In this document: one piece after another, positions 1 through 64,000 of the stretch | Layout of the letters: each line of letters starts with the position of its first letter | Position numbering within the stretch: position 1 is the first letter of the stretch | Assembly: GCA_028282805.1 (NCBI GenBank) | Contig: JANQHD010000038.1 | Coordinates: forward strand, 1 to 64,000 | Length of the DNA: 64,000 bases | Origin: Phycisphaeraceae bacterium | GTDB taxonomy: Bacteria > Planctomycetota > Phycisphaerae > Phycisphaerales > Zrk34 | Direction of reading: 5' to 3' | Made by a program: the position numbers and the translations under genes | Notes under the pieces: generated by a model | The model's database searches: none | Seen by the model: the letters and a program-made list of their open reading frames with translations, nothing else | What the model was told of the DNA's origin: nothing

Positions 1-18
1 CCACCAGGTGTTATCCAA

Positions 19-423
19 ATGGGCCTACGACACACCAGCCAACGCCGCGCCATCATTGATGCCATCTGCAACGCGCCCGGCCCGCTAAAGGCTTCGGACA
101 TCCTGCGACAGGCTTCCAGCGAAGTGCCGACGCTCGGCATTGCGACTGTTTACCGGCACCTCAAGCGCCTGCAAAACGCCGGTGAGGTTCGGGCCGTGGA
201 GCTTGGGATCGGCGACGTGCGTTATGGGCCGACCGATCGCGGTCATCATCACCATTTCCTCTGCCGTGAGTGTGGGGAAGCTTTCGACGTGTACGGTTGT
301 CCAGGTGGGATCGCGAAGCTGGCGCCGCTCGGCTTCGAAGTCGACGAGCATGAGCTGACCCTTTACGGGCGATGCCGCAACTGTAGTGCGGGGCGAGATA
401 AGGAGACCGGGCATCATGAATGA
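19..423 (+). CDS. Fur-family metal-responsive transcriptional regulator
   Basis: 134 aa, normal length for Fur/Zur/PerR. The N-terminal half is a winged helix (TVYRHLKRL recognition region near residues 42-50). The C-terminal half carries the family metal ligands: a His run (HHHH, about residues 76-79) followed by CREC, and a second Cys pair GRCRNC near the end that would form the structural zinc site. The downstream metal ATPase starts inside the last codons of this gene, so the two are co-transcribed and probably translationally coupled. With a P1B ATPase and a COG0523 GTPase behind it, a zinc-sensing (Zur-like) role is the best inference. Iron or peroxide sensing cannot be excluded from sequence alone. 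The upstream promoter is mostly outside the window. Confidence 0.9.
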   Translation: MGLRHTSQRRAIIDAICNAPGPLKASDILRQASSEVPTLGIATVYRHLKRLQNAGEVRAVELGIGDVRYGPTDRGHHHHFLCRECGEAFDVYGCPGGIAKLAPLGFEVDEHELTLYGRCRNCSAGRDKETGHHE

Positions 424-2473
424 AAACCGGTCGACCGACCAAAGCGACAGTTGCTGCAGCGACAGCACAATGCGGGCGGGGTTCGGCAAAGCGCCGTGCG
501 ACGAACGTGTGCAAATCGATCCACAGTTGATCGTCGTCATGATCGGCTCGGTGTTGTTGGTGTCCGCTCTTCTGGCCGGTCGGTTGTTCGACACTCCCGA
601 GCAACCCGCGATGTTGGCGATGCTCGCGGCGATCCTGTTGGGCGCTCCGATTGTTTACCACGCCGCCATCGATCTGCTCCAGCGCGGCAAGGGGGGCGAC
701 AGCTCGCACATGGAAGAACTGGTGGCCTTGGCGGTTCTGGCCTCGTTCGCATCAGGCCAATATGTCGAAGCCGCCTCGGTCGCGCTGTTTATGGTGTTGG
801 CGTCGTTCATCGAAGATCGCACCGCGGCTGGCGCGCGGCAGACGATCGAATCGCTCGTCCGGATCACGCCGACCAAGGCCAGGCGTGTGGTGGACGACCG
901 CGAAACGGAAGTGGCGGCGACCGACCTGGCGCCCGGTGACACGGTGCTGGTCGGGCCGGGTGACAACGTGCCATGTGACGGTGTGATTCTCTCCGGCGCC
1001 AGCGCTTTGGATGAACGAAGCATCACCGGCGAATCACTGCCCGTGGACAAAGGGGATGGCGACGGCGTGTTCGCCGGGAGCATCAATCAGACGGGCGCAT
1101 TGCGCATCCGTGTCGAGAAGCCGATTGCCGATAGCACGCTCGGGCGTGTGCAGTCTCTGATTCTCCAGGCCGCGTCCTCGAAGACACCCATCACGCGTAT
1201 GCTTGACCAATACGCGGGTTATTACACCCCCCTGGTTCTTTGCGTTGCCGGCGTCGTGATGTTCTTCACACGCGACCTCGATCGCGCGATCAGCCTGCTG
1301 CTGATCGCCTGCCCGTGCGCGATCATCCTGTCCGGTCCGACGGCGCTGGTCGCCGCCCTGAGCGCCGCGGCGCGCCTGGGCGTTCTGATCAAGAACGTCA
1401 CCGACATCGAAGTCGCGCAGAAGCTGACCGCGATTGTGCTCGACAAGACCGGCACGCTGACCACCGGCAACCTCGCCGTGACACGGCTGCATCCCGTTGC
1501 AGACACCGACCCGGTGGACCTGATGCGGATGGCGGCGTCGCTTGAGCAACACTCCCGTCACCCCATTGCCCGTGCGGTGGTGGCCATGTCCGAGCGTGCG
1601 AGGATCGACTTATCAGCCGTCGAGGGCTTTGAGGAAGTGGCGGGCCGTGGCGTGCGCGGCAGGCTCAACGGCCGCGAGGTCATGGCTGGCCGAGCGTCCT
1701 GGATTCGAGAGTGCGGTGTCTACCTCCCCGCCAACCTGCTCGATGATGCGGGCAGCATGAGCGTGCTGTTGCTTGCGGAGAAAGGCCGTTGCGTCGGGTG
1801 GGTCGGGCTGTCCGATCAGACGCGCGAAGGTGCGGGGACAATCCTCAACGAACTTCGGGAGTTGGGGCTCCGGCAGCGGATGATGGTAACCGGTGATCGC
1901 CGCGGCCCCGCCGAACAGATCGCCGAATCACTCGATCTGACGGGGATGGTGGCTGAGGCATTGCCGGGCGACAAACTCGACATCGTCCGGCAGTTGAAGC
2001 AGCGCGGGCATACGGTCGCCGTCATCGGCGACGGCGTCAACGATGGCCCGGCGCTGGCGGCCGGCGACCTGTCCATCGCCATGGGTGCGGCGGGGTCGGA
2101 TGTCGCAATCAACGCCGCGTCCATCGCCCTGATGAACAGCCAACTCAACCGGCTCCCGTTTCTGGTTCGGCTGTCTCGCGCCACCACCCGTGTGATTCGA
2201 CAGAACATCATCATTGTCATGTTCTACATCGTCACCATGATCGTCATGCTGAGTCTCGGCTACATCACGCCGCTCGTGGCCGCCATCGCGCACGGGCTGA
2301 GTTCGATTGTTGTGGTCTTCAACTCCGCACGCCTGATCCGTCAGGGCGAAGACCTGCCGCTGCTAGAGGACATGGAGCGGGATCGTTCAGCCCAAGCCAC
2401 GAAACGCGCCCGACGCATGCAACCGATGCCCGTTGTTGATGCTGATCCTGTGATTGGACGCATCGCGGGATGA
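416..2473 (+). CDS. P1B-type heavy-metal-translocating P-type ATPase
   Basis: 685 aa. Start chosen at the ATG at 416, ten bases after AAGGAG at 400-405 and overlapping the fur stop (ATGAATGA). An upstream in-frame start at 386 lacks this spacing. Visible P-type motifs are TGES (T204), the metal-binding CPC in a membrane helix (C299-P-C301), the phosphorylated Asp in DKTGT (D343), the SRHPIA HP motif and GDGVND (near 538). There is no N-terminal HMA CxxC domain, only a short CC-containing tail. The last helix reads AHGLSSIVVVFN. Its His aligns with the HEGS motif of P1B-4 (Co/Zn) pumps while the transmembrane motif is CPC, so metal specificity (Zn/Cd versus Co) is unclear. It should move a divalent metal across the inner membrane under control of the adjacent Fur protein. 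Confidence 0.9.
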   Translation: MNENRSTDQSDSCCSDSTMRAGFGKAPCDERVQIDPQLIVVMIGSVLLVSALLAGRLFDTPEQPAMLAMLAAILLGAPIVYHAAIDLLQRGKGGDSSHMEELVALAVLASFASGQYVEAASVALFMVLASFIEDRTAAGARQTIESLVRITPTKARRVVDDRETEVAATDLAPGDTVLVGPGDNVPCDGVILSGASALDERSITGESLPVDKGDGDGVFAGSINQTGALRIRVEKPIADSTLGRVQSLILQAASSKTPITRMLDQYAGYYTPLVLCVAGVVMFFTRDLDRAISLLLIACPCAIILSGPTALVAALSAAARLGVLIKNVTDIEVAQKLTAIVLDKTGTLTTGNLAVTRLHPVADTDPVDLMRMAASLEQHSRHPIARAVVAMSERARIDLSAVEGFEEVAGRGVRGRLNGREVMAGRASWIRECGVYLPANLLDDAGSMSVLLLAEKGRCVGWVGLSDQTREGAGTILNELRELGLRQRMMVTGDRRGPAEQIAESLDLTGMVAEALPGDKLDIVRQLKQRGHTVAVIGDGVNDGPALAAGDLSIAMGAAGSDVAINAASIALMNSQLNRLPFLVRLSRATTRVIRQNIIIVMFYIVTMIVMLSLGYITPLVAAIAHGLSSIVVVFNSARLIRQGEDLPLLEDMERDRSAQATKRARRMQPMPVVDADPVIGRIAG

Positions 2474-2512
2474 AGACGTGTTCAAAAAGAGCGATACGAA
2501 AGGCCGCATCCT

Positions 2513-3751
2513 ATGCACAACTCGAAACTACCCGTCACCGTCCTGTCCGGCTTCCTCGGGGCCGGCAAAACGACCTTGCTCAACCACGTCCTGAATAACC
2601 GTCAGGGCCTGCGCGTCGCGGTCATCGTCAATGACATGTCGGAGGTCAACATCGACGCGTCGCTGGTTCGCGACGGCGGCGCGAAGCTATCTCGCACCGA
2701 AGAGAAGATGGTCGAGATGACCAACGGCTGCATCTGCTGCACGCTGCGGGAAGACCTGATGGTGGAGGTCAATCGGCTGGCGCAGGAGGGCCGGTTCGAT
2801 CACCTGCTGATCGAGGCGACCGGGATCGCCGAGCCCATGCCGGTGGCCGCGACTTTTTCGTTCCGCGACGACAGCGGCCGATCGCTCAGCGACATCGCCG
2901 CCATCGACACGATGGTCACCGTCGTGGATGCCGCCAACTTCCTGCGCGACTTCGACAGCCGCCAGGACTTGCGCGACCGCGACCTCGGTATGAGCGAAGA
3001 GGACGAACGCACCATTGTCGACCTGCTGACCGACCAGATCGAGTTCGCCAATGTGATCGTCATCAACAAGTGCGACCTGGTTGAACCTAAAGAGATCGAA
3101 CGACTTGAGGGCATCCTCCACCACATGAATCCCGACGCGCGGCTGGTCCAGACGTCGCGCGGCCGCATCAACCTGGACGCGGTCGTCGGCGCCGGGCTCT
3201 ACGACGAAGAAACGGCGTCGTTGATGCCCGGCTGGATCAAGGAACTCAACGGCGAACACATCCCCGAGACCGAAGAATACGGGATCGGTAGCTTCGTCTA
3301 CCGACGCCGCAAACCCTTTCATCCCAAGCGGCTCATGGACGCCATTGAAACCGGCTTGGAGGGGGTGATCCGTTCCAAGGGTTACCTCTGGGTGGCCTCG
3401 CGGCCCCATTTCTGTGGGGTTTGGTCGCAAGCCGGCTCGTCCCTTCAGATCGATCGGGCCGGGTATTGGTTCGCGGCGATCGGCAAAGACAACTGGCCCC
3501 AGGACCCGGAGACGCGCGAGTGGATCGAAGAGATCTGGGACGATCAAGTTGGCGACTGCCGGCAGGAGATCGTGTTCATCGGCGTCGAGATGGACCGCGA
3601 CAAGATCGAAGCGGCGCTCGATGCGGCGTTGGTCACGGATGAAGAGATGGCGGCTGGTCCCGAGCAGTGGCTTGGGTTCGAGGACCCGCTGCCGAGTTGG
3701 GAGCCGCAGGTCCTGGATCAGCAGCAAGCGGTTCAAGGCACAGCCAACTGA
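2513..3751 (+). CDS. COG0523-family (CobW/ZNG1-like) GTPase, putative zinc metallochaperone
   Basis: 412 aa. G3E-type GTPase with P-loop [12 protein letters not shown] near residue 11, the family metal-binding CxCC in [10 protein letters not shown], and NKCD for guanine recognition. A CobW_C-like domain follows from about residue 260 (FHPKRL...). COG0523 proteins deliver zinc, or cobalt or nitrile-hydratase metal, to client enzymes. Those linked to Zur act in zinc starvation. It lies 39 bases behind the metal ATPase on the same strand, so it is probably the third gene of the same operon. The exact client is unknown. Confidence 0.88.
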
Positions 3752-3784
3752 GGCCGCACGGCCCCTTCGTCAAGGACAAAACTC

Positions 3785-4033
3785 GTGGACTCGCGCACGT
3801 TCATCGACGCCATTCCGGATTACCTCGAAGGCCAACTGCCTCCCGCCGAGCAGTGCGCTTTTGAACGACATCGGCGGACCTATCCCAGTGATGAGCAGTA
3901 CTACCAAAGCTACGTCGCAGTCATTCGATTATGTCGAGATTCGTTTGCGCCCGGACCCGCAACGCCCTGCAGCGAAGTGCTTGCCGAACGCATCATGAAC
4001 ACTTGGACACAAACCAAGCATGAGAACACATAA
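3785..4033 (+). CDS. Small anti-sigma (zf-HC2)-like protein lacking zinc ligands
   Basis: 82 aa, GTG start preceded by AAGGAC. The stretch DYLEGQLPPAEQCAFERH closely resembles the zinc-finger anti-sigma fold (YLDGELPPxExxxFExH). The CxxC that normally follows the His is replaced by YPSDEQY, so the zinc site is incomplete. No membrane segment and no sigma factor gene are nearby. It follows the COG0523 gene by 33 bases. The function is not recognised. The resemblance is to the fold only, and it could be a stand-alone helical protein. Confidence 0.55.
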   Translation: MDSRTFIDAIPDYLEGQLPPAEQCAFERHRRTYPSDEQYYQSYVAVIRLCRDSFAPGPATPCSEVLAERIMNTWTQTKHENT

Positions 4034-4146
4034 CGGTCCGCCAATGACCGGCCCGCCGCCGATGACGCGAGGTCAACGACGGCTATGCCTCGTGATTGAT
4101 TGCTGACCCGCCTACGCTTGCGGTTACACAACTTGGAGATTCCCGC

Positions 4147-4431
4147 ATGCCCCGCTACGAGTACTTCTGCCCAAACAACGGCCAAAGCCTCATCGTGCGC
4201 CACTGCCGATCCGAATCGATCCGTACGTGGGGCGAACTGTGTCAGGCTGCTTCAGCCGAGGTCGGCTCCACGCCCAGCGATGCGGTGGTCGAACAGCGAT
4301 CTCAGCTGCCCTGCACCTGCGCCTCGGGGTGTGCCTGCTGCGACGGCCAGCACGACCGCAAGCACAAGCACAGCCATCACCACGGCCATCCCTCGGTCCC
4401 TTCGCGGGACACCGCAATGGAGCGCCAATAA
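4147..4431 (+). CDS. FmdB-like small protein with Cys/His-rich tail
   Basis: 94 aa. Start placed at the ATG at 4147 behind a TTGGAG Shine-Dalgarno. The N-terminus MPRYEYFCPNNGQ matches the start of FmdB zinc-ribbon proteins (MPxYEYxC), although the second ribbon Cys is missing. The C-terminal part is rich in possible metal ligands: CTCASGCACC and then HKHSHHHGH. Its stop codon overlaps the ATG of the next gene (TAATG), so the two are translationally coupled. Position at the end of a metal-homeostasis operon and the ligand-rich tail suggest metal binding or storage. This is inference. Confidence 0.6.
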   Translation: MPRYEYFCPNNGQSLIVRHCRSESIRTWGELCQAASAEVGSTPSDAVVEQRSQLPCTCASGCACCDGQHDRKHKHSHHHGHPSVPSRDTAMERQ

Positions 4432-4730
4432 TGCCGATCTATGTATACGAGGTCGTGCTGGCCGATGGCGAGGCCGGCCAGGTGTTTGAGGTGATGCAGA
4501 AGATGTCCGATGCGCCGCTGACGAAGCACCCCACGACGGGCCAGCCGGTGCGTCGGGTGATTCAGCCGCCTCACATCGCGGGCCAGTACTCTGAATCCGA
4601 TACCAAGCAGAAGCTGTCCGACAAGAATCTCGAGGCACACGGGCTAACCAAGTATGTCAAGGCGGGCGACGGCTACTATGAGAAACGCGCGGGCAAAGGT
4701 CCGGATGTCATCAGTGCGGGCGACGAATGA
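4431..4730 (+). CDS. FmdB-family-like small protein without ribbon cysteines
   Basis: 99 aa, ATG overlapping the previous stop by one base. It starts MPIYVYEVV and contains the FmdB continuation F(E)VMQKMSDAPLTKHP and a VRRVIQPP stretch. All zinc-ribbon cysteines are absent (ADGEAG stands where CxxC is expected). A glycine/lysine tail follows. It is a paralogue or partner of the preceding protein and may have kept the fold without the metal. No function is known to me for this form. Confidence 0.6.
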   Translation: MPIYVYEVVLADGEAGQVFEVMQKMSDAPLTKHPTTGQPVRRVIQPPHIAGQYSESDTKQKLSDKNLEAHGLTKYVKAGDGYYEKRAGKGPDVISAGDE

Positions 4731-4882
4731 CGCTAACCTGCGGCGGCGAGGCGATCACCCCGTGACACACGATCAGGAAAGTTAGCCAATGAATGTTTCA
4801 CAGTTTTCGCAACGACAGAGCATCGAGCAGGATTCAGGGGAAGGCGCAGATTAATTGGCGTCAGCCCCACTAGTTGCCCTGA

Positions 4883-5053
4883 ATAATTCTGCGCGACATT
4901 TCCGGTCGATCAGGATCGACACCGGGCGATCAGAAAGGCGCGTTGGCCACGATCGCGATCTTCCCACTGGTGATGCTGGTGTCGTACGTCGGCCTGTTCG
5001 TCTACTTCCGCAAGACCGGCGGCTATCGCGTGGTGCACCTGGTCGAAGAATGA
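4883..5053 (+). pseudogene. Possible C-terminal remnant of an MFS-type transporter, in an otherwise empty stretch
   Basis: The region 4731-5170 has no convincing complete gene. From 4943 to 5053 one frame encodes a hydrophobic segment (ATIAIFPLVMLVSYVGLFVY) followed by FRKTGGYRVVHLVEE and a stop. This is the pattern of the last helix and tail of sugar-type MFS permeases. The frame is open back only to 4883, where a stop codon precedes it, and no start with a ribosome site is visible. I read it as the end of a lost gene. A 36-aa membrane peptide starting at the TTG at 4943 is the alternative. A 21-codon frame at 4789-4854 has no support. Confidence 0.3.
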
Positions 5054-5170
5054 CGTTTTCCCCGTAAATCAAGCGTGTTTCGGCTTCTTGTTTGACGCCC
5101 GCGCCGTGGGGTCGGTGCCGGCGATGCGCGGTTGATGCGCGTCTTGGGTGGATGAGTACGGGGCCGATGA

Positions 5171-5199
5171 AAAGCCCGCGCCGATCAGGCGCGGGCTTT
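5171..5199 (-). terminator. Intrinsic terminator downstream of the OmpA-family gene
   Basis: Perfect 12-bp stem (AAAGCCCGCGCC at 5171-5182 pairing with 5188-5199) and a five-base loop, with A/T at the stem ends. It sits 30 bases past the stop of the leftward OmpA-family gene. Confidence 0.75.
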
Positions 5200-5228
5200 A
5201 TGCGTGCGCTGAGTTTGGGTCGCAGGCC

Positions 5229-6077
5229 TTACTTGAGGATGATCGGCCCGCGGTCGGGTTCGGGTTGGGCCGGGGCGCCGCCGCCGGTCGGGGCCGGGCT
5301 CGTGCCGGTGCGCTTGATCAGCGATTCGTCGACCGGGGCCATGGGCACGAGGTAGACCTCGACGCGGCGGTTGTCCTTCGCGCCGCGGGCGGCGTTCTGC
5401 ACGACCGGGCGGTACTTGCCGTAACCCGAGACGGACGTGCGGACGTCGGCGACGCCGGCCTTGGCCAGCGCGTCGCGCACCGCGATGGCGCGGTGGACGG
5501 ACAGGCCCCAGTTGGTGCCGTGCTTCTGCCGGGTGGCGGTGCGGGTGATGGGCATGGCGTCGGTGTGGCCGACGATGCGGACCTCGTAGTTCTTGGCCAG
5601 TTCGCCGTTGAGGATGCCGGCGAGCTTGGGGACCGCCGCCTGGGCCGCGCTCGACAGTTCGGCCGAGCCGAGGCCGAACGTCAGGTCGCTGGCCAAGCGG
5701 ACCGAGCCGGTTTCTTCGTCGTAGACCGCGATCGCGCCGTGGGCGTCGGCGAACTTCTTCAGCTCGTCTTCCAGCTCCGGCGGCAGGACGGGGCCGGGGC
5801 GGAAGCCGCGGATCTTGGTGCGCAGGTCTTTGTTCTCGGTCAGCAGGCTGTCGCGCTCGGCGGTGAGGGCGGCCAGTTCGCTGTCGGACACGCCGCGCTC
5901 GGACCGGATCCGGGCGATGCGCTCGGTCAGCTCGTCGCAATTGGCCTGGCACTCGGCCAAGCGCTCGGCGAGGGTGCGGTTGGCTTCCTTGAGGCGGTCG
6001 CCCTGGCTCTGGGAGACGCAGCCGGTCATCGCGAGCAGCAGGACGGCGGACATCAGGGTATATACACTGGCTCTCAT
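5229..6077 (-). CDS. OmpA-family peptidoglycan-associated lipoprotein with coiled coil
   Basis: 282 aa. It begins with a lipoprotein signal peptide ending in MTGC (Cys20 lipidated). Residues about 25-90 are a heptad-rich coiled coil (ERLAECQANCDELTERIARI). The C-terminal half is an OmpA domain with the peptidoglycan-binding signature near residues 165-250 (VGHTDAMP, then DNRRVEVYL). A Pro/Gly-rich tail ends the protein. It should tether the outer membrane to the wall. It is transcribed alone, divergent from the amidohydrolase gene (38 bases between starts). Confidence 0.9.
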   Translation of the reverse strand: MRASVYTLMSAVLLLAMTGCVSQSQGDRLKEANRTLAERLAECQANCDELTERIARIRSERGVSDSELAALTAERDSLLTENKDLRTKIRGFRPGPVLPPELEDELKKFADAHGAIAVYDEETGSVRLASDLTFGLGSAELSSAAQAAVPKLAGILNGELAKNYEVRIVGHTDAMPITRTATRQKHGTNWGLSVHRAIAVRDALAKAGVADVRTSVSGYGKYRPVVQNAARGAKDNRRVEVYLVPMAPVDESLIKRTGTSPAPTGGGAPAQPEPDRGPIILK

Positions 6078-6114
6078 CGTGTGTGGGTCCTTGTGTAGAA
6101 GGCGAACAGCGTCA

Positions 6115-7398
6115 ATGTATCCGAAGCGCCCCGCAAATCAAACGCCCGCCGATTACGGTAGCGCCGCAACGGTTTTCATCGGCAAGGCGGTGCGTGACGC
6201 TGCAGGAATAGACGTCGCCGACGGCGCGGTCGCGCTCACCGGGGGGCGGGTGCTCTGCGCCGGTGGTCGGCGGGCGGTGCTCGACCGCGCGCCCGGGGCG
6301 CGGGTGGTCGAACGGCCCGACGCGGTGTTGTTGCCGGGCTTGGTCAACGCGCACACGCACCTCGATCTGACGTCGGTGGGGTATTGGCCGTACGGCGGCG
6401 ACTTCATCGAGTGGGTGCGCATGGTGATCGACGCGCGCCGCACGGGGGGCTACGACCCCGCGGCCGCGGTGCGGAAAGGGGCGGGCTTGTCGCTGGCGGC
6501 GGGCGTGGTGCGCGTGGGCGACATCGCCGGCGACTCGGCCGCGACCGAGGCGCTGGCGGGCACCGACCTGTCGGGGGTGAGCTTCGTCGAGCTGATGGGC
6601 ATCGAGTTCGGCGACGTGCCGTCGACGTACCTCGTCGAGCGGGTGATGGCGTTCGAATCTTTCGAAGCCACACGCTTGAAGCTCGGCCTCCAGCCCCACG
6701 CCCCGTACTCGACCGGCCACCGGCTGTACGAGTTCGCCGGGCGGGTGAACGTCGACGACGGCGTGCCGATCTGCACGCACCTGGCGGAGACGGCCGAGGA
6801 GTTGCAGTTCGTGGCCGAGGGCGACGGGCCGTTTCAGCAACTGCTCGAGTCGATGGGCAAGTGGCATGCGCGGTACCGCGGGTTGTACAGCGAGGGCCTG
6901 CACCCCGTGCACTGGCTGATGCGCAGCGACGAGCTGGCCGGCTCACCGCAGCGGTTGCCGCGCTGGCTGTGCGCGCATTGCAACTACGTCAACGAGGCGC
7001 ACATCGAACGGCTCGCCGCGTTCGGCGCCTCGGTCGCGTACTGCCCGCGCGCCTCGGACTACTTCGGCCACGCGAACCACCGCTACCGCGACATGCTCGA
7101 CGCGGGCGTGAACGTGGCGCTGGGCACCGACTCGATCGTCTGCCACGGCACGCTGAGCGTGTTCGACGAGATGCGCCACCTGCACCGGCGCGACCAGACC
7201 GACGCGCAGACGCTGCTGGAAATGGCCACCGTCAACGGCAACGAAGCGCTCGGCCTCGGCGCACACAACGCCACGTTCGCCGAGGGCGCGACGCCCGGCG
7301 TCGTCGCGGTGCGGGCCGGTTCGCTCGAAGCGGCCCTGTCATCGAACCAAGCGCCGGCGATCGAACTGCTGGCCCACACCTCGGGAGCGGTCGTATGA
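6115..7398 (+). CDS. Metal-dependent amidohydrolase (SsnA/atrazine-chlorohydrolase-like)
   Basis: 427 aa, start at the ATG at 6115. A longer open frame runs upstream through the divergent gene and is not credible. Amidohydrolase-superfamily metal ligands are visible: HTHLD near residue 83, the His in CTHLAE, the His in LCAHCNYV and the Asp in GTDSIVCHG. The sequence resembles cytosine deaminase/chlorohydrolase enzymes that act on ring or amidine substrates. The true substrate is unknown. The next gene overlaps it by four bases (ATGA), so the two form an operon. Confidence 0.85.
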   Translation: MYPKRPANQTPADYGSAATVFIGKAVRDAAGIDVADGAVALTGGRVLCAGGRRAVLDRAPGARVVERPDAVLLPGLVNAHTHLDLTSVGYWPYGGDFIEWVRMVIDARRTGGYDPAAAVRKGAGLSLAAGVVRVGDIAGDSAATEALAGTDLSGVSFVELMGIEFGDVPSTYLVERVMAFESFEATRLKLGLQPHAPYSTGHRLYEFAGRVNVDDGVPICTHLAETAEELQFVAEGDGPFQQLLESMGKWHARYRGLYSEGLHPVHWLMRSDELAGSPQRLPRWLCAHCNYVNEAHIERLAAFGASVAYCPRASDYFGHANHRYRDMLDAGVNVALGTDSIVCHGTLSVFDEMRHLHRRDQTDAQTLLEMATVNGNEALGLGAHNATFAEGATPGVVAVRAGSLEAALSSNQAPAIELLAHTSGAVV

Positions 7399-8294
7399 AA
7401 CGCATCGGCTACATCGGCCTGGGCATCATGGGCCGGCCCATGGCGGAAAACCTGATCAAGGCCGGCTTCGAACTGGTCGTGTACAACCGCACGCCGGCGA
7501 AGACCGAGCCGCTGATCGCGCTGGGCGCCGCGGTGGCGTCGAGCCCCGCCGAACTTGCCGGGCGCGTCGACGCCGTGTGCGTCAACGTGACCGACACCCC
7601 CGACGTCGAGGCGGTGCTGTTCGGCGAGCGTGGCGTGGCGCAAGCCGAGGCCGACAAGCTCAACGGGCTCGTGGTGATCGACCACTCGACGATCGACCCC
7701 GACGCCACGCGCCGGCTGGCGGCGCGGCTAACCGAGCTGAACGTGGCGCTGCTCGACGCCCCGGTCAGCGGCGGCGACATCGGCGCACGCAACGGCACGC
7801 TGTCGGTCATGGTCGGCGGCGAGCGCGGCGCGTTCGACCGCTGCGCCGCGGTTTTAGCCGCCGTGGGGCAGACGATCACCCACTGCGGCCCCAGCGGCGC
7901 GGGCCAGGCGACCAAGGCCTGCAACCAGGTGCTGGTGTCGACGGCGCTGCTGGGCGTGTGCGAGGCGCTGGCGTTGGCGCAGGCCGAGGGGCTCGACCTC
8001 GACACCACCATCAAGGTCACCAGCGGCGGGGCGGCCGGGTCGTGGCAACTGGCGCACCTCGGCCCGAAGATCGCGCGGCGCGACTTCGACCCGGGCTTCA
8101 TGGTCGACCTGCTCAACAAGGACCTGAACATCGTCGCCCACGCCGCCGCCGACCACGAACTGCCCATGGCCGCCACGGCGCTCGTCGCCCAGCTGCTGCG
8201 CGAGGCGGCGCAGCACGGCCGCGGCCGCGACGGCACGCAGGCGCTGGCGACCGTGATCGAACGGCGGGGCGGTTTCGAGTTCGGCCACGATTGA
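7395..8294 (+). CDS. NAD(P)-dependent beta-hydroxyacid dehydrogenase (HIBADH family)
   Basis: 299 aa, full length for the 3-hydroxyisobutyrate/tartronate-semialdehyde reductase family. The N-terminal Rossmann motif GYIGLGIMGRPMA is at residues 5-17. The substrate-binding signature DAPVSGGDIGARNGTL is near 120, and the catalytic Lys lies in GQATKACNQ near 175. Its start overlaps the amidohydrolase stop, suggesting sequential steps in a small degradation pathway. Which hydroxyacid it uses cannot be read from sequence. Confidence 0.9.
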   Translation: MKRIGYIGLGIMGRPMAENLIKAGFELVVYNRTPAKTEPLIALGAAVASSPAELAGRVDAVCVNVTDTPDVEAVLFGERGVAQAEADKLNGLVVIDHSTIDPDATRRLAARLTELNVALLDAPVSGGDIGARNGTLSVMVGGERGAFDRCAAVLAAVGQTITHCGPSGAGQATKACNQVLVSTALLGVCEALALAQAEGLDLDTTIKVTSGGAAGSWQLAHLGPKIARRDFDPGFMVDLLNKDLNIVAHAAADHELPMAATALVAQLLREAAQHGRGRDGTQALATVIERRGGFEFGHD

Positions 8295-8361
8295 GCCGTG
8301 AACCGGCTGAATTGCGCGGGCGGTTCGCCTATAATCCGCGACCCAACCAAATGAGGTTTCG

Positions 8362-9005
<644 letters not shown>

Positions 9006-9009
<4 letters not shown>

Positions 9010-10247
9010 CAACCACGCCCCAGCCCCCCCCGCCCGTTGAGCCCCCCGCTAAGCCGCAAGCGGCCGAGGCGCCCGGCGACTTCTCCGTCGCGCTGGCCAA
9101 GGCCGTGGCGAACCTCGCGTCGTTGAAGCTGACCGTGGTGCTGCTGGGCATGTCGATCTTCCTCGTGTTCGTCGGCTCGCTGGCGCAGGTGCACATGGGC
9201 ATCTGGGACGTGCTGGACAACTACTTCCGCACGTGGCTGGCGCGGGTCGAGCTGCGGGCGTTCAACACGCTGCTGCCCGAGGGTTACACGATGCTCGACT
9301 ACGTGCTGCCGTTCCCGGGCGGCAAGACGTTGGGCCTGGCGTTGCTGGTGAACCTGCTCGCGGCGCACGCGACCCGCTTCAAGTACAGCTGGCGCAAGTC
9401 GGGCATCATGATCATCCACATCGGCGTGATCACGCTGCTGCTCAGCGAGTACGTCACCGCCGGGCTCGCCGAGGAGATGCAGGTCAGGTTCCGCGTCGGC
9501 CAGACCGTCAACTCTGCGGAGGACATCCGTGAGTTCGAGTTGGCGATCATCGACCCGACGGACCCGATGCAGGACACCGTCTGGGTCGTGCCCGAGTCGC
9601 GCCTGCAGCCCGGTCGGACGCTGACCGACGCAAGCCTGCCGGTGCACGTCGCCGTGACGAAGCTGTACCCCAACTCGAGGCTCAAGTCGCCGAACGACGG
9701 TTCCGGCGACGTGGAGGCCGAGCGTGTGCCCGAAGCCTCGGGGGTCTCCAGCAACGAGCCGGTCGACCTGGCCTCGGCTTACGTGCAGTTGATCGACCCG
9801 GCCACCGGTGAAAAGACGCCGCCTACGCTTGTTTCGCAATGGTTCCTGCAGGGGCCCACGGTCATGGTGGCCGGCAAGCCGTACCGCCTCGACTTTCGTT
9901 TTAAGCGGTTCTACAAGCCGTACCTGATCCAACTGAACGACCTGAAGCACGAGGTCTACGTCGGCACGAACCGGCCGAAGAACTTCCAGTCGACGGTGAC
10001 GCTGTTCAACCCGTACACCAACGAGCGGTTCACGCAGGTGATCCGCATGAACGAGCCGCTGCGCTACCGCGGCGAGACGTTCTACCAGCACCAGATGACC
10101 GCCGCGCGTGGCGAGTCGGTGTTGCAGGTGGTCGACAACCCCGGTTGGCTGATCCCGTACATCTCCTGCTCGCTGGTCGGGCTGGGGCTGATCGTTCAGT
10201 TCGGCCTGTCGCTGACCCGGTTCGCCGGGCGGGAGGCGAAGCGATGA
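9006..10247 (+). CDS. resB: ResB-like cytochrome c biogenesis protein (System II)
   Basis: 413 aa, GTG start overlapping the preceding lipoprotein gene. It has a Pro-rich N-terminal tail, a first membrane helix near residues 40-60 (LTVVLLGMSIFLVFVGSLAQ), two further helices around 110-150, a large periplasmic domain and a last helix near 385. ResB with CcsA forms the haem-handling synthase that attaches haem to CxxCH in exported cytochromes. The window encodes at least three CxxCH cytochromes that would need it. The ccsA start overlaps its stop (ATGA). Confidence 0.85.
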
Positions 10248-11995
10248 AACGCAGCACCCTGCTGGCCGTCGGGCTGGCGCTTCTGTTCGCGCTGCTGATC
10301 TCGGGCCGCTACCTCCGCCCGACCGACTACGGCACGGACATGGACCTCGACACGTTCGGCCAGCTCCCGGTGGTCAAGGACGGCCGGGTCAAGCCGATGG
10401 ACACCGTGGCCCGCAACGCGCTGCGGATCATCAGCGGAAAGAAGAAGCTTCTAGCCCCCCTCGACGAGCCGAACGCGATACAGAAACTGCTCCGACGGAA
10501 GCACGAGAGCCGGCCGGCGATCGTCTGGCTGGCGGACGCGATGTCGCTCTCCGACCAGGCCAGCCCGGCCCTGTACCACGAGACCTTCCGCATCGACCAC
10601 CCCGAGGTCCTCGCCTCGGTCGAGCTCGAGCCGACCAAGGGCTTCCGCTACCCGCTTGCCAAGCTGGTCGTGCACAAGCCGGCCCTGTACGAACGGGCGC
10701 ACGGCATCGACGCCCGGCTGGATCGCAAAGAGAAGATATCCATCTTCGAACGCAAGAGCCTGGACCTGGCCAACCGCGTGTTCCTGTTCGACCAGCTCGC
10801 CCGTCACCAGCAGCCGCTGCTGATCCCGCCCACGGGCCCGGGGACGGACTGGCGCTCGTTGATGATGGTGGGTCATGCCGGGCCGGGTGACGCGGAAGCG
10901 ATCGGGATCATCGGCGATTGGCAGAAGATGCTGATGGCCTACGGTGAAGGCCGAGCCGACGACTTCAACCAGGCCGTGCGCGAATACCGCGACAAGCTGG
11001 CCCTGCTGATGCCGCGGGAGGCGGCCAAGGCGGCGTGGGAGGCGAAGTACAACCGCTTCGAGCCGTTCAGCCAGTGCCTGTTCTTCATGGTCGCCCTCGG
11101 CCTGTTGGCCTTGGCCGGCCTGCTGCTCAAGAAGCGCCCGCTGGTGGTGGCGGCCAACACCCTGGCGGTGTGGTCGGTGGTGATCTGGGTCGGGGCGCTG
11201 GTGGCGCGGATGTACTTCCAGGACCGGCCGTGGGTCTTCGTGACCAACCTGTACTCGTCGGCGGTGTTCATCGGTTGCGGGGCGGTGTTGTTTGCGCTGA
11301 TCATCGAATCGATCTACCGCAACGGCCTGGGCACGCTCGTCGCGGCGGTCATCGGCTTCCCCACGCTGCTCATCGCCGACTACCTCTCGGCCGACGGCGA
11401 CACGATGGAGATGATGCAGGCCGTGCTCGACACGAACGGCTGGCTGGCCACACACGTGACGACGATGGCGATCGGTTACGTGCTGACGTTCTTCGCCGGC
11501 GCCCTGGGGGCGATCTACCTATTCGCCGGCTTGTTCAGCGCCAACTTCGACAAGCAAAACCAGCACGAGCTGTCGCGGATGATCTACGGGACGATCTGTG
11601 GCGCGCTGCTGTTCAGTTTCGTGGGCACCGTGCTGGGCGGGATCTGGGCCGACCAGTCGTGGGGCCGGTTCTGGGGCTGGGACGTCAAGGAGAACGGCGC
11701 CCTGATCATCGTGCTGTGGAACGTGCTGATCCTGCACGCGCGGTGGGGCGGGCTCATCCGGCAGCGCGGCATCGCGCTGCTCGCGGTCTTCGGCAACGCC
11801 ATCACCGCCTGGTCGTGGTTCGGCGTGAACATGCTCGGCGTCGGGCTGCACGCCTACGCCAACGCCTCGGGCGCACCGTACCTCATCGCCTTCGTCGTCG
11901 GGCAGCTGCTGATCATGGGCCTCGGCCTGGTCCCGCAACGCCTGTGGGCCAGCCAACGCGCCAACTCAGCGCCACCGCCGCTACCCAAGGGTTAA
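10244..11995 (+). CDS. ccsA: CcsA-type cytochrome c biogenesis protein (haem exporter/ligase)
   Basis: 583 aa, start at the ATG at 10244 overlapping the resB stop. The N-terminal 280 residues are a non-membrane extension after one signal-anchor helix. The C-terminal half is a CcsA domain with about eight helices and the haem-binding WWD motif WGRFWGWDVKE near residue 475. The extension is larger than in the short chloroplast CcsA, as in other planctomycetes. It works with ResB. A shared terminator follows. Confidence 0.88.
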   Translation: MKRSTLLAVGLALLFALLISGRYLRPTDYGTDMDLDTFGQLPVVKDGRVKPMDTVARNALRIISGKKKLLAPLDEPNAIQKLLRRKHESRPAIVWLADAMSLSDQASPALYHETFRIDHPEVLASVELEPTKGFRYPLAKLVVHKPALYERAHGIDARLDRKEKISIFERKSLDLANRVFLFDQLARHQQPLLIPPTGPGTDWRSLMMVGHAGPGDAEAIGIIGDWQKMLMAYGEGRADDFNQAVREYRDKLALLMPREAAKAAWEAKYNRFEPFSQCLFFMVALGLLALAGLLLKKRPLVVAANTLAVWSVVIWVGALVARMYFQDRPWVFVTNLYSSAVFIGCGAVLFALIIESIYRNGLGTLVAAVIGFPTLLIADYLSADGDTMEMMQAVLDTNGWLATHVTTMAIGYVLTFFAGALGAIYLFAGLFSANFDKQNQHELSRMIYGTICGALLFSFVGTVLGGIWADQSWGRFWGWDVKENGALIIVLWNVLILHARWGGLIRQRGIALLAVFGNAITAWSWFGVNMLGVGLHAYANASGAPYLIAFVVGQLLIMGLGLVPQRLWASQRANSAPPPLPKG

Positions 11996-11999
11996 ACGC

Positions 12000-12033
12000 A
12001 AAACGCCCGACCCCTTAAAGGCCGGGCGTTTTT
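12000..12033. terminator. Bidirectional intrinsic terminator between ccsA and the PEP-CTERM gene
   Basis: AAAACGCCCG (12000-12009) pairs with CGGGCGTTTT (12023-12032). It has a T-run on the plus strand and an A-run giving a T-run on the minus strand, so it can end both convergent transcripts. Confidence 0.85.
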
Positions 12034-12057
12034 CATTTCAAATAGCGGCCGTGTTGC

Positions 12058-12894
12058 TCAGGCCCGGCGGCGGAGCATCGCCAGCCCGCCCAGCGCGAGC
12101 AGGGTGAACGTGGCCGGCTCGGGCACGATCGTCGTTTCGATCTTCACGCCCAGGTCGTCGAAGTCGAGCTCGCCGATCACGTCGATGATGTCGTCGCTGG
12201 CGAAGTCGTCGGCCCGCGAGAGGTCTTCCCAGATCAACAACGTGTCGCCCGACAGGTCGCCCACGGTGATCAGCTGGTCGTGGTTGTCGAAGTTGGCCTC
12301 GCTCTGCGAAGACATCGGCTGGTGGAACGGGCTGAACGTCGGCAGGGGCTCGCCGAACGCCAGTTCGAGGACCGTGTTGTCGTAACCGACCTCGTTTTCG
12401 AAGAAGTAGTCGGCGGGCGAGCCGTTGAAGTCGGCGGTCGAGTCGTTGGGGATCAGGTAGAAACCGATCTCGGTGCCCGCGGGCACGTTGACGGTGGTCA
12501 TGTCGCCCACGCCGTCGCCGAGCGCCTCGTCGAAGATGAGCGTGCCCTCGGCGATCGCCTCGGTCATGAACGCCTGCTCGTCGCTGATCGGGCTGGCGAC
12601 GTCGCTGACGACGTAGAACCCGAACGAGAAGAGGAAGTCGCCCTCGTCGACGCAGAGCGAGAACTTCAGCTGGGTGTCTGTGCCGTTGGGGCCGGGCACG
12701 GTGAAGGTTTCGAGCGTGGTCTCGTCGACGACGTTGAAGCCTTGGCCGGTGATCAACGGCTGGGCCGTGGCGGCGAAGTCGTTGGACGTCACCGTGTCCG
12801 CGCTTGCCCAACCACAGGCCAGCATGACCATCCCACTCACAAGCAAAGCCCCGACGCACGACCACGGCACAACGCATAAACGCAATAGAAACAT
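12058..12894 (-). CDS. PEP-CTERM sorting-domain exported protein
   Basis: 278 aa. Start at the ATG at 12894, preceded by GAGGGAGAG. A 15-codon longer frame lacks a ribosome site. A signal peptide is followed by an acidic beta-rich domain (many Asp/Glu, EIGFYLIPNDS). The C-terminus is a canonical PEP-CTERM signal: VPEPATFTLLALGG then an RRRA end. Such proteins are processed by exosortase and sent to the cell surface or exopolysaccharide matrix. No exosortase gene lies in the window. The specific role is unknown. Confidence 0.88.
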   Translation of the reverse strand: MFLLRLCVVPWSCVGALLVSGMVMLACGWASADTVTSNDFAATAQPLITGQGFNVVDETTLETFTVPGPNGTDTQLKFSLCVDEGDFLFSFGFYVVSDVASPISDEQAFMTEAIAEGTLIFDEALGDGVGDMTTVNVPAGTEIGFYLIPNDSTADFNGSPADYFFENEVGYDNTVLELAFGEPLPTFSPFHQPMSSQSEANFDNHDQLITVGDLSGDTLLIWEDLSRADDFASDDIIDVIGELDFDDLGVKIETTIVPEPATFTLLALGGLAMLRRRA

Positions 12895-13032
12895 GGTCTC
12901 TCCCTCTGCGAAGAATTGGCTCCCTTTTCCCGACGGCACTATTGTAATGCACGCTGCGCGAAATACCTACTTAAAAACAGGTTTTCGGCGGGCGTTTTTC
13001 GGGTCAATAAGCCCGTTCGCGAGAAAAACGAC

Positions 13033-13659
13033 ATGACCCATCCCAACGGTCGATTGACGCGACGCTTCTACCGGCGCGACCCGGTGACGCTGGCCAAGGC
13101 GCTGCTGGGCCAGGTCATGGTGCGCACGCTGGGCGACGGGCTGCGCCTCGCCGGGCGCATCGTCGAGGTCGAGGCGTACCTCGGCACGCCCGACCAGGCG
13201 GCGCACACCTACAACGGCCGGCGCACCGCGCGCAACGAATCGATGTACGCCGACGGCGGCCACGCCTACGTGTACTTCACCTACGGCATGCACCACTGCG
13301 TGAACGTCGTGGCGCAGACGCGCGGCGTGGGCACCGCCGTGCTCGTCCGTGCGCTCGAGCCGGTCGAAGGTATCGACGCCATGCGCCGCCACCGCGCCGG
13401 CAAGATCACCGCCGACCGCTTGAAAGAAACCGACCTGTGCTCGGGCCCCGCGAAGCTCACGCAGGCACTGGCGATCGACCGGGCGCTCGACGGCGTCGAC
13501 CTGGTCACCGCCGACGCCCTGCACATCGAGCGCGGCGGGCGGGTCGCGCCGGGCCACATCGTCACCGCCAAGCGCATCGGCGTCGCCTACGCTGGGCGGT
13601 GGGCCGACGAGCCGCTGAGGTTTTACGTCAAGGGCAACCCGCACGTCAGCCGGCGTTGA
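13033..13659 (+). CDS. mpg: 3-methyladenine DNA glycosylase (AAG/MPG family)
   Basis: 208 aa, the usual length of bacterial MPG. Start at the ATG at 13033. Family motifs are LLGQVMVR near 25, the catalytic VEVEAYLG (Glu near 42), the MYADGGHAYVYFTYGMH motif near 75-90, and LCSGPAKLTQAL near 137. It removes alkylated purines in base-excision repair. Its last 14 bases overlap the end of the convergent glycosidase gene. Confidence 0.93.
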   Translation: MTHPNGRLTRRFYRRDPVTLAKALLGQVMVRTLGDGLRLAGRIVEVEAYLGTPDQAAHTYNGRRTARNESMYADGGHAYVYFTYGMHHCVNVVAQTRGVGTAVLVRALEPVEGIDAMRRHRAGKITADRLKETDLCSGPAKLTQALAIDRALDGVDLVTADALHIERGGRVAPGHIVTAKRIGVAYAGRWADEPLRFYVKGNPHVSRR

Positions 13660-14734
13660 AGTGGCGTTTGATCACGCGCTCGGCGGGCTTGTTGCGGAAC
13701 ACGAACCCGCTCGACTCGCCGCGCCGTTCGCCGCGCGCCGGGTCGGTGAAGGTCTTCCAGATGTACACGCCACCCCACCACGGCTTGCCCTCGAACGCGC
13801 GGAACATCGCCTCGTAGGCCCGCGACTGCGCCCCGGTGTCGTACTCGCCGCCGCTGTGCTTCCAGGGCTCGACGTGCGTGTCGGCCACCGGGCGGTAGCC
13901 GGCCTCGAGGAACACGACCGGCTTGCGGTGCTTGCGGTGCAGCGTTTCCAGCTTATTGACGTGGGGTTGCCACCGGTCGACCAACTCGTCGACGCCCGCA
14001 CCGACCGGCGCACGCAGCGGGTAATACGCGGTGACGCCGATGCTGTCGAGCGCGTCCCAAAAGGCGATCTGTTCGACCTCCTTGTCCCAGTGGGCGGCGT
14101 AGGTCACGTGCCCGCCGTACACCTTGCGCACGTCGGCGATGAGCTGCCGCCACTCGGCCGGGTAGGTGGTGGTCATCGTCACCAGCTCGGTGCCGACGCA
14201 GAAGCGGGCGACCTTTTCCTCGGCGCAGAGCCGGGCGTAGTGCAAAGTCATCGCGCGGTACGACGCCCACCACGTCGCGTGGTCGGCCGCCGAGTTCTGG
14301 CGCACGGTGCCGTGCCACTCGTTCGTGCCGCGCCAAAAGTCGTTCGACCAGATGTGCGGCTTGAAGGTCACGCCGAGGCCGAGCTCGTGTGCGTGGCGTA
14401 TCTCGCTGCGCAGGTGCTCGTCGGTCATCGAGCGGTCGCGCGGCGTGTAACCGGTGGCCGGGTCGTAGCCGGCGAGCGAGGCGGTGGTGGCGGTGCGCTG
14501 GTAACCGAAGGGCGTCAGCGCCACGTCGGTGACGCCGAGGGTTTTGAGGTGCGCCAGTTCTTTGGCGCTGACCGCCGAGCCGTAGCCGCGCCCGCCGCGG
14601 TGGACGTGGGCGTGGTTGACGCCGAACTGCCGCTTAGCCGGCTGGGTCGTCGGCGGGGCGGGAGCCTGCGCGAGCAGCGTCAGCGCGATGACCAGGGCGG
14701 CGATGAGCCCGGCTGGGGCGCGTGTTTTTCGCAT
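13646..14734 (-). CDS. Secreted GH113-like (beta-mannanase-type) glycoside hydrolase
   Basis: 362 aa from the ATG at 14734; an in-frame GTG at 14767 is the alternative start. A signal peptide (LIAALVIALTLLAQAPA) is followed by a TIM-barrel protein. The likely acid/base Glu is in FCVGTELV and the nucleophile in VFLEAGY, with the IGVTAYYPL strand between, as in GH113 mannanases and related uncharacterised planctomycete hydrolases. It is exported and probably cleaves a beta-linked polysaccharide. The substrate is inferred from family only. Confidence 0.78.
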   Translation of the reverse strand: MRKTRAPAGLIAALVIALTLLAQAPAPPTTQPAKRQFGVNHAHVHRGGRGYGSAVSAKELAHLKTLGVTDVALTPFGYQRTATTASLAGYDPATGYTPRDRSMTDEHLRSEIRHAHELGLGVTFKPHIWSNDFWRGTNEWHGTVRQNSAADHATWWASYRAMTLHYARLCAEEKVARFCVGTELVTMTTTYPAEWRQLIADVRKVYGGHVTYAAHWDKEVEQIAFWDALDSIGVTAYYPLRAPVGAGVDELVDRWQPHVNKLETLHRKHRKPVVFLEAGYRPVADTHVEPWKHSGGEYDTGAQSRAYEAMFRAFEGKPWWGGVYIWKTFTDPARGERRGESSGFVFRNKPAERVIKRHFNAG

Positions 14735-14817
14735 GGTTGCGGCACCTGTAGCAAACCTGCTCGACACATGTTAACGCCTTGGACCGCCGCGGGCTCGCAC
14801 GATAAACTGATTGTGCC

Positions 14818-15249
14818 GTGAACGACGAAACGCCCATCCCGCTGCACCAGATCGCGGCCCGCACGCGTTACCCGCTGGTCGCGTTCGAGTTCGTCCGCAT
14901 GGGCCTGGACTACACCGTCCACCGCATGCACGAACACCCCGAGCTGCTCGACGAGCACGAGCGCCACGTCACCGGCGCGCAGCTGTGCCGGGGGCTGAGC
15001 GATTTCGCGCTCGAGCAGTACGGCTTGCTCGCGCGAGACATGCTCGCCCGCTGGAACGTCCGCCGCACCGAAGACCTCGGCCAGATCGTCTTCGCCATGG
15101 TCAACGGCGGCATGATGCAGGCCAGCGACGGCGACAGCGTGCACGACTTCGACAACGTCTTCGACTTCGACGAGGCGTTCCGCTTCGAGGTCCCGGTGGC
15201 GCACGTGCCGCTGGAAGCCGACCCGATCGAACCGGTGGGCCATGGCTGA
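14818..15249 (+). CDS. Minf_1886-family conserved protein
   Basis: 143 aa, GTG start. It shows the recognisable order of the Minf_1886 family: RYPLVAFEFVRMGLDYT, HVTGAQLCRGLSDFALEQ, then EDLGQIVFAMV and FDFDEAFRF. The family is known mainly from Planctomycetota, Verrucomicrobiota and allies and has no established function. The last eight bases overlap the start of the AI-2E-type permease gene, so they are co-translated. Confidence 0.85.
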   Translation: MNDETPIPLHQIAARTRYPLVAFEFVRMGLDYTVHRMHEHPELLDEHERHVTGAQLCRGLSDFALEQYGLLARDMLARWNVRRTEDLGQIVFAMVNGGMMQASDGDSVHDFDNVFDFDEAFRFEVPVAHVPLEADPIEPVGHG

Positions 15250-16447
15250 GCAAAAACCCGACGCCAACCAAACACACGAACCGGACATCGATTCGCCCTG
15301 GTCGACCGGGGGCGGGCGGCGCGGCGGCGGCGGGCCGCACCTGTGGCAGATCAACTGGGTGCGCGACCTGTTCTTCATCGCGCTGGTGCTGTTCCTGCTG
15401 TGGTTCGGCTACTACCTGCGCGGCATCTTCACGCCGCTGCTGATCGCGCTGTTCTTGGCGTACCTGTTCCACCCGATCATCACGCTGTTCGAGCGCCGGT
15501 GGAACGTGCCGCGCCCCGCGACCATCACCGGGCTCATCGGCGGCATCACGCTGGTCGTGGTGGGCCTGGGCATCTGGCTGGGGCCGATGGTCGTGCGCGA
15601 ATCGGTCGATGCGCTCGAGCAGGCCCCGGGCTACGCGCAGTCGCTGACCGAGAAGGCCGCCGAGAAGTTCGACCTCGACACCTCCAAGCTCGCCGAGACG
15701 ATCCAGCAGAAGGTCGACGAGTTCCGCGAAGACCCCACGGGCAGCGCGTCGCAGCTGATCAAGTGGGCCTTCGCCGGCACCGGCGCCGTGGCCGGGGTGA
15801 TCGAGTCGGTGGTCGGCGCCACGTTCTACGTCGGCTTCATGCTCGTGCTCATCCCGTTCTATTTCTTCTTCTTCGCCTGGCAGTTCGGCCCGCTCACCCA
15901 CGCCTTCGACCGCTACATCCCCAAGCGGCGCGAGCAGCGCTTCCGCGAGGTCCTCGGCATGATGGACCGCGCCGTCAGCGCCTACTTCCGCGACCGCGTG
16001 CTGATCTGCGGCATCATGGCCGCGCTGTTCGCCGTCGGCTGGTACTTCTGCGGCGTGCCCTACGCGATCCTGCTGGGCTTGGCCGCGGGCGCGCTGTCGC
16101 TGATCCCCTACGTCGGCGGCATCGTCTGGCCGATCGCGGTCCTGCTGGCCTACCTCAAGGCGACGACCGGCAACGAGCCGCCGGGCTTCGACCTGTGGGT
16201 CGTGGTGGTCTGGCCGAGCGTGGTGTACATGGTCGTGCAGGCGGTCGAGGGCTGGGTGCTCACCCCGTGGATCCAGGGCAAGAGCATGGAGATGAACGCG
16301 GTGACCATCCTGGTCGTCGTGTTCATCGGCGGCGCCGTCGGCGGGTTGTACGGCATGATCCTCTGCATCCCCATCGCCGCGTGCGTCAAGATCCTCCTCC
16401 GCGAAGTCGCGCTGCCGAAGCTCGAGGTCTGGGCGAGGGAGAATTAA
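15242..16447 (+). CDS. AI-2E family (PerM/YhhT-like) membrane transporter
   Basis: 401 aa with about eight membrane helices after a Gly-rich cytoplasmic start. Family signatures include LLIALFLAYLFHPII near 70, the amphipathic soluble segment around 125-180, and the terminal PYVGGIVWPI and LTPWIQGKSMEMN stretches. Members export or exchange small solutes; the autoinducer-2 role is known for few. Stop at 16447, directly before a heptamer array. Confidence 0.88.
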   Translation: MAEQKPDANQTHEPDIDSPWSTGGGRRGGGGPHLWQINWVRDLFFIALVLFLLWFGYYLRGIFTPLLIALFLAYLFHPIITLFERRWNVPRPATITGLIGGITLVVVGLGIWLGPMVVRESVDALEQAPGYAQSLTEKAAEKFDLDTSKLAETIQQKVDEFREDPTGSASQLIKWAFAGTGAVAGVIESVVGATFYVGFMLVLIPFYFFFFAWQFGPLTHAFDRYIPKRREQRFREVLGMMDRAVSAYFRDRVLICGIMAALFAVGWYFCGVPYAILLGLAAGALSLIPYVGGIVWPIAVLLAYLKATTGNEPPGFDLWVVVVWPSVVYMVVQAVEGWVLTPWIQGKSMEMNAVTILVVVFIGGAVGGLYGMILCIPIAACVKILLREVALPKLEVWAREN

Positions 16448-16451
16448 GAAA

Positions 16452-16545
16452 GGCATCAGGCAAGAGGCAACAGCCAACAGGCGTCAGGTAGGGTTTGCCC
16501 TGATGCCTGTTGCCTGATGCCTGTTGCCTGTTGGCTGATACCTGT
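16452..16545. repeat. Palindromic heptamer array (GGCAWCA family)
   Basis: The stretch between the permease stop and the kinase gene reads as back-to-back 7-bp units: GGCATCA, GGCAAGA, GGCAACA and variants on the left. Their reverse complements (TGATGCC, TGTTGCC) are on the right after a short centre near 16490-16498. The whole can fold into one long imperfect hairpin. No gene content. Confidence 0.85.
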
Positions 16546-16579
16546 ATCATGCCTCCCTCAGCTTCGGAGGTTTGTCCCC

Positions 16580-17722
16580 ATGTCGGATCGTCTTTCCATC
16601 GCGCGGCAGGCCGCTTCGGGTTTGCGTCAGTTCGCCTCACAGATCGGCCGGAGCCCCGCACTGGTGGGGTTCGACGGGTTCGTCGATTCGATCATCGCCG
16701 TGGTCGACAAGCGCCACAGCCCCACGCAATACACGCCGATCCGCACCATCCGCGAGTACGCCGAAAAGCAGGCCGCCGCCGCGGGCCGCAGCGCCAACTA
16801 CGAGCTGATCGTGAAGATGCAGAAGCTCGGCGGCAACGGCCCGATCATGGCCAACGCGCTGCTCGGCGCGGGCCTGCCCGTGACCTACATTGGCGCGCTC
16901 GGCCGGCCGCGCGTGCACGCCGTGTTCGAAGACTTCGCCGCCAGCGCCGAATGCCACTCGATCTGTGAGCCGGGCATGACCGACGCCCTCGAGTTCGACG
17001 ACGGCAAGCTCATGCTCGGCAAGTACGAGACGCTCAACAACGTCAACCCCGACGGCATCGCCGCGGCGCTGGGGCCCGACGGGCTCGCCAGCGACATCGC
17101 CGACGCCCGACTGCTGGCCATGGTCAACTGGACCATGCTCTTCGGCATGAACGACATCTGGCGCAAGCTCATCGACGACGTGCTGCCGAACCTGCAAGGC
17201 CCGCGCAAGCTCGTCTTCGTCGACCTGGCCGATCCCGAGAAGCGCACGCGCGACGACCTCGTCGGCGCGCTCGGCTTGCTCGGCGAGATGCAGGCCCACG
17301 CCGACGTGCTGCTCGGGCTGAACCTCAACGAGACCGAACAGGTCGCCCGCGTGCTCGACATCGACCCCACCGACACCCCCGGAAAGATCATCGAGCAGCT
17401 CGCCGTCGCCATCCGCCAAACGCTGGCGATCCACGGCGTGGTCGTCCACCCGCGCCACGCCGCCGCCGCCGCCCTGCGCGACGCCGACGGTCACGTCACC
17501 TCCGGCCGCTTCGCCGGGCCGTTCGTGGCGCAACCCAAACTCTCGACCGGCGCCGGCGACAACTTCAACGCCGGCTTCTGCCTCGGCCGCCTCGCCGGGC
17601 TCGGCGTCGAACAAACCCTCTGCGTCGGCACCGCCACCAGCGGCTACTACGTCCGCAACGCCCACAGCCCGTCGCTCAACGAACTCGCAACGTTCTGCGA
17701 CGACCTGCCGGAGTCGGAATAA
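16580..17722 (+). CDS. PfkB-family carbohydrate/nucleoside kinase
   Basis: 380 aa, start at the ATG at 16580 with CGGAGGT at 16565-16571. The N-terminal motif ALVGFDGFVDSI and the C-terminal catalytic signature STGAGDNFNAGFCLGRLAG (near 330) are both intact, including the catalytic Asp of GAGD. The N-terminal part is longer than in ribokinase and contains KLGGNGPIMANAL. The sugar or nucleoside phosphorylated is not identifiable from sequence. Flanked on both sides by heptamer arrays. Confidence 0.87.
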   Translation: MSDRLSIARQAASGLRQFASQIGRSPALVGFDGFVDSIIAVVDKRHSPTQYTPIRTIREYAEKQAAAAGRSANYELIVKMQKLGGNGPIMANALLGAGLPVTYIGALGRPRVHAVFEDFAASAECHSICEPGMTDALEFDDGKLMLGKYETLNNVNPDGIAAALGPDGLASDIADARLLAMVNWTMLFGMNDIWRKLIDDVLPNLQGPRKLVFVDLADPEKRTRDDLVGALGLLGEMQAHADVLLGLNLNETEQVARVLDIDPTDTPGKIIEQLAVAIRQTLAIHGVVVHPRHAAAAALRDADGHVTSGRFAGPFVAQPKLSTGAGDNFNAGFCLGRLAGLGVEQTLCVGTATSGYYVRNAHSPSLNELATFCDDLPESE

Positions 17723-17724
17723 GA

Positions 17725-17786
17725 GTCGGGTTCCGGGTCTCGGGTGCCGGGTTCCGAGACCCGAACCCCGAGCCCCGGAACCCGAC
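17725..17786. repeat. Palindromic heptamer array (GGGTTCC family)
   Basis: Eight consecutive 7-bp units. Four of GGGTTCC type are followed by four of the complementary GAACCCC/GAGCCCC type, bounded by GTCGGG and CCCGAC. It starts two bases after the kinase stop and fills most of the gap to the methyltransferase start. Confidence 0.88.
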
Positions 17787-17793
17787 AGTTCCA

Positions 17794-18555
17794 ATGAACC
17801 AGCCCGCCAGCCAGTCCGGCGACTTCACCCACCAGGCCGACGCCTACGCGCAAAGCCGGCCGACGTACCCCGATCCGCTGATCGACCGCCTGACGGCCCA
17901 TGCCGGGGTGCACGCGGGCGACGCCGTGGTCGACATCGGCGCCGGCACCGGCATCGCCACCCGGCTGCTCGCGGCGCGCCGGTTGCAAGTCACGGCCGTC
18001 GAACCCAACGCCGCCATGCGCGCGCAAGCCGAGCCGTTCGAAAACGTCACGTGGATCGACGGCACGTTCGAGCAGCTGCCCCTGCCCGACGGTTCGCAAA
18101 CCTGGGCGATCTCGGCGCAGGCGTTCCACTGGGCCGACGCCGCGCGTGCCCTGCCCGAGGTCCGGCGGGTGCTGCAACCGGGCGGGTGCTTTACCGTGAT
18201 CTGGAACAACCGCGACACCGAGTCGCCGGATATCGTCAAGCGAACACACGACGTCATCCGCGCGGTCGCGCCCGATTACTTCCAGCCGCACCGCAAGCGC
18301 GACTGGCCGAAGGCGCTGGCGTCGACGGGTGACTTTGCCGAAGTGGCGCACCACGAAGACGAGCACGTGCACCGCATGACGGTCGCGGCTTACCTGCGCC
18401 TGTGGCGTTCGATCAACCGCCTGGCCACCCGCGCCGGGCCCGACGGGTTAGAGCGGGTGCTGGCGCGCATCGAAGCGCTCGTGCGCGAAGCGGGCGTCGA
18501 GCGTGTCGACGTGATCTACCGCACCCGCGCCTGGACCGCCCGGCGGGTCGATTGA
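17794..18555 (+). CDS. Class I SAM-dependent methyltransferase
   Basis: 253 aa. SAM-binding motif I is VVDIGAGTGIATRLL near residues 44-58, the acidic motif II is VEPNAAM, and SAQAFHWADAAR near 105 is typical of the Methyltransf_11/25 group (trans-aconitate or UbiE-like). The C-terminal third is helical with several His (HHEDEHVHRM). The substrate is unknown. It lies between two heptamer arrays. Confidence 0.85.
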   Translation: MNQPASQSGDFTHQADAYAQSRPTYPDPLIDRLTAHAGVHAGDAVVDIGAGTGIATRLLAARRLQVTAVEPNAAMRAQAEPFENVTWIDGTFEQLPLPDGSQTWAISAQAFHWADAARALPEVRRVLQPGGCFTVIWNNRDTESPDIVKRTHDVIRAVAPDYFQPHRKRDWPKALASTGDFAEVAHHEDEHVHRMTVAAYLRLWRSINRLATRAGPDGLERVLARIEALVREAGVERVDVIYRTRAWTARRVD

Positions 18556-18568
18556 AAGCGAGCAGAAT

Positions 18569-18647
18569 CGGGTTCCGGCTTTCGGGGATACGATCCCGAG
18601 CCCCGAGCCCCGAGCCCCGAGCCCCGAGCCCCGAGCCCCGAGCCCCG
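18569..18647. repeat. Heptamer array with seven exact GAGCCCC copies
   Basis: A degenerate left arm (GGGTTCC, GGCTTTC, GGGGATA from 18569) is followed by seven identical GAGCCCC units at 18598-18646. It belongs to the same sequence family as the array at 17725-17786 and shows recent expansion of one unit. Confidence 0.9.
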
Positions 18648-18982
18648 GCGCTTCTGCGTCGAACCTGCGCGTGACCTGCTGCGCATGTCAGGTCGCAGGA
18701 CGATCGGTAAGCAAGAATACAGGACTCGTTGCGCTTTCATCTCGGATCATGCCACGGTAATCTGTCATGCTGCGGCGTCCAATTGCACATGACGCGGGTG
18801 AAGGACGGGAGCAAGGCCTTCAAGCCGGCGCATGTCGAGAAGTCGAATCGTGAGAAGGGGTTTTTAGAAGATCCTTCGAAGACGGGATGATACCGACGGG
18901 GAATATCTTACGAACGGCTAACAATCATCTAAGCGGCCTATCGCTGCTCCGTATGGATCTTATCAGTTATTGGAGAATAGCT
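18648..18982. other. Intergenic stretch without a recognised gene
   Basis: I see no RNA gene here. A 34-codon frame from the ATG at 18789 to a stop at 18890 (start MTRVKDG, then AFKPAHVEKSNREKG) has a basic composition faintly like a transposase fragment, but it is too short to assign. GC is lower than in neighbouring genes. The downstream lipoprotein gene has its ribosome site at about 18971-18975. Confidence 0.4.
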
Positions 18983-20182
18983 ATGCGATGCAATCTGGCT
19001 TTGGTTTGTTTACTCAATGTGCTCGTCATGACTGCGTGCGATTCGGACACACCAACGGAATCACGAGGTACACCCGATACGGGCCAGACTCAAAGCGATC
19101 AGAACGAATCCACTGATCACGTGGTCGACAAGACCGATGCGGGGAAGCGTAGCCGTAAGATCGACGACATGCTCAGGCGTGACTTCGATTGGGAAACCGG
19201 CCAGGACAGTGATCTTCTTGATATGGCCAAGTTTGCTAAAGATGCGGCGGCGCTGGAGGAGTTCATGAAGGGCGAAGCCGGCGCCACCATGTGGTTCTTA
19301 AGCACTGGCACGGTGATTGAATGGTATTTGATGGGCCCCGAGCGCTCCCAACCGCATTGGGCACGGAAGACAAGCGCTGACCTTCGGGGCTCGTTCGCGT
19401 TCCCGCGTACAGACCCGATGGCTCAATACACGTACGGCCGCAAGTTGATCGCGAACGGCAATGACAAAGAAAAAAAGGAAGGCGCCCATTTTGTATTGCG
19501 TTCGGCACGCACGGGTTTCAGCCCTGCGCAGGCGTATTTGGCCAGCCTGTTGACCCAGAAAGACGGGCCGCTTCCTGTCGACCGGAACCGTGCGATCCTT
19601 TTTGCCAAGGCGGCGGCAGACCAGGGCAACTTCGCAGGTGACTATTTGTTGGCGCAAGTTCACGGCATAGGCGGGGCAACGCAAGAAGAGCAAGAGATCG
19701 GCGTGAAACATGCACGCAGGTTGGTGGACAACGATGTTTCTGCGGGCCACCTGTTGATGGGTTTCATGATCGAGCGGGGGGTTGGCGGGCTAGAGAAAGA
19801 CTATGCAAAAGCAAGAGAGCATTACCAAGCCGCAGCGCTTGGGGGACAGCCCATGGCTTTTCATGCGTTGTCTTCCTACTACTACAAAGGTGTTGGCGGG
19901 GAGAAGAGCATGGTTTGGGCCCGCGTCTACGCAATGCTCGCAACGGCAAAGGGGATGGATCGAAAAGACCTGATCAGGGAAATCGACAAGCAGATCACGC
20001 GCAAGCAAATCGCTCAGGCAAAGAGGGATTTTGAACTGTTAAGAAAAGAGACGAGTACGTTCGACGACAAGAAACTCGCAGTACGTTGGGTTAAGGCCTT
20101 GACCGATGTCCAGAAGAGCTACGAACGATCCAAGAAGGTCAGCGAGATTAAGCCAAGCGAACGAACGGGTGTTGTCGAATAG
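18983..20182 (+). CDS. Sel1-repeat lipoprotein
   Basis: 399 aa from the ATG at 18983, twelve bases behind TTGGAG. An upstream in-frame ATG would place 32 residues before the signal peptide. The signal peptide ends in the lipobox VMTAC. A Ser/Thr/Asp-rich linker precedes an alpha-helical body. Sel1/TPR-like repeats are visible around 190-320 (AQAYLASLL, AKAAADQGN, GHLLMGFMIERGVGG, ALGGQPMAFHALSSYY). Sel1 proteins mediate protein-protein contacts at the envelope. Codon use is visibly less GC-biased than in the surrounding genes, so acquisition by transfer is possible. Confidence 0.8.
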   Translation: MRCNLALVCLLNVLVMTACDSDTPTESRGTPDTGQTQSDQNESTDHVVDKTDAGKRSRKIDDMLRRDFDWETGQDSDLLDMAKFAKDAAALEEFMKGEAGATMWFLSTGTVIEWYLMGPERSQPHWARKTSADLRGSFAFPRTDPMAQYTYGRKLIANGNDKEKKEGAHFVLRSARTGFSPAQAYLASLLTQKDGPLPVDRNRAILFAKAAADQGNFAGDYLLAQVHGIGGATQEEQEIGVKHARRLVDNDVSAGHLLMGFMIERGVGGLEKDYAKAREHYQAAALGGQPMAFHALSSYYYKGVGGEKSMVWARVYAMLATAKGMDRKDLIREIDKQITRKQIAQAKRDFELLRKETSTFDDKKLAVRWVKALTDVQKSYERSKKVSEIKPSERTGVVE

Positions 20183-20240
20183 GCGCATCGACCCGTTTCG
20201 CGGATCGGGTCGCAGGAACCCAATCTGATCCAGGCATCGA

Positions 20241-20269
20241 AAAAGGCAGCCCATAAAGGGCTGCCTTTT
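20241..20269. terminator. Bidirectional terminator hairpin
   Basis: AAAAGGCAGCCC (20241-20252) pairs with GGGCTGCCTTTT (20258-20269), a 12-bp stem with T-runs on either strand. It can end the Sel1 transcript and any leftward transcript through the tRNA-like piece and mtnP. Confidence 0.8.
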
Positions 20270-20272
20270 CAA

Positions 20273-20304
20273 TAGCGGGGGCAGGATTCGAACCCGCGAC
20301 CTTC
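20273..20304 (-). pseudogene. Orphan 3' end of a tRNA (initiator-tRNA-like T-arm and acceptor)
   Basis: On the minus strand the T-arm is GCGGG, TTCGAAT, CCTGC (plus coordinates 20281-20297). It is followed by a 7-base acceptor half CCCCGCT and a discriminator A. The preceding GGTC and this tail resemble the 3' part of bacterial initiator tRNA-Met. No matching 5' acceptor (AGCGGGG) or canonical D and anticodon arms are found upstream, where mtnP ends at 20376. I read it as a tRNA fragment, for example a duplicated attachment end. A highly unusual intact tRNA is the alternative. Confidence 0.45.
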
Positions 20305-20375
20305 TATGTGATGAAACCGGCCGTTCCGGACCTATTCTCGGGACCGGGTTGTGGGCAACCCAACTCGCTTCACGT

Positions 20376-21269
20376 TCATCCGAAGTAACGCCCCCACAGC
20401 GCATCGAGGCGTTGGACCTCGTATTGATCGATCTTGGTCTTGTCGGACCAGATCGCCAGGGCCAGGGCGCTGTGGGCGGGGCTCTCGTGTTCGTAGAGCA
20501 TCGACACGTCGGCCAGCGCCGCCTTGATCAGCTCGATGCTGTTGGCCGTGGCCGCTTCGAGGTTGCGGATGATCTCTTGCAGCAGTTGCTTGGGGTCGAA
20601 GCTCGCGTCTTCGCTGTGCGGGCGGGGGCGCCAGCAGTCGTAGTCGGTCGGCAGCGCGAGCAGGGCGTAGGCGATCTCCGCCTCGCGGGCGAGCTTGGCT
20701 TCGGGCATGGCGGTCATGCCGATCAGGTCGCCGCCCCACGCGCGGTGCATGTGCGACTCGGCCCGCGTGCTGAACGCCGGGCCTTCCATGCACACGTACG
20801 TCCCCCCGTGGTGCACGGTCAGGTGCGACAGCTTCCGCGACGCCTCGATCAGCCAGCGCCTCGTCACCGGGCAGAACGGCTCGCTCATCTCCACGTGCAC
20901 CGCGGCCTTCTCGTAGAACGTGCCGGCGCGGCGCGTGGTCTTGTCGATGACCTGGTCGGGCACCACCAGGTGCCGCGGCTCGATGTCCTCGCGCAGCGAA
21001 CCGACGGCCCCGCTGGCGATGATGTGGCTCACGCCCAGTTGCTTTAGCGCATGGATGTTGGCGCGGTAGGGCACCTGCGAGGGGTGGAGGGTGTGGCCGA
21101 TGCCGTGGCGTTGGACAATGGCCACGTCCACGCCGCACATCTCGGTGGTGAGAATCGGGCTGGACGGTGGGCCGAAGGGCGTGTCGACCTCGACGCGCTG
21201 CCCACGCTCGCCGCCGAGGGTGGCGCCGAGCCCGCTGCCGCCGATGAGTCCGATCTTCAGGTCAGGCAT
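20376..21269 (-). CDS. mtnP: S-methyl-5'-thioadenosine phosphorylase
   Basis: 297 aa, typical for MTAP/PNP family II. Motifs are IGLIGGSGLG at the start, VQRHGIGH (phosphate-binding region) near 53, the ASGAVGSL loop near 85, and substrate-site residues in CMEGPAFSTRAES near 160 and GMTAMPEAKLARE near 185. It cleaves methylthioadenosine to adenine and methylthioribose-1-phosphate in methionine salvage and polyamine recycling. It is transcribed leftwards, 22 bases downstream of rsmA. Confidence 0.93.
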   Translation of the reverse strand: MPDLKIGLIGGSGLGATLGGERGQRVEVDTPFGPPSSPILTTEMCGVDVAIVQRHGIGHTLHPSQVPYRANIHALKQLGVSHIIASGAVGSLREDIEPRHLVVPDQVIDKTTRRAGTFYEKAAVHVEMSEPFCPVTRRWLIEASRKLSHLTVHHGGTYVCMEGPAFSTRAESHMHRAWGGDLIGMTAMPEAKLAREAEIAYALLALPTDYDCWRPRPHSEDASFDPKQLLQEIIRNLEAATANSIELIKAALADVSMLYEHESPAHSALALAIWSDKTKIDQYEVQRLDALWGRYFG

Positions 21270-21291
21270 GGGGGCAATGATACCGCAGCGG

Positions 21292-22167
21292 TCACACCGC
21301 GTCAGCCAACACGATGAACTGCGCCAACGAGAGCTGTTCGGGCCGCGCCGCGGGGTCGATGTCGGCGGGGTAATCGACGCCGCCGCCCAACACCGCGCGG
21401 ATCGTCTTGCGCCGCTGCTGGAAGAGTTTTTGCGCGAGTTCGACCACCCGCTCGGGGCAAGCCGCTTGCGGCTTAGCGCGCCTTGTCAACTTCACCACCG
21501 ACGAATCAACCTGCGGCCGGGGCCAGAAGCACGCCGGCGGCAGGTGCGTGACGAGTTCGGTCTCACACATCAGCTGCACGCTGATCGACAACGGCCCGTA
21601 GTCCTTGCCGCCCTGCGCCATGAACCGATCGGCGACCTCACGCTGCACCATGACGATCGCCAGGCTCATCGCCGGGTGATCGAGGCAAAGGTTCGCGACC
21701 AACGGCGAGGCGATGTTGTAAGGAAGGTTGGCGATGAGCTTGAATTGCGGAATGCGGATTTCGGATTGCGGAGTCGCCTGTTCGGGTAACTCCGCATTCC
21801 GCATTCCGCACTCCGCATTCGCGATCGCTTTAGCGATCGCCGGGTTGACCGCGTGCTTGCCGGCCATGGCGTCGCCTTCGACGAGCGTAAAGTTTTCGTG
21901 GTCGCCGAAGCGCTCGCGCAGGATCGCGCAGAGGTCGCGGTCGATCTCGCACGCCACGACGCGCGCCCCGGCTTCGAGCAACCAGTCGGTCAGCGCACCG
22001 GTGCCCGGGCCGACCTCAAGCACGGTATCACCCGCTTGCAGGTCCGCCGCGTCGAGGATCTGCCGCATCTTGTTGTGATCGACGAGGAAGTTCTGCCCGA
22101 ACCGCTTACGCGGCCGCAACCCGTGCGCGGCGAGAAGGCTTTTGATGTCGGAGAGAGACTGGGCCAT
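21292..22167 (-). CDS. rsmA: 16S rRNA dimethyladenosine transferase RsmA (KsgA) with in-frame repeat insert
   Basis: 291 aa. Canonical motifs are RKRFGQNFLVD near 21, the SAM motif VLEVGPGTGALT near 49 and the catalytic NLPYNIASPL near 147. It dimethylates two adjacent adenines near the 3' end of 16S rRNA. Just before NLPYN there is an unusual segment of about 25 residues (NAECGMRNAELPEQ...) encoded exactly by a palindromic heptamer array at 21745-21820. Ordinary RsmA goes directly from the acidic motif to F-K-x-x-x-NLPYN here. The frame stays open and all catalytic motifs survive, so the protein is probably functional with a surface loop. Confidence 0.93.
   Translation of the reverse strand: MAQSLSDIKSLLAAHGLRPRKRFGQNFLVDHNKMRQILDAADLQAGDTVLEVGPGTGALTDWLLEAGARVVACEIDRDLCAILRERFGDHENFTLVEGDAMAGKHAVNPAIAKAIANAECGMRNAELPEQATPQSEIRIPQFKLIANLPYNIASPLVANLCLDHPAMSLAIVMVQREVADRFMAQGGKDYGPLSISVQLMCETELVTHLPPACFWPRPQVDSSVVKLTRRAKPQAACPERVVELAQKLFQQRRKTIRAVLGGGVDYPADIDPAARPEQLSLAQFIVLADAV
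21745..21820. repeat. Palindromic heptamer array inside rsmA (TTGCGGA/TCCGCAT family)
   Basis: Four units of TTGCGGA type (21745 onward) and four of TCCGCAT type (up to about 21820) flank an 18-bp centre. It has the same architecture as the intergenic arrays but lies in the coding region of rsmA without breaking the frame. Confidence 0.9.
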
Positions 22168-22180
22168 CGCATTGAATCAA

Positions 22181-22228
22181 CGGGTCAATCGGTTAATCGG
22201 TCAACTAGTCAACCGGTCAATCGGGCGT
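22181..22228. repeat. Octamer array left of the four-helix-bundle gene
   Basis: Units of CGGTCAAT type (CGGTTAAT, CGGTCAAC, TAGTCAAC, CGGTCAAT) repeat every 8 bases. The array overlaps and supplies the stop codon of the four-helix-bundle gene at 22217-22219. It lies directly upstream of the rsmA start on the other side. Confidence 0.85.
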
Positions 22229-22639
22229 TCGTCGTGGGGGTTTCGTTTTGCTCCGACGTTTGTCGGCCATGTATTCGTCGAGTTGCTTATGCAGGTGGTT
22301 GACGTAACCGTTGAGCAGGCGCAAGACCTCGTCGATGTCGCGCCGGAGGTTTTGAAGGTGCTCCGGCTTGAAGTAACCTTGCTGCTCACAGGCGCCCAGG
22401 TCATCGATCAACTCATTCAGGCTCCCGCGCGACCGGTAGAGGTACGAGATGTTGTGCTTCCAGTTATAGCTGCCGTGCCCCTCGGCGATGTTGTTGGTCA
22501 CCGAGAGCGCCGCCCGCCTCATCTGCTGGTTCAGCACGTACTTCTCGTCCACCGGCAACCGCTCGACCAGTTTGTAAACACGTTGCCTCAGCTCGCACGC
22601 CTTCTGATAAACCTCCAACCCTTCAAATCCCTCAGCCAT
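22217..22639 (-). CDS. Four-helix-bundle protein (S23 / 23S rRNA intervening-sequence type)
   Basis: 140 aa from the ATG at 22639. Family signatures are FEGLEVYQKACEL at the start, LNQQMRRAALSVTNNIAEG near 40-58 and a late RGSLNEL. These proteins were first found encoded in intervening sequences of 23S rRNA. Relatives (Avd-like) bind nucleic acid and assist diversity-generating retroelements, but most have no known role. The C-terminus is Lys/Arg-rich (DKRRSKTKPPRR). The gene is bracketed by two octamer arrays in opposite orientation and its stop codon is part of one, suggesting a cassette. Confidence 0.88.
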   Translation of the reverse strand: MAEGFEGLEVYQKACELRQRVYKLVERLPVDEKYVLNQQMRRAALSVTNNIAEGHGSYNWKHNISYLYRSRGSLNELIDDLGACEQQGYFKPEHLQNLRRDIDEVLRLLNGYVNHLHKQLDEYMADKRRSKTKPPRRTPD

Positions 22640-22661
22640 ACAGCACCCCGTACTATGTCCT

Positions 22662-22709
22662 GTTTGACCGATCAACTGATTGACCAATTGACTGGTCGAC
22701 CGATTCACA
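22662..22709. repeat. Octamer array right of the four-helix-bundle gene (inverted)
   Basis: Units of ATTGACCG type (TTTGACCG, ATTGACCA, ATTGACTG, GTCGACCG) repeat every 8 bases. This is the reverse complement orientation of the array at 22181-22228, so the two form an inverted pair around the gene. The fabI stop (22705-22707) lies at its right edge. Confidence 0.85.
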
Positions 22710-23484
22710 ATCCCACGATATTAAACCCCGCGTCGACGTAAACGATCTCGCCGGTCACGCCGCTCGATAAATCGCTCAACAAAAACGCCGCGGTGTTCCC
22801 CACCTCCTCGCCGGTGATGTTGCGCTTCAGCGGGGCCTTGTTCGCCTGGTGGTCGAACATCTCGGAGATGCCGCCCACGGCCATGGCCGCCAGCGTCCGC
22901 AGCGGGCCGCCGGAGATCGAGTTGACGCGGATGTTCTTCTCGCCCAGCTCCGCGGCGAGGTAGCGGGTGGTGTGTTCGAGCGCGGACTTGGCGATGCCCA
23001 TGATGTTGTAGCCGGGGATGACTTTTTCGCCGCCGTAGTAGCTCATGGAGATGATGCTCCCGCCGTCGGTCATCAGCGGGGCGGCGCGCTGGCTCATGGC
23101 GATCAGCGTGTAGGCGCTGATGTCGAGCGCCTGCGTCCAAGCCTCGCGGGTGGTGGTGTGGAAGTTGCCGATCTCGAGGAACTGCCGGTCGGCGAAGGCA
23201 ATCGAGTGCACGACGAAATCGATCTTGCCCCAGTCTTCGCCGAGCTTGGTGAACACGGCGTCGAGGTCTTCGTCGCTGCTCGCATCGCACGACATCAGCC
23301 ACGGGTCTTCGTTGCCCAGCTCCTTGACGGCGTTGCGCACGCGTCGCTCCATCTTCGCCCCGGGCAGGTGCGTGTACGCACACTCGGCGCCCTGTTGGAT
23401 GAGCGATTGGGTGATGTACCACGCGTAGCTGCGCTCGTTGGCGATGCCGAAGACGATGCCCTTCTTGCCGTCCATGATGCCCAT
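22705..23484 (-). CDS. fabI: Enoyl-ACP reductase (NADH) FabI
   Basis: 259 aa. Start at the ATG at 23484, with AGGAG eight bases upstream; a 20-codon longer frame has no ribosome site. FabI rather than generic SDR features are seen: the [10 protein letters not shown] cofactor loop near 14 and the catalytic Tyr/Lys pair in [14 protein letters not shown] (Y-x6-K) near 156-163. It performs the last reduction of fatty acid elongation. It would be a triclosan/isoniazid-class target type by family. Confidence 0.93.
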
Positions 23485-23516
23485 GCGGGTTCTCCTGAAG
23501 CCGGGTAATCGCGTGA

Positions 23517-25083
<1,567 letters not shown>

Positions 25084-25085
<2 letters not shown>

Positions 25086-25125
25086 TCTTCGATGTCCGAT
25101 CTGCGATCGTCGATGTGCGATCTGC
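25084..25125. repeat. Heptamer array fused to the guaB stop codon
   Basis: Six consecutive 7-bp units starting GAT: GATCTTC, GATGTCC, GATCTGC, GATCGTC, GATGTGC, GATCTGC. The first GA is part of the guaB TGA. Unlike most arrays here it has only one orientation. Confidence 0.85.
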
Positions 25126-25290
25126 CCCCCGTTTAGCGACGGCCCGCAGGGCCGTGCGTCCCGTTGTTTCCGAGCGAGCCGGGCCGTGTCGGCCCGGCCC
25201 GTACAAACGTTTCAACTCACCGCGCCACCCATTCGCGGCGCGATGCAACTCAACCACCCCCACGGGCCGGCTCGACACGAGCCGGCTCAC
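25126..25290. repeat. Cluster of three GC-rich hairpins upstream of a small membrane gene
   Basis: GGCCCGCAGGGCC at about 25141-25153 is the first hairpin. GCCGGGCCG (25178-25186) with CGGCCCGGC (25190-25198) is the second. GCCGGCTCG (25266-25274) with CGAGCCGGC (25278-25286) is the third. The last two have 3-base loops and 9-bp perfect stems. They may include the guaB terminator, but no strong T-run follows. A TATAAT lies at 25314-25319 before the next gene, without a clear -35. Confidence 0.6.
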
Positions 25291-25373
25291 TAAATATGCA
25301 TTGCTGCATGTTGTATAATCGTGCGCTATCCGGCGGCCCACGTCTGTGAACCCAAAAATGGGGGATGGCAACA

Positions 25374-25679
25374 ATGTCTGATCGCTTACATCGAGTTTTA
25401 CTTGGCGCTTTGGTTGTGTACGCGCTTCATGCGATCGCCGTAGTCATGTTTGCTCAAGCAAACGTACCGTTGGTCGGCCCGGAAACCGACGCAGGCGCGA
25501 TGGCTTGGTTGCTCTGGGGCTACGTCGATTTCCCGCTCGGCCTGCTTGCCCTCACGTTGGCTTCGAACGCAACCAGCAACGCAGCCGCGACGGTCATCTT
25601 GGCTGCGGTGGGCGGTCTGCAATGGGTCATCTGGTGGCTGGTGGGAGCGCACTTGTATCTGGTGATCAAGAGAGATTGA
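25374..25679 (+). CDS. Small three-helix membrane protein of unknown function
   Basis: 101 aa from the ATG at 25374; the in-frame ATG at 25365 is the alternative. Three hydrophobic segments are at about 10-28, 40-62 and 68-94 (GGLQWVIWWLVGAHLYLVI), with few charges except the ends. No recognised family. It stands alone between guaB and the leftward PEP-CTERM gene, with hairpins on both sides (25126-25290 and about 25712-25731). Confidence 0.6.
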   Translation: MSDRLHRVLLGALVVYALHAIAVVMFAQANVPLVGPETDAGAMAWLLWGYVDFPLGLLALTLASNATSNAAATVILAAVGGLQWVIWWLVGAHLYLVIKRD

Positions 25680-25867
25680 ACAATCCACCATCCCGGTCCC
25701 ACAGTCACCGGCTAGATCGCCGGCCCATCTCGGGCCGGTTCCGGAAACGCTACATTTTCCTTGACCCACCGTGTCGCCTCGCCGCACCACGGCCCTCCAC
25801 CCGCCCGACGCGCAGATACACAAACCGCGCTCCCCTCCGGGTCGCGGCTAAACGTTCATCCCGGACG

Positions 25868-25896
25868 ATTCCGCCTTCCGGATTCCGGATTTCAGT
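25868..25896. repeat. Short heptamer array overlapping a stop codon (ATTCCGG family)
   Basis: Units ATTCCGC, CTTCCGG, ATTCCGG, ATTTCAG. The TCA at 25892-25894, which is the stop codon of the leftward PEP-CTERM gene, lies in the last unit. A two-unit relative (GGATTCC, GGATTTC) lies at 27531-27544 in the gap on the other side of that gene. Confidence 0.75.
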
Positions 25897-27271
25897 TCCG
25901 TCGTCGGGCGAGCAGCAGGGGGCTGGCGAGTGCGATCAGCGCGAGGGCGGTCGGTTCGGGGATCGTCCAGATCGCGATACCGGATCGACCGTCGGCCAGC
26001 CCGAATTGATAGGCGACCTGCCCCAACTCGTTGAGGCCGTTTCGTTCGTCGCCGAGTACATTGCCATTGGAAAAGTCCAGCGCCGTGATCGTGCTGCCGA
26101 GCAGGGCGTCGCCCTTGCGCGCCACCTGGATCAGGCCGAGCCCGTCGTCGTAGAAGAAGAGGCCACGATCGTCGCTGGTCCCGGTCAAGACACCAAAAAA
26201 TGCCGCCTGCCCCGCGTCGTTGAGTGCGGGGGGGTCGGCGAAGCCGGAGAAGCTGCCGTTGGCGTCTGGCGCGGCGTCGCCTTTGCGGACGATCTGCACC
26301 AGCGTCGCGCCGTCGCCCCGGAAGAGGCCGGCATCATCGCTGCCCCCGCCGCTGGTCCCGGTCAAGCTACCCCAAAACGCGGCCTGCCCCGCGTTGTTGA
26401 GCGTGGGGTCGGAGAAGAGTAAGAAATTACCGTTGGCGTCGGGCGCAGCTTCGCCTTCGCGGGCGATCCGCGTCAGCGTCGCGCCGTCGCCCCAAAAGAT
26501 GCCGCGATCGTCGCTGCCCCCGCCGCTGGTTCCGGTCAAGGAACCTGAAAACGCCACCTGCCCCGCGTCGTTGAGCGCGGGGGAGTTGAAGCTGGAGAAG
26601 TTGCCGTTGGCGTCTGGCGCGGCATCGCCTTCGCGAACGATCTGTACCAGCGTCGTGCCGTCGCCCCGGAAGATGCCGCGATCATCGCTGTTCCCGCCGC
26701 TGGTCCGGGTCAAGAAACTCAGAAACGCCGCCTGCCCCGCGTCGTTGAACGCGGGGATGACGAGGCTGGAGAAGCTGCCGTTGGCGTCTGGCGCGGCTTC
26801 GCCTTTGCGGACGATCTGCACCAGCGTTGTGCCGTCGCCCCGGAAGATGCCGCTACTATCACTGATCCCGACCCTGCTCCCGGTCAAGAAACCCACGAAC
26901 GTCGCCTGCCCCGCATTGTTGAGCACGGGGAAGGTGAAGTTTAAGAAGCTGCCGTTGGCGTCTGGCGCGGCGTCGCCTTCGCGGGCGATCTGCACCAGCG
27001 TTGTGCCGTCGCCCCGAAAGATGCCGATATCGTCGCTGCCCCCGCCGCTGGTGCCGGTCAGGTTAGCGAGAAACGCGGCCTGCCCCGCGTCGTTGAGCGC
27101 GGGGGGGTCGGCGAAGCGGAAGAAGCTGCCGTTGGCGTCTGGCGCGGCGTCGCCCGTCTGCACAACAACCTGCGTGGTTCCCACGGCCCACGACGAAGAC
27201 ACCCAGACCAACAACGACGGCGCGACCGTGCCGCACAACACCACCCGTACCGATCGAACGAAAGACAGCAT
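25892..27271 (-). CDS. PEP-CTERM protein built of NxxGxxAF tandem repeats
   Basis: 459 aa. Start at the ATG at 27271, preceded by AGGAGAG. After a signal peptide the protein consists of six near-identical units of about 55 residues, each with APDANG, then LNDAGQAAF and later SDDRGIFRGDG. It ends with a degenerate seventh unit (LNELGQVAY) and the sorting tail IPEPTALALIALASPLLLARRR. This is the choice-of-anchor NxxGxxAF family with an exosortase signal. Repeats are also highly similar as DNA (period about 165 bp at 26200-27150), so copy number may vary. It is probably a surface protein. Confidence 0.88.
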   Translation of the reverse strand: MLSFVRSVRVVLCGTVAPSLLVWVSSSWAVGTTQVVVQTGDAAPDANGSFFRFADPPALNDAGQAAFLANLTGTSGGGSDDIGIFRGDGTTLVQIAREGDAAPDANGSFLNFTFPVLNNAGQATFVGFLTGSRVGISDSSGIFRGDGTTLVQIVRKGEAAPDANGSFSSLVIPAFNDAGQAAFLSFLTRTSGGNSDDRGIFRGDGTTLVQIVREGDAAPDANGNFSSFNSPALNDAGQVAFSGSLTGTSGGGSDDRGIFWGDGATLTRIAREGEAAPDANGNFLLFSDPTLNNAGQAAFWGSLTGTSGGGSDDAGLFRGDGATLVQIVRKGDAAPDANGSFSGFADPPALNDAGQAAFFGVLTGTSDDRGLFFYDDGLGLIQVARKGDALLGSTITALDFSNGNVLGDERNGLNELGQVAYQFGLADGRSGIAIWTIPEPTALALIALASPLLLARRRN

Positions 27272-27746
27272 GGATATTCCCTCTCCTAAAGCGAAAACGC
27301 GGCCCGGGCGATCGGGCGGTGTCCCATGAATTGTGGCCAAAAGCCACCCCGCCCATCATTAAATCTAAAAACCCCAATGTATGTGGACAAGGCAGTAGAA
27401 TTATATCGCCCGGGTAACCCTATACAAGAACATTCCGGTCAGGATGGTGTTTATTCGGGCCGCGTCCGACAACGTGGCGGTTGATTGTGCCGCCGCCCGT
27501 TCCCCTGTTTAACGCCGGGCCGCAGGGCCGGGATTCCGGATTTCAACACCGCGTAATAGCGGACCGATCGGGCGCGCCACGCAGGTGTGCCGTGCGCGCG
27601 CCGGCGTCGCGTGCGTTTTCGGCGTGTGATCAAGGGTTTTTCGGGCGCGGCGCGCGCACGGCGACACTCGTGTGCGCGGCGGCGTGCGCAACGACGTGAC
27701 ATCGTGCGCGCCGTGGCTGCGCAACGTGACGTAAAGCGAATGAAAA
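27272..27746. other. Intergenic stretch with repeat relics, no gene supported
   Basis: Contains a copy of a GC-rich motif (core CCGCAGGGCCG, about 27508-27532) also found at about 25131-25156. It also has the two-unit ATTCCGG array at 27531-27544. A strongly biased segment at about 27580-27735 is dominated by GTGCGCG, CGTGTGCG and GCGCACG-like words. Short frames across it encode Arg-rich peptides with no ribosome site. The PEP-CTERM promoter should lie at its left end. Confidence 0.5.
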
Positions 27747-27771
27747 CCCCGATTGCAAACGGCAATCGGGG
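27747..27771 (-). terminator. Intrinsic terminator of the Idh/MocA gene
   Basis: CCCCGATTGC (27747-27756) pairs with GCAATCGGGG (27762-27771), with a five-base loop. On the minus strand it is followed by TTTT. It lies 50 bases past the stop of the leftward oxidoreductase gene. Confidence 0.85.
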
Positions 27772-27821
27772 GTGCGGTGTTGAGGGGTTTCGACGAATGC
27801 CACGTTGGTGCGCGGCGGGGT

Positions 27822-29171
27822 TTAGCCGACGAGGTTCCAGCCGTCGCGGTAGTTGCCGGTGAGGTACTGGTCGGCCTTGGCGCTGTCGGTCTTGCCGGTG
27901 GCGCCGTCGTAGGCGATCTCGGTTTCGGCGCGGTAGGCGACGAGGCCCAGCAGCATCATCTCGATCATGGTGCCGCCGTAGTCGAAGTTGCAGGTGGTTT
28001 GCAGGTCGCCCTTGGCGGCGTTGATCCACTCGCCTTGGAAGTCGCCGAGGGGTTCGAGCATCTGCTCCTTGGCCCGGCGGTTGTAGTACGACATGTCGGT
28101 GTCCTTGCCCAACGGCAGGAGCAGGCGGTTGTTGAAGTCGGCGACGATGAAGCCGCGCGTGCCCTTGAACAGTGCGCCGTGGCCGATCTTGTTGAGGTCG
28201 ACGAAGTTCCGCGGGCTGTGGGGCATGGCGCCGCCCTGGAGCCAACTGACCGAGATCGGGCCGCGCCAGTCGTTGGCGGGCAACTTGAAGGTCGTGGTCA
28301 GCTCGACGGGTGTCACTTCGGGGTTGAACGCGTCGCCCTTGGCGGTGGCGGAGGTGGGGCGATCGCCGTCGATCGCCCACCAGGCGATGTCCATGGTGTG
28401 GGAGCCCATGTCGCCGACCTGGCCGGAGCCGAAGTCCCAGTACATGTTCCAGTTGAGGCAGTTGAGGCCCGGCTTGCCGTTGACGTACCCGGGGTTGTAG
28501 GGGTGGTAGGGCGAGGGCCCGAGCCACAGGTCCCAGTTGAGGTGCTTGGGCGGTTTGCCGGCGTCGGGCAGGTAGCCGGGCTTGCGCAATTGGCGGTTGC
28601 CCCAGGCTTTGACGTCCTTGAGTTCGCCGATCGCCCCGTCGCGGATCCACTCGCGCACTCGGTTGAAGTTGGGGTAGGCGTGGCGCTGGGTGCCGACCTG
28701 GGTGGCGATCTTGTGCTTGTTCTTGAGGTAGGTTTCGCGGACGAGGCGGGCTTCGGCAACGGTGTTGGCCAGCGGTTTTTCGCAGTAGACGTGCAGGCCG
28801 CGCAGCATCGCCCAGTTGGTGATGAACGCGTGGGTGTGGTCGAGGGTGCAGATGAGCACGGCGTCGAGGCCGGGGTGGTCGAGGCACTGCCGCCAGTCGA
28901 CGTAGTGCTTGGCCTTGGGGAACTCGGCGGCGGCTTTGTCGAGGTGCTGCTGATTGACGTCGCAGAGCGCGACGACGTTCTCGCCCTTGATCGCGTGCCA
29001 GTGCCGCGCGCCCCGGCCCCACACGCCGATCAGCGCGATGTTCAGCTTGTTGCTCGGGGCGTTCGCGCCACTGACGAACCCGCCGGGTAGGATCATCATC
29101 CCGGCGCCCGCGGCGAGCGAGGACTTGAGGAACTGGCGGCGGGGCATGGCTTGGGTTGAACGACGCGTCAT
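27822..29171 (-). CDS. Tat-exported Gfo/Idh/MocA-family oxidoreductase
   Basis: 449 aa, GGAGG seven bases before the ATG. Twin-arginine signal: RRQFLKSSLAAGAGMMI. The Rossmann motif is NIALIGVWGRGARH near 45, the family motif EKPLANTV near 131, and the C-terminal substrate domain contains GDMGSHTMDIAWW. NAD(P)-binding sugar or inositol oxidoreductases with Tat signals are greatly expanded in planctomycetes. Substrates are mostly unknown. It is monocistronic. Confidence 0.9.
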   Translation of the reverse strand: MTRRSTQAMPRRQFLKSSLAAGAGMMILPGGFVSGANAPSNKLNIALIGVWGRGARHWHAIKGENVVALCDVNQQHLDKAAAEFPKAKHYVDWRQCLDHPGLDAVLICTLDHTHAFITNWAMLRGLHVYCEKPLANTVAEARLVRETYLKNKHKIATQVGTQRHAYPNFNRVREWIRDGAIGELKDVKAWGNRQLRKPGYLPDAGKPPKHLNWDLWLGPSPYHPYNPGYVNGKPGLNCLNWNMYWDFGSGQVGDMGSHTMDIAWWAIDGDRPTSATAKGDAFNPEVTPVELTTTFKLPANDWRGPISVSWLQGGAMPHSPRNFVDLNKIGHGALFKGTRGFIVADFNNRLLLPLGKDTDMSYYNRRAKEQMLEPLGDFQGEWINAAKGDLQTTCNFDYGGTMIEMMLLGLVAYRAETEIAYDGATGKTDSAKADQYLTGNYRDGWNLVG

Positions 29172-29437
29172 CGCGGGGCCTCCCTGTGCGTGGGGCTGTT
29201 ATGAATGGTGATAGGACGCGTCTGGCACCGAATCGGCGTCAAATCGATTGCGGCACTTTTTCGATCCCCAACACCCGCTGTGACCGGGCATGGGGTGCGA
29301 TAATATGGGGAATTTTGCGTCGCGTTTGTGTCATGGCTGCCAATTCAGGTCATTTCTCGTTGCCGTTATCGCCATATGGAGTATACTTCCCCAATCACCC
29401 GGCGTGATTTGCCCCAAGTCCCTGAAGTAGAGACCCC

Positions 29438-30979
29438 ATGACGACCGCCTCCAAAACACCGGTCCTCGATCGGAAGACGCTGATGGCCCTCGTGGATGCG
29501 AGCAAGGCGATCAATAGCGAGCTGTCGAGCGAAGACGCGTTCCAACGCATCGCCGAGTGGGCGGCCAACGTGCTGGAAGCCGAGGGGGCCAGCGTGTTGC
29601 TGTTCGACGCCGACCGCAAGCAGCTGGTCTTCCAGGCGGCGGTCGGCCCGGGCGAAGAAACGCTCAAAGGCGTGCGATTCGACGCGGAGCTGGGCATTGC
29701 GGGCCAGGCGGTCAAGACCGGCCGGGCGATGCGCGTCAACGACGTGCGACAGAACCGCCACTTCTTCCCGGGCATCGACGCCAAGACCCACATGCGCACC
29801 AAGGCCCTGATCGCCGCGCCGCTGATCCACCTCGACGAGACGCTGGGCGTGGTCGAGGTCATCAACCCCAAGGGCCGCGATGAGTTCGGCAACCGCGACC
29901 TGGAGTTGCTGCGGGTGTTCGCGAACCTCGCCGCCGTGGCCGCGACGCACGCCCAGGCCTACGACCAGGTCGCGCGGCACAACCTCGCCATGCGTGAGGC
30001 CGAGCCGAGCTACGAGATCGTCGGCCAATCCCCGGCGATCAACCGCGTCGTCGAGCTCTGCCGGAAGGTCGCGCTGTCGAGTTCGACCGTCTTGCTCTAC
30101 GGCGAAACGGGCACCGGCAAAGAGCTTGCCGCGCGGGCGATCCACCGCTTCTCCGACCGCCGCGACAACCCGTTTATCGCCATCAACTGCGCCGCGCTGC
30201 CCGAGTCGTTGCTCGAGAGCGAGCTGTTCGGCCACGAGAAAGGCGCCTTCACCGGCGCGGCGGGCCAGAAGCTCGGCCGCTTCGAGCTGGCGCACGGCGG
30301 CAGCCTCTTCCTCGACGAGATCGGCGAGCTCAGCCAGGCCATCCAGGTCAAGCTGCTCCGCGTGCTCCAGGAGCGCGAGTTCGTGCGCGTCGGCGGCACG
30401 CAGACCATCACCTGCGATGTCCGCATCATCACCGCCACCAACCGCAACCTCAAGGAGGAGATGGAAGCGGGCCGGTTCCGCGAAGACCTGTACTACCGGC
30501 TGAACGTCTTCCCCATCACGCTGCCGCCGCTGCGCGAGCGCGTGGAAGACCTGCCCCTGCTGATCCAGCACTTCTCGCAGGAGGTCGCGCCGTCGTTGGG
30601 CGTCGAGGCCCCGGCGGTGACCGACGAGGCGCTGACGCACCTGATGCGGTACGAGTGGCCCGGCAACATCCGCGAGTTGCGCAACATCGTCGAGCGCTGC
30701 ACGCTGCTGGCCGGCAACGGCGCGATCGACACCGAGCACCTGCCGATTGAGATCGCCACGGGCGACGCGGCGGGCGACGCGGCCGGTTCGCCCGACACCC
30801 CGGCGCCCGGGGCGGCGAGCGGTTCGCGCCTTGCCGACCACGAGAAGGCGCTGATCCTCAATGCGCTGAACGAGACGAACTGGAACCAGTCGGCCGCGGC
30901 CCGCAATCTGGGCATCACCCGCGATCACCTCCGCTACCGCATCAAGAAGTACAACCTCCGCCGCAACAGCGGTGATTAA
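29438..30979 (+). CDS. GAF-domain sigma-54-dependent transcriptional activator
   Basis: 513 aa. N-terminal GAF sensor domain (about 20-170). AAA+ domain with Walker A GETGTGKE near 225, the sigma-54 contact loop GAFTGA near 270 and Walker [13 protein letters not shown] near 288. C-terminal Fis-type helix-turn-helix ([22 protein letters not shown]). Architecture is as in NifA/FhlA-type regulators without a receiver domain, so it responds to a ligand bound by GAF. The only sigma-54-type promoter I find in the window is 125 bases downstream of its stop, at 31104-31119. That makes it the leading candidate activator of that site. Confidence 0.93.
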
Positions 30980-31103
30980 GCCCCATTTCCCCGGCCGTCA
31001 TCTGGGTGTTATGCCCCGGATTATCCGTTCTGGATATCCTATTTCCTCACATTATCGGCGTTTTTGAGCGCCGACGGGCGTTGTGTGTGTTTTCCCACAG
31101 AAT

Positions 31104-31119
31104 TGGCACGGCTTATGCG
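31104..31119 (+). promoter_or_regulatory. Sigma-54-type (-24/-12) promoter
   Basis: TGGCACGGCTTATGCG keeps the invariant GG and GC with exactly ten bases between them and a full TGGCACG -24 element. The -12 element is TATGC rather than TTGC. No protein-coding gene begins within 350 bases downstream. A strong terminator at 31342 defines a short transcript instead. Confidence 0.65.
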
Positions 31120-31130
31120 TTTGACGGATA

Positions 31131-31377
31131 AGTGGTGGTTCAGATGCCGCTCGAGAGACCCGGAAGGCAACCGGGCGTGCTGGTGTAGAGGGGGGAACTG
31201 AGAGAGCCACGCGCCACCCTGCTTGGGACGCGGGGCGGAGCGTGGGTTTTGAAAGATGAGCGGGGCGACGGGGCCACTCGCCTCTCCGCATTCCTTCCTG
31301 GCGGCCGTTGTGATCAGGCCGTTGGGTCGGGGACTTCGGGCAGCTTGCGTTGAGCTTACTCAGCGCAAGCTTTTTTC
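31131..31377 (+). ncRNA. Candidate sigma-54-dependent small RNA of about 245 nt
   Basis: The segment lies between the -24/-12 promoter and an intrinsic terminator and has no supported reading frame. Several self-complementary stretches are visible. CCCGG (31159) pairs with CCGGG (31171) around AAGGCAA. CCACGC pairs with GCGTGG near 31208-31246, and GGCGA pairs with TCGCC further on. It does not match the RNase P, SRP, 6S or tmRNA consensus elements I know. The 5' end is inferred from the promoter. An internal motif recurs at 39521-39538. Confidence 0.45.
31342..31376 (+). terminator. Strong intrinsic terminator
   Basis: AGCTTGCGTTGAG (31342-31354) pairs with 31359-31371 (13 bp, one G-T pair), loop CTTA. 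It is followed by a run of T at 31371-31376. Confidence 0.9.
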
Positions 31378-31380
31378 TTG

Positions 31381-31432
31381 CCCCCGCCCCCGGAACCCGC
31401 CCCCGGAACCCGGAACCCGGAACCCGATACCC
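31381..31432. repeat. Heptamer array (GGAACCC family)
   Basis: GGAACCC units at 31392, 31405, 31412 and 31419, with GATACCC at 31426, preceded by C-rich degenerate units. Same sequence family as the right arm of the array at 17725-17786. It starts right after the small-RNA terminator. Confidence 0.8.
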
Positions 31433-31480
31433 CAACGCCGGCGCGGCGTTACAATGCCTCGTCCGAACCGCGTCACCAAC

Positions 31481-31568
31481 GGTGGGGTGGCGGAGCGGTT
31501 GAACGCACCGGTCTTGAAAACCGGCGTGGCCCCAGCGGTCACCGTGGGTTCGAATCCCACCCCCACCG
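31481..31568 (+). tRNA. tRNA-Ser (anticodon UGA)
   Basis: 88 nt class II tRNA. Acceptor GGTGGGG pairs with CCCCACC, discriminator G. The anticodon arm ACCGGTCTTGAAAACCGG gives the loop with TGA. A long variable arm (CGTGGCCCCAGCGGTCACCG) and T-arm GTGGG, TTCGAAT, CCCAC follow. CCA is not encoded. A terminator hairpin follows at 31571. Confidence 0.96.
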
Positions 31569-31570
31569 CT

Positions 31571-31610
31571 TAAACAGCCCGGCGGCCCTCGCGGCCGCCG
31601 GGCTGTTTAA
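31571..31610. terminator. Terminator hairpin after tRNA-Ser
   Basis: TAAACAGCCCGGCGGCC (31571-31587) pairs with its complement at 31592-31610 (with GC slippage) around a short loop, giving a long perfect inner stem with T/A ends. Confidence 0.85.
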
Positions 31611-31630
31611 CTGTTGAGTCGGGATGAGAA

Positions 31631-31758
31631 CCCACCCGTCGCGCAGCGACGGCGCGTGGGTTCGACGCCGAGCGGAGCGAGGCGCCGCGAGGCGTTAGCC
31701 CAGCGAATCCCACCCCCACCCGTCGCGCAGCGACGGCGCGTGGGTTCGACGCCGAGCG
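31631..31758. repeat. Two 44-bp direct repeats containing tRNA-Ser 3'-end sequence
   Basis: The same 44 bases occur at 31631-31674 and 31715-31758: CCCACCCGTCGC, a CGTCGC-GCA-GCGACG hairpin, then GCGTGGGTTCGACGCCGAGCG. GTGGGTTCGA and, after a 38-bp insert, GAATCCCACCCCCACC (31705-31720) match the T-arm and acceptor end of the adjacent tRNA-Ser split at the T-loop. The stretch to 31879 has no gene. Confidence 0.8.
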
Positions 31759-31879
31759 AAACGCACCCCATACGCCCAGAACACGGCTCCGGCCACCCTG
31801 ATTGCAGGTGTGGCGGCGGGACGGTCGATCTATCCGATATGTGACCGTTCATGCTTGCCCTGTGGAGCCCCTATTCGCA

Positions 31880-33574
31880 ATGCTCAAGTCGTTCAGCGCC
31901 GAGATCGCCACCCTCGCCCACAGCCCCCGCGGGCGTCGGAACTTCCGCGTCCTGCTGCGTTTCGTCCTGGTGTTCGCGGCGTTGGTCGTGGCCTACACCA
32001 TCGGGTTCCACCTGCTCATGCTCAGGGAGGGACAGGAGCACACCTGGATCACCGGCTTCTACTGGACGCTGACGGTCATGTCGACGCTGGGCTTCGGCGA
32101 CATCACGTTCCACACCGACGTCGGGCGGTTGTTCTCGATCGTCGTGCTCCTGTCGGGCACGGTGTTCATGCTCGTGCTGTTGCCGTTCACGTTCATCGAG
32201 TTCTTCTACCAGCCCTGGATGGCGGCGCAGGCGGCGGCGCGGGCCCCGCGGCAGCTGCCCGACGACACGCAGGACCACGTGCTGCTGACCAACCACGACG
32301 CGGTCAGCGGTGCGCTGATCCGTCGGCTGGAGCAGTACGACTATCCTTACGCGCTGCTGGCCGGCGGGGTCGACGAGGCGCTGCGCCTGCACGACATGGG
32401 GCTGCGCGTGGTGCTGGCCGCACCGGACGACCCGCAGGCGTGGCGTCAGCTGCGCGTGGAGCGCGCAGCCCTGGTCGTGTGCACCGCCAGCGACGTGGCC
32501 AACACCGCCGCGGCGTTCACCGTGCAGGAGCTCTCGACCGACGTGCCGATCATCACCACCGCCGCCGACGCCGCGTCGGTCGACATCCTCGAGCTGGCCG
32601 GCAGCTGCTACGTGCTCCGGCTGGACCAGATGACCGGGCAGTCTTTCGCGCGGCGGACGCTGGGCGGCGACGCGATGAGCCACATCATCGGCCAGTTCGA
32701 CGAGCTCTACATCGCCGAGGCCAACGCCCACCGCACGCCGCTGGTCGGGCAGAACCTGCGCGAGGCGAAGCTGCGCGAGCAGATGGGCGTGACGGTCATC
32801 GGCGTGTGGGACCGCGGCCGCTTCGAGCCGGCCAAAGCCGAAACCCTCATCGGCGAAAACACGGTCCTGGTCATGGTCGGCTCGCGCGAGCAGCTGACCA
32901 ACTACGACGAGATGTTCGCGATCTACAACGTCTCGGCCGGCCACGTGGTGATCATCGGCGGCGGGCGGGTCGGCCGGGCGACCGCGGCGGCCCTGACCCA
33001 GCAGGGGCTGGATTACCGCATCGTCGAGCGCGAACCGTCGCGGGTTCGCGACCCGGAGAAGTACATCGTCGGCAGCGCCGCGGACCTGTCCGTGCTCGAA
33101 GCGGCGGGCATCCGAGACGCCTCGACGGCGATCATCACGACGCACGACGACGAGCTGAACGTGTACCTGACGATCTACGTACGGCGGTTGCGGTCGGACA
33201 TCCAGATCCTCGCCCGCGCCACCGCCGAGCACGCGGTGGCCACGCTCCACCGCGCCGGCGCCGACTCGGTGCTGAGCTACGCATCGATGGGCGCCAGCGC
33301 CGCCATGGACTACCTCAAGCGCGGCTCGGTGCTGAAGATCGCCGAGGGCGTGGACATCTTCCGGATGCGCGTGCCCGAGTCGATGGCCGGCAGCAGCATC
33401 GCCGAGGCCCGCGTGCGCGAGCGGACCGGGTGCAACGTCGTGGCGCTGAGCACGCCGTCGGGCACGCGCATCACGCCCGACCCTTCCGAGCCGTTGCCCG
33501 CCGACGCCGACATCGTGCTCATCGGCACCGACGAAGCGCAGCAGGCGTTCCTTGAGGTCTTCACAAAGGCGTAG
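31880..33574 (+). CDS. Potassium channel protein with RCK (TrkA-N/TrkA-C) domains
   Basis: 564 aa from the ATG at 31880 (GGAG upstream at 31863). Two membrane helices flank a pore with selectivity filter STLGFGDITF near 72. Cytoplasmic TrkA-N folds follow: a first, degenerate one around 120-220 and a second with the intact dinucleotide motif VVIIGGGRVGRATAAAL near 355. TrkA-C domains sit between (about 275-345) and at the end (LPADADIVLIGTDEA). It should be a ligand-gated K+ channel of the Kch/MthK type with duplicated RCK units. Monocistronic. Confidence 0.92.
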   Translation: MLKSFSAEIATLAHSPRGRRNFRVLLRFVLVFAALVVAYTIGFHLLMLREGQEHTWITGFYWTLTVMSTLGFGDITFHTDVGRLFSIVVLLSGTVFMLVLLPFTFIEFFYQPWMAAQAAARAPRQLPDDTQDHVLLTNHDAVSGALIRRLEQYDYPYALLAGGVDEALRLHDMGLRVVLAAPDDPQAWRQLRVERAALVVCTASDVANTAAAFTVQELSTDVPIITTAADAASVDILELAGSCYVLRLDQMTGQSFARRTLGGDAMSHIIGQFDELYIAEANAHRTPLVGQNLREAKLREQMGVTVIGVWDRGRFEPAKAETLIGENTVLVMVGSREQLTNYDEMFAIYNVSAGHVVIIGGGRVGRATAAALTQQGLDYRIVEREPSRVRDPEKYIVGSAADLSVLEAAGIRDASTAIITTHDDELNVYLTIYVRRLRSDIQILARATAEHAVATLHRAGADSVLSYASMGASAAMDYLKRGSVLKIAEGVDIFRMRVPESMAGSSIAEARVRERTGCNVVALSTPSGTRITPDPSEPLPADADIVLIGTDEAQQAFLEVFTKA

Positions 33575-33588
33575 CCCACGGATTCGAC

Positions 33589-34848
33589 TCAGCGGTTCAG
33601 CGACTCGTCGCGCTCGCCGCCGGTTTGCCAGGCGGGTGGGCTGACGCGTTCGAGCTGGCCGACGGTGTACTGCTCGCTCCAGTGCAGGTGGAGCGTGATA
33701 GGCGTTTCCGCGTCGATGTCGTACGCCCACGTGTCCCGCACGTCGTCGATGTGGTCCGGCGGGCCGAGGGTGTTAAGCACCTCGAGTGTGGTCATGTTCA
33801 TATCGACCCGGTTCACCCGCGCGACGCGCGGTTGGGTGTGCGCGACCGGTTTGTAGTACGCACGCTCCTGGCTGGGTTGCTTGGGGGCGTATAGCAACGT
33901 GGCCGGCCGATCGGAGGGGTGTTGGCCCAGGCGTCGCAGGGACAGCTGCGCCATCGATCGGACGGTGAACTGCCAGTAGTCGAAGGCCTTGACTTGGCCC
34001 GGCGCAGCCTCCCGGCCGTCCGATTGGCCGTACCCCCAGTTGCTCACGCGCTCGAGCGTGCGCAGGTCCGCCTCCGCCCGCGTGCAACCGAGCAGGCCGG
34101 CCATGTAGGCGTCGGCGGCGACGTCGTGTGCCTTACGAGAAGGCCAGGCGTGTACCTTGACTTCGTTTTGACCTTCCGCCGCCGCGCCGCGCACCTGTTT
34201 GGCGGCTTCGGCCAGCGATCGCAGCAGCGTCGCACGCTCGGCAGTGTCGAGCGCCTCCTTCACTTCGCCCTCGTCGGCCACCCGGCGGCCGGTCTCCAGG
34301 TCGAACACCACGCGCCGCTTCCACCAGGTGCGCAGGCAGTAGCACGGCCGACCGCCCGCGTTAGCAAAGAACCAGCGCGAGTAACCTTCCCAAACCGGCC
34401 CGGCGGTAGTCTTCTGGACGTACCGCTCGATGTCTTCCGGGGGCAGGTACGCGTAGACCATGCTTTGTTCGCCGGTCTTTTTGCCTCGGGGGTTCACAAA
34501 CGTCAGCCCGGTCCAATGCGAATGGATCACCAGCCACCCGTCGTTGCGGACCCGCGCCTCGGTCGGGCTGTCCGTCAGGTCGCGGGCTTCCCAGATCAAC
34601 TGCCGCGTGTTGCCCCGGTACATCCGGTAAACGAAGTTCTTAGCGAAGGGCTTGACCAACGCGCCGCCCGCGTGGTCCGGCGAACTGGCTTCCAGGCGAA
34701 ACCCCCCGTTCGGCGAATACGCGGTAAAGTCACGGAAGTACAGGTCCGTCGCGCCAGCGGTCGGCGGGAAGACAAGGCAAGCGAACAGGCAAGCCGCGAT
34801 CGTGGTGCCGGCCCCGCGTCGCCGTTCGATCCGTGAACATGCGGTCAT
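33589..34848 (-). CDS. Secreted protein of unknown function with BamE/SmpA-like C-terminus
   Basis: 419 aa. Start at the ATG at 34848 with AAGGGAG eight bases upstream; the frame extends further but without a ribosome site. A signal peptide ends near TAGAT. The middle is unassigned: Trp/Tyr-rich beta strands (YLPPEDIERYVQKTT) and a helical part near 230-330. The last 60 residues (MTTLEVLNTLGPPDHIDDVRDTW) look like the SmpA/OmlA fold, which recognises protein partners at the envelope. It is convergent with the K+ channel gene. Confidence 0.6.
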   Translation of the reverse strand: MTACSRIERRRGAGTTIAACLFACLVFPPTAGATDLYFRDFTAYSPNGGFRLEASSPDHAGGALVKPFAKNFVYRMYRGNTRQLIWEARDLTDSPTEARVRNDGWLVIHSHWTGLTFVNPRGKKTGEQSMVYAYLPPEDIERYVQKTTAGPVWEGYSRWFFANAGGRPCYCLRTWWKRRVVFDLETGRRVADEGEVKEALDTAERATLLRSLAEAAKQVRGAAAEGQNEVKVHAWPSRKAHDVAADAYMAGLLGCTRAEADLRTLERVSNWGYGQSDGREAAPGQVKAFDYWQFTVRSMAQLSLRRLGQHPSDRPATLLYAPKQPSQERAYYKPVAHTQPRVARVNRVDMNMTTLEVLNTLGPPDHIDDVRDTWAYDIDAETPITLHLHWSEQYTVGQLERVSPPAWQTGGERDESLNR

Positions 34849-34979
34849 CGCATTGACTCCCTTGGTGTTTCGCCAGGGTAACACGCGGCGCCGGCGCCAA
34901 CAAAACAATATCGCGCAAACGCCGAAATACGATGCACGGGCTCGGCCCCGCCGCTTGGGCAAGGCGGCTCCGGCACGTT

Positions 34980-35507
34980 TCACTTGCCAGCGATCACTGA
35001 ACACAACCGATTCGCTCTCCACTGGCCCCACGCTTGCCGCTCGTTATTCCACTTGCGCGAACGCGCCTCCCAGCCGTCGAATTGCCAGTTGTCGTGATCC
35101 CACCAGCCCCAATAATATTGATGGTGGTCTCGTCCCCCATCGCTGATAAGGCCACGCTGCTCGTTCACCGTGTCGAGGCGAATCTGGTATCCATCGTGAG
35201 CGCGATATTGGTAGATGACAGGCACATTTGGCCGACGGCCATCAAAGACGGCAAAGCCATCAACCACCACACCCGATTCAAGATCGTCACGATCGTTCGG
35301 CAAGCCCAATCCTCGACGCTCGTCAACAAACAACACGAGTCGCTCCACGTGCCCATCATCATTCAAATCGATGCGCAAGGCCTGCCGCTTAAACGACAGG
35401 TGTTCGAGGCCGTAGACGGCGTGAAGGTCATCAACGCCGGTGTGCGTACCACAGCCGGTGAGTAGCAACCCCACACAGAGAACAGACATCCGCCGCGCAA
35501 GGCACAT
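34980..35507 (-). CDS. Hypothetical lipoprotein
   Basis: 175 aa. Start at the ATG at 35507, preceded by AAAGGAG. The signal peptide ends in the lipobox LLTGC. The segment RIDLNDDGHVERLVL has the spacing of an EF-hand or dockerin-type calcium loop, and the C-terminal third is Trp/His/Asp-rich (YYWGWWDHDNWQFDGWE). No family recognised. Base composition is lower in GC than in its neighbours. It follows on the same strand as the preceding secreted protein's gene, 89 bases downstream of hypD's end on the opposite side. Confidence 0.6.
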   Translation of the reverse strand: MCLARRMSVLCVGLLLTGCGTHTGVDDLHAVYGLEHLSFKRQALRIDLNDDGHVERLVLFVDERRGLGLPNDRDDLESGVVVDGFAVFDGRRPNVPVIYQYRAHDGYQIRLDTVNEQRGLISDGGRDHHQYYWGWWDHDNWQFDGWEARSRKWNNERQAWGQWRANRLCSVIAGK

Positions 35508-35596
35508 GACGCATCTCCTTTCAATAGCTTGATCCCGAAGCCGAAAGCAAATGGCGCACACCAACTGTAACATAACATCATTTCATATCGAGGGGC

Positions 35597-37993
35597 TTAC
35601 ACCGACTCTTGCGCCGTGCGGGCGATGATCTCGTTCTGAAGTTCGACGCTCAGGTCGCAGAAGTAGTCGCTGTACCCGGCGACGCGCACGATCAGGTGGC
35701 GGTAGCGCTCGGGGTGCGATTGCGCGTCGCGCAGCGTGTTGGCGTCGCACACGTTGAACTGCATGTGGTGGCCGTCCATGCGGAAGTACGCCCGCACCAG
35801 GCTCGCGAGGTGGGTGATGCCGTCTTCCCCGGCGAGCACGCTGGGCAAAAACTTCATGTTCAGTAGCGTCCCGCACGTGCGCAGCTGGTCCATCTTCGCG
35901 GCGCTGTTCACGACCGCGGTCGGGCCGTGGCGGTCGGCGCCCTGCACCGGCGAGATGCCTTCCGACACCGGTTCGCTCGCCTTGCGCCCGTCGGCCGATG
36001 CGCCTAAAACGCTGCCGAAGTAGATGTGGCAGGTGGTCGGCAGCATGTCGACGTGGTACTTACCGCCGCGCGTGTTCGGCCGGCCGTCGATCTCGGCGTG
36101 CAGCGCATCGAACACACGCTGCATGATCGCGTCCGCCTCGTCGAGGTCGTTGCCGTAGCGCGGCGTCTTGTTGGCCAGCGTCAGCCGCAGCGGTTCGTGG
36201 TCGGCGAAATCGTTGCCCAGCGCGTCGACCAGCTCGCCGAGCGCGATCGCGCCGTTTTCGTAAACGTGCGTCTTGATCGCCGACAGGCTGTCGGTGATGG
36301 TGCCGATGCCGACGCACTGGATGAAGCTGGTGTTGTAGCGCGGGCCGCCGTCGTTGTAGTCGCGGCCCTTTTGGATGCAGTCGTCGATCAGCACCGACAA
36401 GAACACCGCGGGCATCGACTTGGCGTACATCTGCTCGATGAACTGGTTGCCGGCAACCTTGATCTCGACGAAGTGCTTCAGTTGTTTCTCGAACGCGGCG
36501 AACAGGTCGTCGAAGGTGTCGAACGTGGCCGGGTCGCCGGTCGCCGGGCCGATGCGTTTGCCGGTGCGGGGGTCGACGCCGTTGTTGAGCGTGACCTCGA
36601 GCACCTTGGGGGTGTTGAAGTAGCCGGTGAGCACGTAGGCTTCCTTGCCGAACGCGCCGGTCTCGACGCAGCCGCTGGTGCCGCCGGCGCGGGCGTCTTC
36701 GATGGTCTTACCGCAGCGCACCATCTGCTCGACCACGCCGTCGGCGTTGAACACCGAGGGGTAGCCGTAGCCGTTACGGATCACCCGGCACGCGGCCTTC
36801 AAAAAGCTGTCGGGGTTCTTTCGGCTGAGTTGGATGTTGCCCTGCGGCTGGAGCAGGTGGACCTCGTCCATCACCTCGAGCATGAGGTACGACAGTTCGT
36901 TGACGCCGTCGCGCCCGTCGGCGAGCAGGCCGCCGAGGTTGATGTTGGTAAAGTCGTTGTACGTGCCGCTCTCTTCGGCGGTCACGCCCACCTTCGGCGG
37001 GGCGGGGTGGTTGTTGAACTTGATCCAGAAGCAGCTGAGCAGCTCCTTCGCCGACTCGCGCGTCAGCGAGCCGTCGGCCAAACCTTGCTCGTAGAACCCG
37101 ATCAGATGCCGGTCGAGGTGCCCGGGGTTCATCGCGTCCCAGCCGTTGAGTTCGGTGATCGTGCCCAGGTGCATGAACCAGTACATCTGCAGCGCCTCGT
37201 GGAAGTCGCGCGGCGGTTCGGCGGGCACGCGCCGGCACACCTCGGCGATGCGCTCCAGCTCGCCGCGCCGCGCATTGTTGTCGCACTCCTCGGCCAATTG
37301 CTCCGCCAGCTCCGCGTGACGCCGGGCGAAGTCGATCACCGCGTCGCACGCGATGAGCATGGCGCTCAGCTCTTCCCGCTTGGCCGAGGCCTCGGGGTCG
37401 GCCACGAAGTCGATCGCGTCGAGCGCTTGTTGGATGTCCCGCTTAAACGAGTTCAGGCCCTTGTCGTAGAACTTGCCGTCGAGCGTGGTGTGGCCGGGGG
37501 CGCGCTGCTCCATGAACTCGGTGAACACGCCGGCCTCGTAGGCGTCGTTCCACTCGGCGCTGAGCCCCGCGAAGATGCGATCGCGCATCGTCCGGCCTTG
37601 CCAGAACGGGATCACCTTCTGCTCGTACGCCTCGATGTCGGCGTCGTCGACGAGGTAGCGCGTCATGGGGCGCTGGTTCAAAATACGCAGGTCCTCGGCG
37701 GTGTGGCAGGTCAGCTCTGGGTAGGTCGGCACGGCCTTGGGCTTGGGGCCGCGCTCGCCGACGATGAGTTCGCCGTCGCCGATGTAAAGCGTCTTGTGGC
37801 GGTAGAGGTACGCCAGCGCCTTGGCGCGCGTCACGGGGATCGAGTCCTTGGCGTGGTGCTTGGCGTAATACTCGGTGATGAGCACGGCGCGCTCGCTGGA
37901 AAGCGTGACCGGCGCCTCGAAGCTCTGCTGTCGCAGGCGGGCGATGCGCTCGGTGATCGCGGGGGTTTCAGCGGTTTGCGTGGGCGGGTTCAT
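35597..37993 (-). CDS. hypD: Glycyl radical enzyme, probable trans-4-hydroxy-L-proline dehydratase
   Basis: 798 aa. The glycyl radical loop is RVAGYSDYF (G773) and the active Cys/Glu are in SGCVETGAFG (C442, E444), so it belongs to the dehydratase type, not pyruvate formate-lyase (which has CC). The residues I recall for Clostridioides difficile HypD (His160, Asp278, Ser334, Phe340, Cys434, Glu436, Tyr450, Gly765) all recur here shifted by eight: H168, D286, S342, F348, C442, E444, Y458, G773. It would dehydrate hydroxyproline, as from collagen, to pyrroline-5-carboxylate. The usual proC partner is absent. It overlaps the activase gene by 26 bases. Oxygen-sensitive, cytoplasmic. Confidence 0.8.
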   Translation of the reverse strand: MNPPTQTAETPAITERIARLRQQSFEAPVTLSSERAVLITEYYAKHHAKDSIPVTRAKALAYLYRHKTLYIGDGELIVGERGPKPKAVPTYPELTCHTAEDLRILNQRPMTRYLVDDADIEAYEQKVIPFWQGRTMRDRIFAGLSAEWNDAYEAGVFTEFMEQRAPGHTTLDGKFYDKGLNSFKRDIQQALDAIDFVADPEASAKREELSAMLIACDAVIDFARRHAELAEQLAEECDNNARRGELERIAEVCRRVPAEPPRDFHEALQMYWFMHLGTITELNGWDAMNPGHLDRHLIGFYEQGLADGSLTRESAKELLSCFWIKFNNHPAPPKVGVTAEESGTYNDFTNINLGGLLADGRDGVNELSYLMLEVMDEVHLLQPQGNIQLSRKNPDSFLKAACRVIRNGYGYPSVFNADGVVEQMVRCGKTIEDARAGGTSGCVETGAFGKEAYVLTGYFNTPKVLEVTLNNGVDPRTGKRIGPATGDPATFDTFDDLFAAFEKQLKHFVEIKVAGNQFIEQMYAKSMPAVFLSVLIDDCIQKGRDYNDGGPRYNTSFIQCVGIGTITDSLSAIKTHVYENGAIALGELVDALGNDFADHEPLRLTLANKTPRYGNDLDEADAIMQRVFDALHAEIDGRPNTRGGKYHVDMLPTTCHIYFGSVLGASADGRKASEPVSEGISPVQGADRHGPTAVVNSAAKMDQLRTCGTLLNMKFLPSVLAGEDGITHLASLVRAYFRMDGHHMQFNVCDANTLRDAQSHPERYRHLIVRVAGYSDYFCDLSVELQNEIIARTAQESV

Positions 37994-38912
37994 CGGATCG
38001 GTCTCCGTGGTAAGTCACGTTCAAACTGCGATTGACAAAAGGCTCGGCGAACTTCGCCAATTCGGCGGCGGTCGGCGTGTGCACGTCGCCGGGCATGGGC
38101 TGCGACAGGTCCAGCCGCAGGTACTTGCTGCGCGCCATGGGGTGGTAGGCCAGCAGTCGCACGCTCGGCGGTCGGTCCAGCCCGGCGAGGAACCGAGCGG
38201 TAGCGCGGGCGTTGTCGTGGTCGTCGTTGACGCCGGGGATCACCGGCACGCGGACCTCGACGCCGGCCCCGGTCCCCGCCAGCGCCACGAGGTTGTCGAG
38301 GATCAGCCGATTCGTCGCGCCCGTGGCCTTGCGGTGCGCCTCGTCGTCCATGTGTTTCACGTCGTACAGAAAAAGCTCGGCGTGCTCGGCGGCGCGCAGC
38401 AGCGACTCGCTCGGCACGCAGCCGCAGGTATCGACCGCGCGGTGCAGGCCGCGCTCGCCGCAGCGCCGCAGCAGTTCGATCGCGAACTCGCTCTGCACCA
38501 ACGGTTCGCCGCCCGACAGCGTCACGCCGCCGCCCGACTCGTCGTAGAACGCCGCGTCGCGGCATACCTCGGCCAGCACCTCGTCGACGGTCATGTCTCG
38601 CCCGATCGCCTCGGTCGCGTGCGAGGGGCAGGCTTCGGCGCAGCTCAGGCAGCGGATACACCGCTCGAGGTTGCGCTGTTGGCCGACCGCGTCGTTACGC
38701 TGCAGGGCGTCCGACGGGCAGGCGTCGACGCACAGGTCACACGCGATGCACGAATCGCCGCGCCACTGGAACTCGATGTCAGGCGACTGGCTCTCGGGGT
38801 TGTGGCACCACGCGCAGCGCAGCGGGCAGCCCTTGAGGAACACCGTCGTGCGGATGCCCGGCCCGTCGTGGACCGCGTAGCGCTTGATGTCGAACACGCG
38901 TCCGGTGTGCAT
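37968..38912 (-). CDS. Glycyl-radical-enzyme activating enzyme (radical SAM)
   Basis: 314 aa, start at the ATG at 38912; the frame is open further upstream through non-coding sequence. The radical SAM cluster motif is GCPLRCAWCHNPES (C-x3-C-x2-C) near 30, followed by a ferredoxin-like insert with two CxxCxxCxxxCP clusters (SCIACDLCVDACP, RCIRCLSCAEACP), typical of activases of dehydratase-type glycyl radical enzymes. SGGEPL binds SAM. It installs the glycyl radical on the adjacent enzyme and would be the HypE counterpart. A weak TATTAT lies upstream on the minus strand near 38952-38957. Confidence 0.9.
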   Translation of the reverse strand: MHTGRVFDIKRYAVHDGPGIRTTVFLKGCPLRCAWCHNPESQSPDIEFQWRGDSCIACDLCVDACPSDALQRNDAVGQQRNLERCIRCLSCAEACPSHATEAIGRDMTVDEVLAEVCRDAAFYDESGGGVTLSGGEPLVQSEFAIELLRRCGERGLHRAVDTCGCVPSESLLRAAEHAELFLYDVKHMDDEAHRKATGATNRLILDNLVALAGTGAGVEVRVPVIPGVNDDHDNARATARFLAGLDRPPSVRLLAYHPMARSKYLRLDLSQPMPGDVHTPTAAELAKFAEPFVNRSLNVTYHGDRSDEPAHANR

Positions 38913-40055
38913 GGGTGCGGCCTGCGTTGGTCGTGAGCGACAAGAACCTGAATAATACACCATCCTATCCGTAAATATGCCGCGATTCCCGTGTTTTTCC
39001 GGGCGAGGGCGGTTTCGCGAGTGCGGGGCGCAAAACGGGAATAGAACCCGCGCCGCCACACACCCCCAAGGTGGTCGATCGGGGCATGTGAAGGGTCGGG
39101 ACACAAGCCACCATCCCCCCAGTCCCTGCCGGTCGAATCCCCCCTCGGCCGGCACGGCAGCTTGCGGGCTGCCGAGAGACACGAAACCCCGCGGTCACCG
39201 ATCGCGGGGTTGTCGTTGGTGGCGTGATGAGCGCATAAAAAAGAAAGAGAAACGCTGAGCGTTTCTCTCTCTGTCCCCAGCCTTCACTCTCTCTCTGACC
39301 AACCAGCCAGTCTCTCTTCACCTGGATAAGCGTCCAGGCAACGCCAAGGCCGAGGTCACTGGGTCTTCAATTGGCGCGTGGAAAGCCTCTCATCTCTTAA
39401 CACGCACGTGGAAAATGTAGCCCACAACTTCGGGGATGTCAAGAAAACTGAGCAATTTCGCGGCCAACGTGCGAAACAACCGAGCGAATAAAAACCCGCG
39501 CTGTTCCGTTAAGAGCAACGCGGGCGGCTGGTGTAGAGAGAGAGAGAATATCGTCGAAAGGCTCGTCAAAAACCTTTCCTGGCACATGAAATCACACGGT
39601 CTTGTGAGAACCTGATTGTGGCTGATACGTAGCGTCAGCAGACTGGCAGAACACCAGCTTCATCTTACAACGCGTAGCCATTAAGGGCCCTCGTCTCTCC
39701 GTCCCTAGTTGTTTGCGATGATTCTTGGGAGATATCCCTCTCGCCTCCAATCATCATTACTGATGCAAAAGTAACACCCCCAGCGACAATGTCAAATGGT
39801 TTTTGCGATATGCGAAGCAAGTTATTTAAATCACCTGTTGGCAGGCGCTTGCACCGCGCGGTCGGCCTTGTCAATTTAGTCACATTTCCCGTTATAGGAC
39901 CGGGCTTGAGCGGCTCGATTAACCAAATAATAACCAAGCATTTACGTGTTTTCGCGGCATTCGGGGCGGCGTGATGCGCTACCCGTGGGACGCAAATCAA
40001 CGTCTCGGCGTCCACGATTCGGCCTGTCAATTGCGCTGCGGCGCCACGCGCCGAC
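38913..40055. other. Long non-coding stretch with several hairpins
   Basis: No gene supported over 1.1 kb. Visible structure includes AACCCCGCG/CGCGGGGTT (39185-39211) and GAGAAACGC/GCGTTTCTC (39247-39267), the latter with a T-run on the minus strand. CCCGCG/CGCGGG (39495-39524), followed on the minus strand by TTTTTATT, is probably a leftward terminator. (CT)n/(GA)n tracts lie at 39262-39320 and 39536-39550. Around 39700-39980 GC drops markedly, with TTGACA-like words on the minus strand. A leftward small RNA ending at 39495 is possible. The hypE-hypD promoter lies at the left end. Confidence 0.5.
39495..39524 (-). terminator. Leftward terminator-like hairpin
   Basis: CCCGCG (39495-39500) pairs with CGCGGG (39519-39524). 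Read leftwards the stem is followed by TTTTTATT. No coding gene ends here, so it suggests an untranslated leftward transcript. Confidence 0.5.
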
Positions 40056-40469
40056 TTACGCCTGGTGGTTGGTGAACACGGCGAACGTCGTGCTGCGCAG
40101 GAACGTTTGCAACTGCTCGTTGAACTCGACCAGCTTGTCGTGCAGCGGGCAGGGTTCACGGTTGCCGCACCAGCCCGGGCCGAACGGGCAGGTCATCTGG
40201 TCGTCGGTGCGCTCGAAGACCGCGGCCACGTCGAACAGGCTGATTTCTTCGGGTTTGTGCGCCAACGCATAGCCGCCGCCGGGCCCCGGGGCGCCGGTGA
40301 CCAGGCCGAACTGGCTGAGCGTGGTCAACAGCTTGGCGACCAACGGCTGGGGCAGGTTGCGCGTCTTGGCGATGTCGTGCGACGAGAGGCGTTGATCCTG
40401 GTCGTACACCTCGGCAAGCCGGCTCATCGCCGAGATCGCGCTTTGCGTGCTCTTGCCGTACTTGATCAT
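40056..40469 (-). CDS. Rrf2-family transcriptional regulator
   Basis: 137 aa. N-terminal winged helix (SSHDIAKTRNLPQPLVAKLLTTLSQFGLV, with the family GPGGGYAL wing). It carries three Cys in MTCPFGPGWCGNREPC, the position where IscR/NsrR hold an Fe-S cluster, with spacing C-x6-C-x5-C. Last gene of the leftward respiratory operon (four bases after the nrfD-like stop). It may sense NO, oxygen or Fe-S status and control this divergent nitrate locus. The regulatory target is inference from position. Confidence 0.88.
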   Translation of the reverse strand: MIKYGKSTQSAISAMSRLAEVYDQDQRLSSHDIAKTRNLPQPLVAKLLTTLSQFGLVTGAPGPGGGYALAHKPEEISLFDVAAVFERTDDQMTCPFGPGWCGNREPCPLHDKLVEFNEQLQTFLRSTTFAVFTNHQA

Positions 40470-40473
40470 GCCG

Positions 40474-41736
40474 TCATGCGCTCGCGTCCAACGATTCTTT
40501 GCCCGAGAAGATCGGGATCGCGATCTTCAGGGCCACGGTAAACACCATCAAACCGAACGCCCAGATGCCCACGGTGATCCGCCACTCGGTCAGGCTCGGA
40601 GCATACTCGACAACCTCGTGCAGCGTCGAGGGCACGAACGCGGGCACGATCAGGCCCATGCCCTTTTCGATCCACAGGCCCACGAACGCGAAGACGCACG
40701 CGGCGACCAACATCTTCGGCTTGTCGTACACCTTCGGGCACAGAAGCAACAACGCCGCAAGAACCGTCAGCACGATCGACGCCCAGATCCAAGGCACCAA
40801 CCCGTTCTGCCCGTGCAACCCGAAGTACAGATACTCGGCCGACGCGATGTGCGCCCCGCCGGTGTAGAACTCGGTGAAGATCTCGCTGACGATCATGAGC
40901 AGGCTGATGAGGATGGTGACGCGCATGATGTTGACCAGCGTGCGCACGGGGCGCTGGGAGAAGCGGACCCCGCCGAAGTACCGCATCGCCATCAGCGCCA
41001 GCACGATGAACGCCGGGCCCGACACAAACGCCGAGGCGAGGAACCGCGGCGCCATCAACGCCGTGTTCCAGAACGGCCGGCCGCCCAGCCCGCAGTACAG
41101 GAACGCGGTGACGGTGTGGATCGAGATCGCCCAGACGATCGAGACGTACACGAACGGCAGGTACCACTTCTTGGCCGGGCGTTGGCCGCGGAACTTGGTG
41201 TACAGCAAGTACCCGGCGATGTGCAGGTTCAGCAGCAGGTAGCCGTTGAGCACGATCACGTCCCACGTGAGCATGGAGATCGGCCAGTTGAACCGCCCGA
41301 GGCCCGGGATCAGGTGCCAGAACCGGTCGGGCCGGCCGAGGTCGACGGTCACGAACGCGAGGCACATGAAGATCGCCGCGATGGCCAGCAGCTCGCCGAC
41401 GATGACCACGTCGTGCATGTCGTCGTCGCGGTAGAGGTAGGCGGGGATCACCATCATCACCGCGCCCGCGGCGACGCCGACCATGAAGGTGAAGTTCGCG
41501 ATGTACAGGCCCCACGACACGTGGTCGCTCATGCCCGTCACCGCCATGCCGTCGCGCACCTGCACGGCCCAGGCGTGCACGCCAACCAACCACGCGGCGG
41601 TCAGCAGCGTCATCCACCCGTAAAACAAGGGCGTTCCGTCGGTGGCCAGCCGCAGCGACCGCAGGATAAAACGCCCGTAGCTGGTCGCGTGGCCGGGCAG
41701 GGCGGTCGCGCTGACGGCGGCGGCTTCGGCGCTCAT
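40474..41736 (-). CDS. NrfD/PsrC-family polytopic quinol-interacting membrane protein
   Basis: 420 aa, AAGGAG ten bases before the ATG. About ten membrane helices, starting FYGWMTLLTAAWLVGVHAW and including the family stretch DLGRPDRFWHL near 130 and RFLASAFVSGPAFI near 225. NrfD-type subunits bind menaquinol and pass electrons to a partner ferredoxin subunit. It is co-encoded with the Tat-exported ferredoxin and the four-haem cytochrome, so it is the likely quinol site of a NapA-feeding complex. The start overlaps the cupin gene stop by four bases. Confidence 0.9.
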   Translation of the reverse strand: MSAEAAAVSATALPGHATSYGRFILRSLRLATDGTPLFYGWMTLLTAAWLVGVHAWAVQVRDGMAVTGMSDHVSWGLYIANFTFMVGVAAGAVMMVIPAYLYRDDDMHDVVIVGELLAIAAIFMCLAFVTVDLGRPDRFWHLIPGLGRFNWPISMLTWDVIVLNGYLLLNLHIAGYLLYTKFRGQRPAKKWYLPFVYVSIVWAISIHTVTAFLYCGLGGRPFWNTALMAPRFLASAFVSGPAFIVLALMAMRYFGGVRFSQRPVRTLVNIMRVTILISLLMIVSEIFTEFYTGGAHIASAEYLYFGLHGQNGLVPWIWASIVLTVLAALLLLCPKVYDKPKMLVAACVFAFVGLWIEKGMGLIVPAFVPSTLHEVVEYAPSLTEWRITVGIWAFGLMVFTVALKIAIPIFSGKESLDASA

Positions 41737-42077
41737 GCGTTGGGCTCCTTGACCAGCGTCAACAGGAAACGCGTGGCGGTGATCGCGTCGAGGTCGTGCG
41801 GCTCGTTGGGCGGCATGACCAGCCAGTCGTGCGGGCCCAGCTCGCGGTCGCACCCACCGACGCCGAAGCGCAGCCGACCATCGAGCACCTGCACCACCGC
41901 GATGTACGGGGCTCGGTGTTCGCTGATCGACTGGCCGGCGTCCATGGCGAAGACGACTTGGCGGATCGCCTCCGTGTTCACGAGCGGCTTGCTCACGATC
42001 GCATCGGCCACCACCTCGGCGGCCTCGAGCAGGTTGGCCTGCTCCACTTGTTCGGTTGTGTACAGCGCTTCGGCCAT
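41733..42077 (-). CDS. Cupin-domain protein
   Basis: 114 aa. A single small cupin: SISEHRAPYIAVVQVLDGRLRFGVGG (motif 1 region) and DWLVMPPNEPHDLDAI (motif 2) with His in each. Motif 1 lacks the usual HxH pair, so metal binding is uncertain. It is sandwiched in the operon between the ferredoxin and NrfD-like genes with overlaps, which implies a role linked to this complex, for example sensing or assembly. This is not known for the family. Confidence 0.8.
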   Translation of the reverse strand: MAEALYTTEQVEQANLLEAAEVVADAIVSKPLVNTEAIRQVVFAMDAGQSISEHRAPYIAVVQVLDGRLRFGVGGCDRELGPHDWLVMPPNEPHDLDAITATRFLLTLVKEPNA

Positions 42078-42081
42078 CGGT

Positions 42082-43011
42082 TTACTCGTCGAAGAAGTAG
42101 AAGAACTGCGGCCGCGTGCCGAGCTCTTCTTTCAGCACGAACACACGCTTGTTTTCCAGCACCCAGCGGACCTCGGAATCCTTGTCGAGCACGTTGCCGA
42201 ACACCCGCGCCCCGGTCGGGCACGCCTCGAGGCACGCCGGCAGTCGGCCTTGGCGCGTGCGGTGCAGGCAGAAGGTGCACTTCTCCATCGTGCCGCGCGG
42301 GCGGACACGGTTCGACAGGTACGATTGATCCGGGTTGATCTGGTCGGCGGGGACCTCGGGCTTGGTCCAGTTGAACCGCCGCGCGTGGTAGGGGCACGCC
42401 GCCTCGCAGTACCGGCAGCCGATGCACCAGTTGTAGTCGACGACCACGATGCCGTCGTCTTCCTGCCACGTCGCTTCGACCGGGCACACGTCCGTGCAGG
42501 GCGGCTCGGCGCACTGCTGGCACTGGATCGGCATGTAGTACTTGTCCGGCTGCGGCACCGGGTGGTCGTAGTCGGCGTTGCCCTTCTCCAGGTCCACCGA
42601 GCCTTTGCTCATCTCCAGCACGCGGATGTAGCTGTTGTTGCTGGGCCGGTCGTGGTTGTTCTCGATGTGGCAGGCCTCGGCGCACTTGCGGCAGCCGATG
42701 CAGATCGACAGGTTCAGCGCGTAAGCGAACCGCACGCCGGGCTGGGGGCGGTAGTCGTTGATCTCGACGTCCGCGCCGTAGTCTTTTTTCGTTTCTTCCT
42801 TGAGCCGGGCGATGACCTTCGCCAACTCGTCGGGCGTCATTTCCTTGTAGTGCTTCTGAAGGAAGTCGTCGATCGACGTTTCCTGCGCGGCCCATTCGGC
42901 GATCGGGGCAACCGCGACGGCGAAGGCCGCGGCGCCGAGCGTGGCGCCGGTGGCCTTGAGCATCGTGCGGCGGTTGAGCACCGGCAGCGAATGTTTTTTC
43001 TCATCACTCAT
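42082..43011 (-). CDS. Tat-exported four-cluster ferredoxin subunit (NrfC/DsrO/PsrB type)
   Basis: 309 aa. The N-terminus has NRRTMLKATGATLGAAAF, a twin-arginine signal. Four 4Fe-4S motif groups follow: SICIGCRKCAEACH, QCQQCAEPPCTDVCP, CIGCRYCEAACP and CTFCLHRTRQGRLPACLEACP. It relays electrons between the NrfD-type membrane subunit and the periplasmic cytochrome. It overlaps the upstream cytochrome gene by eight bases and precedes the cupin gene by four. Confidence 0.92.
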   Translation of the reverse strand: MSDEKKHSLPVLNRRTMLKATGATLGAAAFAVAVAPIAEWAAQETSIDDFLQKHYKEMTPDELAKVIARLKEETKKDYGADVEINDYRPQPGVRFAYALNLSICIGCRKCAEACHIENNHDRPSNNSYIRVLEMSKGSVDLEKGNADYDHPVPQPDKYYMPIQCQQCAEPPCTDVCPVEATWQEDDGIVVVDYNWCIGCRYCEAACPYHARRFNWTKPEVPADQINPDQSYLSNRVRPRGTMEKCTFCLHRTRQGRLPACLEACPTGARVFGNVLDKDSEVRWVLENKRVFVLKEELGTRPQFFYFFDE

Positions 43012-43660
43012 GGCCGGCCTCCTCGCCCCCGCCCCCGCCCCCGGAAACGCCTTGGCGCAGGAACCGGTCGTTCGGTCGCAGCACGGGCATCACCTGCGGG
43101 TACTGCGGGGCGTGGGGGTCGTGGCAGTCGATGCAGTTGTTGCGGTAGCGACCGCCTTGGGTCAGGTCCCAGTAGCCGACCATCCCGCCGTGCGAGCCGT
43201 GCTGGTAGTCGCGGTGTTGCGGGCCGTGGCACTGGGCGCAGAGCGACATGACCTGTGCGTAGGGCAGGGGCCGACCGTCGGCGAGGCGCAGCTGGCGATA
43301 GTCATCGCGGTTGTGGCAGGCCAGGCAGCTGAGGTTACCGTGGTTGGTGTTCAGGCCTTGGTGGAACTCGGTCAGCTGCTGGCCGTCGGTGAGTTGCGGG
43401 TTGGGCGGCCGAGTGGCGTGGCAGGTCGAGCAGTTGGCAAGGATGGGCTTGCCAACCGCGTCGACCTTACCGGTATCCACCATAGGCGGCCCGTCGGGCT
43501 GGTGGATGATGACGGGGTGTTTCACGGCCGGCGTCGCTGCGGGGGCCGGGTCGGCCGGGGGCGGCGTGAGCCCCTTTTCCGCGCGAACGATCACCACGAT
43601 GATCGCGGCAATAGCCAACGGGGCGAGCAGGTTTCGCCATCGCAGCGCCTGTTTTTGCAC
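43004..43660 (-). CDS. Membrane-anchored four-haem cytochrome c
   Basis: 218 aa. An N-terminal anchor helix (LLAPLAIAAIIVVIV) and a Pro/Ala-rich linker precede four CxxCH sites (CSTCH, CLACH, CAQCH, CIDCH). No match to NapC/NirT or NrfH signatures. It is the first gene of the leftward operon and starts about 190 bases from napD. It probably passes electrons from the NrfD/ferredoxin pair to NapB or NapA. The C-terminus is a Gly-rich tail encoded by C-rich repeats. Confidence 0.85.
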   Translation of the reverse strand: MQKQALRWRNLLAPLAIAAIIVVIVRAEKGLTPPPADPAPAATPAVKHPVIIHQPDGPPMVDTGKVDAVGKPILANCSTCHATRPPNPQLTDGQQLTEFHQGLNTNHGNLSCLACHNRDDYRQLRLADGRPLPYAQVMSLCAQCHGPQHRDYQHGSHGGMVGYWDLTQGGRYRNNCIDCHDPHAPQYPQVMPVLRPNDRFLRQGVSGGGGGGEEAGHE

Positions 43661-43751
43661 GGTTTCCTGCTCCTTGCGAAGCCGAGTCGAGCTTGGAGTT
43701 GGGTCGAGCGACCCGCCTCGATTGTCAAGCTACCGGGCGGGCGAGAAATAT

Positions 43752-43771
43752 TCAAGAGAAATTACTCTTGA
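43752..43771. promoter_or_regulatory. Perfect inverted repeat, candidate operator
   Basis: TCAAGAG (43752-43758) and CTCTTGA (43765-43771) around AAATTA. It is a 7-bp perfect dyad in the AT-rich gap between the divergent respiratory operons, five bases from an FNR-type box. A dimeric regulator such as the local Rrf2 protein could bind it. Confidence 0.55.
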
Positions 43772-43775
43772 TTTC

Positions 43776-43789
43776 TTGAAATAATTCAA
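43776..43789. promoter_or_regulatory. FNR/CRP-type binding site
   Basis: TTGAAATAATTCAA has the TTGA-N6-TCAA form of FNR/Dnr boxes (consensus TTGAT-N4-ATCAA). Its centre lies about 64 bases before the napD start, a plausible position for activation by an anaerobic regulator. No FNR gene lies in the window. Confidence 0.6.
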
Positions 43790-43846
43790 ACGAGTTGATA
43801 CATTCAAAGTCAATGGCCCGGTTCGGGCCCGGTTGGAGACCCAAAC

Positions 43847-44122
43847 ATGCCTGTCAGTGGACTCGTCGCCACCGTCGAGCCCTCGGCCGATGTCGAGGCG
43901 GTTCGTCTTGCGCTGGGACGTGAGCCGGCCGTGCAACTCGGCAAGACCGACGGCCGGCGCATCCCCCTCGTGGTCGACACACCCGATCCGCAAACCGACA
44001 AGCGCGTCTGGCAACGGCTTAACGCGGTGCCCGGACTGCTGCACCTCGACGTGGTCTTCGTCGGTTTCGATGAAGACCGCCAACCCGACTGTCAACACAA
44101 CCCGGCCTTGGAGATCGCCTGA
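43847..44122 (+). CDS. napD: NapD, chaperone for NapA export
   Basis: 91 aa, GGAG before the ATG. Small ferredoxin-fold protein with the NapD pattern: MPVSGLVATVEP at the start and a VPGLLHLDVVFVGFDED strand near 65. It binds the NapA Tat signal and holds back export until cofactor insertion. The stop overlaps the napA ATG by one base. Confidence 0.87.
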   Translation: MPVSGLVATVEPSADVEAVRLALGREPAVQLGKTDGRRIPLVVDTPDPQTDKRVWQRLNAVPGLLHLDVVFVGFDEDRQPDCQHNPALEIA

Positions 44123-46635
44123 TGGAACTGGAACGCCGCGAGTTCGTGAAGCTGGCCGCGATGAGCGCCGCGGTCGGCGCCGCTTCGTCCATGAACGCCG
44201 GCAAGGCCTGCGCCGCACCGGTCGATCCGCCGCCCGCGCCCGATCGGCCCGACATCCCCGGCGTTCAGTGGGACAAGGCCCCGTGCCGGTTCTGCGGCGT
44301 CGGTTGCCACGTGCAGGTCGGCGTCAAGGACGGCAAGGTCGCCGCGATCGCCGGCGATCGGCAGGCCGACGTCAACAAGGGCCTGCTCTGCGTCAAGGGC
44401 TACCACGTCGGCATGATCCTCTACGGCGAAGACCGCCTGACCACGCCCATGGTCAAGCGCAACGGCAAGCTCGAACCCGCCACGTGGGACGAGGCGATCG
44501 ACGTGGTCGCCAGGCGCATCATGAAATCCGGCAAGAAGTTTGGTATGTACATCTCGGGCCAGTCGACCGTTCCCGAGGGTTACGCCGCGCAGAAGCTGGT
44601 CAAGGGCGCGCTGGCCAACAACCACATCGAGGCCAACGCGCGCCTGTGCATGGCCTCGGCCGTGACCGGCTTTCTGAGCACGTATGGCGTCGACGAGCCG
44701 GCCAGCTGTTACGACGACCTCGACGCCTGCGACACGCTGATCATGTGGGGCAACAACCCTGCCGAGATGCACCCGGTGCTCTTCAGCCGGGTGGTCGACC
44801 GCATCGCGCGGGGCGAGAAGATCGAGATCATCGACATCGGCACACGCCGCACGCGCACCACCGACCAGGCCGACCACTACCTGGAGATGCGGCCGCACGG
44901 CGACCTGGCCATCGCCAACTGCCTCATGCAGCAGCTGATCGAAAACGACACGTACGACAAGGCGTTCGTCGAAAAGCATTGCAACTTCCGCGCCGACCAG
45001 GACCCGCGCGAAACCGCCGAGGCGCTGATGGACCACGACGCCTACGTCGCCCACGTCGCAAAGAAGGGCCACTCGGGCCTGTTCGGCAAGCCCATCACCT
45101 TCGCGCAGTTCAAGAAGCTCGTGTCGTACTACACGCCCGAGAAGACCGAGCAGTTGGCCGGCGTGCCCGCCGAGCAGCTGCGCATGCTGGCGAAGGTCTT
45201 CGCCGACCCCAAGCGCCGTATCGTGTCGATGTGGTGCATGGGCATGAACCAGCACACCGCCGGCACCGCGGTCAACAACCTCGTGCACGGCGTGCACCTG
45301 CTGTCGGGCCACTGGGGCAGGCCCGGCGACGGCCCGCAATCGCTCACCGGCCAGCCGTCCGCTTGCGGCACCGTGCGCGAAGTCGGCACCCTCGCCCACG
45401 CACTGCCTGGCGGTCGGCTCGTGGCCAAGCAGCCGCACCGCGCGTTCTGCGAAAAAGCGTGGAAGCTGCCCGCCGGCCACATGAACCCCAAGCCCGGCTA
45501 CCACACCGTCAAGATGTTCGAGCAGCTCTGCACGCCCACCGACGCCGGCGGCGACATCGACACCGTCTGGGTGCAGGTGACCAACCCCGGCCAGTCCCTG
45601 CCGAACACCAAGAAGCTCTACAAGGCCAAGGCCGACCTGCCCGACAAGTTCCTCATCGTCTCCGAGGTGTACCCCACGGCCTCGACCGAGCTGGCCGACG
45701 TCGTGCTGCCCGCGGCGATGTGGGTCGAGAAGAACGGCGTCTACGGCAACTCCGAACGCCGCACCCAGCAGTGGTTCAAGATGGTCGACCCGCCCGGCGA
45801 CGCCCGCGACGACTGCTGGCAGACGCTCGCCGTCGCCCGACGCCTCTTCGAACTCGGCCACCCCGGCCTGCGGGGCACCGATGGCAAGTGGCTCTTCACG
45901 ATCGAAGACGAAAACGGCGACGAGATCGAGTACTGGAAGTGGGAGAACTACTACAAGATCAACGTCGACAAGCACCTGTTCGACGAGTACCGGCAGTTCA
46001 CGTTCATGAAGCACAAGAACGTCGCGCCGTACGATGTACTGGTTAAGGTGCGCGGCCTGCGCTGGCCGGTGGTCGAGACCGCCGACGGCGAGTTCCGCGA
46101 GACGCGCTGGCGTTTCGTCGAGGGCGACGACGTGTACGTCGAGAAGGGGCGCGGCTTCCAGTTCTACCACTCGACGTCGAAAGACGACAGGGCGCAGGTC
46201 TGGTTCCGCCCGCACCACCAGCCCGCCGAACTGCCCGACGAGCGGCACGACTTCATGCTCACCACCGGCCGGGTGCTCGAGCACTGGCACACGGGCACGA
46301 TGACCATGCGCATCCCGCAGCTCCGCCGGGCCATGCCTGGCGCGTACGTGGAGATGAACCCCGACGACGCTCGTGAGCGCGGCATCTCCAACGGCGAGGT
46401 CGTCGCCATCACCACGCCGCGCGGCGAGATGCGCCTGCCGGTGTGGACCAACGGCCGCGCCACCCCGCAGCGGGGGCACCTGTTTATCCCGTTCTTCGAC
46501 GAGTCGGCGCAGATCAACGACCTGACGCTCGACGCGATCGACCCGTTCAGCAAGCAGCCGGACTACAAGAAGAGCGCCGCGAAGGTGACGCGCATCAGCG
46601 AGTTCGCGCCGCCCAGACAGGGGGGCAACCCGTGA
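44122..46635 (+). CDS. napA: Periplasmic nitrate reductase catalytic subunit NapA
   Basis: 837 aa, as for NapA. The Tat signal starts MELERREFVKLAAMS. The 4Fe-4S site is CRFCGVGC (C55, C58, C62) with the fourth Cys in LLCVKG. The molybdenum ligand is C176 in ARLCMASAV, followed by the Nap-specific CYDDLDACDTLIMWGNNPAEMHP. The bis-MGD domains continue to the C-terminal molybdopterin-binding domain (LTTGRVLEHWHTGTMT). It reduces nitrate to nitrite in the periplasm. It is followed directly by napB. Confidence 0.96.
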   Translation: MELERREFVKLAAMSAAVGAASSMNAGKACAAPVDPPPAPDRPDIPGVQWDKAPCRFCGVGCHVQVGVKDGKVAAIAGDRQADVNKGLLCVKGYHVGMILYGEDRLTTPMVKRNGKLEPATWDEAIDVVARRIMKSGKKFGMYISGQSTVPEGYAAQKLVKGALANNHIEANARLCMASAVTGFLSTYGVDEPASCYDDLDACDTLIMWGNNPAEMHPVLFSRVVDRIARGEKIEIIDIGTRRTRTTDQADHYLEMRPHGDLAIANCLMQQLIENDTYDKAFVEKHCNFRADQDPRETAEALMDHDAYVAHVAKKGHSGLFGKPITFAQFKKLVSYYTPEKTEQLAGVPAEQLRMLAKVFADPKRRIVSMWCMGMNQHTAGTAVNNLVHGVHLLSGHWGRPGDGPQSLTGQPSACGTVREVGTLAHALPGGRLVAKQPHRAFCEKAWKLPAGHMNPKPGYHTVKMFEQLCTPTDAGGDIDTVWVQVTNPGQSLPNTKKLYKAKADLPDKFLIVSEVYPTASTELADVVLPAAMWVEKNGVYGNSERRTQQWFKMVDPPGDARDDCWQTLAVARRLFELGHPGLRGTDGKWLFTIEDENGDEIEYWKWENYYKINVDKHLFDEYRQFTFMKHKNVAPYDVLVKVRGLRWPVVETADGEFRETRWRFVEGDDVYVEKGRGFQFYHSTSKDDRAQVWFRPHHQPAELPDERHDFMLTTGRVLEHWHTGTMTMRIPQLRRAMPGAYVEMNPDDARERGISNGEVVAITTPRGEMRLPVWTNGRATPQRGHLFIPFFDESAQINDLTLDAIDPFSKQPDYKKSAAKVTRISEFAPPRQGGNP

Positions 46636-47453
46636 TGGATTCGGCCGACTCACACCCCCCGCGACCTCCCTCGTTGCGCCGGCTCGGCCACGTCGCGCTG
46701 GCGGCGGTGCTCGCCGGCGCCGCGGTGGGTTACTTCGTGGGCATCAACGACGGCGTCACGCCGCACACGCCCGTGCCGTCGCCGGCCGATGTGCCGCAAG
46801 ACGCGCACGCCGACGTGCCACGGGCCGTGAACTACCGGCAGATGGCCGCGACGAACCTCGGGCCCAACGCCGCGTGGATCAGCCGCCTGCCCGCACCGGC
46901 GTCGGACCCAGCGGTGTTGTTTGCGAGCCTGCCGATCGACGAGCAGGATCGCACCGCCGCGGTGGAGGCCCGCGCCCAACGCCGCGCGTTCAGCGGTGCG
47001 CCGCCGGTGATCCCCCACGCGATCGATCAGACCTCGGCCGACTCGTGCATGGCCTGTCACGGTGAGGGTTTAAAGGTTGGTACGGTCGTCGCGCCGCGCA
47101 TGAGCCACGAGCTATACATCAGCTGCACACAGTGCCACGTCGAGATGACCAACCGCGCCATGCCGCCGATGGTGGCGCTGCGTGTCGGCGCGAACCGGTT
47201 CGATGGGCTCGCCGCGCCCGGGCCGGGCGAACGCGCTTGGCCGGGCGCGCCGCCGACCGTGCCGCACACGACGTGGATGCGCGAGAACTGCATGAGCTGC
47301 CATGGCGAGCTGGCACAGCAGGGCCTGCGCACCAGCCACCCGTGGCGCACCAGCTGCAACCAGTGCCACGCGCCCTCGGCCACGCTCGACCAGGTGCAGA
47401 CCTCGCCCTGGGCGGCGCCGAGCTTCATGCCAAGGTCAAACGCGAACCGATGA
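46635..47453 (+). CDS. napB: NapB-like cytochrome with duplicated di-haem module
   Basis: 272 aa, ATG overlapping the napA stop (TGATG). After an anchor/signal helix there is a standard NapB stretch (GAPPVIPHAI then CMACH and CTQCH) and a second version of it (GAPPTVPHTT then CMSCH and CNQCH). This gives four haems instead of the two of proteobacterial NapB (about 150 aa). The two halves keep the same order of motifs, which points to internal duplication. It should deliver electrons to NapA. Confidence 0.85.
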   Translation: MDSADSHPPRPPSLRRLGHVALAAVLAGAAVGYFVGINDGVTPHTPVPSPADVPQDAHADVPRAVNYRQMAATNLGPNAAWISRLPAPASDPAVLFASLPIDEQDRTAAVEARAQRRAFSGAPPVIPHAIDQTSADSCMACHGEGLKVGTVVAPRMSHELYISCTQCHVEMTNRAMPPMVALRVGANRFDGLAAPGPGERAWPGAPPTVPHTTWMRENCMSCHGELAQQGLRTSHPWRTSCNQCHAPSATLDQVQTSPWAAPSFMPRSNANR

Positions 47454-47782
47454 CCCCGCACGGCAAGCTAACTCGGCGTGACCTGCTGGTCGGGCGATTC
47501 CGCCGGGCGGTGGAACACGCGCGCGCGAGCAATGTGGCATCGACCGAATCGGCGCAAACGAAGGCGGTCATACAGGGCCGCCAGTGCCTGGCGTACCGCA
47601 ACCTGGTTTGCACGACGTGTTACGAGCGTTGCCCCGAAGCCGGCGCGCTGGTGATCGACAGCGGCCTGCCGCGCGTCGCGGCGGACAAGTGCACGGGCTG
47701 CGCGATCTGTCGTGACGTGTGCCCGGCCCCGGTCAACGCGGTGCTCATGGTCGGCGCGAAAGCCGAAGGCGGCGTGCGATGA
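47450..47782 (+). CDS. Small 4Fe-4S ferredoxin (NapF-like)
   Basis: 110 aa, start overlapping the napB stop (ATGA). It begins with KLTRRDLLVGRF, reminiscent of NapF/Tat-like starts, and carries two cluster motifs: CTTCYERCPEAGAL and CTGCAICRDVCPAPV. NapF of Proteobacteria is a cytoplasmic ferredoxin involved in NapA maturation. This one has two clusters rather than up to four. The name is by position and motif. Confidence 0.7.
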   Translation: MTPHGKLTRRDLLVGRFRRAVEHARASNVASTESAQTKAVIQGRQCLAYRNLVCTTCYERCPEAGALVIDSGLPRVAADKCTGCAICRDVCPAPVNAVLMVGAKAEGGVR

Positions 47783-48075
47783 GCCTCAACCAACTGGCCG
47801 AACTGCACCAGGCCGAACTCGACGAGGCGACCGTCGACCAGCTGTTCACCGACATCGCGGCGTTGACGCAGGTGATCGAGGTGCTGCCGAAGTACCAAAG
47901 CCAAGTGTACGCGCCCGACACGCCCATCACCCTTGAAGACGCGCGCGAACTGCTGCGGATCGGCGCGGTGCGCGGCGTGCAGGTCCGTTACCGCCACGAC
48001 GGGGCGCAGTGGTGGGACACGCTCATGCGAACACCCACCGGCGTGCGCGTCGTCCGCATCCGTCATGATTTTTGA
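47779..48075 (+). CDS. Uncharacterised 98-aa protein of the nap operon
   Basis: 98 aa, ATG overlapping the previous stop. The N-terminal half is helical (LAELHQAELDEATVDQLFTDI). The C-terminal half has a beta character with QVRYRHDGAQWWDTLMRTPTGVRVVRIRHDF. No Cys, no signal peptide, no membrane segment. I do not recognise a family. Tight coupling between the ferredoxin and moaA genes suggests a cytoplasmic role in NapA maturation or regulation. Confidence 0.7.
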   Translation: MSLNQLAELHQAELDEATVDQLFTDIAALTQVIEVLPKYQSQVYAPDTPITLEDARELLRIGAVRGVQVRYRHDGAQWWDTLMRTPTGVRVVRIRHDF

Positions 48076-48093
48076 ACGAGTGCAGCGCCAGCC

Positions 48094-49065
48094 ATGCTCA
48101 ACGATGCCACCGGCCGAACCATTTCATACCTGCGGCTCTCGCTCACCGAGTCGTGCCAGATGCGGTGCACGTACTGCCGCCCGGCTTGGCTGATGAACGC
48201 CGCGGGCCAAGGCACGCTGTGCGCCGACGAGATGCGGTGGCTTATCGCGCAACTCGCCCAACGCCACGGCTTGCATAAGGTTCGCTTCACCGGCGGTGAC
48301 CCGACGGCGCGGGGTGATTTGGTTGAGATCATCGAGCGCATCGCGGCGGTCGAGGGCATCGACGATCTGGCCATGACGACCAATGGCCTGACGCTGGCGC
48401 ATCACGCGAGCGACTACGCGCAAGCCGGGCTGCGGCGCGTGAACGTGAGCCTCGACTCGCTCGATGCTCAGCGGTTCAAGCGCATCACGGGCGTGGGGGC
48501 ACTGGACCGTGTGATTTGTGGCATCGACGCGGCGCAGGCCGCGGGGCTCGGGCCGGTCAAGCTCAACACCGTCGTGCTGCGCGGCGGCAACGACGATGAG
48601 TTGTGCGACTTGGCGCTGTTCGCAGCGAAGCGTGAGGTGGAGATCCGTTTTATCGAACTGATGCCCATGGGCCCGCTCGCCGACCAATGGGCCGAGCGTT
48701 ACGTGTCGGCCGGCGAGATGCGGCGGTCGCTCGAACGGCGGTTCGACGGGTGGGAGCCGATCGCACAGGGCTCGGGGGCGGCGGCGCTTTTTCGCGTGAC
48801 CTCGCACGACGGATGGGCGGCCACGATCGGCTTCATCACGCCGATGAGCTGCGACTTTTGCGCGGCGTGCGATCGCTTGCGGATCACCAGCCGGGGCGAG
48901 CTTTACCCGTGTTTGATGGACAAGCCGGCCGGCAGCTTGTTGCCCGCGATCCGCGACGGGTATGATCCGGTGTTGTTGGACCGATTGCTCGCACAGGGAT
49001 TACAACAGAAACAGCCGCGTCACCCACACGAGGGCCACGTGGTGATGACGCACATCGGAGGATGA
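48094..49065 (+). CDS. moaA: GTP 3',8-cyclase MoaA
   Basis: 323 aa. The N-terminal radical SAM cluster is CQMRCTYC (residues near 21-28) and the C-terminal substrate cluster is in CDFCAACDRLRITSRGELYPCL. The C-terminus ends in the conserved GG. The usual SAM-contact GGEP reads GGDP (FTGGDPTAR), a conservative change. It makes the first intermediate of molybdopterin synthesis from GTP. No moaC is seen in the window. Start at the ATG at 48094, 18 bases after the preceding gene. Confidence 0.93.
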   Translation: MLNDATGRTISYLRLSLTESCQMRCTYCRPAWLMNAAGQGTLCADEMRWLIAQLAQRHGLHKVRFTGGDPTARGDLVEIIERIAAVEGIDDLAMTTNGLTLAHHASDYAQAGLRRVNVSLDSLDAQRFKRITGVGALDRVICGIDAAQAAGLGPVKLNTVVLRGGNDDELCDLALFAAKREVEIRFIELMPMGPLADQWAERYVSAGEMRRSLERRFDGWEPIAQGSGAAALFRVTSHDGWAATIGFITPMSCDFCAACDRLRITSRGELYPCLMDKPAGSLLPAIRDGYDPVLLDRLLAQGLQQKQPRHPHEGHVVMTHIGG

Positions 49066-49066
49066 C

Positions 49067-49414
49067 ATGCCGACCGACGACGGCAAGAAGCTGCCGGACA
49101 CCTACAAGCGGTTCGTGGCGAAATACCCAAAGCTCGCCGAGTGCCACGAGACCGTGGCCCGGGAAGTCGAGCAGGCCGGCCCGCTCGACGCGAAAACGTT
49201 GGCGCTGATTAAGATCGGCATCTGCGTGGGCGGCAACCTTGAGTCGGCGCTGCGCAGCCACGTGCGTCGCGCCACGCAGGCCGGCGCGACCGAACAGGAA
49301 ATCGAGCAGGCGGTATTGCTGGGGATGAATACGTGCGGCTTTCCGCGCACCGTCGCGGCGTGGAGTTGGGCGCAGGTGCAGTTCGAACGCGACCGCACCG
49401 AGGCCGGGGGGTAA
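49067..49414 (+). CDS. Carboxymuconolactone decarboxylase / AhpD-like protein
   Basis: 115 aa with CGGAGGA just before the ATG. All-helical CMD domain: LDAKTLALIKIGICVGGNLESALRSHVRRATQAGATEQEIEQAV. The AhpD CxxC is absent (single Cys at the usual position), so peroxidase chemistry is unlikely. It is embedded between moaA and moaD, where no role in cofactor synthesis is known. Confidence 0.85.
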   Translation: MPTDDGKKLPDTYKRFVAKYPKLAECHETVAREVEQAGPLDAKTLALIKIGICVGGNLESALRSHVRRATQAGATEQEIEQAVLLGMNTCGFPRTVAAWSWAQVQFERDRTEAGG

Positions 49415-49418
49415 ACCG

Positions 49419-49664
49419 ATGGACGTGACGGTCATGCTGTTCGGGCCGCAGGCCGACCTGGCCGGTTGCCGTGAGCTTCATTTAACGGTGGGTGAAACGG
49501 CGACGTGTGCGCAGCTGCGCGAGATGTTGGCGGAGGCGTGCCCCGCGCTTGTGCCGTCACTCGGCGAGTCGCGCTTCGCGATCAACCAGCAGATGGCCGG
49601 CGACGACCGCGCCGTGCGGGCCGACGACGAGGTCGCGCTGATCGGGCTGGTGTCGGGCGGATGA
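49419..49664 (+). CDS. moaD: Molybdopterin synthase small subunit MoaD
   Basis: 81 aa, ubiquitin-like fold ending in the essential GG (GLVSGG), which is thiocarboxylated as sulfur donor. It starts VTVMLFGPQADLAGC, and REML and AINQQMAGDD follow the family. Four bases after the CMD gene, and its end overlaps the moaE start. Confidence 0.92.
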   Translation: MDVTVMLFGPQADLAGCRELHLTVGETATCAQLREMLAEACPALVPSLGESRFAINQQMAGDDRAVRADDEVALIGLVSGG

Positions 49665-50056
49665 ACGTCACGATTCACATCATCGACGGGCCGCTTTCCG
49701 ACGAGCCGAAACCCCTTGAAACCATGAGCGCGGGAGCGGTGGTGTGTTTCGATGGTGTGGTGCGGCCGAGTGAACACAACCGGCCCATCACCGGCCTCGA
49801 GTACGAAACCTACGACCCGATGACGGAGAACACCTTGCACCAACTCGCCGGGCGTATGCGCGACGAGTTCGGCTTGATCGCGATCACTGTCGAACACAGC
49901 CGGGGGTTCGTGCCCAACGGCGAGCGCTCGTTCCGTTTGCGTATCGCTTCTGCCCACCGCGCCGAAGCGTTGCGGGCGATGGAACAGTTCATCGAGCAGA
50001 TGAAGCGTGACATACCCATATGGAAGCGGCCGCGTTTCGTGGACGCACAGGCATGA
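49661..50056 (+). CDS. moaE: Molybdopterin synthase large subunit MoaE
   Basis: 131 aa, ATG overlapping the moaD stop. Motifs are GAVVCFDGVVRPSEHN near 25, LEYETYDPM near 46 and IASAHRAEAL near 95, with catalytic Lys in the QMKRDIPIWKRP region. Together with MoaD it inserts two sulfurs into precursor Z. Confidence 0.94.
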   Translation: MNVTIHIIDGPLSDEPKPLETMSAGAVVCFDGVVRPSEHNRPITGLEYETYDPMTENTLHQLAGRMRDEFGLIAITVEHSRGFVPNGERSFRLRIASAHRAEALRAMEQFIEQMKRDIPIWKRPRFVDAQA

Positions 50057-51273
50057 CGCGCCAACCCGCCATTACGCCGTTCGGCTACGACGACCCCGCC
50101 GAGGCGATCGCCGTGCTGTTGGCGCGTCTTTCGCCGGTCGACACCGAAACGCTGCCCGCCGAGCGAGCGGCGGGGCGTGTGTTGGCCGAGCCGATCACGG
50201 CCGACCGGCCCAGCCCGGCGTGCGACGTGAGCGCGATGGACGGTTACGCCGTGCGCATGGCCGACTTGGCGAACGGGTCGCTGCCCATCGCCGGCGAAGT
50301 GATCACTGGCGGCGCGCCGCCCGCGATGCCGAGCGGTGCGGTGTTGCGTATTTTCACCGGTGGCGCGGTGCCCCCGGGCGCCGAGGCCGTCGTGCCGCGC
50401 GAGCACGTTGACGAAGGGCACGACGCGATCGAGTTGCCGGGCGACTTGGCCGTGCAACCCGGTCAGCAGATACGGCGCGTCGGCGAGAACGCGCAGCGGG
50501 GCGAGGTGGTCATCGAGCCGGGCTGCGTGATCGACGCGACGATAGCGGCGGCGCTGGCGACGGTCGGCGCGGTGAGTTTGCGTGTGTATCGGCGCGTGAA
50601 ACTGAAGGCGCTGGTGACGGGTGACGAGGTCGCTAAGCCGCAAGCGGCGGTAGAGCCGTGGCAGGTGCGCGACAGCAACGGGCCGGCGCTGGGCGCGATG
50701 TTCGGCGGGGTGCCGTGGGTCGAGTGGTTGGGCGTCGAGCACGCGGTCGACGACGCGGCGTTGCTTGAGGGGCGCATTACCGGGGCGCTTGGCGCGTGCG
50801 ATGCGTTGCTCATCACCGGTGGCGTGTCGATGGGCGACCGCGACCACGTGCCGCACACGCTCGCCACGGCGGGTGTCGAGTTGTTGTTTCACAAGTTGCC
50901 GCAGCGCCCCGGTAAGCCGTTGCTCGGCGCGGTCGGGCCGGGTGGGCAGGCGGTGTTGGCGCTGCCGGGCAACCCGGTGTCGGTCATGGCCACGGCGCGG
51001 CGGTTCGTGGTCGCGGCGTTGCGCAAGTGTGCGGGCATCACGCACGACGAAACGGTCGGGCTGGTCGAAGTGACCAACGCCGACGACAAAACGCTGCCGT
51101 TGCACTGGTCGCGCCTCGTGCGTTGGGTCGGCGATGGCGAGGTGGAACTGGTCGCGACGCGCGGCAGCGGCGACATCGCCTCGGCGGCGCGCAGCGATGG
51201 TTTTGTGCTGATCCCGCCGGGCGAACAGGGCCGCGGGCCGTGGCCGTTCTACCCCTGGCGGGTTGGAGGTTGA
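50053..51273 (+). CDS. moeA: Molybdopterin molybdotransferase MoeA
   Basis: 406 aa, ATG overlapping the moaE stop. Motifs are DVSAMDGYAVR near 57, FTGGAVPPGAEAVVPRE near 100, LLITGGVSMGDRDHV near 255 and LPGNPVSVMATA near 305. It inserts molybdate into adenylated molybdopterin. No separate MogA appears in the window. Confidence 0.94.
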   Translation: MTRQPAITPFGYDDPAEAIAVLLARLSPVDTETLPAERAAGRVLAEPITADRPSPACDVSAMDGYAVRMADLANGSLPIAGEVITGGAPPAMPSGAVLRIFTGGAVPPGAEAVVPREHVDEGHDAIELPGDLAVQPGQQIRRVGENAQRGEVVIEPGCVIDATIAAALATVGAVSLRVYRRVKLKALVTGDEVAKPQAAVEPWQVRDSNGPALGAMFGGVPWVEWLGVEHAVDDAALLEGRITGALGACDALLITGGVSMGDRDHVPHTLATAGVELLFHKLPQRPGKPLLGAVGPGGQAVLALPGNPVSVMATARRFVVAALRKCAGITHDETVGLVEVTNADDKTLPLHWSRLVRWVGDGEVELVATRGSGDIASAARSDGFVLIPPGEQGRGPWPFYPWRVGG

Positions 51274-51274
51274 C

Positions 51275-51652
51275 ATGGACCCTTTGTTCTTCGCGATCGG
51301 TGCGCTGTCGGGTTGTGTGGCGGTGACTATCGGTGGGGCTCGCGCGCATGTGCTCGACAAGCTGGTGCCGAAGGAACGCCTGCCCATGCTCGAGGTCGGT
51401 ATGCGTTACCAGATGGCGCATTCGATGGCGCTGATGATCACGTCGATGGCGGTGGCGCACTTCCCCGGCGTTCTGCCGCGGTTGGCGGGGTGGGGGTTCG
51501 TCACCGGCATCGTGATTTTTCCGTGCATCTTGTACTTCTACGCGTTCACCGGGCGCAAGGCGATGCTCAAGTTGACGCCGGTTGGTGGGGTGGTGCTGCT
51601 GGGGGCGTGGGTTTGCCTGGCGCTGTCGCCGATCGTGCACGGTGTGGGGTGA
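51275..51652 (+). CDS. DUF423-family small membrane protein
   Basis: 125 aa, GGAGG before the ATG. Four membrane helices with the DUF423 pattern: FAIGALSGCVAVTIGGARAH at the start, MLEVGMRYQMAHSMALM, and a YAFTGRKAMLKLTPVGGVVLL end. Function unknown. Its place between moeA and the molybdate transporter is suggestive only. Confidence 0.85.
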   Translation: MDPLFFAIGALSGCVAVTIGGARAHVLDKLVPKERLPMLEVGMRYQMAHSMALMITSMAVAHFPGVLPRLAGWGFVTGIVIFPCILYFYAFTGRKAMLKLTPVGGVVLLGAWVCLALSPIVHGVG

Positions 51653-51656
51653 ACGG

Positions 51657-52868
51657 ATGACGTGGGCCGAGCCACAACCGGTCAACGCGAGCGATCGGCT
51701 ACGCTTCGGCGTCGGCGAATGGTCGGGAGCGCTCGGCGACCTGGGCACGTTCTTGCCGTTGTCGGTGGCGATGGCGCTGGTGTGCGGCTTGGACCTGGGC
51801 GCGATCTTTTTGTTCGCCGGGCTCGGTTGCATCGCCAGCGGGTTGGTGTTCCGCCTGCCGATCCCCGTACAACCGATGAAGGCCTTGGCCGCGGTGGCGA
51901 TCGCCGATGTGCTAACACCGGGCGCGGTGGCTGCGTCGGGGGTGTTCATGGGCGTGTTTTTGTTGACGCTGGCGCTGAGCGGTTTGCTCGAACGGGCGGG
52001 GCGCTTCGTGCCCACGCCGGTCGTGCGCGGCATACAGGTGGCGATCGGGTTGAAGCTCGCGCTCAAGGCGGTCGCGTGGGCCACGGGCGTCAATTGGAGC
52101 GCGATGACGTTGAGTGTCGGCGACGGCCTGCCGCTGATCGGGGCCGACAGCTGGCTGGTTTTGGTCATCGCGGCGGTGGTGCTGGTGTTGGGGCGGCGCA
52201 TGGTGTTGGCGTTGCCGTTGTTGTTCATCGCCGGCCTGGGTTTGATTGCGCTGATCGAAGTCGACGCTTACCGCATCACGTCGCTGGGCTTGCCGCGTGT
52301 GGGCCTGGTTCAACCGAACGGCGGTGAGTGGCTGCTGGGTTTGCGCGAGGCGGCGATGGCGCAGCTGCCGTTGACGTTGCTCAACTCGGTGCTGGCGGTG
52401 TGCGCGCTCAGCGGCGACCTGTTCCCTGGGCGTGGCGTGCCGCTGCGGCGCATGGCGTTGAAAATCGGTTTGCTCAACTTACTCACCACACCGTTGGGCG
52501 CGATGCCCATGTGTCACGGCGCGGGCGGCCTGGCGGCGCAACACCGCTTCGGCGCACGCACGGGGGGCAGCGTGCTCATACTGGGCGGCGGGCTGGTCGT
52601 GGTGGGCCTGCTGTTCGGCGGGGGGCTGGGTGAGTTGCTGAACCTTTACCCCAAGTCGATTCTCGCGGTCATGATCTCGTTGGCCGGCTGGTTGTTGGCG
52701 TCGAAGGCTTTCGGCACGCGCGGGGCCGCGAACCTCGTGGTGCTAGCGGTGACGGTGGGGGGCATCGTCGCGGTAAACACCGCGGTCGGCTTTTTGCTCG
52801 GCATGGCGGTGGCGTACGCCATGAGAACGTGGCGACATTTTGCTTGGCCACCTTCTTCTGGCGAATGA
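51657..52868 (+). CDS. MOT1-like molybdate (sulfate-type) transporter
   Basis: 403 aa with about ten helices. It has the SulP-related MOT1 features: GEWSGALGDLGTFLPL near 18, the PIPVQPMKALAAVAIAD motif near 62, and MPMCHGAGGLAAQHRFGARTG near 283. The PVQPMKA and PMCHGAGG signatures are those of high-affinity molybdate transporters. Its position behind moaA-moaD-moaE-moeA supports molybdate uptake for NapA. Start at the ATG at 51657, four bases after the DUF423 stop. Confidence 0.87.
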   Translation: MTWAEPQPVNASDRLRFGVGEWSGALGDLGTFLPLSVAMALVCGLDLGAIFLFAGLGCIASGLVFRLPIPVQPMKALAAVAIADVLTPGAVAASGVFMGVFLLTLALSGLLERAGRFVPTPVVRGIQVAIGLKLALKAVAWATGVNWSAMTLSVGDGLPLIGADSWLVLVIAAVVLVLGRRMVLALPLLFIAGLGLIALIEVDAYRITSLGLPRVGLVQPNGGEWLLGLREAAMAQLPLTLLNSVLAVCALSGDLFPGRGVPLRRMALKIGLLNLLTTPLGAMPMCHGAGGLAAQHRFGARTGGSVLILGGGLVVVGLLFGGGLGELLNLYPKSILAVMISLAGWLLASKAFGTRGAANLVVLAVTVGGIVAVNTAVGFLLGMAVAYAMRTWRHFAWPPSSGE

Positions 52869-53018
52869 TCTAAGGCCCGGCCATTAAAGCGATTGCAACA
52901 ACGACCAAGCGATTGCCGGTAATACGGTCAAATTGTTCAAACTTTTTGCGCGTTATGCGGAAAGAAATCGGATGATGTTATCGTTTTAATTGCAGGTCGC
53001 CTTTTGGAGTTGCCCCGC

Positions 53019-54176
53019 GTGCCGAGTCGAAGCCAGCCGTTCACGCTCACCAGCCGCACCATCGAATCGCCCGAGGGCAGCGAGGTCTACCTCACCGCCG
53101 AAGCGCAGGCGTGTGACGCCCCGGCCGAGCGGGCGCACGAGGTTTACCGCGCGATCGCTGAGCAGCTGACCGTGCGCGGGTATCGCGTGTTTTGCGAGCG
53201 CGTGTTCGCTACGGCCGATGCGGTGCGAGACGTGTTGGCCGAGCGCAACGAGGTGATGCGTGCGCTCGACGACGGCGTCGGGCCCACGGCGATCGTGGTT
53301 GACGAGGGTGCGTACGGGCGGTTTGCGGGCGTGCAGGTTCATGCCGTGCGGTGCGCCAGTCAGCCGGAGGCGATGACGTGCTACGACGCGTGCGATCGCC
53401 CGATCGGCCGGCGGTTGCGACTCAACGGGCACACCTGGTTGTACGTCAACGGCTTGAGCACGGGCACCGAGGTCGGCGAGGCCGAGCAGGCCCGGCGGAT
53501 GTTTGCGTGTGCGGGTTGTTGCTTGCGTCAGGCGGGCGGCTCGATGCGCTCGGTCGCCCGCACGTGGTTGTGGCTGAAAGACGTGTGCGGCTGGTACGAC
53601 GAATTGAACGCTACGCGTAACCGGTTTTTCAAAAGCGAGGGCTTGATCGACACGGTCAAACGCGTCAGCCGGCTGCCGGCTTCGACGGGCATCGGCTTGT
53701 ATGGCGCCGACGGCGCGGCGTGCACGCTAGACCTGATCGCGCTGCCGGGGCGCGAAGACGAGATCGAGTTCATCGAGGCCGGCGGCGATCAGCGTTCGGC
53801 GTTTGAGTATGGCTCGGCGTTCAGCCGGGCTTCGATGGCCCCGATGCCGGGCGGGCGGACGGTGTTCATATCGGGCACGGCGGCGATCGACCCGGCGGGT
53901 GAGACCGAACACGTCGACCAGGTCGAAGCGCAGGTCGACGACACGGTTGCGCATGTGCGTTCGCTGTTGGGCGATTGCGGGTGCGGCGACGAGCACGTGT
54001 TGATGGCTTTGGTGTACTGCAAGACGCCGCGGGTCGAGCGGGTGTTCCGCGAGCGGTACGGCGGGTTGGATTGGCCGCACGTGACGATGATCGGCGATGT
54101 GTGTCGGCCTGAGCTGCTGTTCGAGGTGGAGGTGACCGCCTCGCCGACGCTGTCGGTCGAAAAGCAGATGGTTTGA
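53019..54176 (+). CDS. RidA/chorismatase (FkbO/Hyg5)-like protein
   Basis: 385 aa, GTG at 53019 with GGAG nine bases before; an upstream TTG at 53004 is possible. The C-terminal half resembles the YjgF/RidA fold with GGRTVFISGTAAIDPAGET near 285 and the preceding LPASTGIGLYGADG and WYDELNATRNRFF segments. Those are also seen in chorismate-hydrolysing FkbO/Hyg5 enzymes. The N-terminal half is less conserved. Whether it hydrolyses chorismate cannot be settled here. It is isolated between the Moco island and the PSCyt cluster. Confidence 0.65.
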   Translation: MPSRSQPFTLTSRTIESPEGSEVYLTAEAQACDAPAERAHEVYRAIAEQLTVRGYRVFCERVFATADAVRDVLAERNEVMRALDDGVGPTAIVVDEGAYGRFAGVQVHAVRCASQPEAMTCYDACDRPIGRRLRLNGHTWLYVNGLSTGTEVGEAEQARRMFACAGCCLRQAGGSMRSVARTWLWLKDVCGWYDELNATRNRFFKSEGLIDTVKRVSRLPASTGIGLYGADGAACTLDLIALPGREDEIEFIEAGGDQRSAFEYGSAFSRASMAPMPGGRTVFISGTAAIDPAGETEHVDQVEAQVDDTVAHVRSLLGDCGCGDEHVLMALVYCKTPRVERVFRERYGGLDWPHVTMIGDVCRPELLFEVEVTASPTLSVEKQMV

Positions 54177-54188
54177 GGGATCGCGCCC

Positions 54189-56417
54189 ATGAGATGGTTT
54201 GTGACTTTGCTGATGCTGTACGGGCTGGCGGTGGTTGGCGTGAACAGCCGCGGCGAGGCCAGCGGCGGGCCGGCGGCGGGCGCAGCGCAACCGAGCGATG
54301 ATGCCGTGTATTTCGTGCGTGACGTGTTGCCGGTGTTTAACCGCGCCGGTTGCAACAACGCGAAGTGTCACGGTTCGGGGGGTGGGCAGGGGGGCATGAA
54401 GCTGTCGCTGTTCGGCGCCCGACCCGACGCCGATTACGCACAGCTGGCCAAGACCGCGTCGAGCCGGCGGGTCGACCGCGTCGAGCCGGCCAAGAGCTTG
54501 TTGCTGCTCAAGTCGACGAAGAAGGTGCCGCACAAGGGCGGGCAGCGCATCAAGCCCGGCTCGGCGGACTACCGGACGCTGGTGCGTTGGATCGAACGCG
54601 GCGCACGGCGCACCGAACCGGGCGAGCCGACGCTGGTGTCAATCGAGGTGCAGCCGAAACAACTGAACGCGGCGATGAAACACAGTCAACCGATCACGGT
54701 GACGGCGGTGTATTCTGACAAGGCGCGCCGCGTGGTGACCGCCGACAGCCGGTACCTGTCGACCGACGGGCGTGTGCTGACGGTCGACAAGGCCGGGCGT
54801 TTGACGGTGACCGGTTACGGCGAGGCGCACGTGGTGGTCAATTACATGCGCCAAACGGCGCTGGTCAAGGTCACCGTGCCGCAGAAAGTCGCCGGCAAGC
54901 TCAGCGAGATGCCCGTGGCCAACGGCGTCGACAAGGCGGTCAACGCGCAGCTGAAAAAACTGGGCATACCGGCGTCGGGCGGGTGCAGCGACGCGGAGTT
55001 TTTACGCCGGGTGTACCTCGACACGACCGGGCTGCTGCCGACCGCCGACCAGGCGCGCGAGTTTCTCGCGGACAAGGACCCGGCCAAGCGGCGCAAGCTG
55101 ATCGATCAGCTGCTCGACTCGCCCGAGTTCGCCGACCGGTGGGCGCTGAAGTGGGGCGATTTGCTACGCATCAAGAGCGAGTACCCGTCGAACCTTTGGC
55201 CGAATGCGGTGCAGGCGTACCACCACTGGGTGCGTGACAGCATCGCAACGAACAAGCCGTACGACCGATTCGTGCGCGAGATGCTCACGTCAACGGGCAG
55301 CAACTTCCGCGTGCCGCCGGCGAACTTTTACCGGGCGCTGCGCAAGCGTGACCCACAGGGCTTTGCCGAGCAGACGGCGCTGGTGTTCATGGGCGCGCGA
55401 TTGAGTTGCGCTCGGTGCCACGGGCACCCGACGGAAAGCTGGACGCTCGATGACAACGCCGGGATGGCCGCGTTCTTCGCGAACGTGAAGTTCAAGAAGA
55501 CGCAGGAATGGAAGGAGGAGATCGTCTACCTTCAGCCTTGGGCGCAGTACAAGCACCCGCTCACGAAGCAAGCGGTCGAGCCGAAGCCGTTGGGCGGTGC
55601 GCCAATGCGGGTCGACCGAGCGGGCGACACGCGGGTGGCGTTCGCGGATTGGCTGACGTCGAAGGACAACCCGTGGTTCGCCCGCAACATCAGCAACCGG
55701 GTGTGGTGCTGGCTGATGGGGCGGGGCATCGTGCACGAGCCCGACGACGTGCGCCGGACCAACCCGCCGAGCAACCCGGAGCTTCTGGCTTACCTCGAAA
55801 AGGAACTGGTCGACAGCGACTTCGACCTCAAGCACGTTTACCGGGTCATACTGAACTCGAACACGTACCAGCGTTCGCCGATGGCCAATGCGCAGAACGT
55901 GTGGGACGACCGGCAGTTCTCGCACTACGCGGTCAAGCGGTTGCCCGCCGAGCAGATGATGGACGCGATCAACCAGGTCACGGAGACGACGGACAAGTTC
56001 ACCAGCCGGGTGCCCGAGCCGTACACGGTGCTGCCCGACGGCACGCGGGCGAACCAGTTGGCGGACGGCTCGATCGGCACGTCGTTCTTGGAGATGTTCG
56101 GCCGCCCGGCCCGCAGCAGCGCGTACGAGTCGGAGCGTTGCAACGAACCGTCGATGCGGCAGGCGTTGTACATGATCAACGCCGAGCAACTCGAAGGGAA
56201 GATCAACCGCAGCCCGTACCTCAAGCGGCTGTCGATGAACCGCGACAACACGCAGGTGATCAACCACCTTTACTTGTCGACGCTCAGCCGGTACCCGACG
56301 GCCGAGGAGATGGCGAAGCTGCTTGAGTACATCAAGGAAGCCGACGACCGCAAGCAGGCGATCAAGGACATCTGCTGGGCGGTGATGAACACGAAAGAGT
56401 TTTTGTTCAACCACTAA
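54189..56417 (+). CDS. DUF1549/DUF1553 (PSCyt2/PSD1) protein with cytochrome-like and Ig-like domains
   Basis: 742 aa, secreted. The N-terminal cytochrome-like domain has CNNAKCHG near residue 56 (CxxxCH rather than CxxCH). A Big_2-type Ig domain lies near 150-235. DUF1549 follows from about 250 (FLRRVYLDTTGLLPT, with a second haem-like CARCHGHP near 410). DUF1553 ends the protein (DWLTSKDNPWFARNISNRVW near 495 onwards). This is the classic planctomycete architecture, always paired with a DUF1501 gene as here. The biochemical role is unproven, with links to polysaccharide use proposed. Confidence 0.93.
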   Translation: MRWFVTLLMLYGLAVVGVNSRGEASGGPAAGAAQPSDDAVYFVRDVLPVFNRAGCNNAKCHGSGGGQGGMKLSLFGARPDADYAQLAKTASSRRVDRVEPAKSLLLLKSTKKVPHKGGQRIKPGSADYRTLVRWIERGARRTEPGEPTLVSIEVQPKQLNAAMKHSQPITVTAVYSDKARRVVTADSRYLSTDGRVLTVDKAGRLTVTGYGEAHVVVNYMRQTALVKVTVPQKVAGKLSEMPVANGVDKAVNAQLKKLGIPASGGCSDAEFLRRVYLDTTGLLPTADQAREFLADKDPAKRRKLIDQLLDSPEFADRWALKWGDLLRIKSEYPSNLWPNAVQAYHHWVRDSIATNKPYDRFVREMLTSTGSNFRVPPANFYRALRKRDPQGFAEQTALVFMGARLSCARCHGHPTESWTLDDNAGMAAFFANVKFKKTQEWKEEIVYLQPWAQYKHPLTKQAVEPKPLGGAPMRVDRAGDTRVAFADWLTSKDNPWFARNISNRVWCWLMGRGIVHEPDDVRRTNPPSNPELLAYLEKELVDSDFDLKHVYRVILNSNTYQRSPMANAQNVWDDRQFSHYAVKRLPAEQMMDAINQVTETTDKFTSRVPEPYTVLPDGTRANQLADGSIGTSFLEMFGRPARSSAYESERCNEPSMRQALYMINAEQLEGKINRSPYLKRLSMNRDNTQVINHLYLSTLSRYPTAEEMAKLLEYIKEADDRKQAIKDICWAVMNTKEFLFNH

Positions 56418-56452
56418 GCACGCGGCGCACGCAGCGCCAAGGGGCGGACACC

Positions 56453-57811
56453 ATGTTGGACTTTTACGACAAACACCTGACGCGTGATTGCAGCGGGATC
56501 AGCCGGCGGGCGTTCATGCGGATTGGGGCGGCGAGCGTGGCGGGGCTGACGCTTGCCGATTTCTTCGCGCTGCGCGCGATGGGCAACACGGCCGACGCGC
56601 CCAAAGCGAAGAGCGTGATCCAGTTGTGGATGGGCGGCGGCCCGGCGCACATCGACACGTTCGACCCCAAGCCCGAAGCCGGTGAGGATTACAGCGGCCC
56701 GTACCGCAAGGCCCTGGAGACGAACGTGAAGGGCATCCGCATCGGGCCGTTGCTGCCGATGCTCGCCAAGCAGGCCGACAAGTACGCGCTGATCCGCTCG
56801 ACGACGCACTTCACCAACGCGCACGAGACGGCGACGTACATGATGCAGACCGGCACCGAACCGGACGGCGAACTGGTGTACCCGACGTACGGCGCGGTGG
56901 TGGCGTTGAAGAAGGGGCGCGACGCGGGCTACAAGGGGGCGCTGCCGCCGTATATTTCGGTGCCGAACTTCATCGGTCGCATCAGCGCCAACGGTTTTCT
57001 CGACGCCGACCTCAAGCCGTTCACCACGGGCGGCGACCCGAACAGCAAGGACTTCCGCGTCGGCGGCGTGGTGCCGCCGAAGGGCATGACCGTCGAACGG
57101 TTGGAGGAGCGGCGTTCGCTGCTCAAGACCGTCGACTCGTTCGCTCGCAAGCTCGACGAGAACCAGAGCTTTGAAGCGATGGACTCACACCAGCAGAAGG
57201 CGTACGGCCTGATACTCGGCGAGGCGAAGAAGGCGTTCGATCTGAGCCAGGAACCCGACGCCGTGCGCGACAGGTACGGGCGCAACAAGTTCGGCCAGTC
57301 GTGCTTGCTGGCGCGGCGGCTGGTGGAGAACGGCGTGCCGTTCATCACCGTGAACTACGGCGGGTGGGACACGCACAAGATGCACTTCGAGAAGATGGAC
57401 AAGATGCTGCCCGTGCTCGACCGGGGCTTCGCGGCGTTGCTCGAAGACCTTTCACAGCGCGGCCTGCTCGACAGCACCATCGTCACGTGGGGCGGTGAGT
57501 TCGGCCGGTCGCCCAAGGTGCACCGCGAACCGCCGTGGAACGGCGGCCGGCAGCACTTCTGCCATTGCTTTTCGACGGTGGTCGCCGGCGGCGGCTTCCA
57601 AGGCGGGCAGGTCGTCGGCGAGTCCGACCGGCGCGCCGAGAACGTGCGCAACCGCCCGGTCTACCCGTGGGACCTGACGGCGAGCATTTACGAACTGCTC
57701 GGCATCGACCCGGCGGGCAAGCTGCCGCACCCGCACGGCTGCGTGGCGTACGTGACGCCGTCGGCCAGCGGCGCGGTACCCAGCGGCGGTACGCTCAAGG
57801 AGATCATGTGA
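56453..57811 (+). CDS. Tat-exported DUF1501 protein
   Basis: 452 aa. Tat signal SRRAFMRIGAASVAGLTLADFF near 18-40. Sulfatase/alkaline-phosphatase-like fold of DUF1501: WMGGGPAHIDTFDPKPEAG near 62, NYGGWDTHKMHF near 303 and TWGGEFGRSPKV near 345. It is the regular partner of DUF1549/DUF1553 proteins, with the same operon order. Substrate unknown. Confidence 0.93.
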   Translation: MLDFYDKHLTRDCSGISRRAFMRIGAASVAGLTLADFFALRAMGNTADAPKAKSVIQLWMGGGPAHIDTFDPKPEAGEDYSGPYRKALETNVKGIRIGPLLPMLAKQADKYALIRSTTHFTNAHETATYMMQTGTEPDGELVYPTYGAVVALKKGRDAGYKGALPPYISVPNFIGRISANGFLDADLKPFTTGGDPNSKDFRVGGVVPPKGMTVERLEERRSLLKTVDSFARKLDENQSFEAMDSHQQKAYGLILGEAKKAFDLSQEPDAVRDRYGRNKFGQSCLLARRLVENGVPFITVNYGGWDTHKMHFEKMDKMLPVLDRGFAALLEDLSQRGLLDSTIVTWGGEFGRSPKVHREPPWNGGRQHFCHCFSTVVAGGGFQGGQVVGESDRRAENVRNRPVYPWDLTASIYELLGIDPAGKLPHPHGCVAYVTPSASGAVPSGGTLKEIM

Positions 57812-59070
57812 CCGCAGGCGAAACACGCATCAAGCTCATGAAGCACATCATCACGTCGTTGATGGTGTTGCTGGTGATCGGCGCGGCGTGCGCGGCGCAG
57901 CATAGCCTGCACGTGCCGGTGACCGTGGGTAACGCCAAGAACCAGTCCGGCACGATCGACTTTGGGCCGGCGCTGCCGCTGTCGGCGCTGGCGTTCAGCC
58001 GCGACGGAAAAACGCTCTACGTCGGCGGTTACCGCGAGGTGCTGGTGTGGGACCTGAGCCAAGCCAGGCTCGCCAAGCGCCTCGGCGCGAGCCAACTGCT
58101 CGGCCAGGTCACCGCGCTGGTGGTGGTGGGCCACGCCGAGCACATCGCCGTGGCGCACGGCGTGCCCGGGCGCTCGTCGCAGGTGACGCTCATCGATGCG
58201 CGGTCCGGCGACGCCGTGGCCAACTTCAAGCAGCCGACCGACACGGTGTACGCGCTGGCGGTAAGCCCCGATGGCAAACACCTGCTCGCCGGTGGCGCCG
58301 ACCGCGCGATCCGCATCTGGCAACTCGTCGACAACACGCTGGTTAAAACGCTGACCGATCACCAGAACTGGGTCACCGACCTGCGCTTCTCGACCGACGG
58401 CAAGTACCTGGTTTCGTGCGATACGCAGGGCGTCGTCAAGGCCTGGCTGACCGAGGGGTGGGTCCACGAGAAGACGCTGAAACACAACGACGCGGTACAG
58501 GCGGCAGCCTTCCAACCGAAGACGCAGAACCTGGTGGTCGCCGTCGGCGGTGCGAGCGAGTCGTCGTTGCGCATCCGGCAACTCGCCAACCCGCGCGCCA
58601 ACCGCGCGGTCAACGGCGCGCCCGGCACGCCGCTCGACATCCAATGGCAGCCCAACGGTTCGTCGGTCTACGTCGCCGGGTCCGACCACACGATCCGCGC
58701 GTTCAGAAACCGGGGCCAGCCCGAGCGTACGTTCAAGTCGCACACCGACTGGGTCAACGCGCTGGCCATCAGCGCCGACGGTCAGAAGCTCGCCTCGGCC
58801 AGCCTCGACGGCACCGTCAAGCTCTGGCAGCCGCGCACCGGCAAGCTGCTGGCGACGCTCGTGCAGATCGAGCCGCGCACCGACCGGTGGGTGGTGTTCA
58901 CGCCGACGGGTTATTACAGCGCCTCGTCGCCCGACGCCGTCGCGTTCCGTGCGACCAAGCCCGCCGCGGTGCAAGCGCTCCGCAAAAAGCTTCACCAGCC
59001 GGCGCAGGTGGTCAAGGCGTTAAACCCGGCCGGCACGAAGCCGAAACCGCCGACGAAGAAGAAGGGCTGA
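57808..59070 (+). CDS. Secreted WD40-repeat protein
   Basis: 420 aa from the GTG at 57808, seven bases after AAGGAG and overlapping the DUF1501 stop. The ATG at 57838 is the alternative and starts directly at the signal peptide (MKHIITSLMVLLVIGAACA). Seven beta-propeller repeats with WD-type endings are seen: VLVWDLS, IRIWQL, VKAWLT, VKLWQP. GH-type turns such as DHQNWVTDL and SHTDWVNAL are also present. A Lys-rich tail ends it. Typical fourth member of this cluster; role unknown. Confidence 0.88.
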   Translation: MTAGETRIKLMKHIITSLMVLLVIGAACAAQHSLHVPVTVGNAKNQSGTIDFGPALPLSALAFSRDGKTLYVGGYREVLVWDLSQARLAKRLGASQLLGQVTALVVVGHAEHIAVAHGVPGRSSQVTLIDARSGDAVANFKQPTDTVYALAVSPDGKHLLAGGADRAIRIWQLVDNTLVKTLTDHQNWVTDLRFSTDGKYLVSCDTQGVVKAWLTEGWVHEKTLKHNDAVQAAAFQPKTQNLVVAVGGASESSLRIRQLANPRANRAVNGAPGTPLDIQWQPNGSSVYVAGSDHTIRAFRNRGQPERTFKSHTDWVNALAISADGQKLASASLDGTVKLWQPRTGKLLATLVQIEPRTDRWVVFTPTGYYSASSPDAVAFRATKPAAVQALRKKLHQPAQVVKALNPAGTKPKPPTKKKG

Positions 59071-59074
59071 GCCG

Positions 59075-61213
59075 ATGTCGATCAATCGCGCAAGCACGTG
59101 GGCCGTCGGCGCGGCGTTGTGCATCGCCGGTGCGCTGCTTTCACAAGGCGCGTATGCCGACGAGGGCGCCGCCGACCCGCACATCGCCTTCACCTACCCC
59201 GCGGGCGGTAAGGCCGGCACCACCGTGCAGATCACGGTGCACGGCCAAAACCTCGACGGCGCACAGACCGTCAGCATTTCCGGCCGGCACGTGTCCGCGC
59301 GGATTATCGCCGACAAACCCAAGCCAAAACCTAAACCCGACCCGAAGGCGAAAAGCAAAAACAAAGGCAAGGCCAAGGGCAAAGCCAAACCCTCCGCCCC
59401 CGACACCAGCGCCACGCAACTGAAGATCGCCGTCACCATCGACAAGGACGCTACGCCCGGCCAGCGCGACCTGCACGTCATCACCCACGACGGCGTGTCC
59501 AACCGCTACCGCTTCTTCGTCGACCAGTTGCGTGAGGTCAGGGAAGCCGAGCCCAACAGCAAGCCGGACAACCCGCAGGCGCTCGGCCCGCTGCCCGCCG
59601 TGGCCAACGGCCAGATCTTCGGCGGCGACAAGGACGTCTTCCGCTTCCGCGCCGCCGCGGGCCAGACGCTCGTGTTCCAGGCCCAGGCCCGCGCGATCCT
59701 GCCCTACCTCGCCGACGCCGTGCCCGGTTGGTTCCAGGCCAACCTCACGCTGTACGACGCCGGGGGCAAGCCGATCGCTTACGTCGACGACTTCCGCCAC
59801 CACCCCGACCCGGTGCTGATCCACACGTTCAAAGCAGGCGGCGAGTACCTGATCGAGATCACCGATGCGCTGTCGCGCGGCCGCAACGACTTCGTCTACC
59901 GCCTGCGCGTCGGCGAGCTGCCGTTCATCACCCACGTCACGCCGCTCGGCGTGCCCGCCGGTCAGACCACACGCTTGCGGGTGTCCGGCGCGAACCTGCC
60001 GATCAAAACGCTCGACTTCACCCCCGACGCCGAACCCGGTCGGTTGGACAGCGTGCGCGTCACCGCAGCCAACGGGATCGTTTCCAACGCGTTGCCGCTG
60101 CACGTTGGCGGCATCCCCGAGCAGCGCGAGCGTGAGCCGAACAACCTCAACCGCGAGCCCGAGGTGGTGAAGCTGCCCGTGATCGTCAACGGCACGATCG
60201 GCTCGCCCAACGACGCCGACTGCTTCGCGTTCGACGCACGCAAGGGGCAGAAGATCGTGATCGATGCGCTCGCCCGCCGGCTCGACTCGCCGCTCGACGC
60301 GGTCGTCGAGGTCTTCGACGCGCGCGGCAAGTACCTGACGAAAAACGACGACCACGTCGACCCCGCGTTCCCCTTGATCACCCACCACGCCGACAGCCAG
60401 CTGATCCATTCCGTGCCGCGCGACGGGCGCTACGTGGTGCGCATCCGCGACACCCAGTCCGCTTCGGGCGACGCCTACCAGTACCGCCTGGTGATCAGCG
60501 AGCCGAAGCCCGACTTCGAGCTGCGCCTGATGCCGATCAACCGCTCGATCGCGCCCGGCGGCACCGCGGTGCTGTCGGCCGAGGTCATCCGTAAGCACGG
60601 CTTTGACGGTCCGGTTCGCCTGTACCTCTCGGGCCTGCCCGACGGGTTTGCCTCGCGCGGCGCAGCCGTACCCGCCAAAGAGAAGGTCGTCCGATTCACC
60701 ATCACCGCGCCCCCGGAACTCACGGACAAGTTGCTTGCGCCGAAGTTGAGCGGGGCGGCGACGATCGATGGCAAGTCGGTGGTGCGCGAAGCACGGCCCG
60801 CGCAAGAGGTGATGCAGGCGTTCATCTACAAGCACAGGCCGTGCATGGAACAACTGCTCATGGCGGTCGTGCCGCCCAAGCACTTCACGCTGTCGCTGGT
60901 CGAGCCGGACGAGAAGGTCGTCGAGGTGCCGCGCGGCGGTGAGGCGAAGGTCTCAATCAAGGTCCACCGCCTCGCCGACGGCAAGCGCAACATCCGCGTC
61001 GTTGCCCTCGAACCGCCCAAGGGCCTGTACGTCCGCCCCGGCCCCATCCCCGTCGACAAGGACATGGGTACGGTGACCATCCGCTCGACGAAGTTCCCCG
61101 TGGGCTACACGTACAACCTCATCCTCGTCGGCGAGATGCGCATCGGCAAACAGACCATCACCGCCCCCGCGCCGGCGATCACGATCCAGATCGTCGAGCC
61201 CAAGCCGGCGTAG
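59075..61213 (+). CDS. Secreted PPC-domain (pre-peptidase C-terminal) protein
   Basis: 712 aa with a signal peptide (to about residue 28). An IPT/TIG-like start (HIAFTYPAGGKAGTTVQITVHG) is interrupted by a Lys/Pro repeat insert (KPKPKPKPDPKAKSK... at about 81-107). PPC-type beta domains follow near 165-275 and 345-470 (DADCFAFDARKGQKIVIDA). No peptidase domain is present. It is four bases behind the WD40 gene, last in the cluster. Probably a surface-binding module. Confidence 0.85.
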   Translation: MSINRASTWAVGAALCIAGALLSQGAYADEGAADPHIAFTYPAGGKAGTTVQITVHGQNLDGAQTVSISGRHVSARIIADKPKPKPKPDPKAKSKNKGKAKGKAKPSAPDTSATQLKIAVTIDKDATPGQRDLHVITHDGVSNRYRFFVDQLREVREAEPNSKPDNPQALGPLPAVANGQIFGGDKDVFRFRAAAGQTLVFQAQARAILPYLADAVPGWFQANLTLYDAGGKPIAYVDDFRHHPDPVLIHTFKAGGEYLIEITDALSRGRNDFVYRLRVGELPFITHVTPLGVPAGQTTRLRVSGANLPIKTLDFTPDAEPGRLDSVRVTAANGIVSNALPLHVGGIPEQREREPNNLNREPEVVKLPVIVNGTIGSPNDADCFAFDARKGQKIVIDALARRLDSPLDAVVEVFDARGKYLTKNDDHVDPAFPLITHHADSQLIHSVPRDGRYVVRIRDTQSASGDAYQYRLVISEPKPDFELRLMPINRSIAPGGTAVLSAEVIRKHGFDGPVRLYLSGLPDGFASRGAAVPAKEKVVRFTITAPPELTDKLLAPKLSGAATIDGKSVVREARPAQEVMQAFIYKHRPCMEQLLMAVVPPKHFTLSLVEPDEKVVEVPRGGEAKVSIKVHRLADGKRNIRVVALEPPKGLYVRPGPIPVDKDMGTVTIRSTKFPVGYTYNLILVGEMRIGKQTITAPAPAITIQIVEPKPA

Positions 61214-61396
61214 CGCTGAGGTGCATTGACCGGCCTTATCGCTTTCATTGCACCATCTCGATGTTCCAGCGAGGTAGCGTCGCCCACCGTACGATCGGTT
61301 GCGGCCCGTTATCGGACAGCCTGCGCGGTGTTAATTGCGATTATTACGCAGCCGATGCGTTAAGAACCTTTATGTCGGGTCCGACCATAGAGATAT

Positions 61397-63727
61397 ATGG
61401 GCGCCCAGAAGCAACGCAACAGTGATCGCCGCGCGCACGCAAGATATCGTTTGCACGATGTCGCGTGTGATCTCGGTAGCGTGATCGACCTGTCGCAAAG
61501 CGGCATCCGCATCATCTCGGACCAGTTGCGGCGCGGGGTGATCACTCTGACGCTGACGGCGTCGGGCGGCAAACCACTGGTCTTGCGGGCGACGGTCGAA
61601 TGGCACCGGGCGCTGGGGCCCTGCGAGTACGTGATGGGCTTGCGTTTCTGCAAGCCTTACCCCGAGGTCGCCAAGCTGATTGCCAAGGCCCGCCGGCTCG
61701 ACCCGTCCGTGGCCGCGCCCGAAGAGAGCCACCACTCCGGGGCCAAGGCGCTGAAGTACCTGGGCCTGTGCCTTTTGCTGACGCTGGTGCCGGGCCTGCT
61801 GGCGATGCTGTTCATGAACACGCTGGCGCTGAACAACCAGCCCGTGGTCGACGACGTTTGGTCGAAGTGGGAGATGCCGGCGCTGTTCACCGCGGGCGGT
61901 TTGGTGCTGGCGGCGTGCCTGATGATGTTCATCGTGGTCCGCCGGGCGCTGCGGAAACGGCGCACGCGGCAGGACTTCATGGCGTTGCGCCGGTCGACCG
62001 TGGTGCTCAACACGATCCTCGACAGCTCGTTGGGCGGCGTGATGGTGTTGCAGCCGATCCGTCCGAGCCCGACGGTCATCACGGATTTCGAGATCAAGCT
62101 GATCAACCGCTCGGCGGAAGACTTCCTCAACCGCCGCGCCGGCGACGTGCTGGGCCAGTACATCAGCAAGGCCCTGCCGGGCTTGTTGGACGACCGCTTG
62201 AAGAAGCGGCTGGTCGAGACGATGCAGTACGGCTACCCCGTGCGCGAGAAGCAGCCGATCCAGTTCGAGGGCCGGTGGTTCGAGTTCGCGGCGGTGCTGA
62301 TCGGCAACGCGGTGGCGGTGACGTTCGTGGACCGCAGCGAGGAGCAACGCCACCTCGACCTGCTGCACCGCAGCGCGTACTACGACGTGCTGACGAAACT
62401 GCCCAACCGCAAGCTGCTCGTCGAGCAGGTGCAACGCGAGATCGACAAGTTCAAGCGCCACGCCGACCGCGGCTTTGCGCTGCTGTTCATCGACATGGAC
62501 GGCTTCAAGCTGATCAACGACGGCTACGGCCACGACGTGGGCGACGCGTACCTGATCGAGATCGCCAACCGGCTCAACGCCAACCTGCGGTCGGAAGACC
62601 TCGCCGGGCGGTCGCGCAACAACAACGAATCGGGCGCGGCGCACCCCGCACGCCTCGGCGGCGATGAGTTCGTGGTGTTGTTGGAAGAGGTCAAGGACTC
62701 GGATGCGGCGGTGGCGGTCGGCGAGCGGTTGCTGCAATCGCTGAGCGAAGACATCACGATCGGCGAACACCGCTTTGCGGCCACGGCGAGCATCGGCGTG
62801 CTGCTGGTGACCAGCGAATACCAGACGGTGGACGCGATCCTGCGCGACGCCGACGCCGCGATGTACAGCGCCAAGACCACCGGCAAGGGGCGGTGCGTGC
62901 TGTTCGACCGCGACATGCGCGAGGAGGTGTTCAAGCACGTGGCGGTCGAGAAAGACGTGCGCCAGGCGATCGAAGACCAGAGCTTCGAGTTGCGGTACCG
63001 CCCGGTGCTTTCGGTCGACCAGCAGGAGGTGGTGGGCATCGACGTGGCGCCGACCTGGCCGAGCGGATCGCCCAACGAGTCGGGCGATGTCGGGTTCGTC
63101 GAATCGCTGGACGCGATGTCGCACCCCGAGGCGTTGGAACAGCGTTACTGGTCGCAGGTGGCCCAGCAGTTGAAGGCCTGGCAGGAGGGACACCCCTCAC
63201 GGTCGGCCATCCTGATCGACCTATCGATGTCGCAGAAACAGCTGTTGCACCCGAAGCTGACGGTGTATTTGAACGAATTGATCGGTGTGCTGAACCGTGG
63301 GCCTTCGGGCGTGCGGATCAATATCCGCGAGACCGCGGTGATGCGCGACCTCGACACGATCGTGGGGGTCGCCGAACGCTTGAACGAGGCGGGATACCCG
63401 GTGGCGCTGGACGACTTCGGTTGCGGGATGGTGCCCCTGGCGTGTTTGCACCGGTTGCCGGCCAAGACGATCAAGCTGCACCGCCGGTTCATCCGCAGCG
63501 CATTCGAGGGCGCCGGCGCATCGCGCTCGGTGGCCAACGCGGTGATCCAACTCGCCGCGGATTTGGGTTTGGAACTGGTTGCCAAGGGGGTCAACGACAG
63601 CGACGTGCTGGAGTTCATCAGCGGGTTGGGCTGTACACGGATTCAAGGCAAGGTGGCGCACGAATGGTGCGATGCCGATCAGACGGGCGCGTCGACCGAT
63701 CTTCCAGGGTCGACCCACGCCGCGTGA
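61397..63727 (+). CDS. PilZ-GGDEF-EAL protein with degenerate EAL domain
   Basis: 776 aa. N-terminal PilZ-like domain (RRAHAR near 11, DLSQSG near 33). Two membrane helices near 120 and 160-185, then a PAS-like segment. A GGDEF domain follows with intact RLGGDEF (residues 419-425) and an RSED I-site separated from it by an insertion. The C-terminal EAL domain has DVA (549-551) in place of EAL, KLH for the usual KID and KGVN for EGVE, so phosphodiesterase activity is unlikely. It is probably a membrane-bound diguanylate cyclase sensing c-di-GMP by its PilZ and dead EAL parts. Confidence 0.9.
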   Translation: MGAQKQRNSDRRAHARYRLHDVACDLGSVIDLSQSGIRIISDQLRRGVITLTLTASGGKPLVLRATVEWHRALGPCEYVMGLRFCKPYPEVAKLIAKARRLDPSVAAPEESHHSGAKALKYLGLCLLLTLVPGLLAMLFMNTLALNNQPVVDDVWSKWEMPALFTAGGLVLAACLMMFIVVRRALRKRRTRQDFMALRRSTVVLNTILDSSLGGVMVLQPIRPSPTVITDFEIKLINRSAEDFLNRRAGDVLGQYISKALPGLLDDRLKKRLVETMQYGYPVREKQPIQFEGRWFEFAAVLIGNAVAVTFVDRSEEQRHLDLLHRSAYYDVLTKLPNRKLLVEQVQREIDKFKRHADRGFALLFIDMDGFKLINDGYGHDVGDAYLIEIANRLNANLRSEDLAGRSRNNNESGAAHPARLGGDEFVVLLEEVKDSDAAVAVGERLLQSLSEDITIGEHRFAATASIGVLLVTSEYQTVDAILRDADAAMYSAKTTGKGRCVLFDRDMREEVFKHVAVEKDVRQAIEDQSFELRYRPVLSVDQQEVVGIDVAPTWPSGSPNESGDVGFVESLDAMSHPEALEQRYWSQVAQQLKAWQEGHPSRSAILIDLSMSQKQLLHPKLTVYLNELIGVLNRGPSGVRINIRETAVMRDLDTIVGVAERLNEAGYPVALDDFGCGMVPLACLHRLPAKTIKLHRRFIRSAFEGAGASRSVANAVIQLAADLGLELVAKGVNDSDVLEFISGLGCTRIQGKVAHEWCDADQTGASTDLPGSTHAA

Positions 63728-63748
63728 TCGGTCCTGTCGGGGTCAAAC

Positions 63749-64000
63749 ATGTCAGCGGAACAACATACATCACGGCACAGGGACGCTGAGTCAAGCGAGC
63801 ATCAACCGCTCGTCGGCCGGCTGCTGTCGTGCGTCTGGCAGACCACGCAGGCCATCCGGCTGTACGACCTGGATCACCCGCTGGTGTGGGACAAGGCCGA
63901 AGAATCGGTGACGGCGCAGCGCGCATGCGCGGGCGGCGGTTGGCCTTTGACCGTTACGCTCACGCCCGACGGTTTTACTTTGGATGGCCGATCGGTCGGG
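63749..64000 (+). CDS. N-terminal part of a protein cut by the window end
   Basis: 84 residues are open to the edge. The start is at the ATG at 63749, 21 bases past the GGDEF gene stop. It is soluble, with WQTTQAIRLYDLDHPLV and LTVTLTPDGFTLDGRSVG, a pattern I associate with the N-terminus of planctomycete HD/HD-GYP-type proteins. That identification is weak. Its position behind a c-di-GMP gene fits a signalling role. Confidence 0.55.
   Translation, partial: MSAEQHTSRHRDAESSEHQPLVGRLLSCVWQTTQAIRLYDLDHPLVWDKAEESVTAQRACAGGGWPLTVTLTPDGFTLDGRSVG

Follow-up and report, generated by a model that had tools for sequence, protein, structure and literature searches.

Unrelated repeats at one loop of the 16S rRNA dimethyltransferase RsmA: a probable recurrent acceptor site in a planctomycete order

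The rsmA (ksgA) gene studied here contained a palindrome built of heptamers, and in the alignment of rsmA genes across the order the same codons held at least six unrelated repeats. It is very probable that this loop of RsmA is a recurrent acceptor site, which behaves like intergenic DNA inside a gene because the same codons took unrelated repeats in other lineages. Such a recurrent landing place was beyond the reach of an earlier reading made from the single sequence (the sequence-only reading), which had described the array and its position. The window, which is the whole stretch of DNA analysed, comprises 64,000 nucleotides of the source genome (G000, 3.9 Mb). The other G-numbers denote relatives, many of which are probably metagenome assemblies.

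The product of the gene (Table 1) scored 186 bits against PF00398 and matched KsgA chains in the PDB at an E-value of 9e-62 (with the family profile). The RrnaAD domain, motif I EVGPGTG and motif IV NLPYN were present and were kept in the alignments. The gene was assigned by its sequence to RsmA/KsgA, and dimethylation of two adenines of helix 45 is predicted. RsmA/KsgA is conserved, yet E. coli can do without it, and the earlier designation of the gene as essential-type was overstated.

Table 1. Features of the rsmA gene in the window, and repeats found at the corresponding loop of its relatives.
Feature	Position in window	Strand	Description	Basis
rsmA (ksgA)	21292-22167	-	16S rRNA adenine dimethyltransferase, 291 aa	one ORF
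Whole array	21744-21820	+	palindrome built of heptamers, 77 bp	
Left arm	21744-21774	+	units TGCGGAA/TGCGGAT/TTCGGAT/TGCGGAG	inverted-repeat search, Tandem Repeats Finder
Spacer	21775-21788	+	14 nt	
Right arm	21789-21820	+	TCCGCAT units	inverted-repeat search, Tandem Repeats Finder
Translated insert	21745-21822	-	ANAECGMRNAELPEQATPQSEIRIPQ, residues 116-141, in place of short GDRP-type turn	alignment, AlphaFold
Catalytic motif IV	21715-21729	-	NLPYN, intact	sequence, alignments
Short duplication	21821-21840	+	GCGATCGC...GCGATCGC, 9-nt arms, directly adjoins array	
G000 rsmA loop			ATGCGGA heptamers	
G057 rsmA loop			CAAGCCT heptamers	
G129, G108, G159, G069 (genus g51) rsmA loop			CCATCCC, CGATCCG or CCCAATC heptamers	
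G060 rsmA loop			82-bp REP-like palindrome	
G090 rsmA loop			REPIN-like doublet, two inverted hairpins	
G085 (third family) rsmA loop			another REP-type palindrome	

The inverted-repeat search gave arms of 29 nt each (21746-21774 and 21789-21817) that were 86% complementary on either side of the 14-nt spacer, and Tandem Repeats Finder reported period 7 in both of them. Lag-7 scores of 18 and 12.5 also showed tandem 7-nt units beyond chance. As single-stranded DNA the array folded at -29.1 kcal/mol, against -15.6 for shuffled sequences (z -6.05). The peptide ANAECGMRNAELPEQATPQSEIRIPQ immediately preceded FKLIANLPYN, no stop codon occurred across the array, and the frame and the catalytic motifs were intact, in agreement with the sequence-only reading, which had placed an in-frame palindromic array of 76 bp just before NLPYN. 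The duplication of GCGATCGC beside the array is possibly a scar of the event or due to chance. Other repeats also occur in the window. A PF05635 gene (23S-rRNA-intervening-sequence/bAvd-like four-helix-bundle) at 22217-22708 adjoins rsmA and is bracketed by period-8 arrays TCAACCGG/TCAATCGG at 22177-22224 and 22660-22704, and a 174-bp unit is present in 5.6 tandem copies with 81% matches at 26173-27154.

An alignment of RsmA from close relatives had been proposed to date the insertion, and the same-genus genome G001 was found to have a short loop, reading AIGDRPFKLIANLPY at the site where G000 reads AIANAECGMRNAELPEQATPQSEIRIPQFKLIANLPY; this indicates that the insert is recent. The distance between the KH motif and NLPY was 17 residues in G001 and 39 in G000, a net gain of 22 residues or 66 nt, and because the array itself measures 77 bp, roughly 11 nt of the former turn were lost or absorbed. 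Among 56 rsmA genes from two families, the KH motif-NLPY distance showed a tight mode at 16-18 residues and a tail of longer loops, counted from motif to motif with the motif missed in about 10 genes, while lengths taken from BLAST gaps depend on gap placement. No insert was present in G001, G003, G072, G141 and others. The alignments indicate that the ancestral loop is the short one, 16-18 aa with a GDRP-type turn. About 12 rsmA genes had long loops without a recognised repeat, which could reflect either decayed inserts or normal variation of the loop.

The array belongs to a family dispersed through the G000 genome. The 13-mer TCCGCATTCCGCA had 25 exact matches there and none in the reversed control. 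At 12 of the 13 separate places checked it was intergenic, usually touching a stop codon or immediately preceding a start codon, and rsmA was the sole place inside a gene. In a 464-kb sample (400 kb of the G000 genome plus the window), 32 period-7 arrays were detected versus 0.75 for control lags, and 25 of them lay between genes, in a sample that is about 88% coding. The rsmA array nevertheless has company in coding DNA. MtnA has a heptamer array in its C-terminal tail, and NhaA (G000:C47:163684-163717) has an in-frame ACTCAAG array in a variable long loop that follows membrane helix 1. NhaA was rejected as a second recurrent site, since its relatives carry a different loop, rich in His and Asp and free of heptamers. 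The UppP array (G000:C50:55670) was rejected as coding, as a later ATG fits the usual N-terminus and the array probably lies upstream of the gene. In a 400-kb sample of G057, 18 heptamer arrays were intergenic, 3 lay at gene edges and 3 at protein ends; these last three were not accepted as true inserts, since all are at N- or C-termini and could stem from misplaced start sites or be tails. Other intergenic heptamer arrays of the window are located at 16451-16545 (AGGCAAC/CCTGTTG palindrome), 17726-17783 (CGGGTTC), 18595-18647 (CCCGAGC x7.6) and 31389-31432 (CCCGGAA).

The order of variant units gave information on the origin of the rsmA copy. The order TGCGGA-N-TGCGGA-N-TTCGGA-N-TGCGGA was found exactly at rsmA and at only two other places, C50:38251 and C50:82454, both intergenic, and with one mismatch at C47:202294. 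The copy at C50:38251 also had the GTAACTCCGCATTCCGCATTCCGCACTC side in common with the rsmA array, while spacers varied between copies of the palindrome. The common unit order points to copies of one ancestral palindrome and not to independent growth. Neither a transposase nor a target duplication was linked to the heptamer palindromes of G000, and the one Y1-transposase neighbourhood scanned in that genome (L294) held no heptamer array.

Repeats at the same loop of several other genomes (Table 1) were likewise dispersed. The unit CAAGCCYCAAGCC of G057 had 27 matches in its own genome, the arm GAGCCGCGACCGT of G060 had 52 (about 26 palindromes, one in rsmA), the hairpin CCCTCACCCCGGCCCTCTCCC of G090 had 9, and a 28-mer of G085 had 50, one of them inside rsmA at C8:26519; reversed controls gave 0 in all four. 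The unit of G129 was weaker, with 6 matches in its own genome, 3 of these in rsmA itself. Together with G000 these are the genomes in which dispersal was searched, and in at least seven genomes besides G000 the unrelated loop DNA was a repeat, dispersed wherever checked. Within genus g51, the rsmA gene of G072 was empty while those of G129, G108, G159 and G069 were filled. A tree built without the loop showed filled and empty genes alternating with at least 6 changes (a quick tree with many weak branches), including the filled/empty sister pairs G000/G001, G060/G029 and G090/G141 and neighbours in three genera. All 7 period-7 arrays in the 56 rsmA genes fell at alignment positions 114-123 of 272, whereas codon shuffling gave a mean of 0.5 arrays and a maximum of 3 (300 trials). 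Three of the four strong inverted repeats in these genes also lay at positions 114-123. The order-wide survey covered rsmA alone, so that the concentration at this site is relative to the rest of rsmA; the scan of contigs from other genomes consisted mostly of distant phyla beyond the first 16 loci. We found no report of repeats at this rsmA site in the open-access literature. A weak inverted repeat was seen elsewhere in the rsmA gene of G147. The valyl-tRNA synthetase gene of G001 (L298, G001:C173:1-2574) carries an insertion of about 240 residues that keeps the frame and has no stop codon; this insertion contains a Y1 (RAYT-like) transposase domain and is flanked by GAGCCGCGACCGT palindromes of the G060 rsmA repeat family.

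Structure modelling, also proposed earlier, supported a surface loop. The AlphaFold model of G000 RsmA had a mean pLDDT of 94.5, with 63-66 in the blocks covering residues 121-140 and 92-98 elsewhere. These low-confidence residues lie between helix 109-120 and strand 142-147, and the loop is predicted to be disordered and on the surface. It should face away from the active site, since NLPY is at the far end of strand 142-147. As regards the DNA, a stop-free heptamer array is stop-free in all three frames, which makes such arrays well suited to the loop, and because 69% of all heptamers qualify, arrays would enter coding DNA easily, total length permitting. The claim that the array is tolerated in coding DNA stands as far as can be told from sequence: the reading frame is unbroken, disorder is predicted for the loop and a close relative has no insert.

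We consider it very probable that the 77-bp palindrome is a copy from the heptamer-palindrome family, which is mainly intergenic in G000. It would have entered rsmA after the split from G001, in the stretch that connects helix 109-120 to the strand with NLPYN at its end. Being stop-free and a multiple of three, the insert would leave a working enzyme, as may be expected for a predicted disordered surface loop opposite the active site, and its insertion would have been neutral. Other lineages would have received their own unrelated repeats at the same codons. These are most likely selfish or neutral repeats in a permissive loop, resembling Rickettsia palindromic elements but converging on one site.

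The sequence-only reading had left open whether the arrays are mobile or arise de novo. It is possible, though rather unlikely, that the array grew in place from a chance repeat in a fast-evolving loop, by slippage in steps of seven, with template switching producing the second arm. Many bacteria have an excess of heptamers, for which polymerase slippage is a proposed cause (PMC4692102, PMC4679880), and the g51 arrays differ in their units yet have common flanks, which suggests rapid local turnover. However, the variant-unit order and part of the spacer common to rsmA, C50:38251 and C47:202294 would not be expected from independent growth, and the inserts of G060, G090 and G085 are complete dispersed palindromes and not slippage products; these facts argue against growth in place. 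A further possibility, which we hold to be improbable, is that the site is a phase-variable switch at which gain or loss of a heptamer toggles RsmA and thereby also the dimethylation of 16S rRNA and the sensitivity to kasugamycin. The rsmA gene of G069 (L202, G069:C16:68163-68991) is frameshifted exactly at its heptamer array and split into two frames, both halves are 82-83% identical to G072, and the insert adds 19 nt relative to G072, so that one heptamer fewer (+12) would be in frame. A phase-variable gene would have this appearance, but it is a single case in a draft assembly without reads, where an assembly error is possible, and all other repeat inserts seen are in frame; moreover, the arrays are imperfect as well as short, and the site is shared with repeats that are not heptamers. 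If a slippage-driven on/off switch of rsmA did operate in several lineages, which seems equally improbable, clonal populations would be heterogeneous in 16S rRNA dimethylation, translation accuracy and kasugamycin response.

The position itself might instead attract insertion as a DNA target of REP-type (Y1/HUH) transposases used by unrelated repeats. Y1 transposases were present in all 10 genomes checked, and in G001 one such gene is flanked by a palindrome of the G060 type. We regard such a target as very improbable: the heptamer arrays, REP and REPIN-like elements have no evident common target sequence, the flanking DNA is ordinary coding sequence, and tolerance alone accounts for the concentration within rsmA. 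To the view that the insert is an old conserved loop of planctomycete RsmA that merely looks repetitive we give almost no credence. Many relatives do have loops that exceed the mode, with unrelated DNA, and the same loop with unrelated sequence in many relatives is what the sequence-only reading had named as evidence against itself. But the inserts are unlike in sequence and correspond to repeats dispersed in the genomes that carry them, and the ancestral short loop, together with repeats in at least seven other genomes, indicates that the longer loop is not conserved; the view is refuted by the same-genus and within-genus comparisons. Recurrent acceptance of copied repeats by a permissive loop remains the best explanation.

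In-frame insertion of repeats into genes is known mainly from Rickettsia, where it is spread over many genes. Here one small loop of a universal enzyme would have taken, in independent events, heptamer arrays, REP-like palindromes and a REPIN-like doublet. The empty sister genes beside filled ones offer a natural replicate experiment in the conversion of selfish or slippage-born DNA into protein sequence, and RsmA function and kasugamycin provide a ready assay for the neutrality of the inserts.

Among known systems, the Rickettsia palindromic elements (RPEs) and other protein-coding palindromes (Wolbachia, M. jannaschii; PMC10969869, PMC2996958) are similar in that the rsmA insert is a short dispersed palindrome, in frame in a conserved housekeeping gene, at an unstructured position and with the protein predicted to be left usable. 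RPEs, however, are about 150 bp, each encode a conserved peptide and occur in many different genes, whereas the rsmA repeats are mutually unrelated, lie mostly between genes and converge on a single loop of a single gene, and the heptamer period is not a multiple of three. Membership of a known RPE family is unlikely given the period-7 structure and the differing peptides. Heptameric simple sequence repeats and STRR-type arrays (Xanthomonas, Nostoc, Beggiatoaceae TAACTGA; PMC4692102, PMC4679880) share the period of 7 and the mostly intergenic location near stop or start codons, and have occasional gene copies, usually near protein ends, as here; unlike them, the two arms here form a long palindrome and one copy falls midway along a conserved enzyme. 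REP sequences and REPINs with RAYT transposases (PMC3116915, PMC3733652) resemble the inserts of G060, G085 and G090, which are dispersed palindromes (an inverted doublet in G090), and Y1 transposase genes are present, in G000 with the L294 flank free of arrays and in G001 with the G060-type association. REPs and REPINs are defined as extragenic, whereas the repeats described here are translated inside rsmA in G000, G060, G085 and G090.

Follow-up and report, generated by a model that had tools for sequence, protein, structure and literature searches.

A probable regulatory RNA gene beside a GAF-domain sigma-54 activator gene in Phycisphaeraceae

The 64,000-nt stretch of Phycisphaeraceae DNA analyzed in this study (hereafter the window) carries a gene for a sigma-54 activator, and the segment downstream of this gene raises the question of whether it encodes a non-coding RNA and what such an RNA might do. 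A first-pass annotation had proposed a sigma-54 promoter driving a terminator-ended non-coding transcript at this locus. Judged by sequence comparison, the segment is very probably a real, unnamed regulatory RNA gene, and its arrangement is kept in all genera of the same family that possess the activator and in one genus of another family. Our main reading, to which we assign a probability of roughly 0.78, is that this stand-alone small-RNA gene is the direct output of the neighboring GAF-domain sigma-54 activator and that the RNA acts in trans without Hfq. The features of the locus are listed in Table 1.

Table 1. Features of the activator-RNA locus, in window coordinates
Feature	Position	Strand	Basis
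GAF - sigma-54 AAA+ - Fis-type HTH activator (bacterial enhancer-binding protein)	29438..30979	+	Pfam; orthologues family-wide and widely in the class
Palindromic upstream activating sequence TGGGTGTTATGCCCCG, inferred activator site	31003..31018	.	101 bp before the -24 element; 9/9 loci
Sigma-54 -24/-12 promoter TGGCACGGCTTATGC	31104..31118	+	Kept in 9/9 close loci; absent in 38 distant orthologues
Predicted non-coding RNA, 247 nt	31130..31376	+	Start inferred as +1 from the -12 element
Block identical in sister species, GCAACCGGGCGTGCTGGTGTAG	31167..31188	+	G001 alignment; 3' end is motif A
Motif A, GGTGTAG	31182-31188	+	GGTGTRG in 6/8 RNAs
Motif B, GGGGCGGAG, most conserved element of the RNA	31232..31240	+	GGGGCGGA in 8/8 RNAs
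Second block identical in sister species, GGGTCGGGGACTTCGGGC, directly before the terminator	31324..31341	+	G001 alignment
Intrinsic terminator, 13-bp stem and T6	31342..31376	+	Stem 31342-31371, T-run 31371-31376

The activator possesses GAF, sigma-54 interaction (AAA+), and Fis-type HTH domains in the Pfam search, and its reading frame ends with a TAA stop codon. Orthologues with 68-84% identity to the window's protein were identified in six further genomes of the same family (f1), which gives seven with the window's own genome (G000), and additional orthologues occur in further families of the same order and more widely in the class. G000 and its sister species G001 belong to one genus, and the seven f1 genomes represent six genera; the seven genera with the arrangement described here are these six and the genus of G162, a member of family f6. 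A peptide scan of contigs with AAA+ queries returned unrelated activators. Half-sites resembling the activator palindrome (TGGGGAATTTTGC and GATTTGCCCCA) are located just upstream of the activator gene in the window (29300-29437) and also in G005, which suggests that the activator may control its own gene. An IMP dehydrogenase (guaB)-like gene lies approximately 4 kb upstream of the activator in the window (23598-25085) and directly precedes the activator in G004 and G008; this proximity is perhaps the ancestral gene order.

The promoter proposed in the first-pass annotation, a -24/-12 element with a 10-base spacing behind the activator gene, was found as described: TGGCACGGCTTATGC starts 124 nt past the activator stop codon, the distance between its GG and GC is 10 bases, and the predicted +1 is 31130. 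A search of the window with the promoter consensus allowing at most two mismatches yielded 54 sites, compared with approximately 80 expected, and looser matches were as frequent as in shuffled sequence. Because the consensus match of the promoter alone does not exceed chance in the window, the claim rests on conservation. Each of the seven f1 genomes, like G162, has a near-consensus -24/-12 promoter 115-164 nt past the stop codon. Under a simple scoring scheme, the loci with the promoter scored 15.0-16.0, whereas the 38 other orthologues from the order and the class scored no higher than 13.3. The nine close loci in this comparison comprise those of the seven f1 genomes, G162 (f6), and G035 (f3).

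All nine promoter loci also carry a palindrome with the consensus TGGGK-N6-CCCCA, which starts either 89-91 or 100-104 bp before the TGGCA of the promoter. These two distance classes differ by one helical turn, which fits an activator that has to face the polymerase. For G162, the script selected a distal site at 137, and the site nearest the promoter, CGGGGCATTTGCCCCA at 104, was recognized by reading the sequence. The point that the first-pass annotation had named for examination was whether relatives possessing this regulator keep the promoter and the terminator; every family-level orthologue has both elements, as does G162, together with the phased palindrome. G035 possesses the palindrome, the promoter, and a terminator, and its segment contains a short signal-peptide-like reading frame instead, with no motif B. 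No palindrome-promoter locus was found in G002 and G003, the f1 members that have no activator orthologue. In G005, the activator-type palindrome occurs approximately 20 times (4 in the control; for example, L203, L205, L207, L208, L210, L211, and L213); most copies border a dispersed GTGCGC-rich repeat and have no sigma-54 promoter nearby, and they may represent a decoy array or the site of another regulator.

At the other end of the segment, the predicted 13-bp terminator with its T-run was confirmed. A terminator scan of the window found 5 terminators against 3.4 expected, which is near chance overall, and the 13-bp stem is exceptional among them. Terminators also end the other RNAs of the set, and in G001 the pair at the loop end of the stem has changed in a compensatory manner, from G-C to U-A. 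The accompanying statement that no reading frame lies between promoter and terminator required correction in part: mechanical open reading frames exist on both strands (plus strand, from 31256 through the terminator and a tRNA gene; minus strand, 31052-31435), but neither is conserved as a frame, and both are broken by stops in the nearest relative. A small protein as the product was likewise rejected, with the longest ATG frames varying between species and none conserved. The downstream neighbors differ between genomes; the RNA thus does not serve any downstream gene as a conserved leader.

The RNAs beside the activator range from 195 to 501 nt in length, and those in unlinked copies range from 148 to 398 nt. 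A convincing alignment was obtained for the sister species G001 only, which shares two identical blocks (22 and 18 nt) with the window's RNA; with more distant RNAs included, the alignments yielded no consensus structure. In the window's species, the RNA body without its terminator folded no better than shuffled sequences (z -0.7). Two short motifs are shared across the eight activator-linked RNAs of the seven f1 genomes and G162. GGGGCGGA is common to all eight, and in dinucleotide shuffles no 8-mer occurred in more than four; GGUGURG lies 5' of it and is present in six of the eight, compared with a shuffle mean of 0.42 and none of 500 shuffles reaching six. These shuffle tests ignore relatedness, which is relevant for the G000-G001 pair, the other RNAs being too diverged to align. 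A G-quadruplex RNA was considered and discarded, since the pattern matched just 2 of 11 RNAs (with G035 set aside), no more than in shuffles. A tandem-like stretch of GGAACCCG lies at 31383-31430 of the window and recurs at many places in the genome.

The RNA unit is also found away from the activator. G006 and G008 each contain a second, unlinked non-coding unit with its own palindrome, promoter, and terminator between unrelated genes. An apparent second copy in the window's genome, at G000:C47:4280, proved to be a false positive inside an open reading frame; an order-wide scan for the promoter together with motif B returned mostly chance-like matches inside genes; and no RNA of this type was detected in G156 and G099 in the scans made.

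In G081, the activator has no adjacent RNA. This genome contains eight palindrome-promoter sites at the fixed spacing, compared with none in a reversed-pattern control, and a wider search added three. All but one of these 11 promoters drive proteins; most of the proteins are short and have RTX repeats or a LEPR-XLL-like signature at the N-terminus, and one is a DUF1559 pilin. The remaining site drives a 148-nt, G-rich non-coding RNA that contains GGGCGGAG and a terminator and is unlinked to the activator. These targets suggest that the activator, at least in G081, regulates secreted or surface proteins and that the RNA is one member of the regulon. Together with the second units in G006 and G008, the G081 copy indicates that the RNA unit is independent of position. 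In a tree of 30 activators, the seven f1 proteins clustered with good support and G162 was sister to G081. Because the RNA is adjacent to the activator in G162 and unlinked in G081, it would date back at least to the divergence of f1 from these two f6 genomes, or it was exchanged together with its promoter. By eye, the small LEPR-XLL-like proteins of four G081 loci (L226, L234, L237, and L240) contain pieces resembling the DUF1559 pilin (NNLKQ-HNHHDV, LLPYIEQQNIYR, and DGLSNTLMMGE), as if assembled from pilin fragments.

On the basis of these findings, the RNA is most likely the trans-acting output of a surface-protein regulator. In the mechanism that we propose, the GAF domain would sense a signal, upon which the activator would bind the TGGG-N8-CCCC palindrome and, through a DNA loop, open the sigma-54 RNA polymerase at the promoter. 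The predicted transcript of approximately 247 nt would then end at the intrinsic terminator and, needing no Hfq, act in trans to complement the activator post-transcriptionally; the wider regulon of this activator in a relative appears to consist of secreted and surface proteins. An mRNA or a protein would probably be contacted through GGUGURG and GGGGCGGA. Hfq was not found in any of the 11 genomes searched, and CsrA is encoded in the window's genome.

Two sub-mechanisms may be envisaged for such an RNA, namely mRNA pairing through short motifs or titration of an RNA-binding protein. Antisense action in the manner of Qrr or GlmY, with motif B or a pyrimidine stretch pairing with the translation-initiation regions of several mRNAs, is possible but short of probable. 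A single invariant 8-mer in an otherwise fast-evolving RNA is the expected appearance of a multi-target seed, and UUCCUUCC occurs in G000, G001, G162, and the second RNA of G006; however, folding places motif B mostly within stems, where it often provides the 3' arm of a local hairpin, and a coarse test by whole-duplex folding revealed no pairing with the activator mRNA or the G081 regulon leaders beyond that of shuffles. It is rather unlikely that the RNA is a protein-titrating sponge similar to CrcZ or CsrB, which would sequester a translational regulator such as CsrA through repeated GGA-type or GGGGCGGA motifs. The presence of CsrA would fit, as would the two copies of motif B in the long RNAs of G004 and G008, the GGA-rich RNA of G004, and the variable length and extra copies typical of sponges. 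Against this, GGA shows no enrichment compared with dinucleotide shuffles, in which A-N-GGA is more frequent than in the RNAs (12 versus 20.7 in shuffles), counts that leave a CsrA sponge of the usual type unsupported; moreover, predicted folds mostly place motif B in paired regions and not in loops, and Hfq, the partner of CrcZ, was not found in the 11 genomes.

A different view is that the segment is a decayed mRNA: a small surface-protein gene would originally have stood behind the promoter, as behind the related promoters of G081 and perhaps of G035, and the RNA left today would have no function. The protein-coding majority of the G081 promoters (10/11), the reading frame at the same position in G035, and the rapid divergence of the RNA bodies are in line with this view. 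Nevertheless, we consider decay improbable: several genera have retained the promoter, the terminator, and both motifs (A and B) but no reading frame, the non-coding second copies have palindromes of their own, and G081 has a non-coding RNA of the same type beside the protein genes. That the promoter and terminator are chance matches at a locus with no transcription is very improbable; single-window scans are indeed near the chance level, but the elements are conserved in 9/9 close loci and absent from 38 distant ones, and the palindromes are phased.

The opinion that the RNA falls outside the known families was borne out by Rfam, which gave no match at the gathering threshold, just sub-threshold chance matches at E values up to 10, and no covariance-model match to CrcZ, Qrr, or GlmY/GlmZ. 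The locus has the sequence features expected of a sigma-54 small RNA beside its enhancer-binding protein, namely a promoter with its palindrome, rpoN in the genome, and a non-coding, terminated segment. The first-pass annotation had compared this logic of a regulator with an adjacent sigma-54-dependent RNA to Qrr and GlmY; the logic is supported, but a closer analogue exists. The sigma-54-dependent RNA gene crcZ of Pseudomonas and Azotobacter is its own transcription unit directly downstream of cbrB in conserved synteny, CrcZ has extra copies elsewhere (CrcY and CrcX), and CbrB also has protein-coding targets (PMC8871633). In circuit logic, and by analogy, CbrB-CrcZ is the nearest known case, sharing with our locus the RNA unit downstream of the activator, the synteny, the extra copies, and the protein-coding targets. 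The two differ in that CbrB answers a sensor kinase whereas the present activator has a GAF domain; in addition, Hfq/Crc is the titration target of CrcZ, and the search for Hfq here was negative.

The Qrr RNAs, controlled by LuxO in Vibrio, are similarly sigma-54-dependent small RNAs, sometimes in several copies, under one enhancer-binding protein, but their length and motifs are unlike those of the present RNA; Qrr RNAs require Hfq. GlmY/GlmZ, which are under GlrR in Enterobacteria, are terminated small RNAs with sigma-54-type control, and their genes are not known to lie next to the activator gene. The CsrB/RsmZ-type sponges resemble the present set in variable length, repeated short purine motifs, and the presence of CsrA, and differ in the GGA and A-N-GGA content noted above. 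They are controlled by GacA, not by sigma-54. A survey of sigma-54 regulons across phyla, planctomycetes included, contains no small RNAs in its main text (PMC12316311), and no small RNA of this kind was described for such bacteria in the open-access literature searched.

We tentatively suggest, with confidence approaching but not reaching even odds, that these RNAs form a new, probably planctomycete family of Hfq-independent, sigma-54-controlled RNAs, the RNA arm of a LEPR-XLL/pilin regulator, with the invariant GGGGCGGA recognized by a protein or a set of mRNAs. The LEPR-XLL and DUF1559 proteins of relatives are in keeping with a planctomycete source. If transcribed, the RNA and its regulator would make a defined pair, for which promoter, activator site, terminator, and conserved core are mapped, in bacteria in which no Hfq was found, and the CbrB-CrcZ logic would exist far from Pseudomonas. 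Through the G081 regulon, the RNA would also be linked to pilins and to secreted LEPR-XLL proteins, the control of which is little known.

The surroundings of the RNA gene show two further features. Directly after it, at 31481-31568, lies a tRNA gene, probably for Ser (anticodon read by eye as TGA), an order also present in G001 and not in the other relatives. Downstream of the tRNA, the direct repeat CCCACCCGTCGCGCAGCGACGGCGCGTGGGTTCGACGCCGAGCG occupies 31630-31780, and a similar array is located at the same place in G001.
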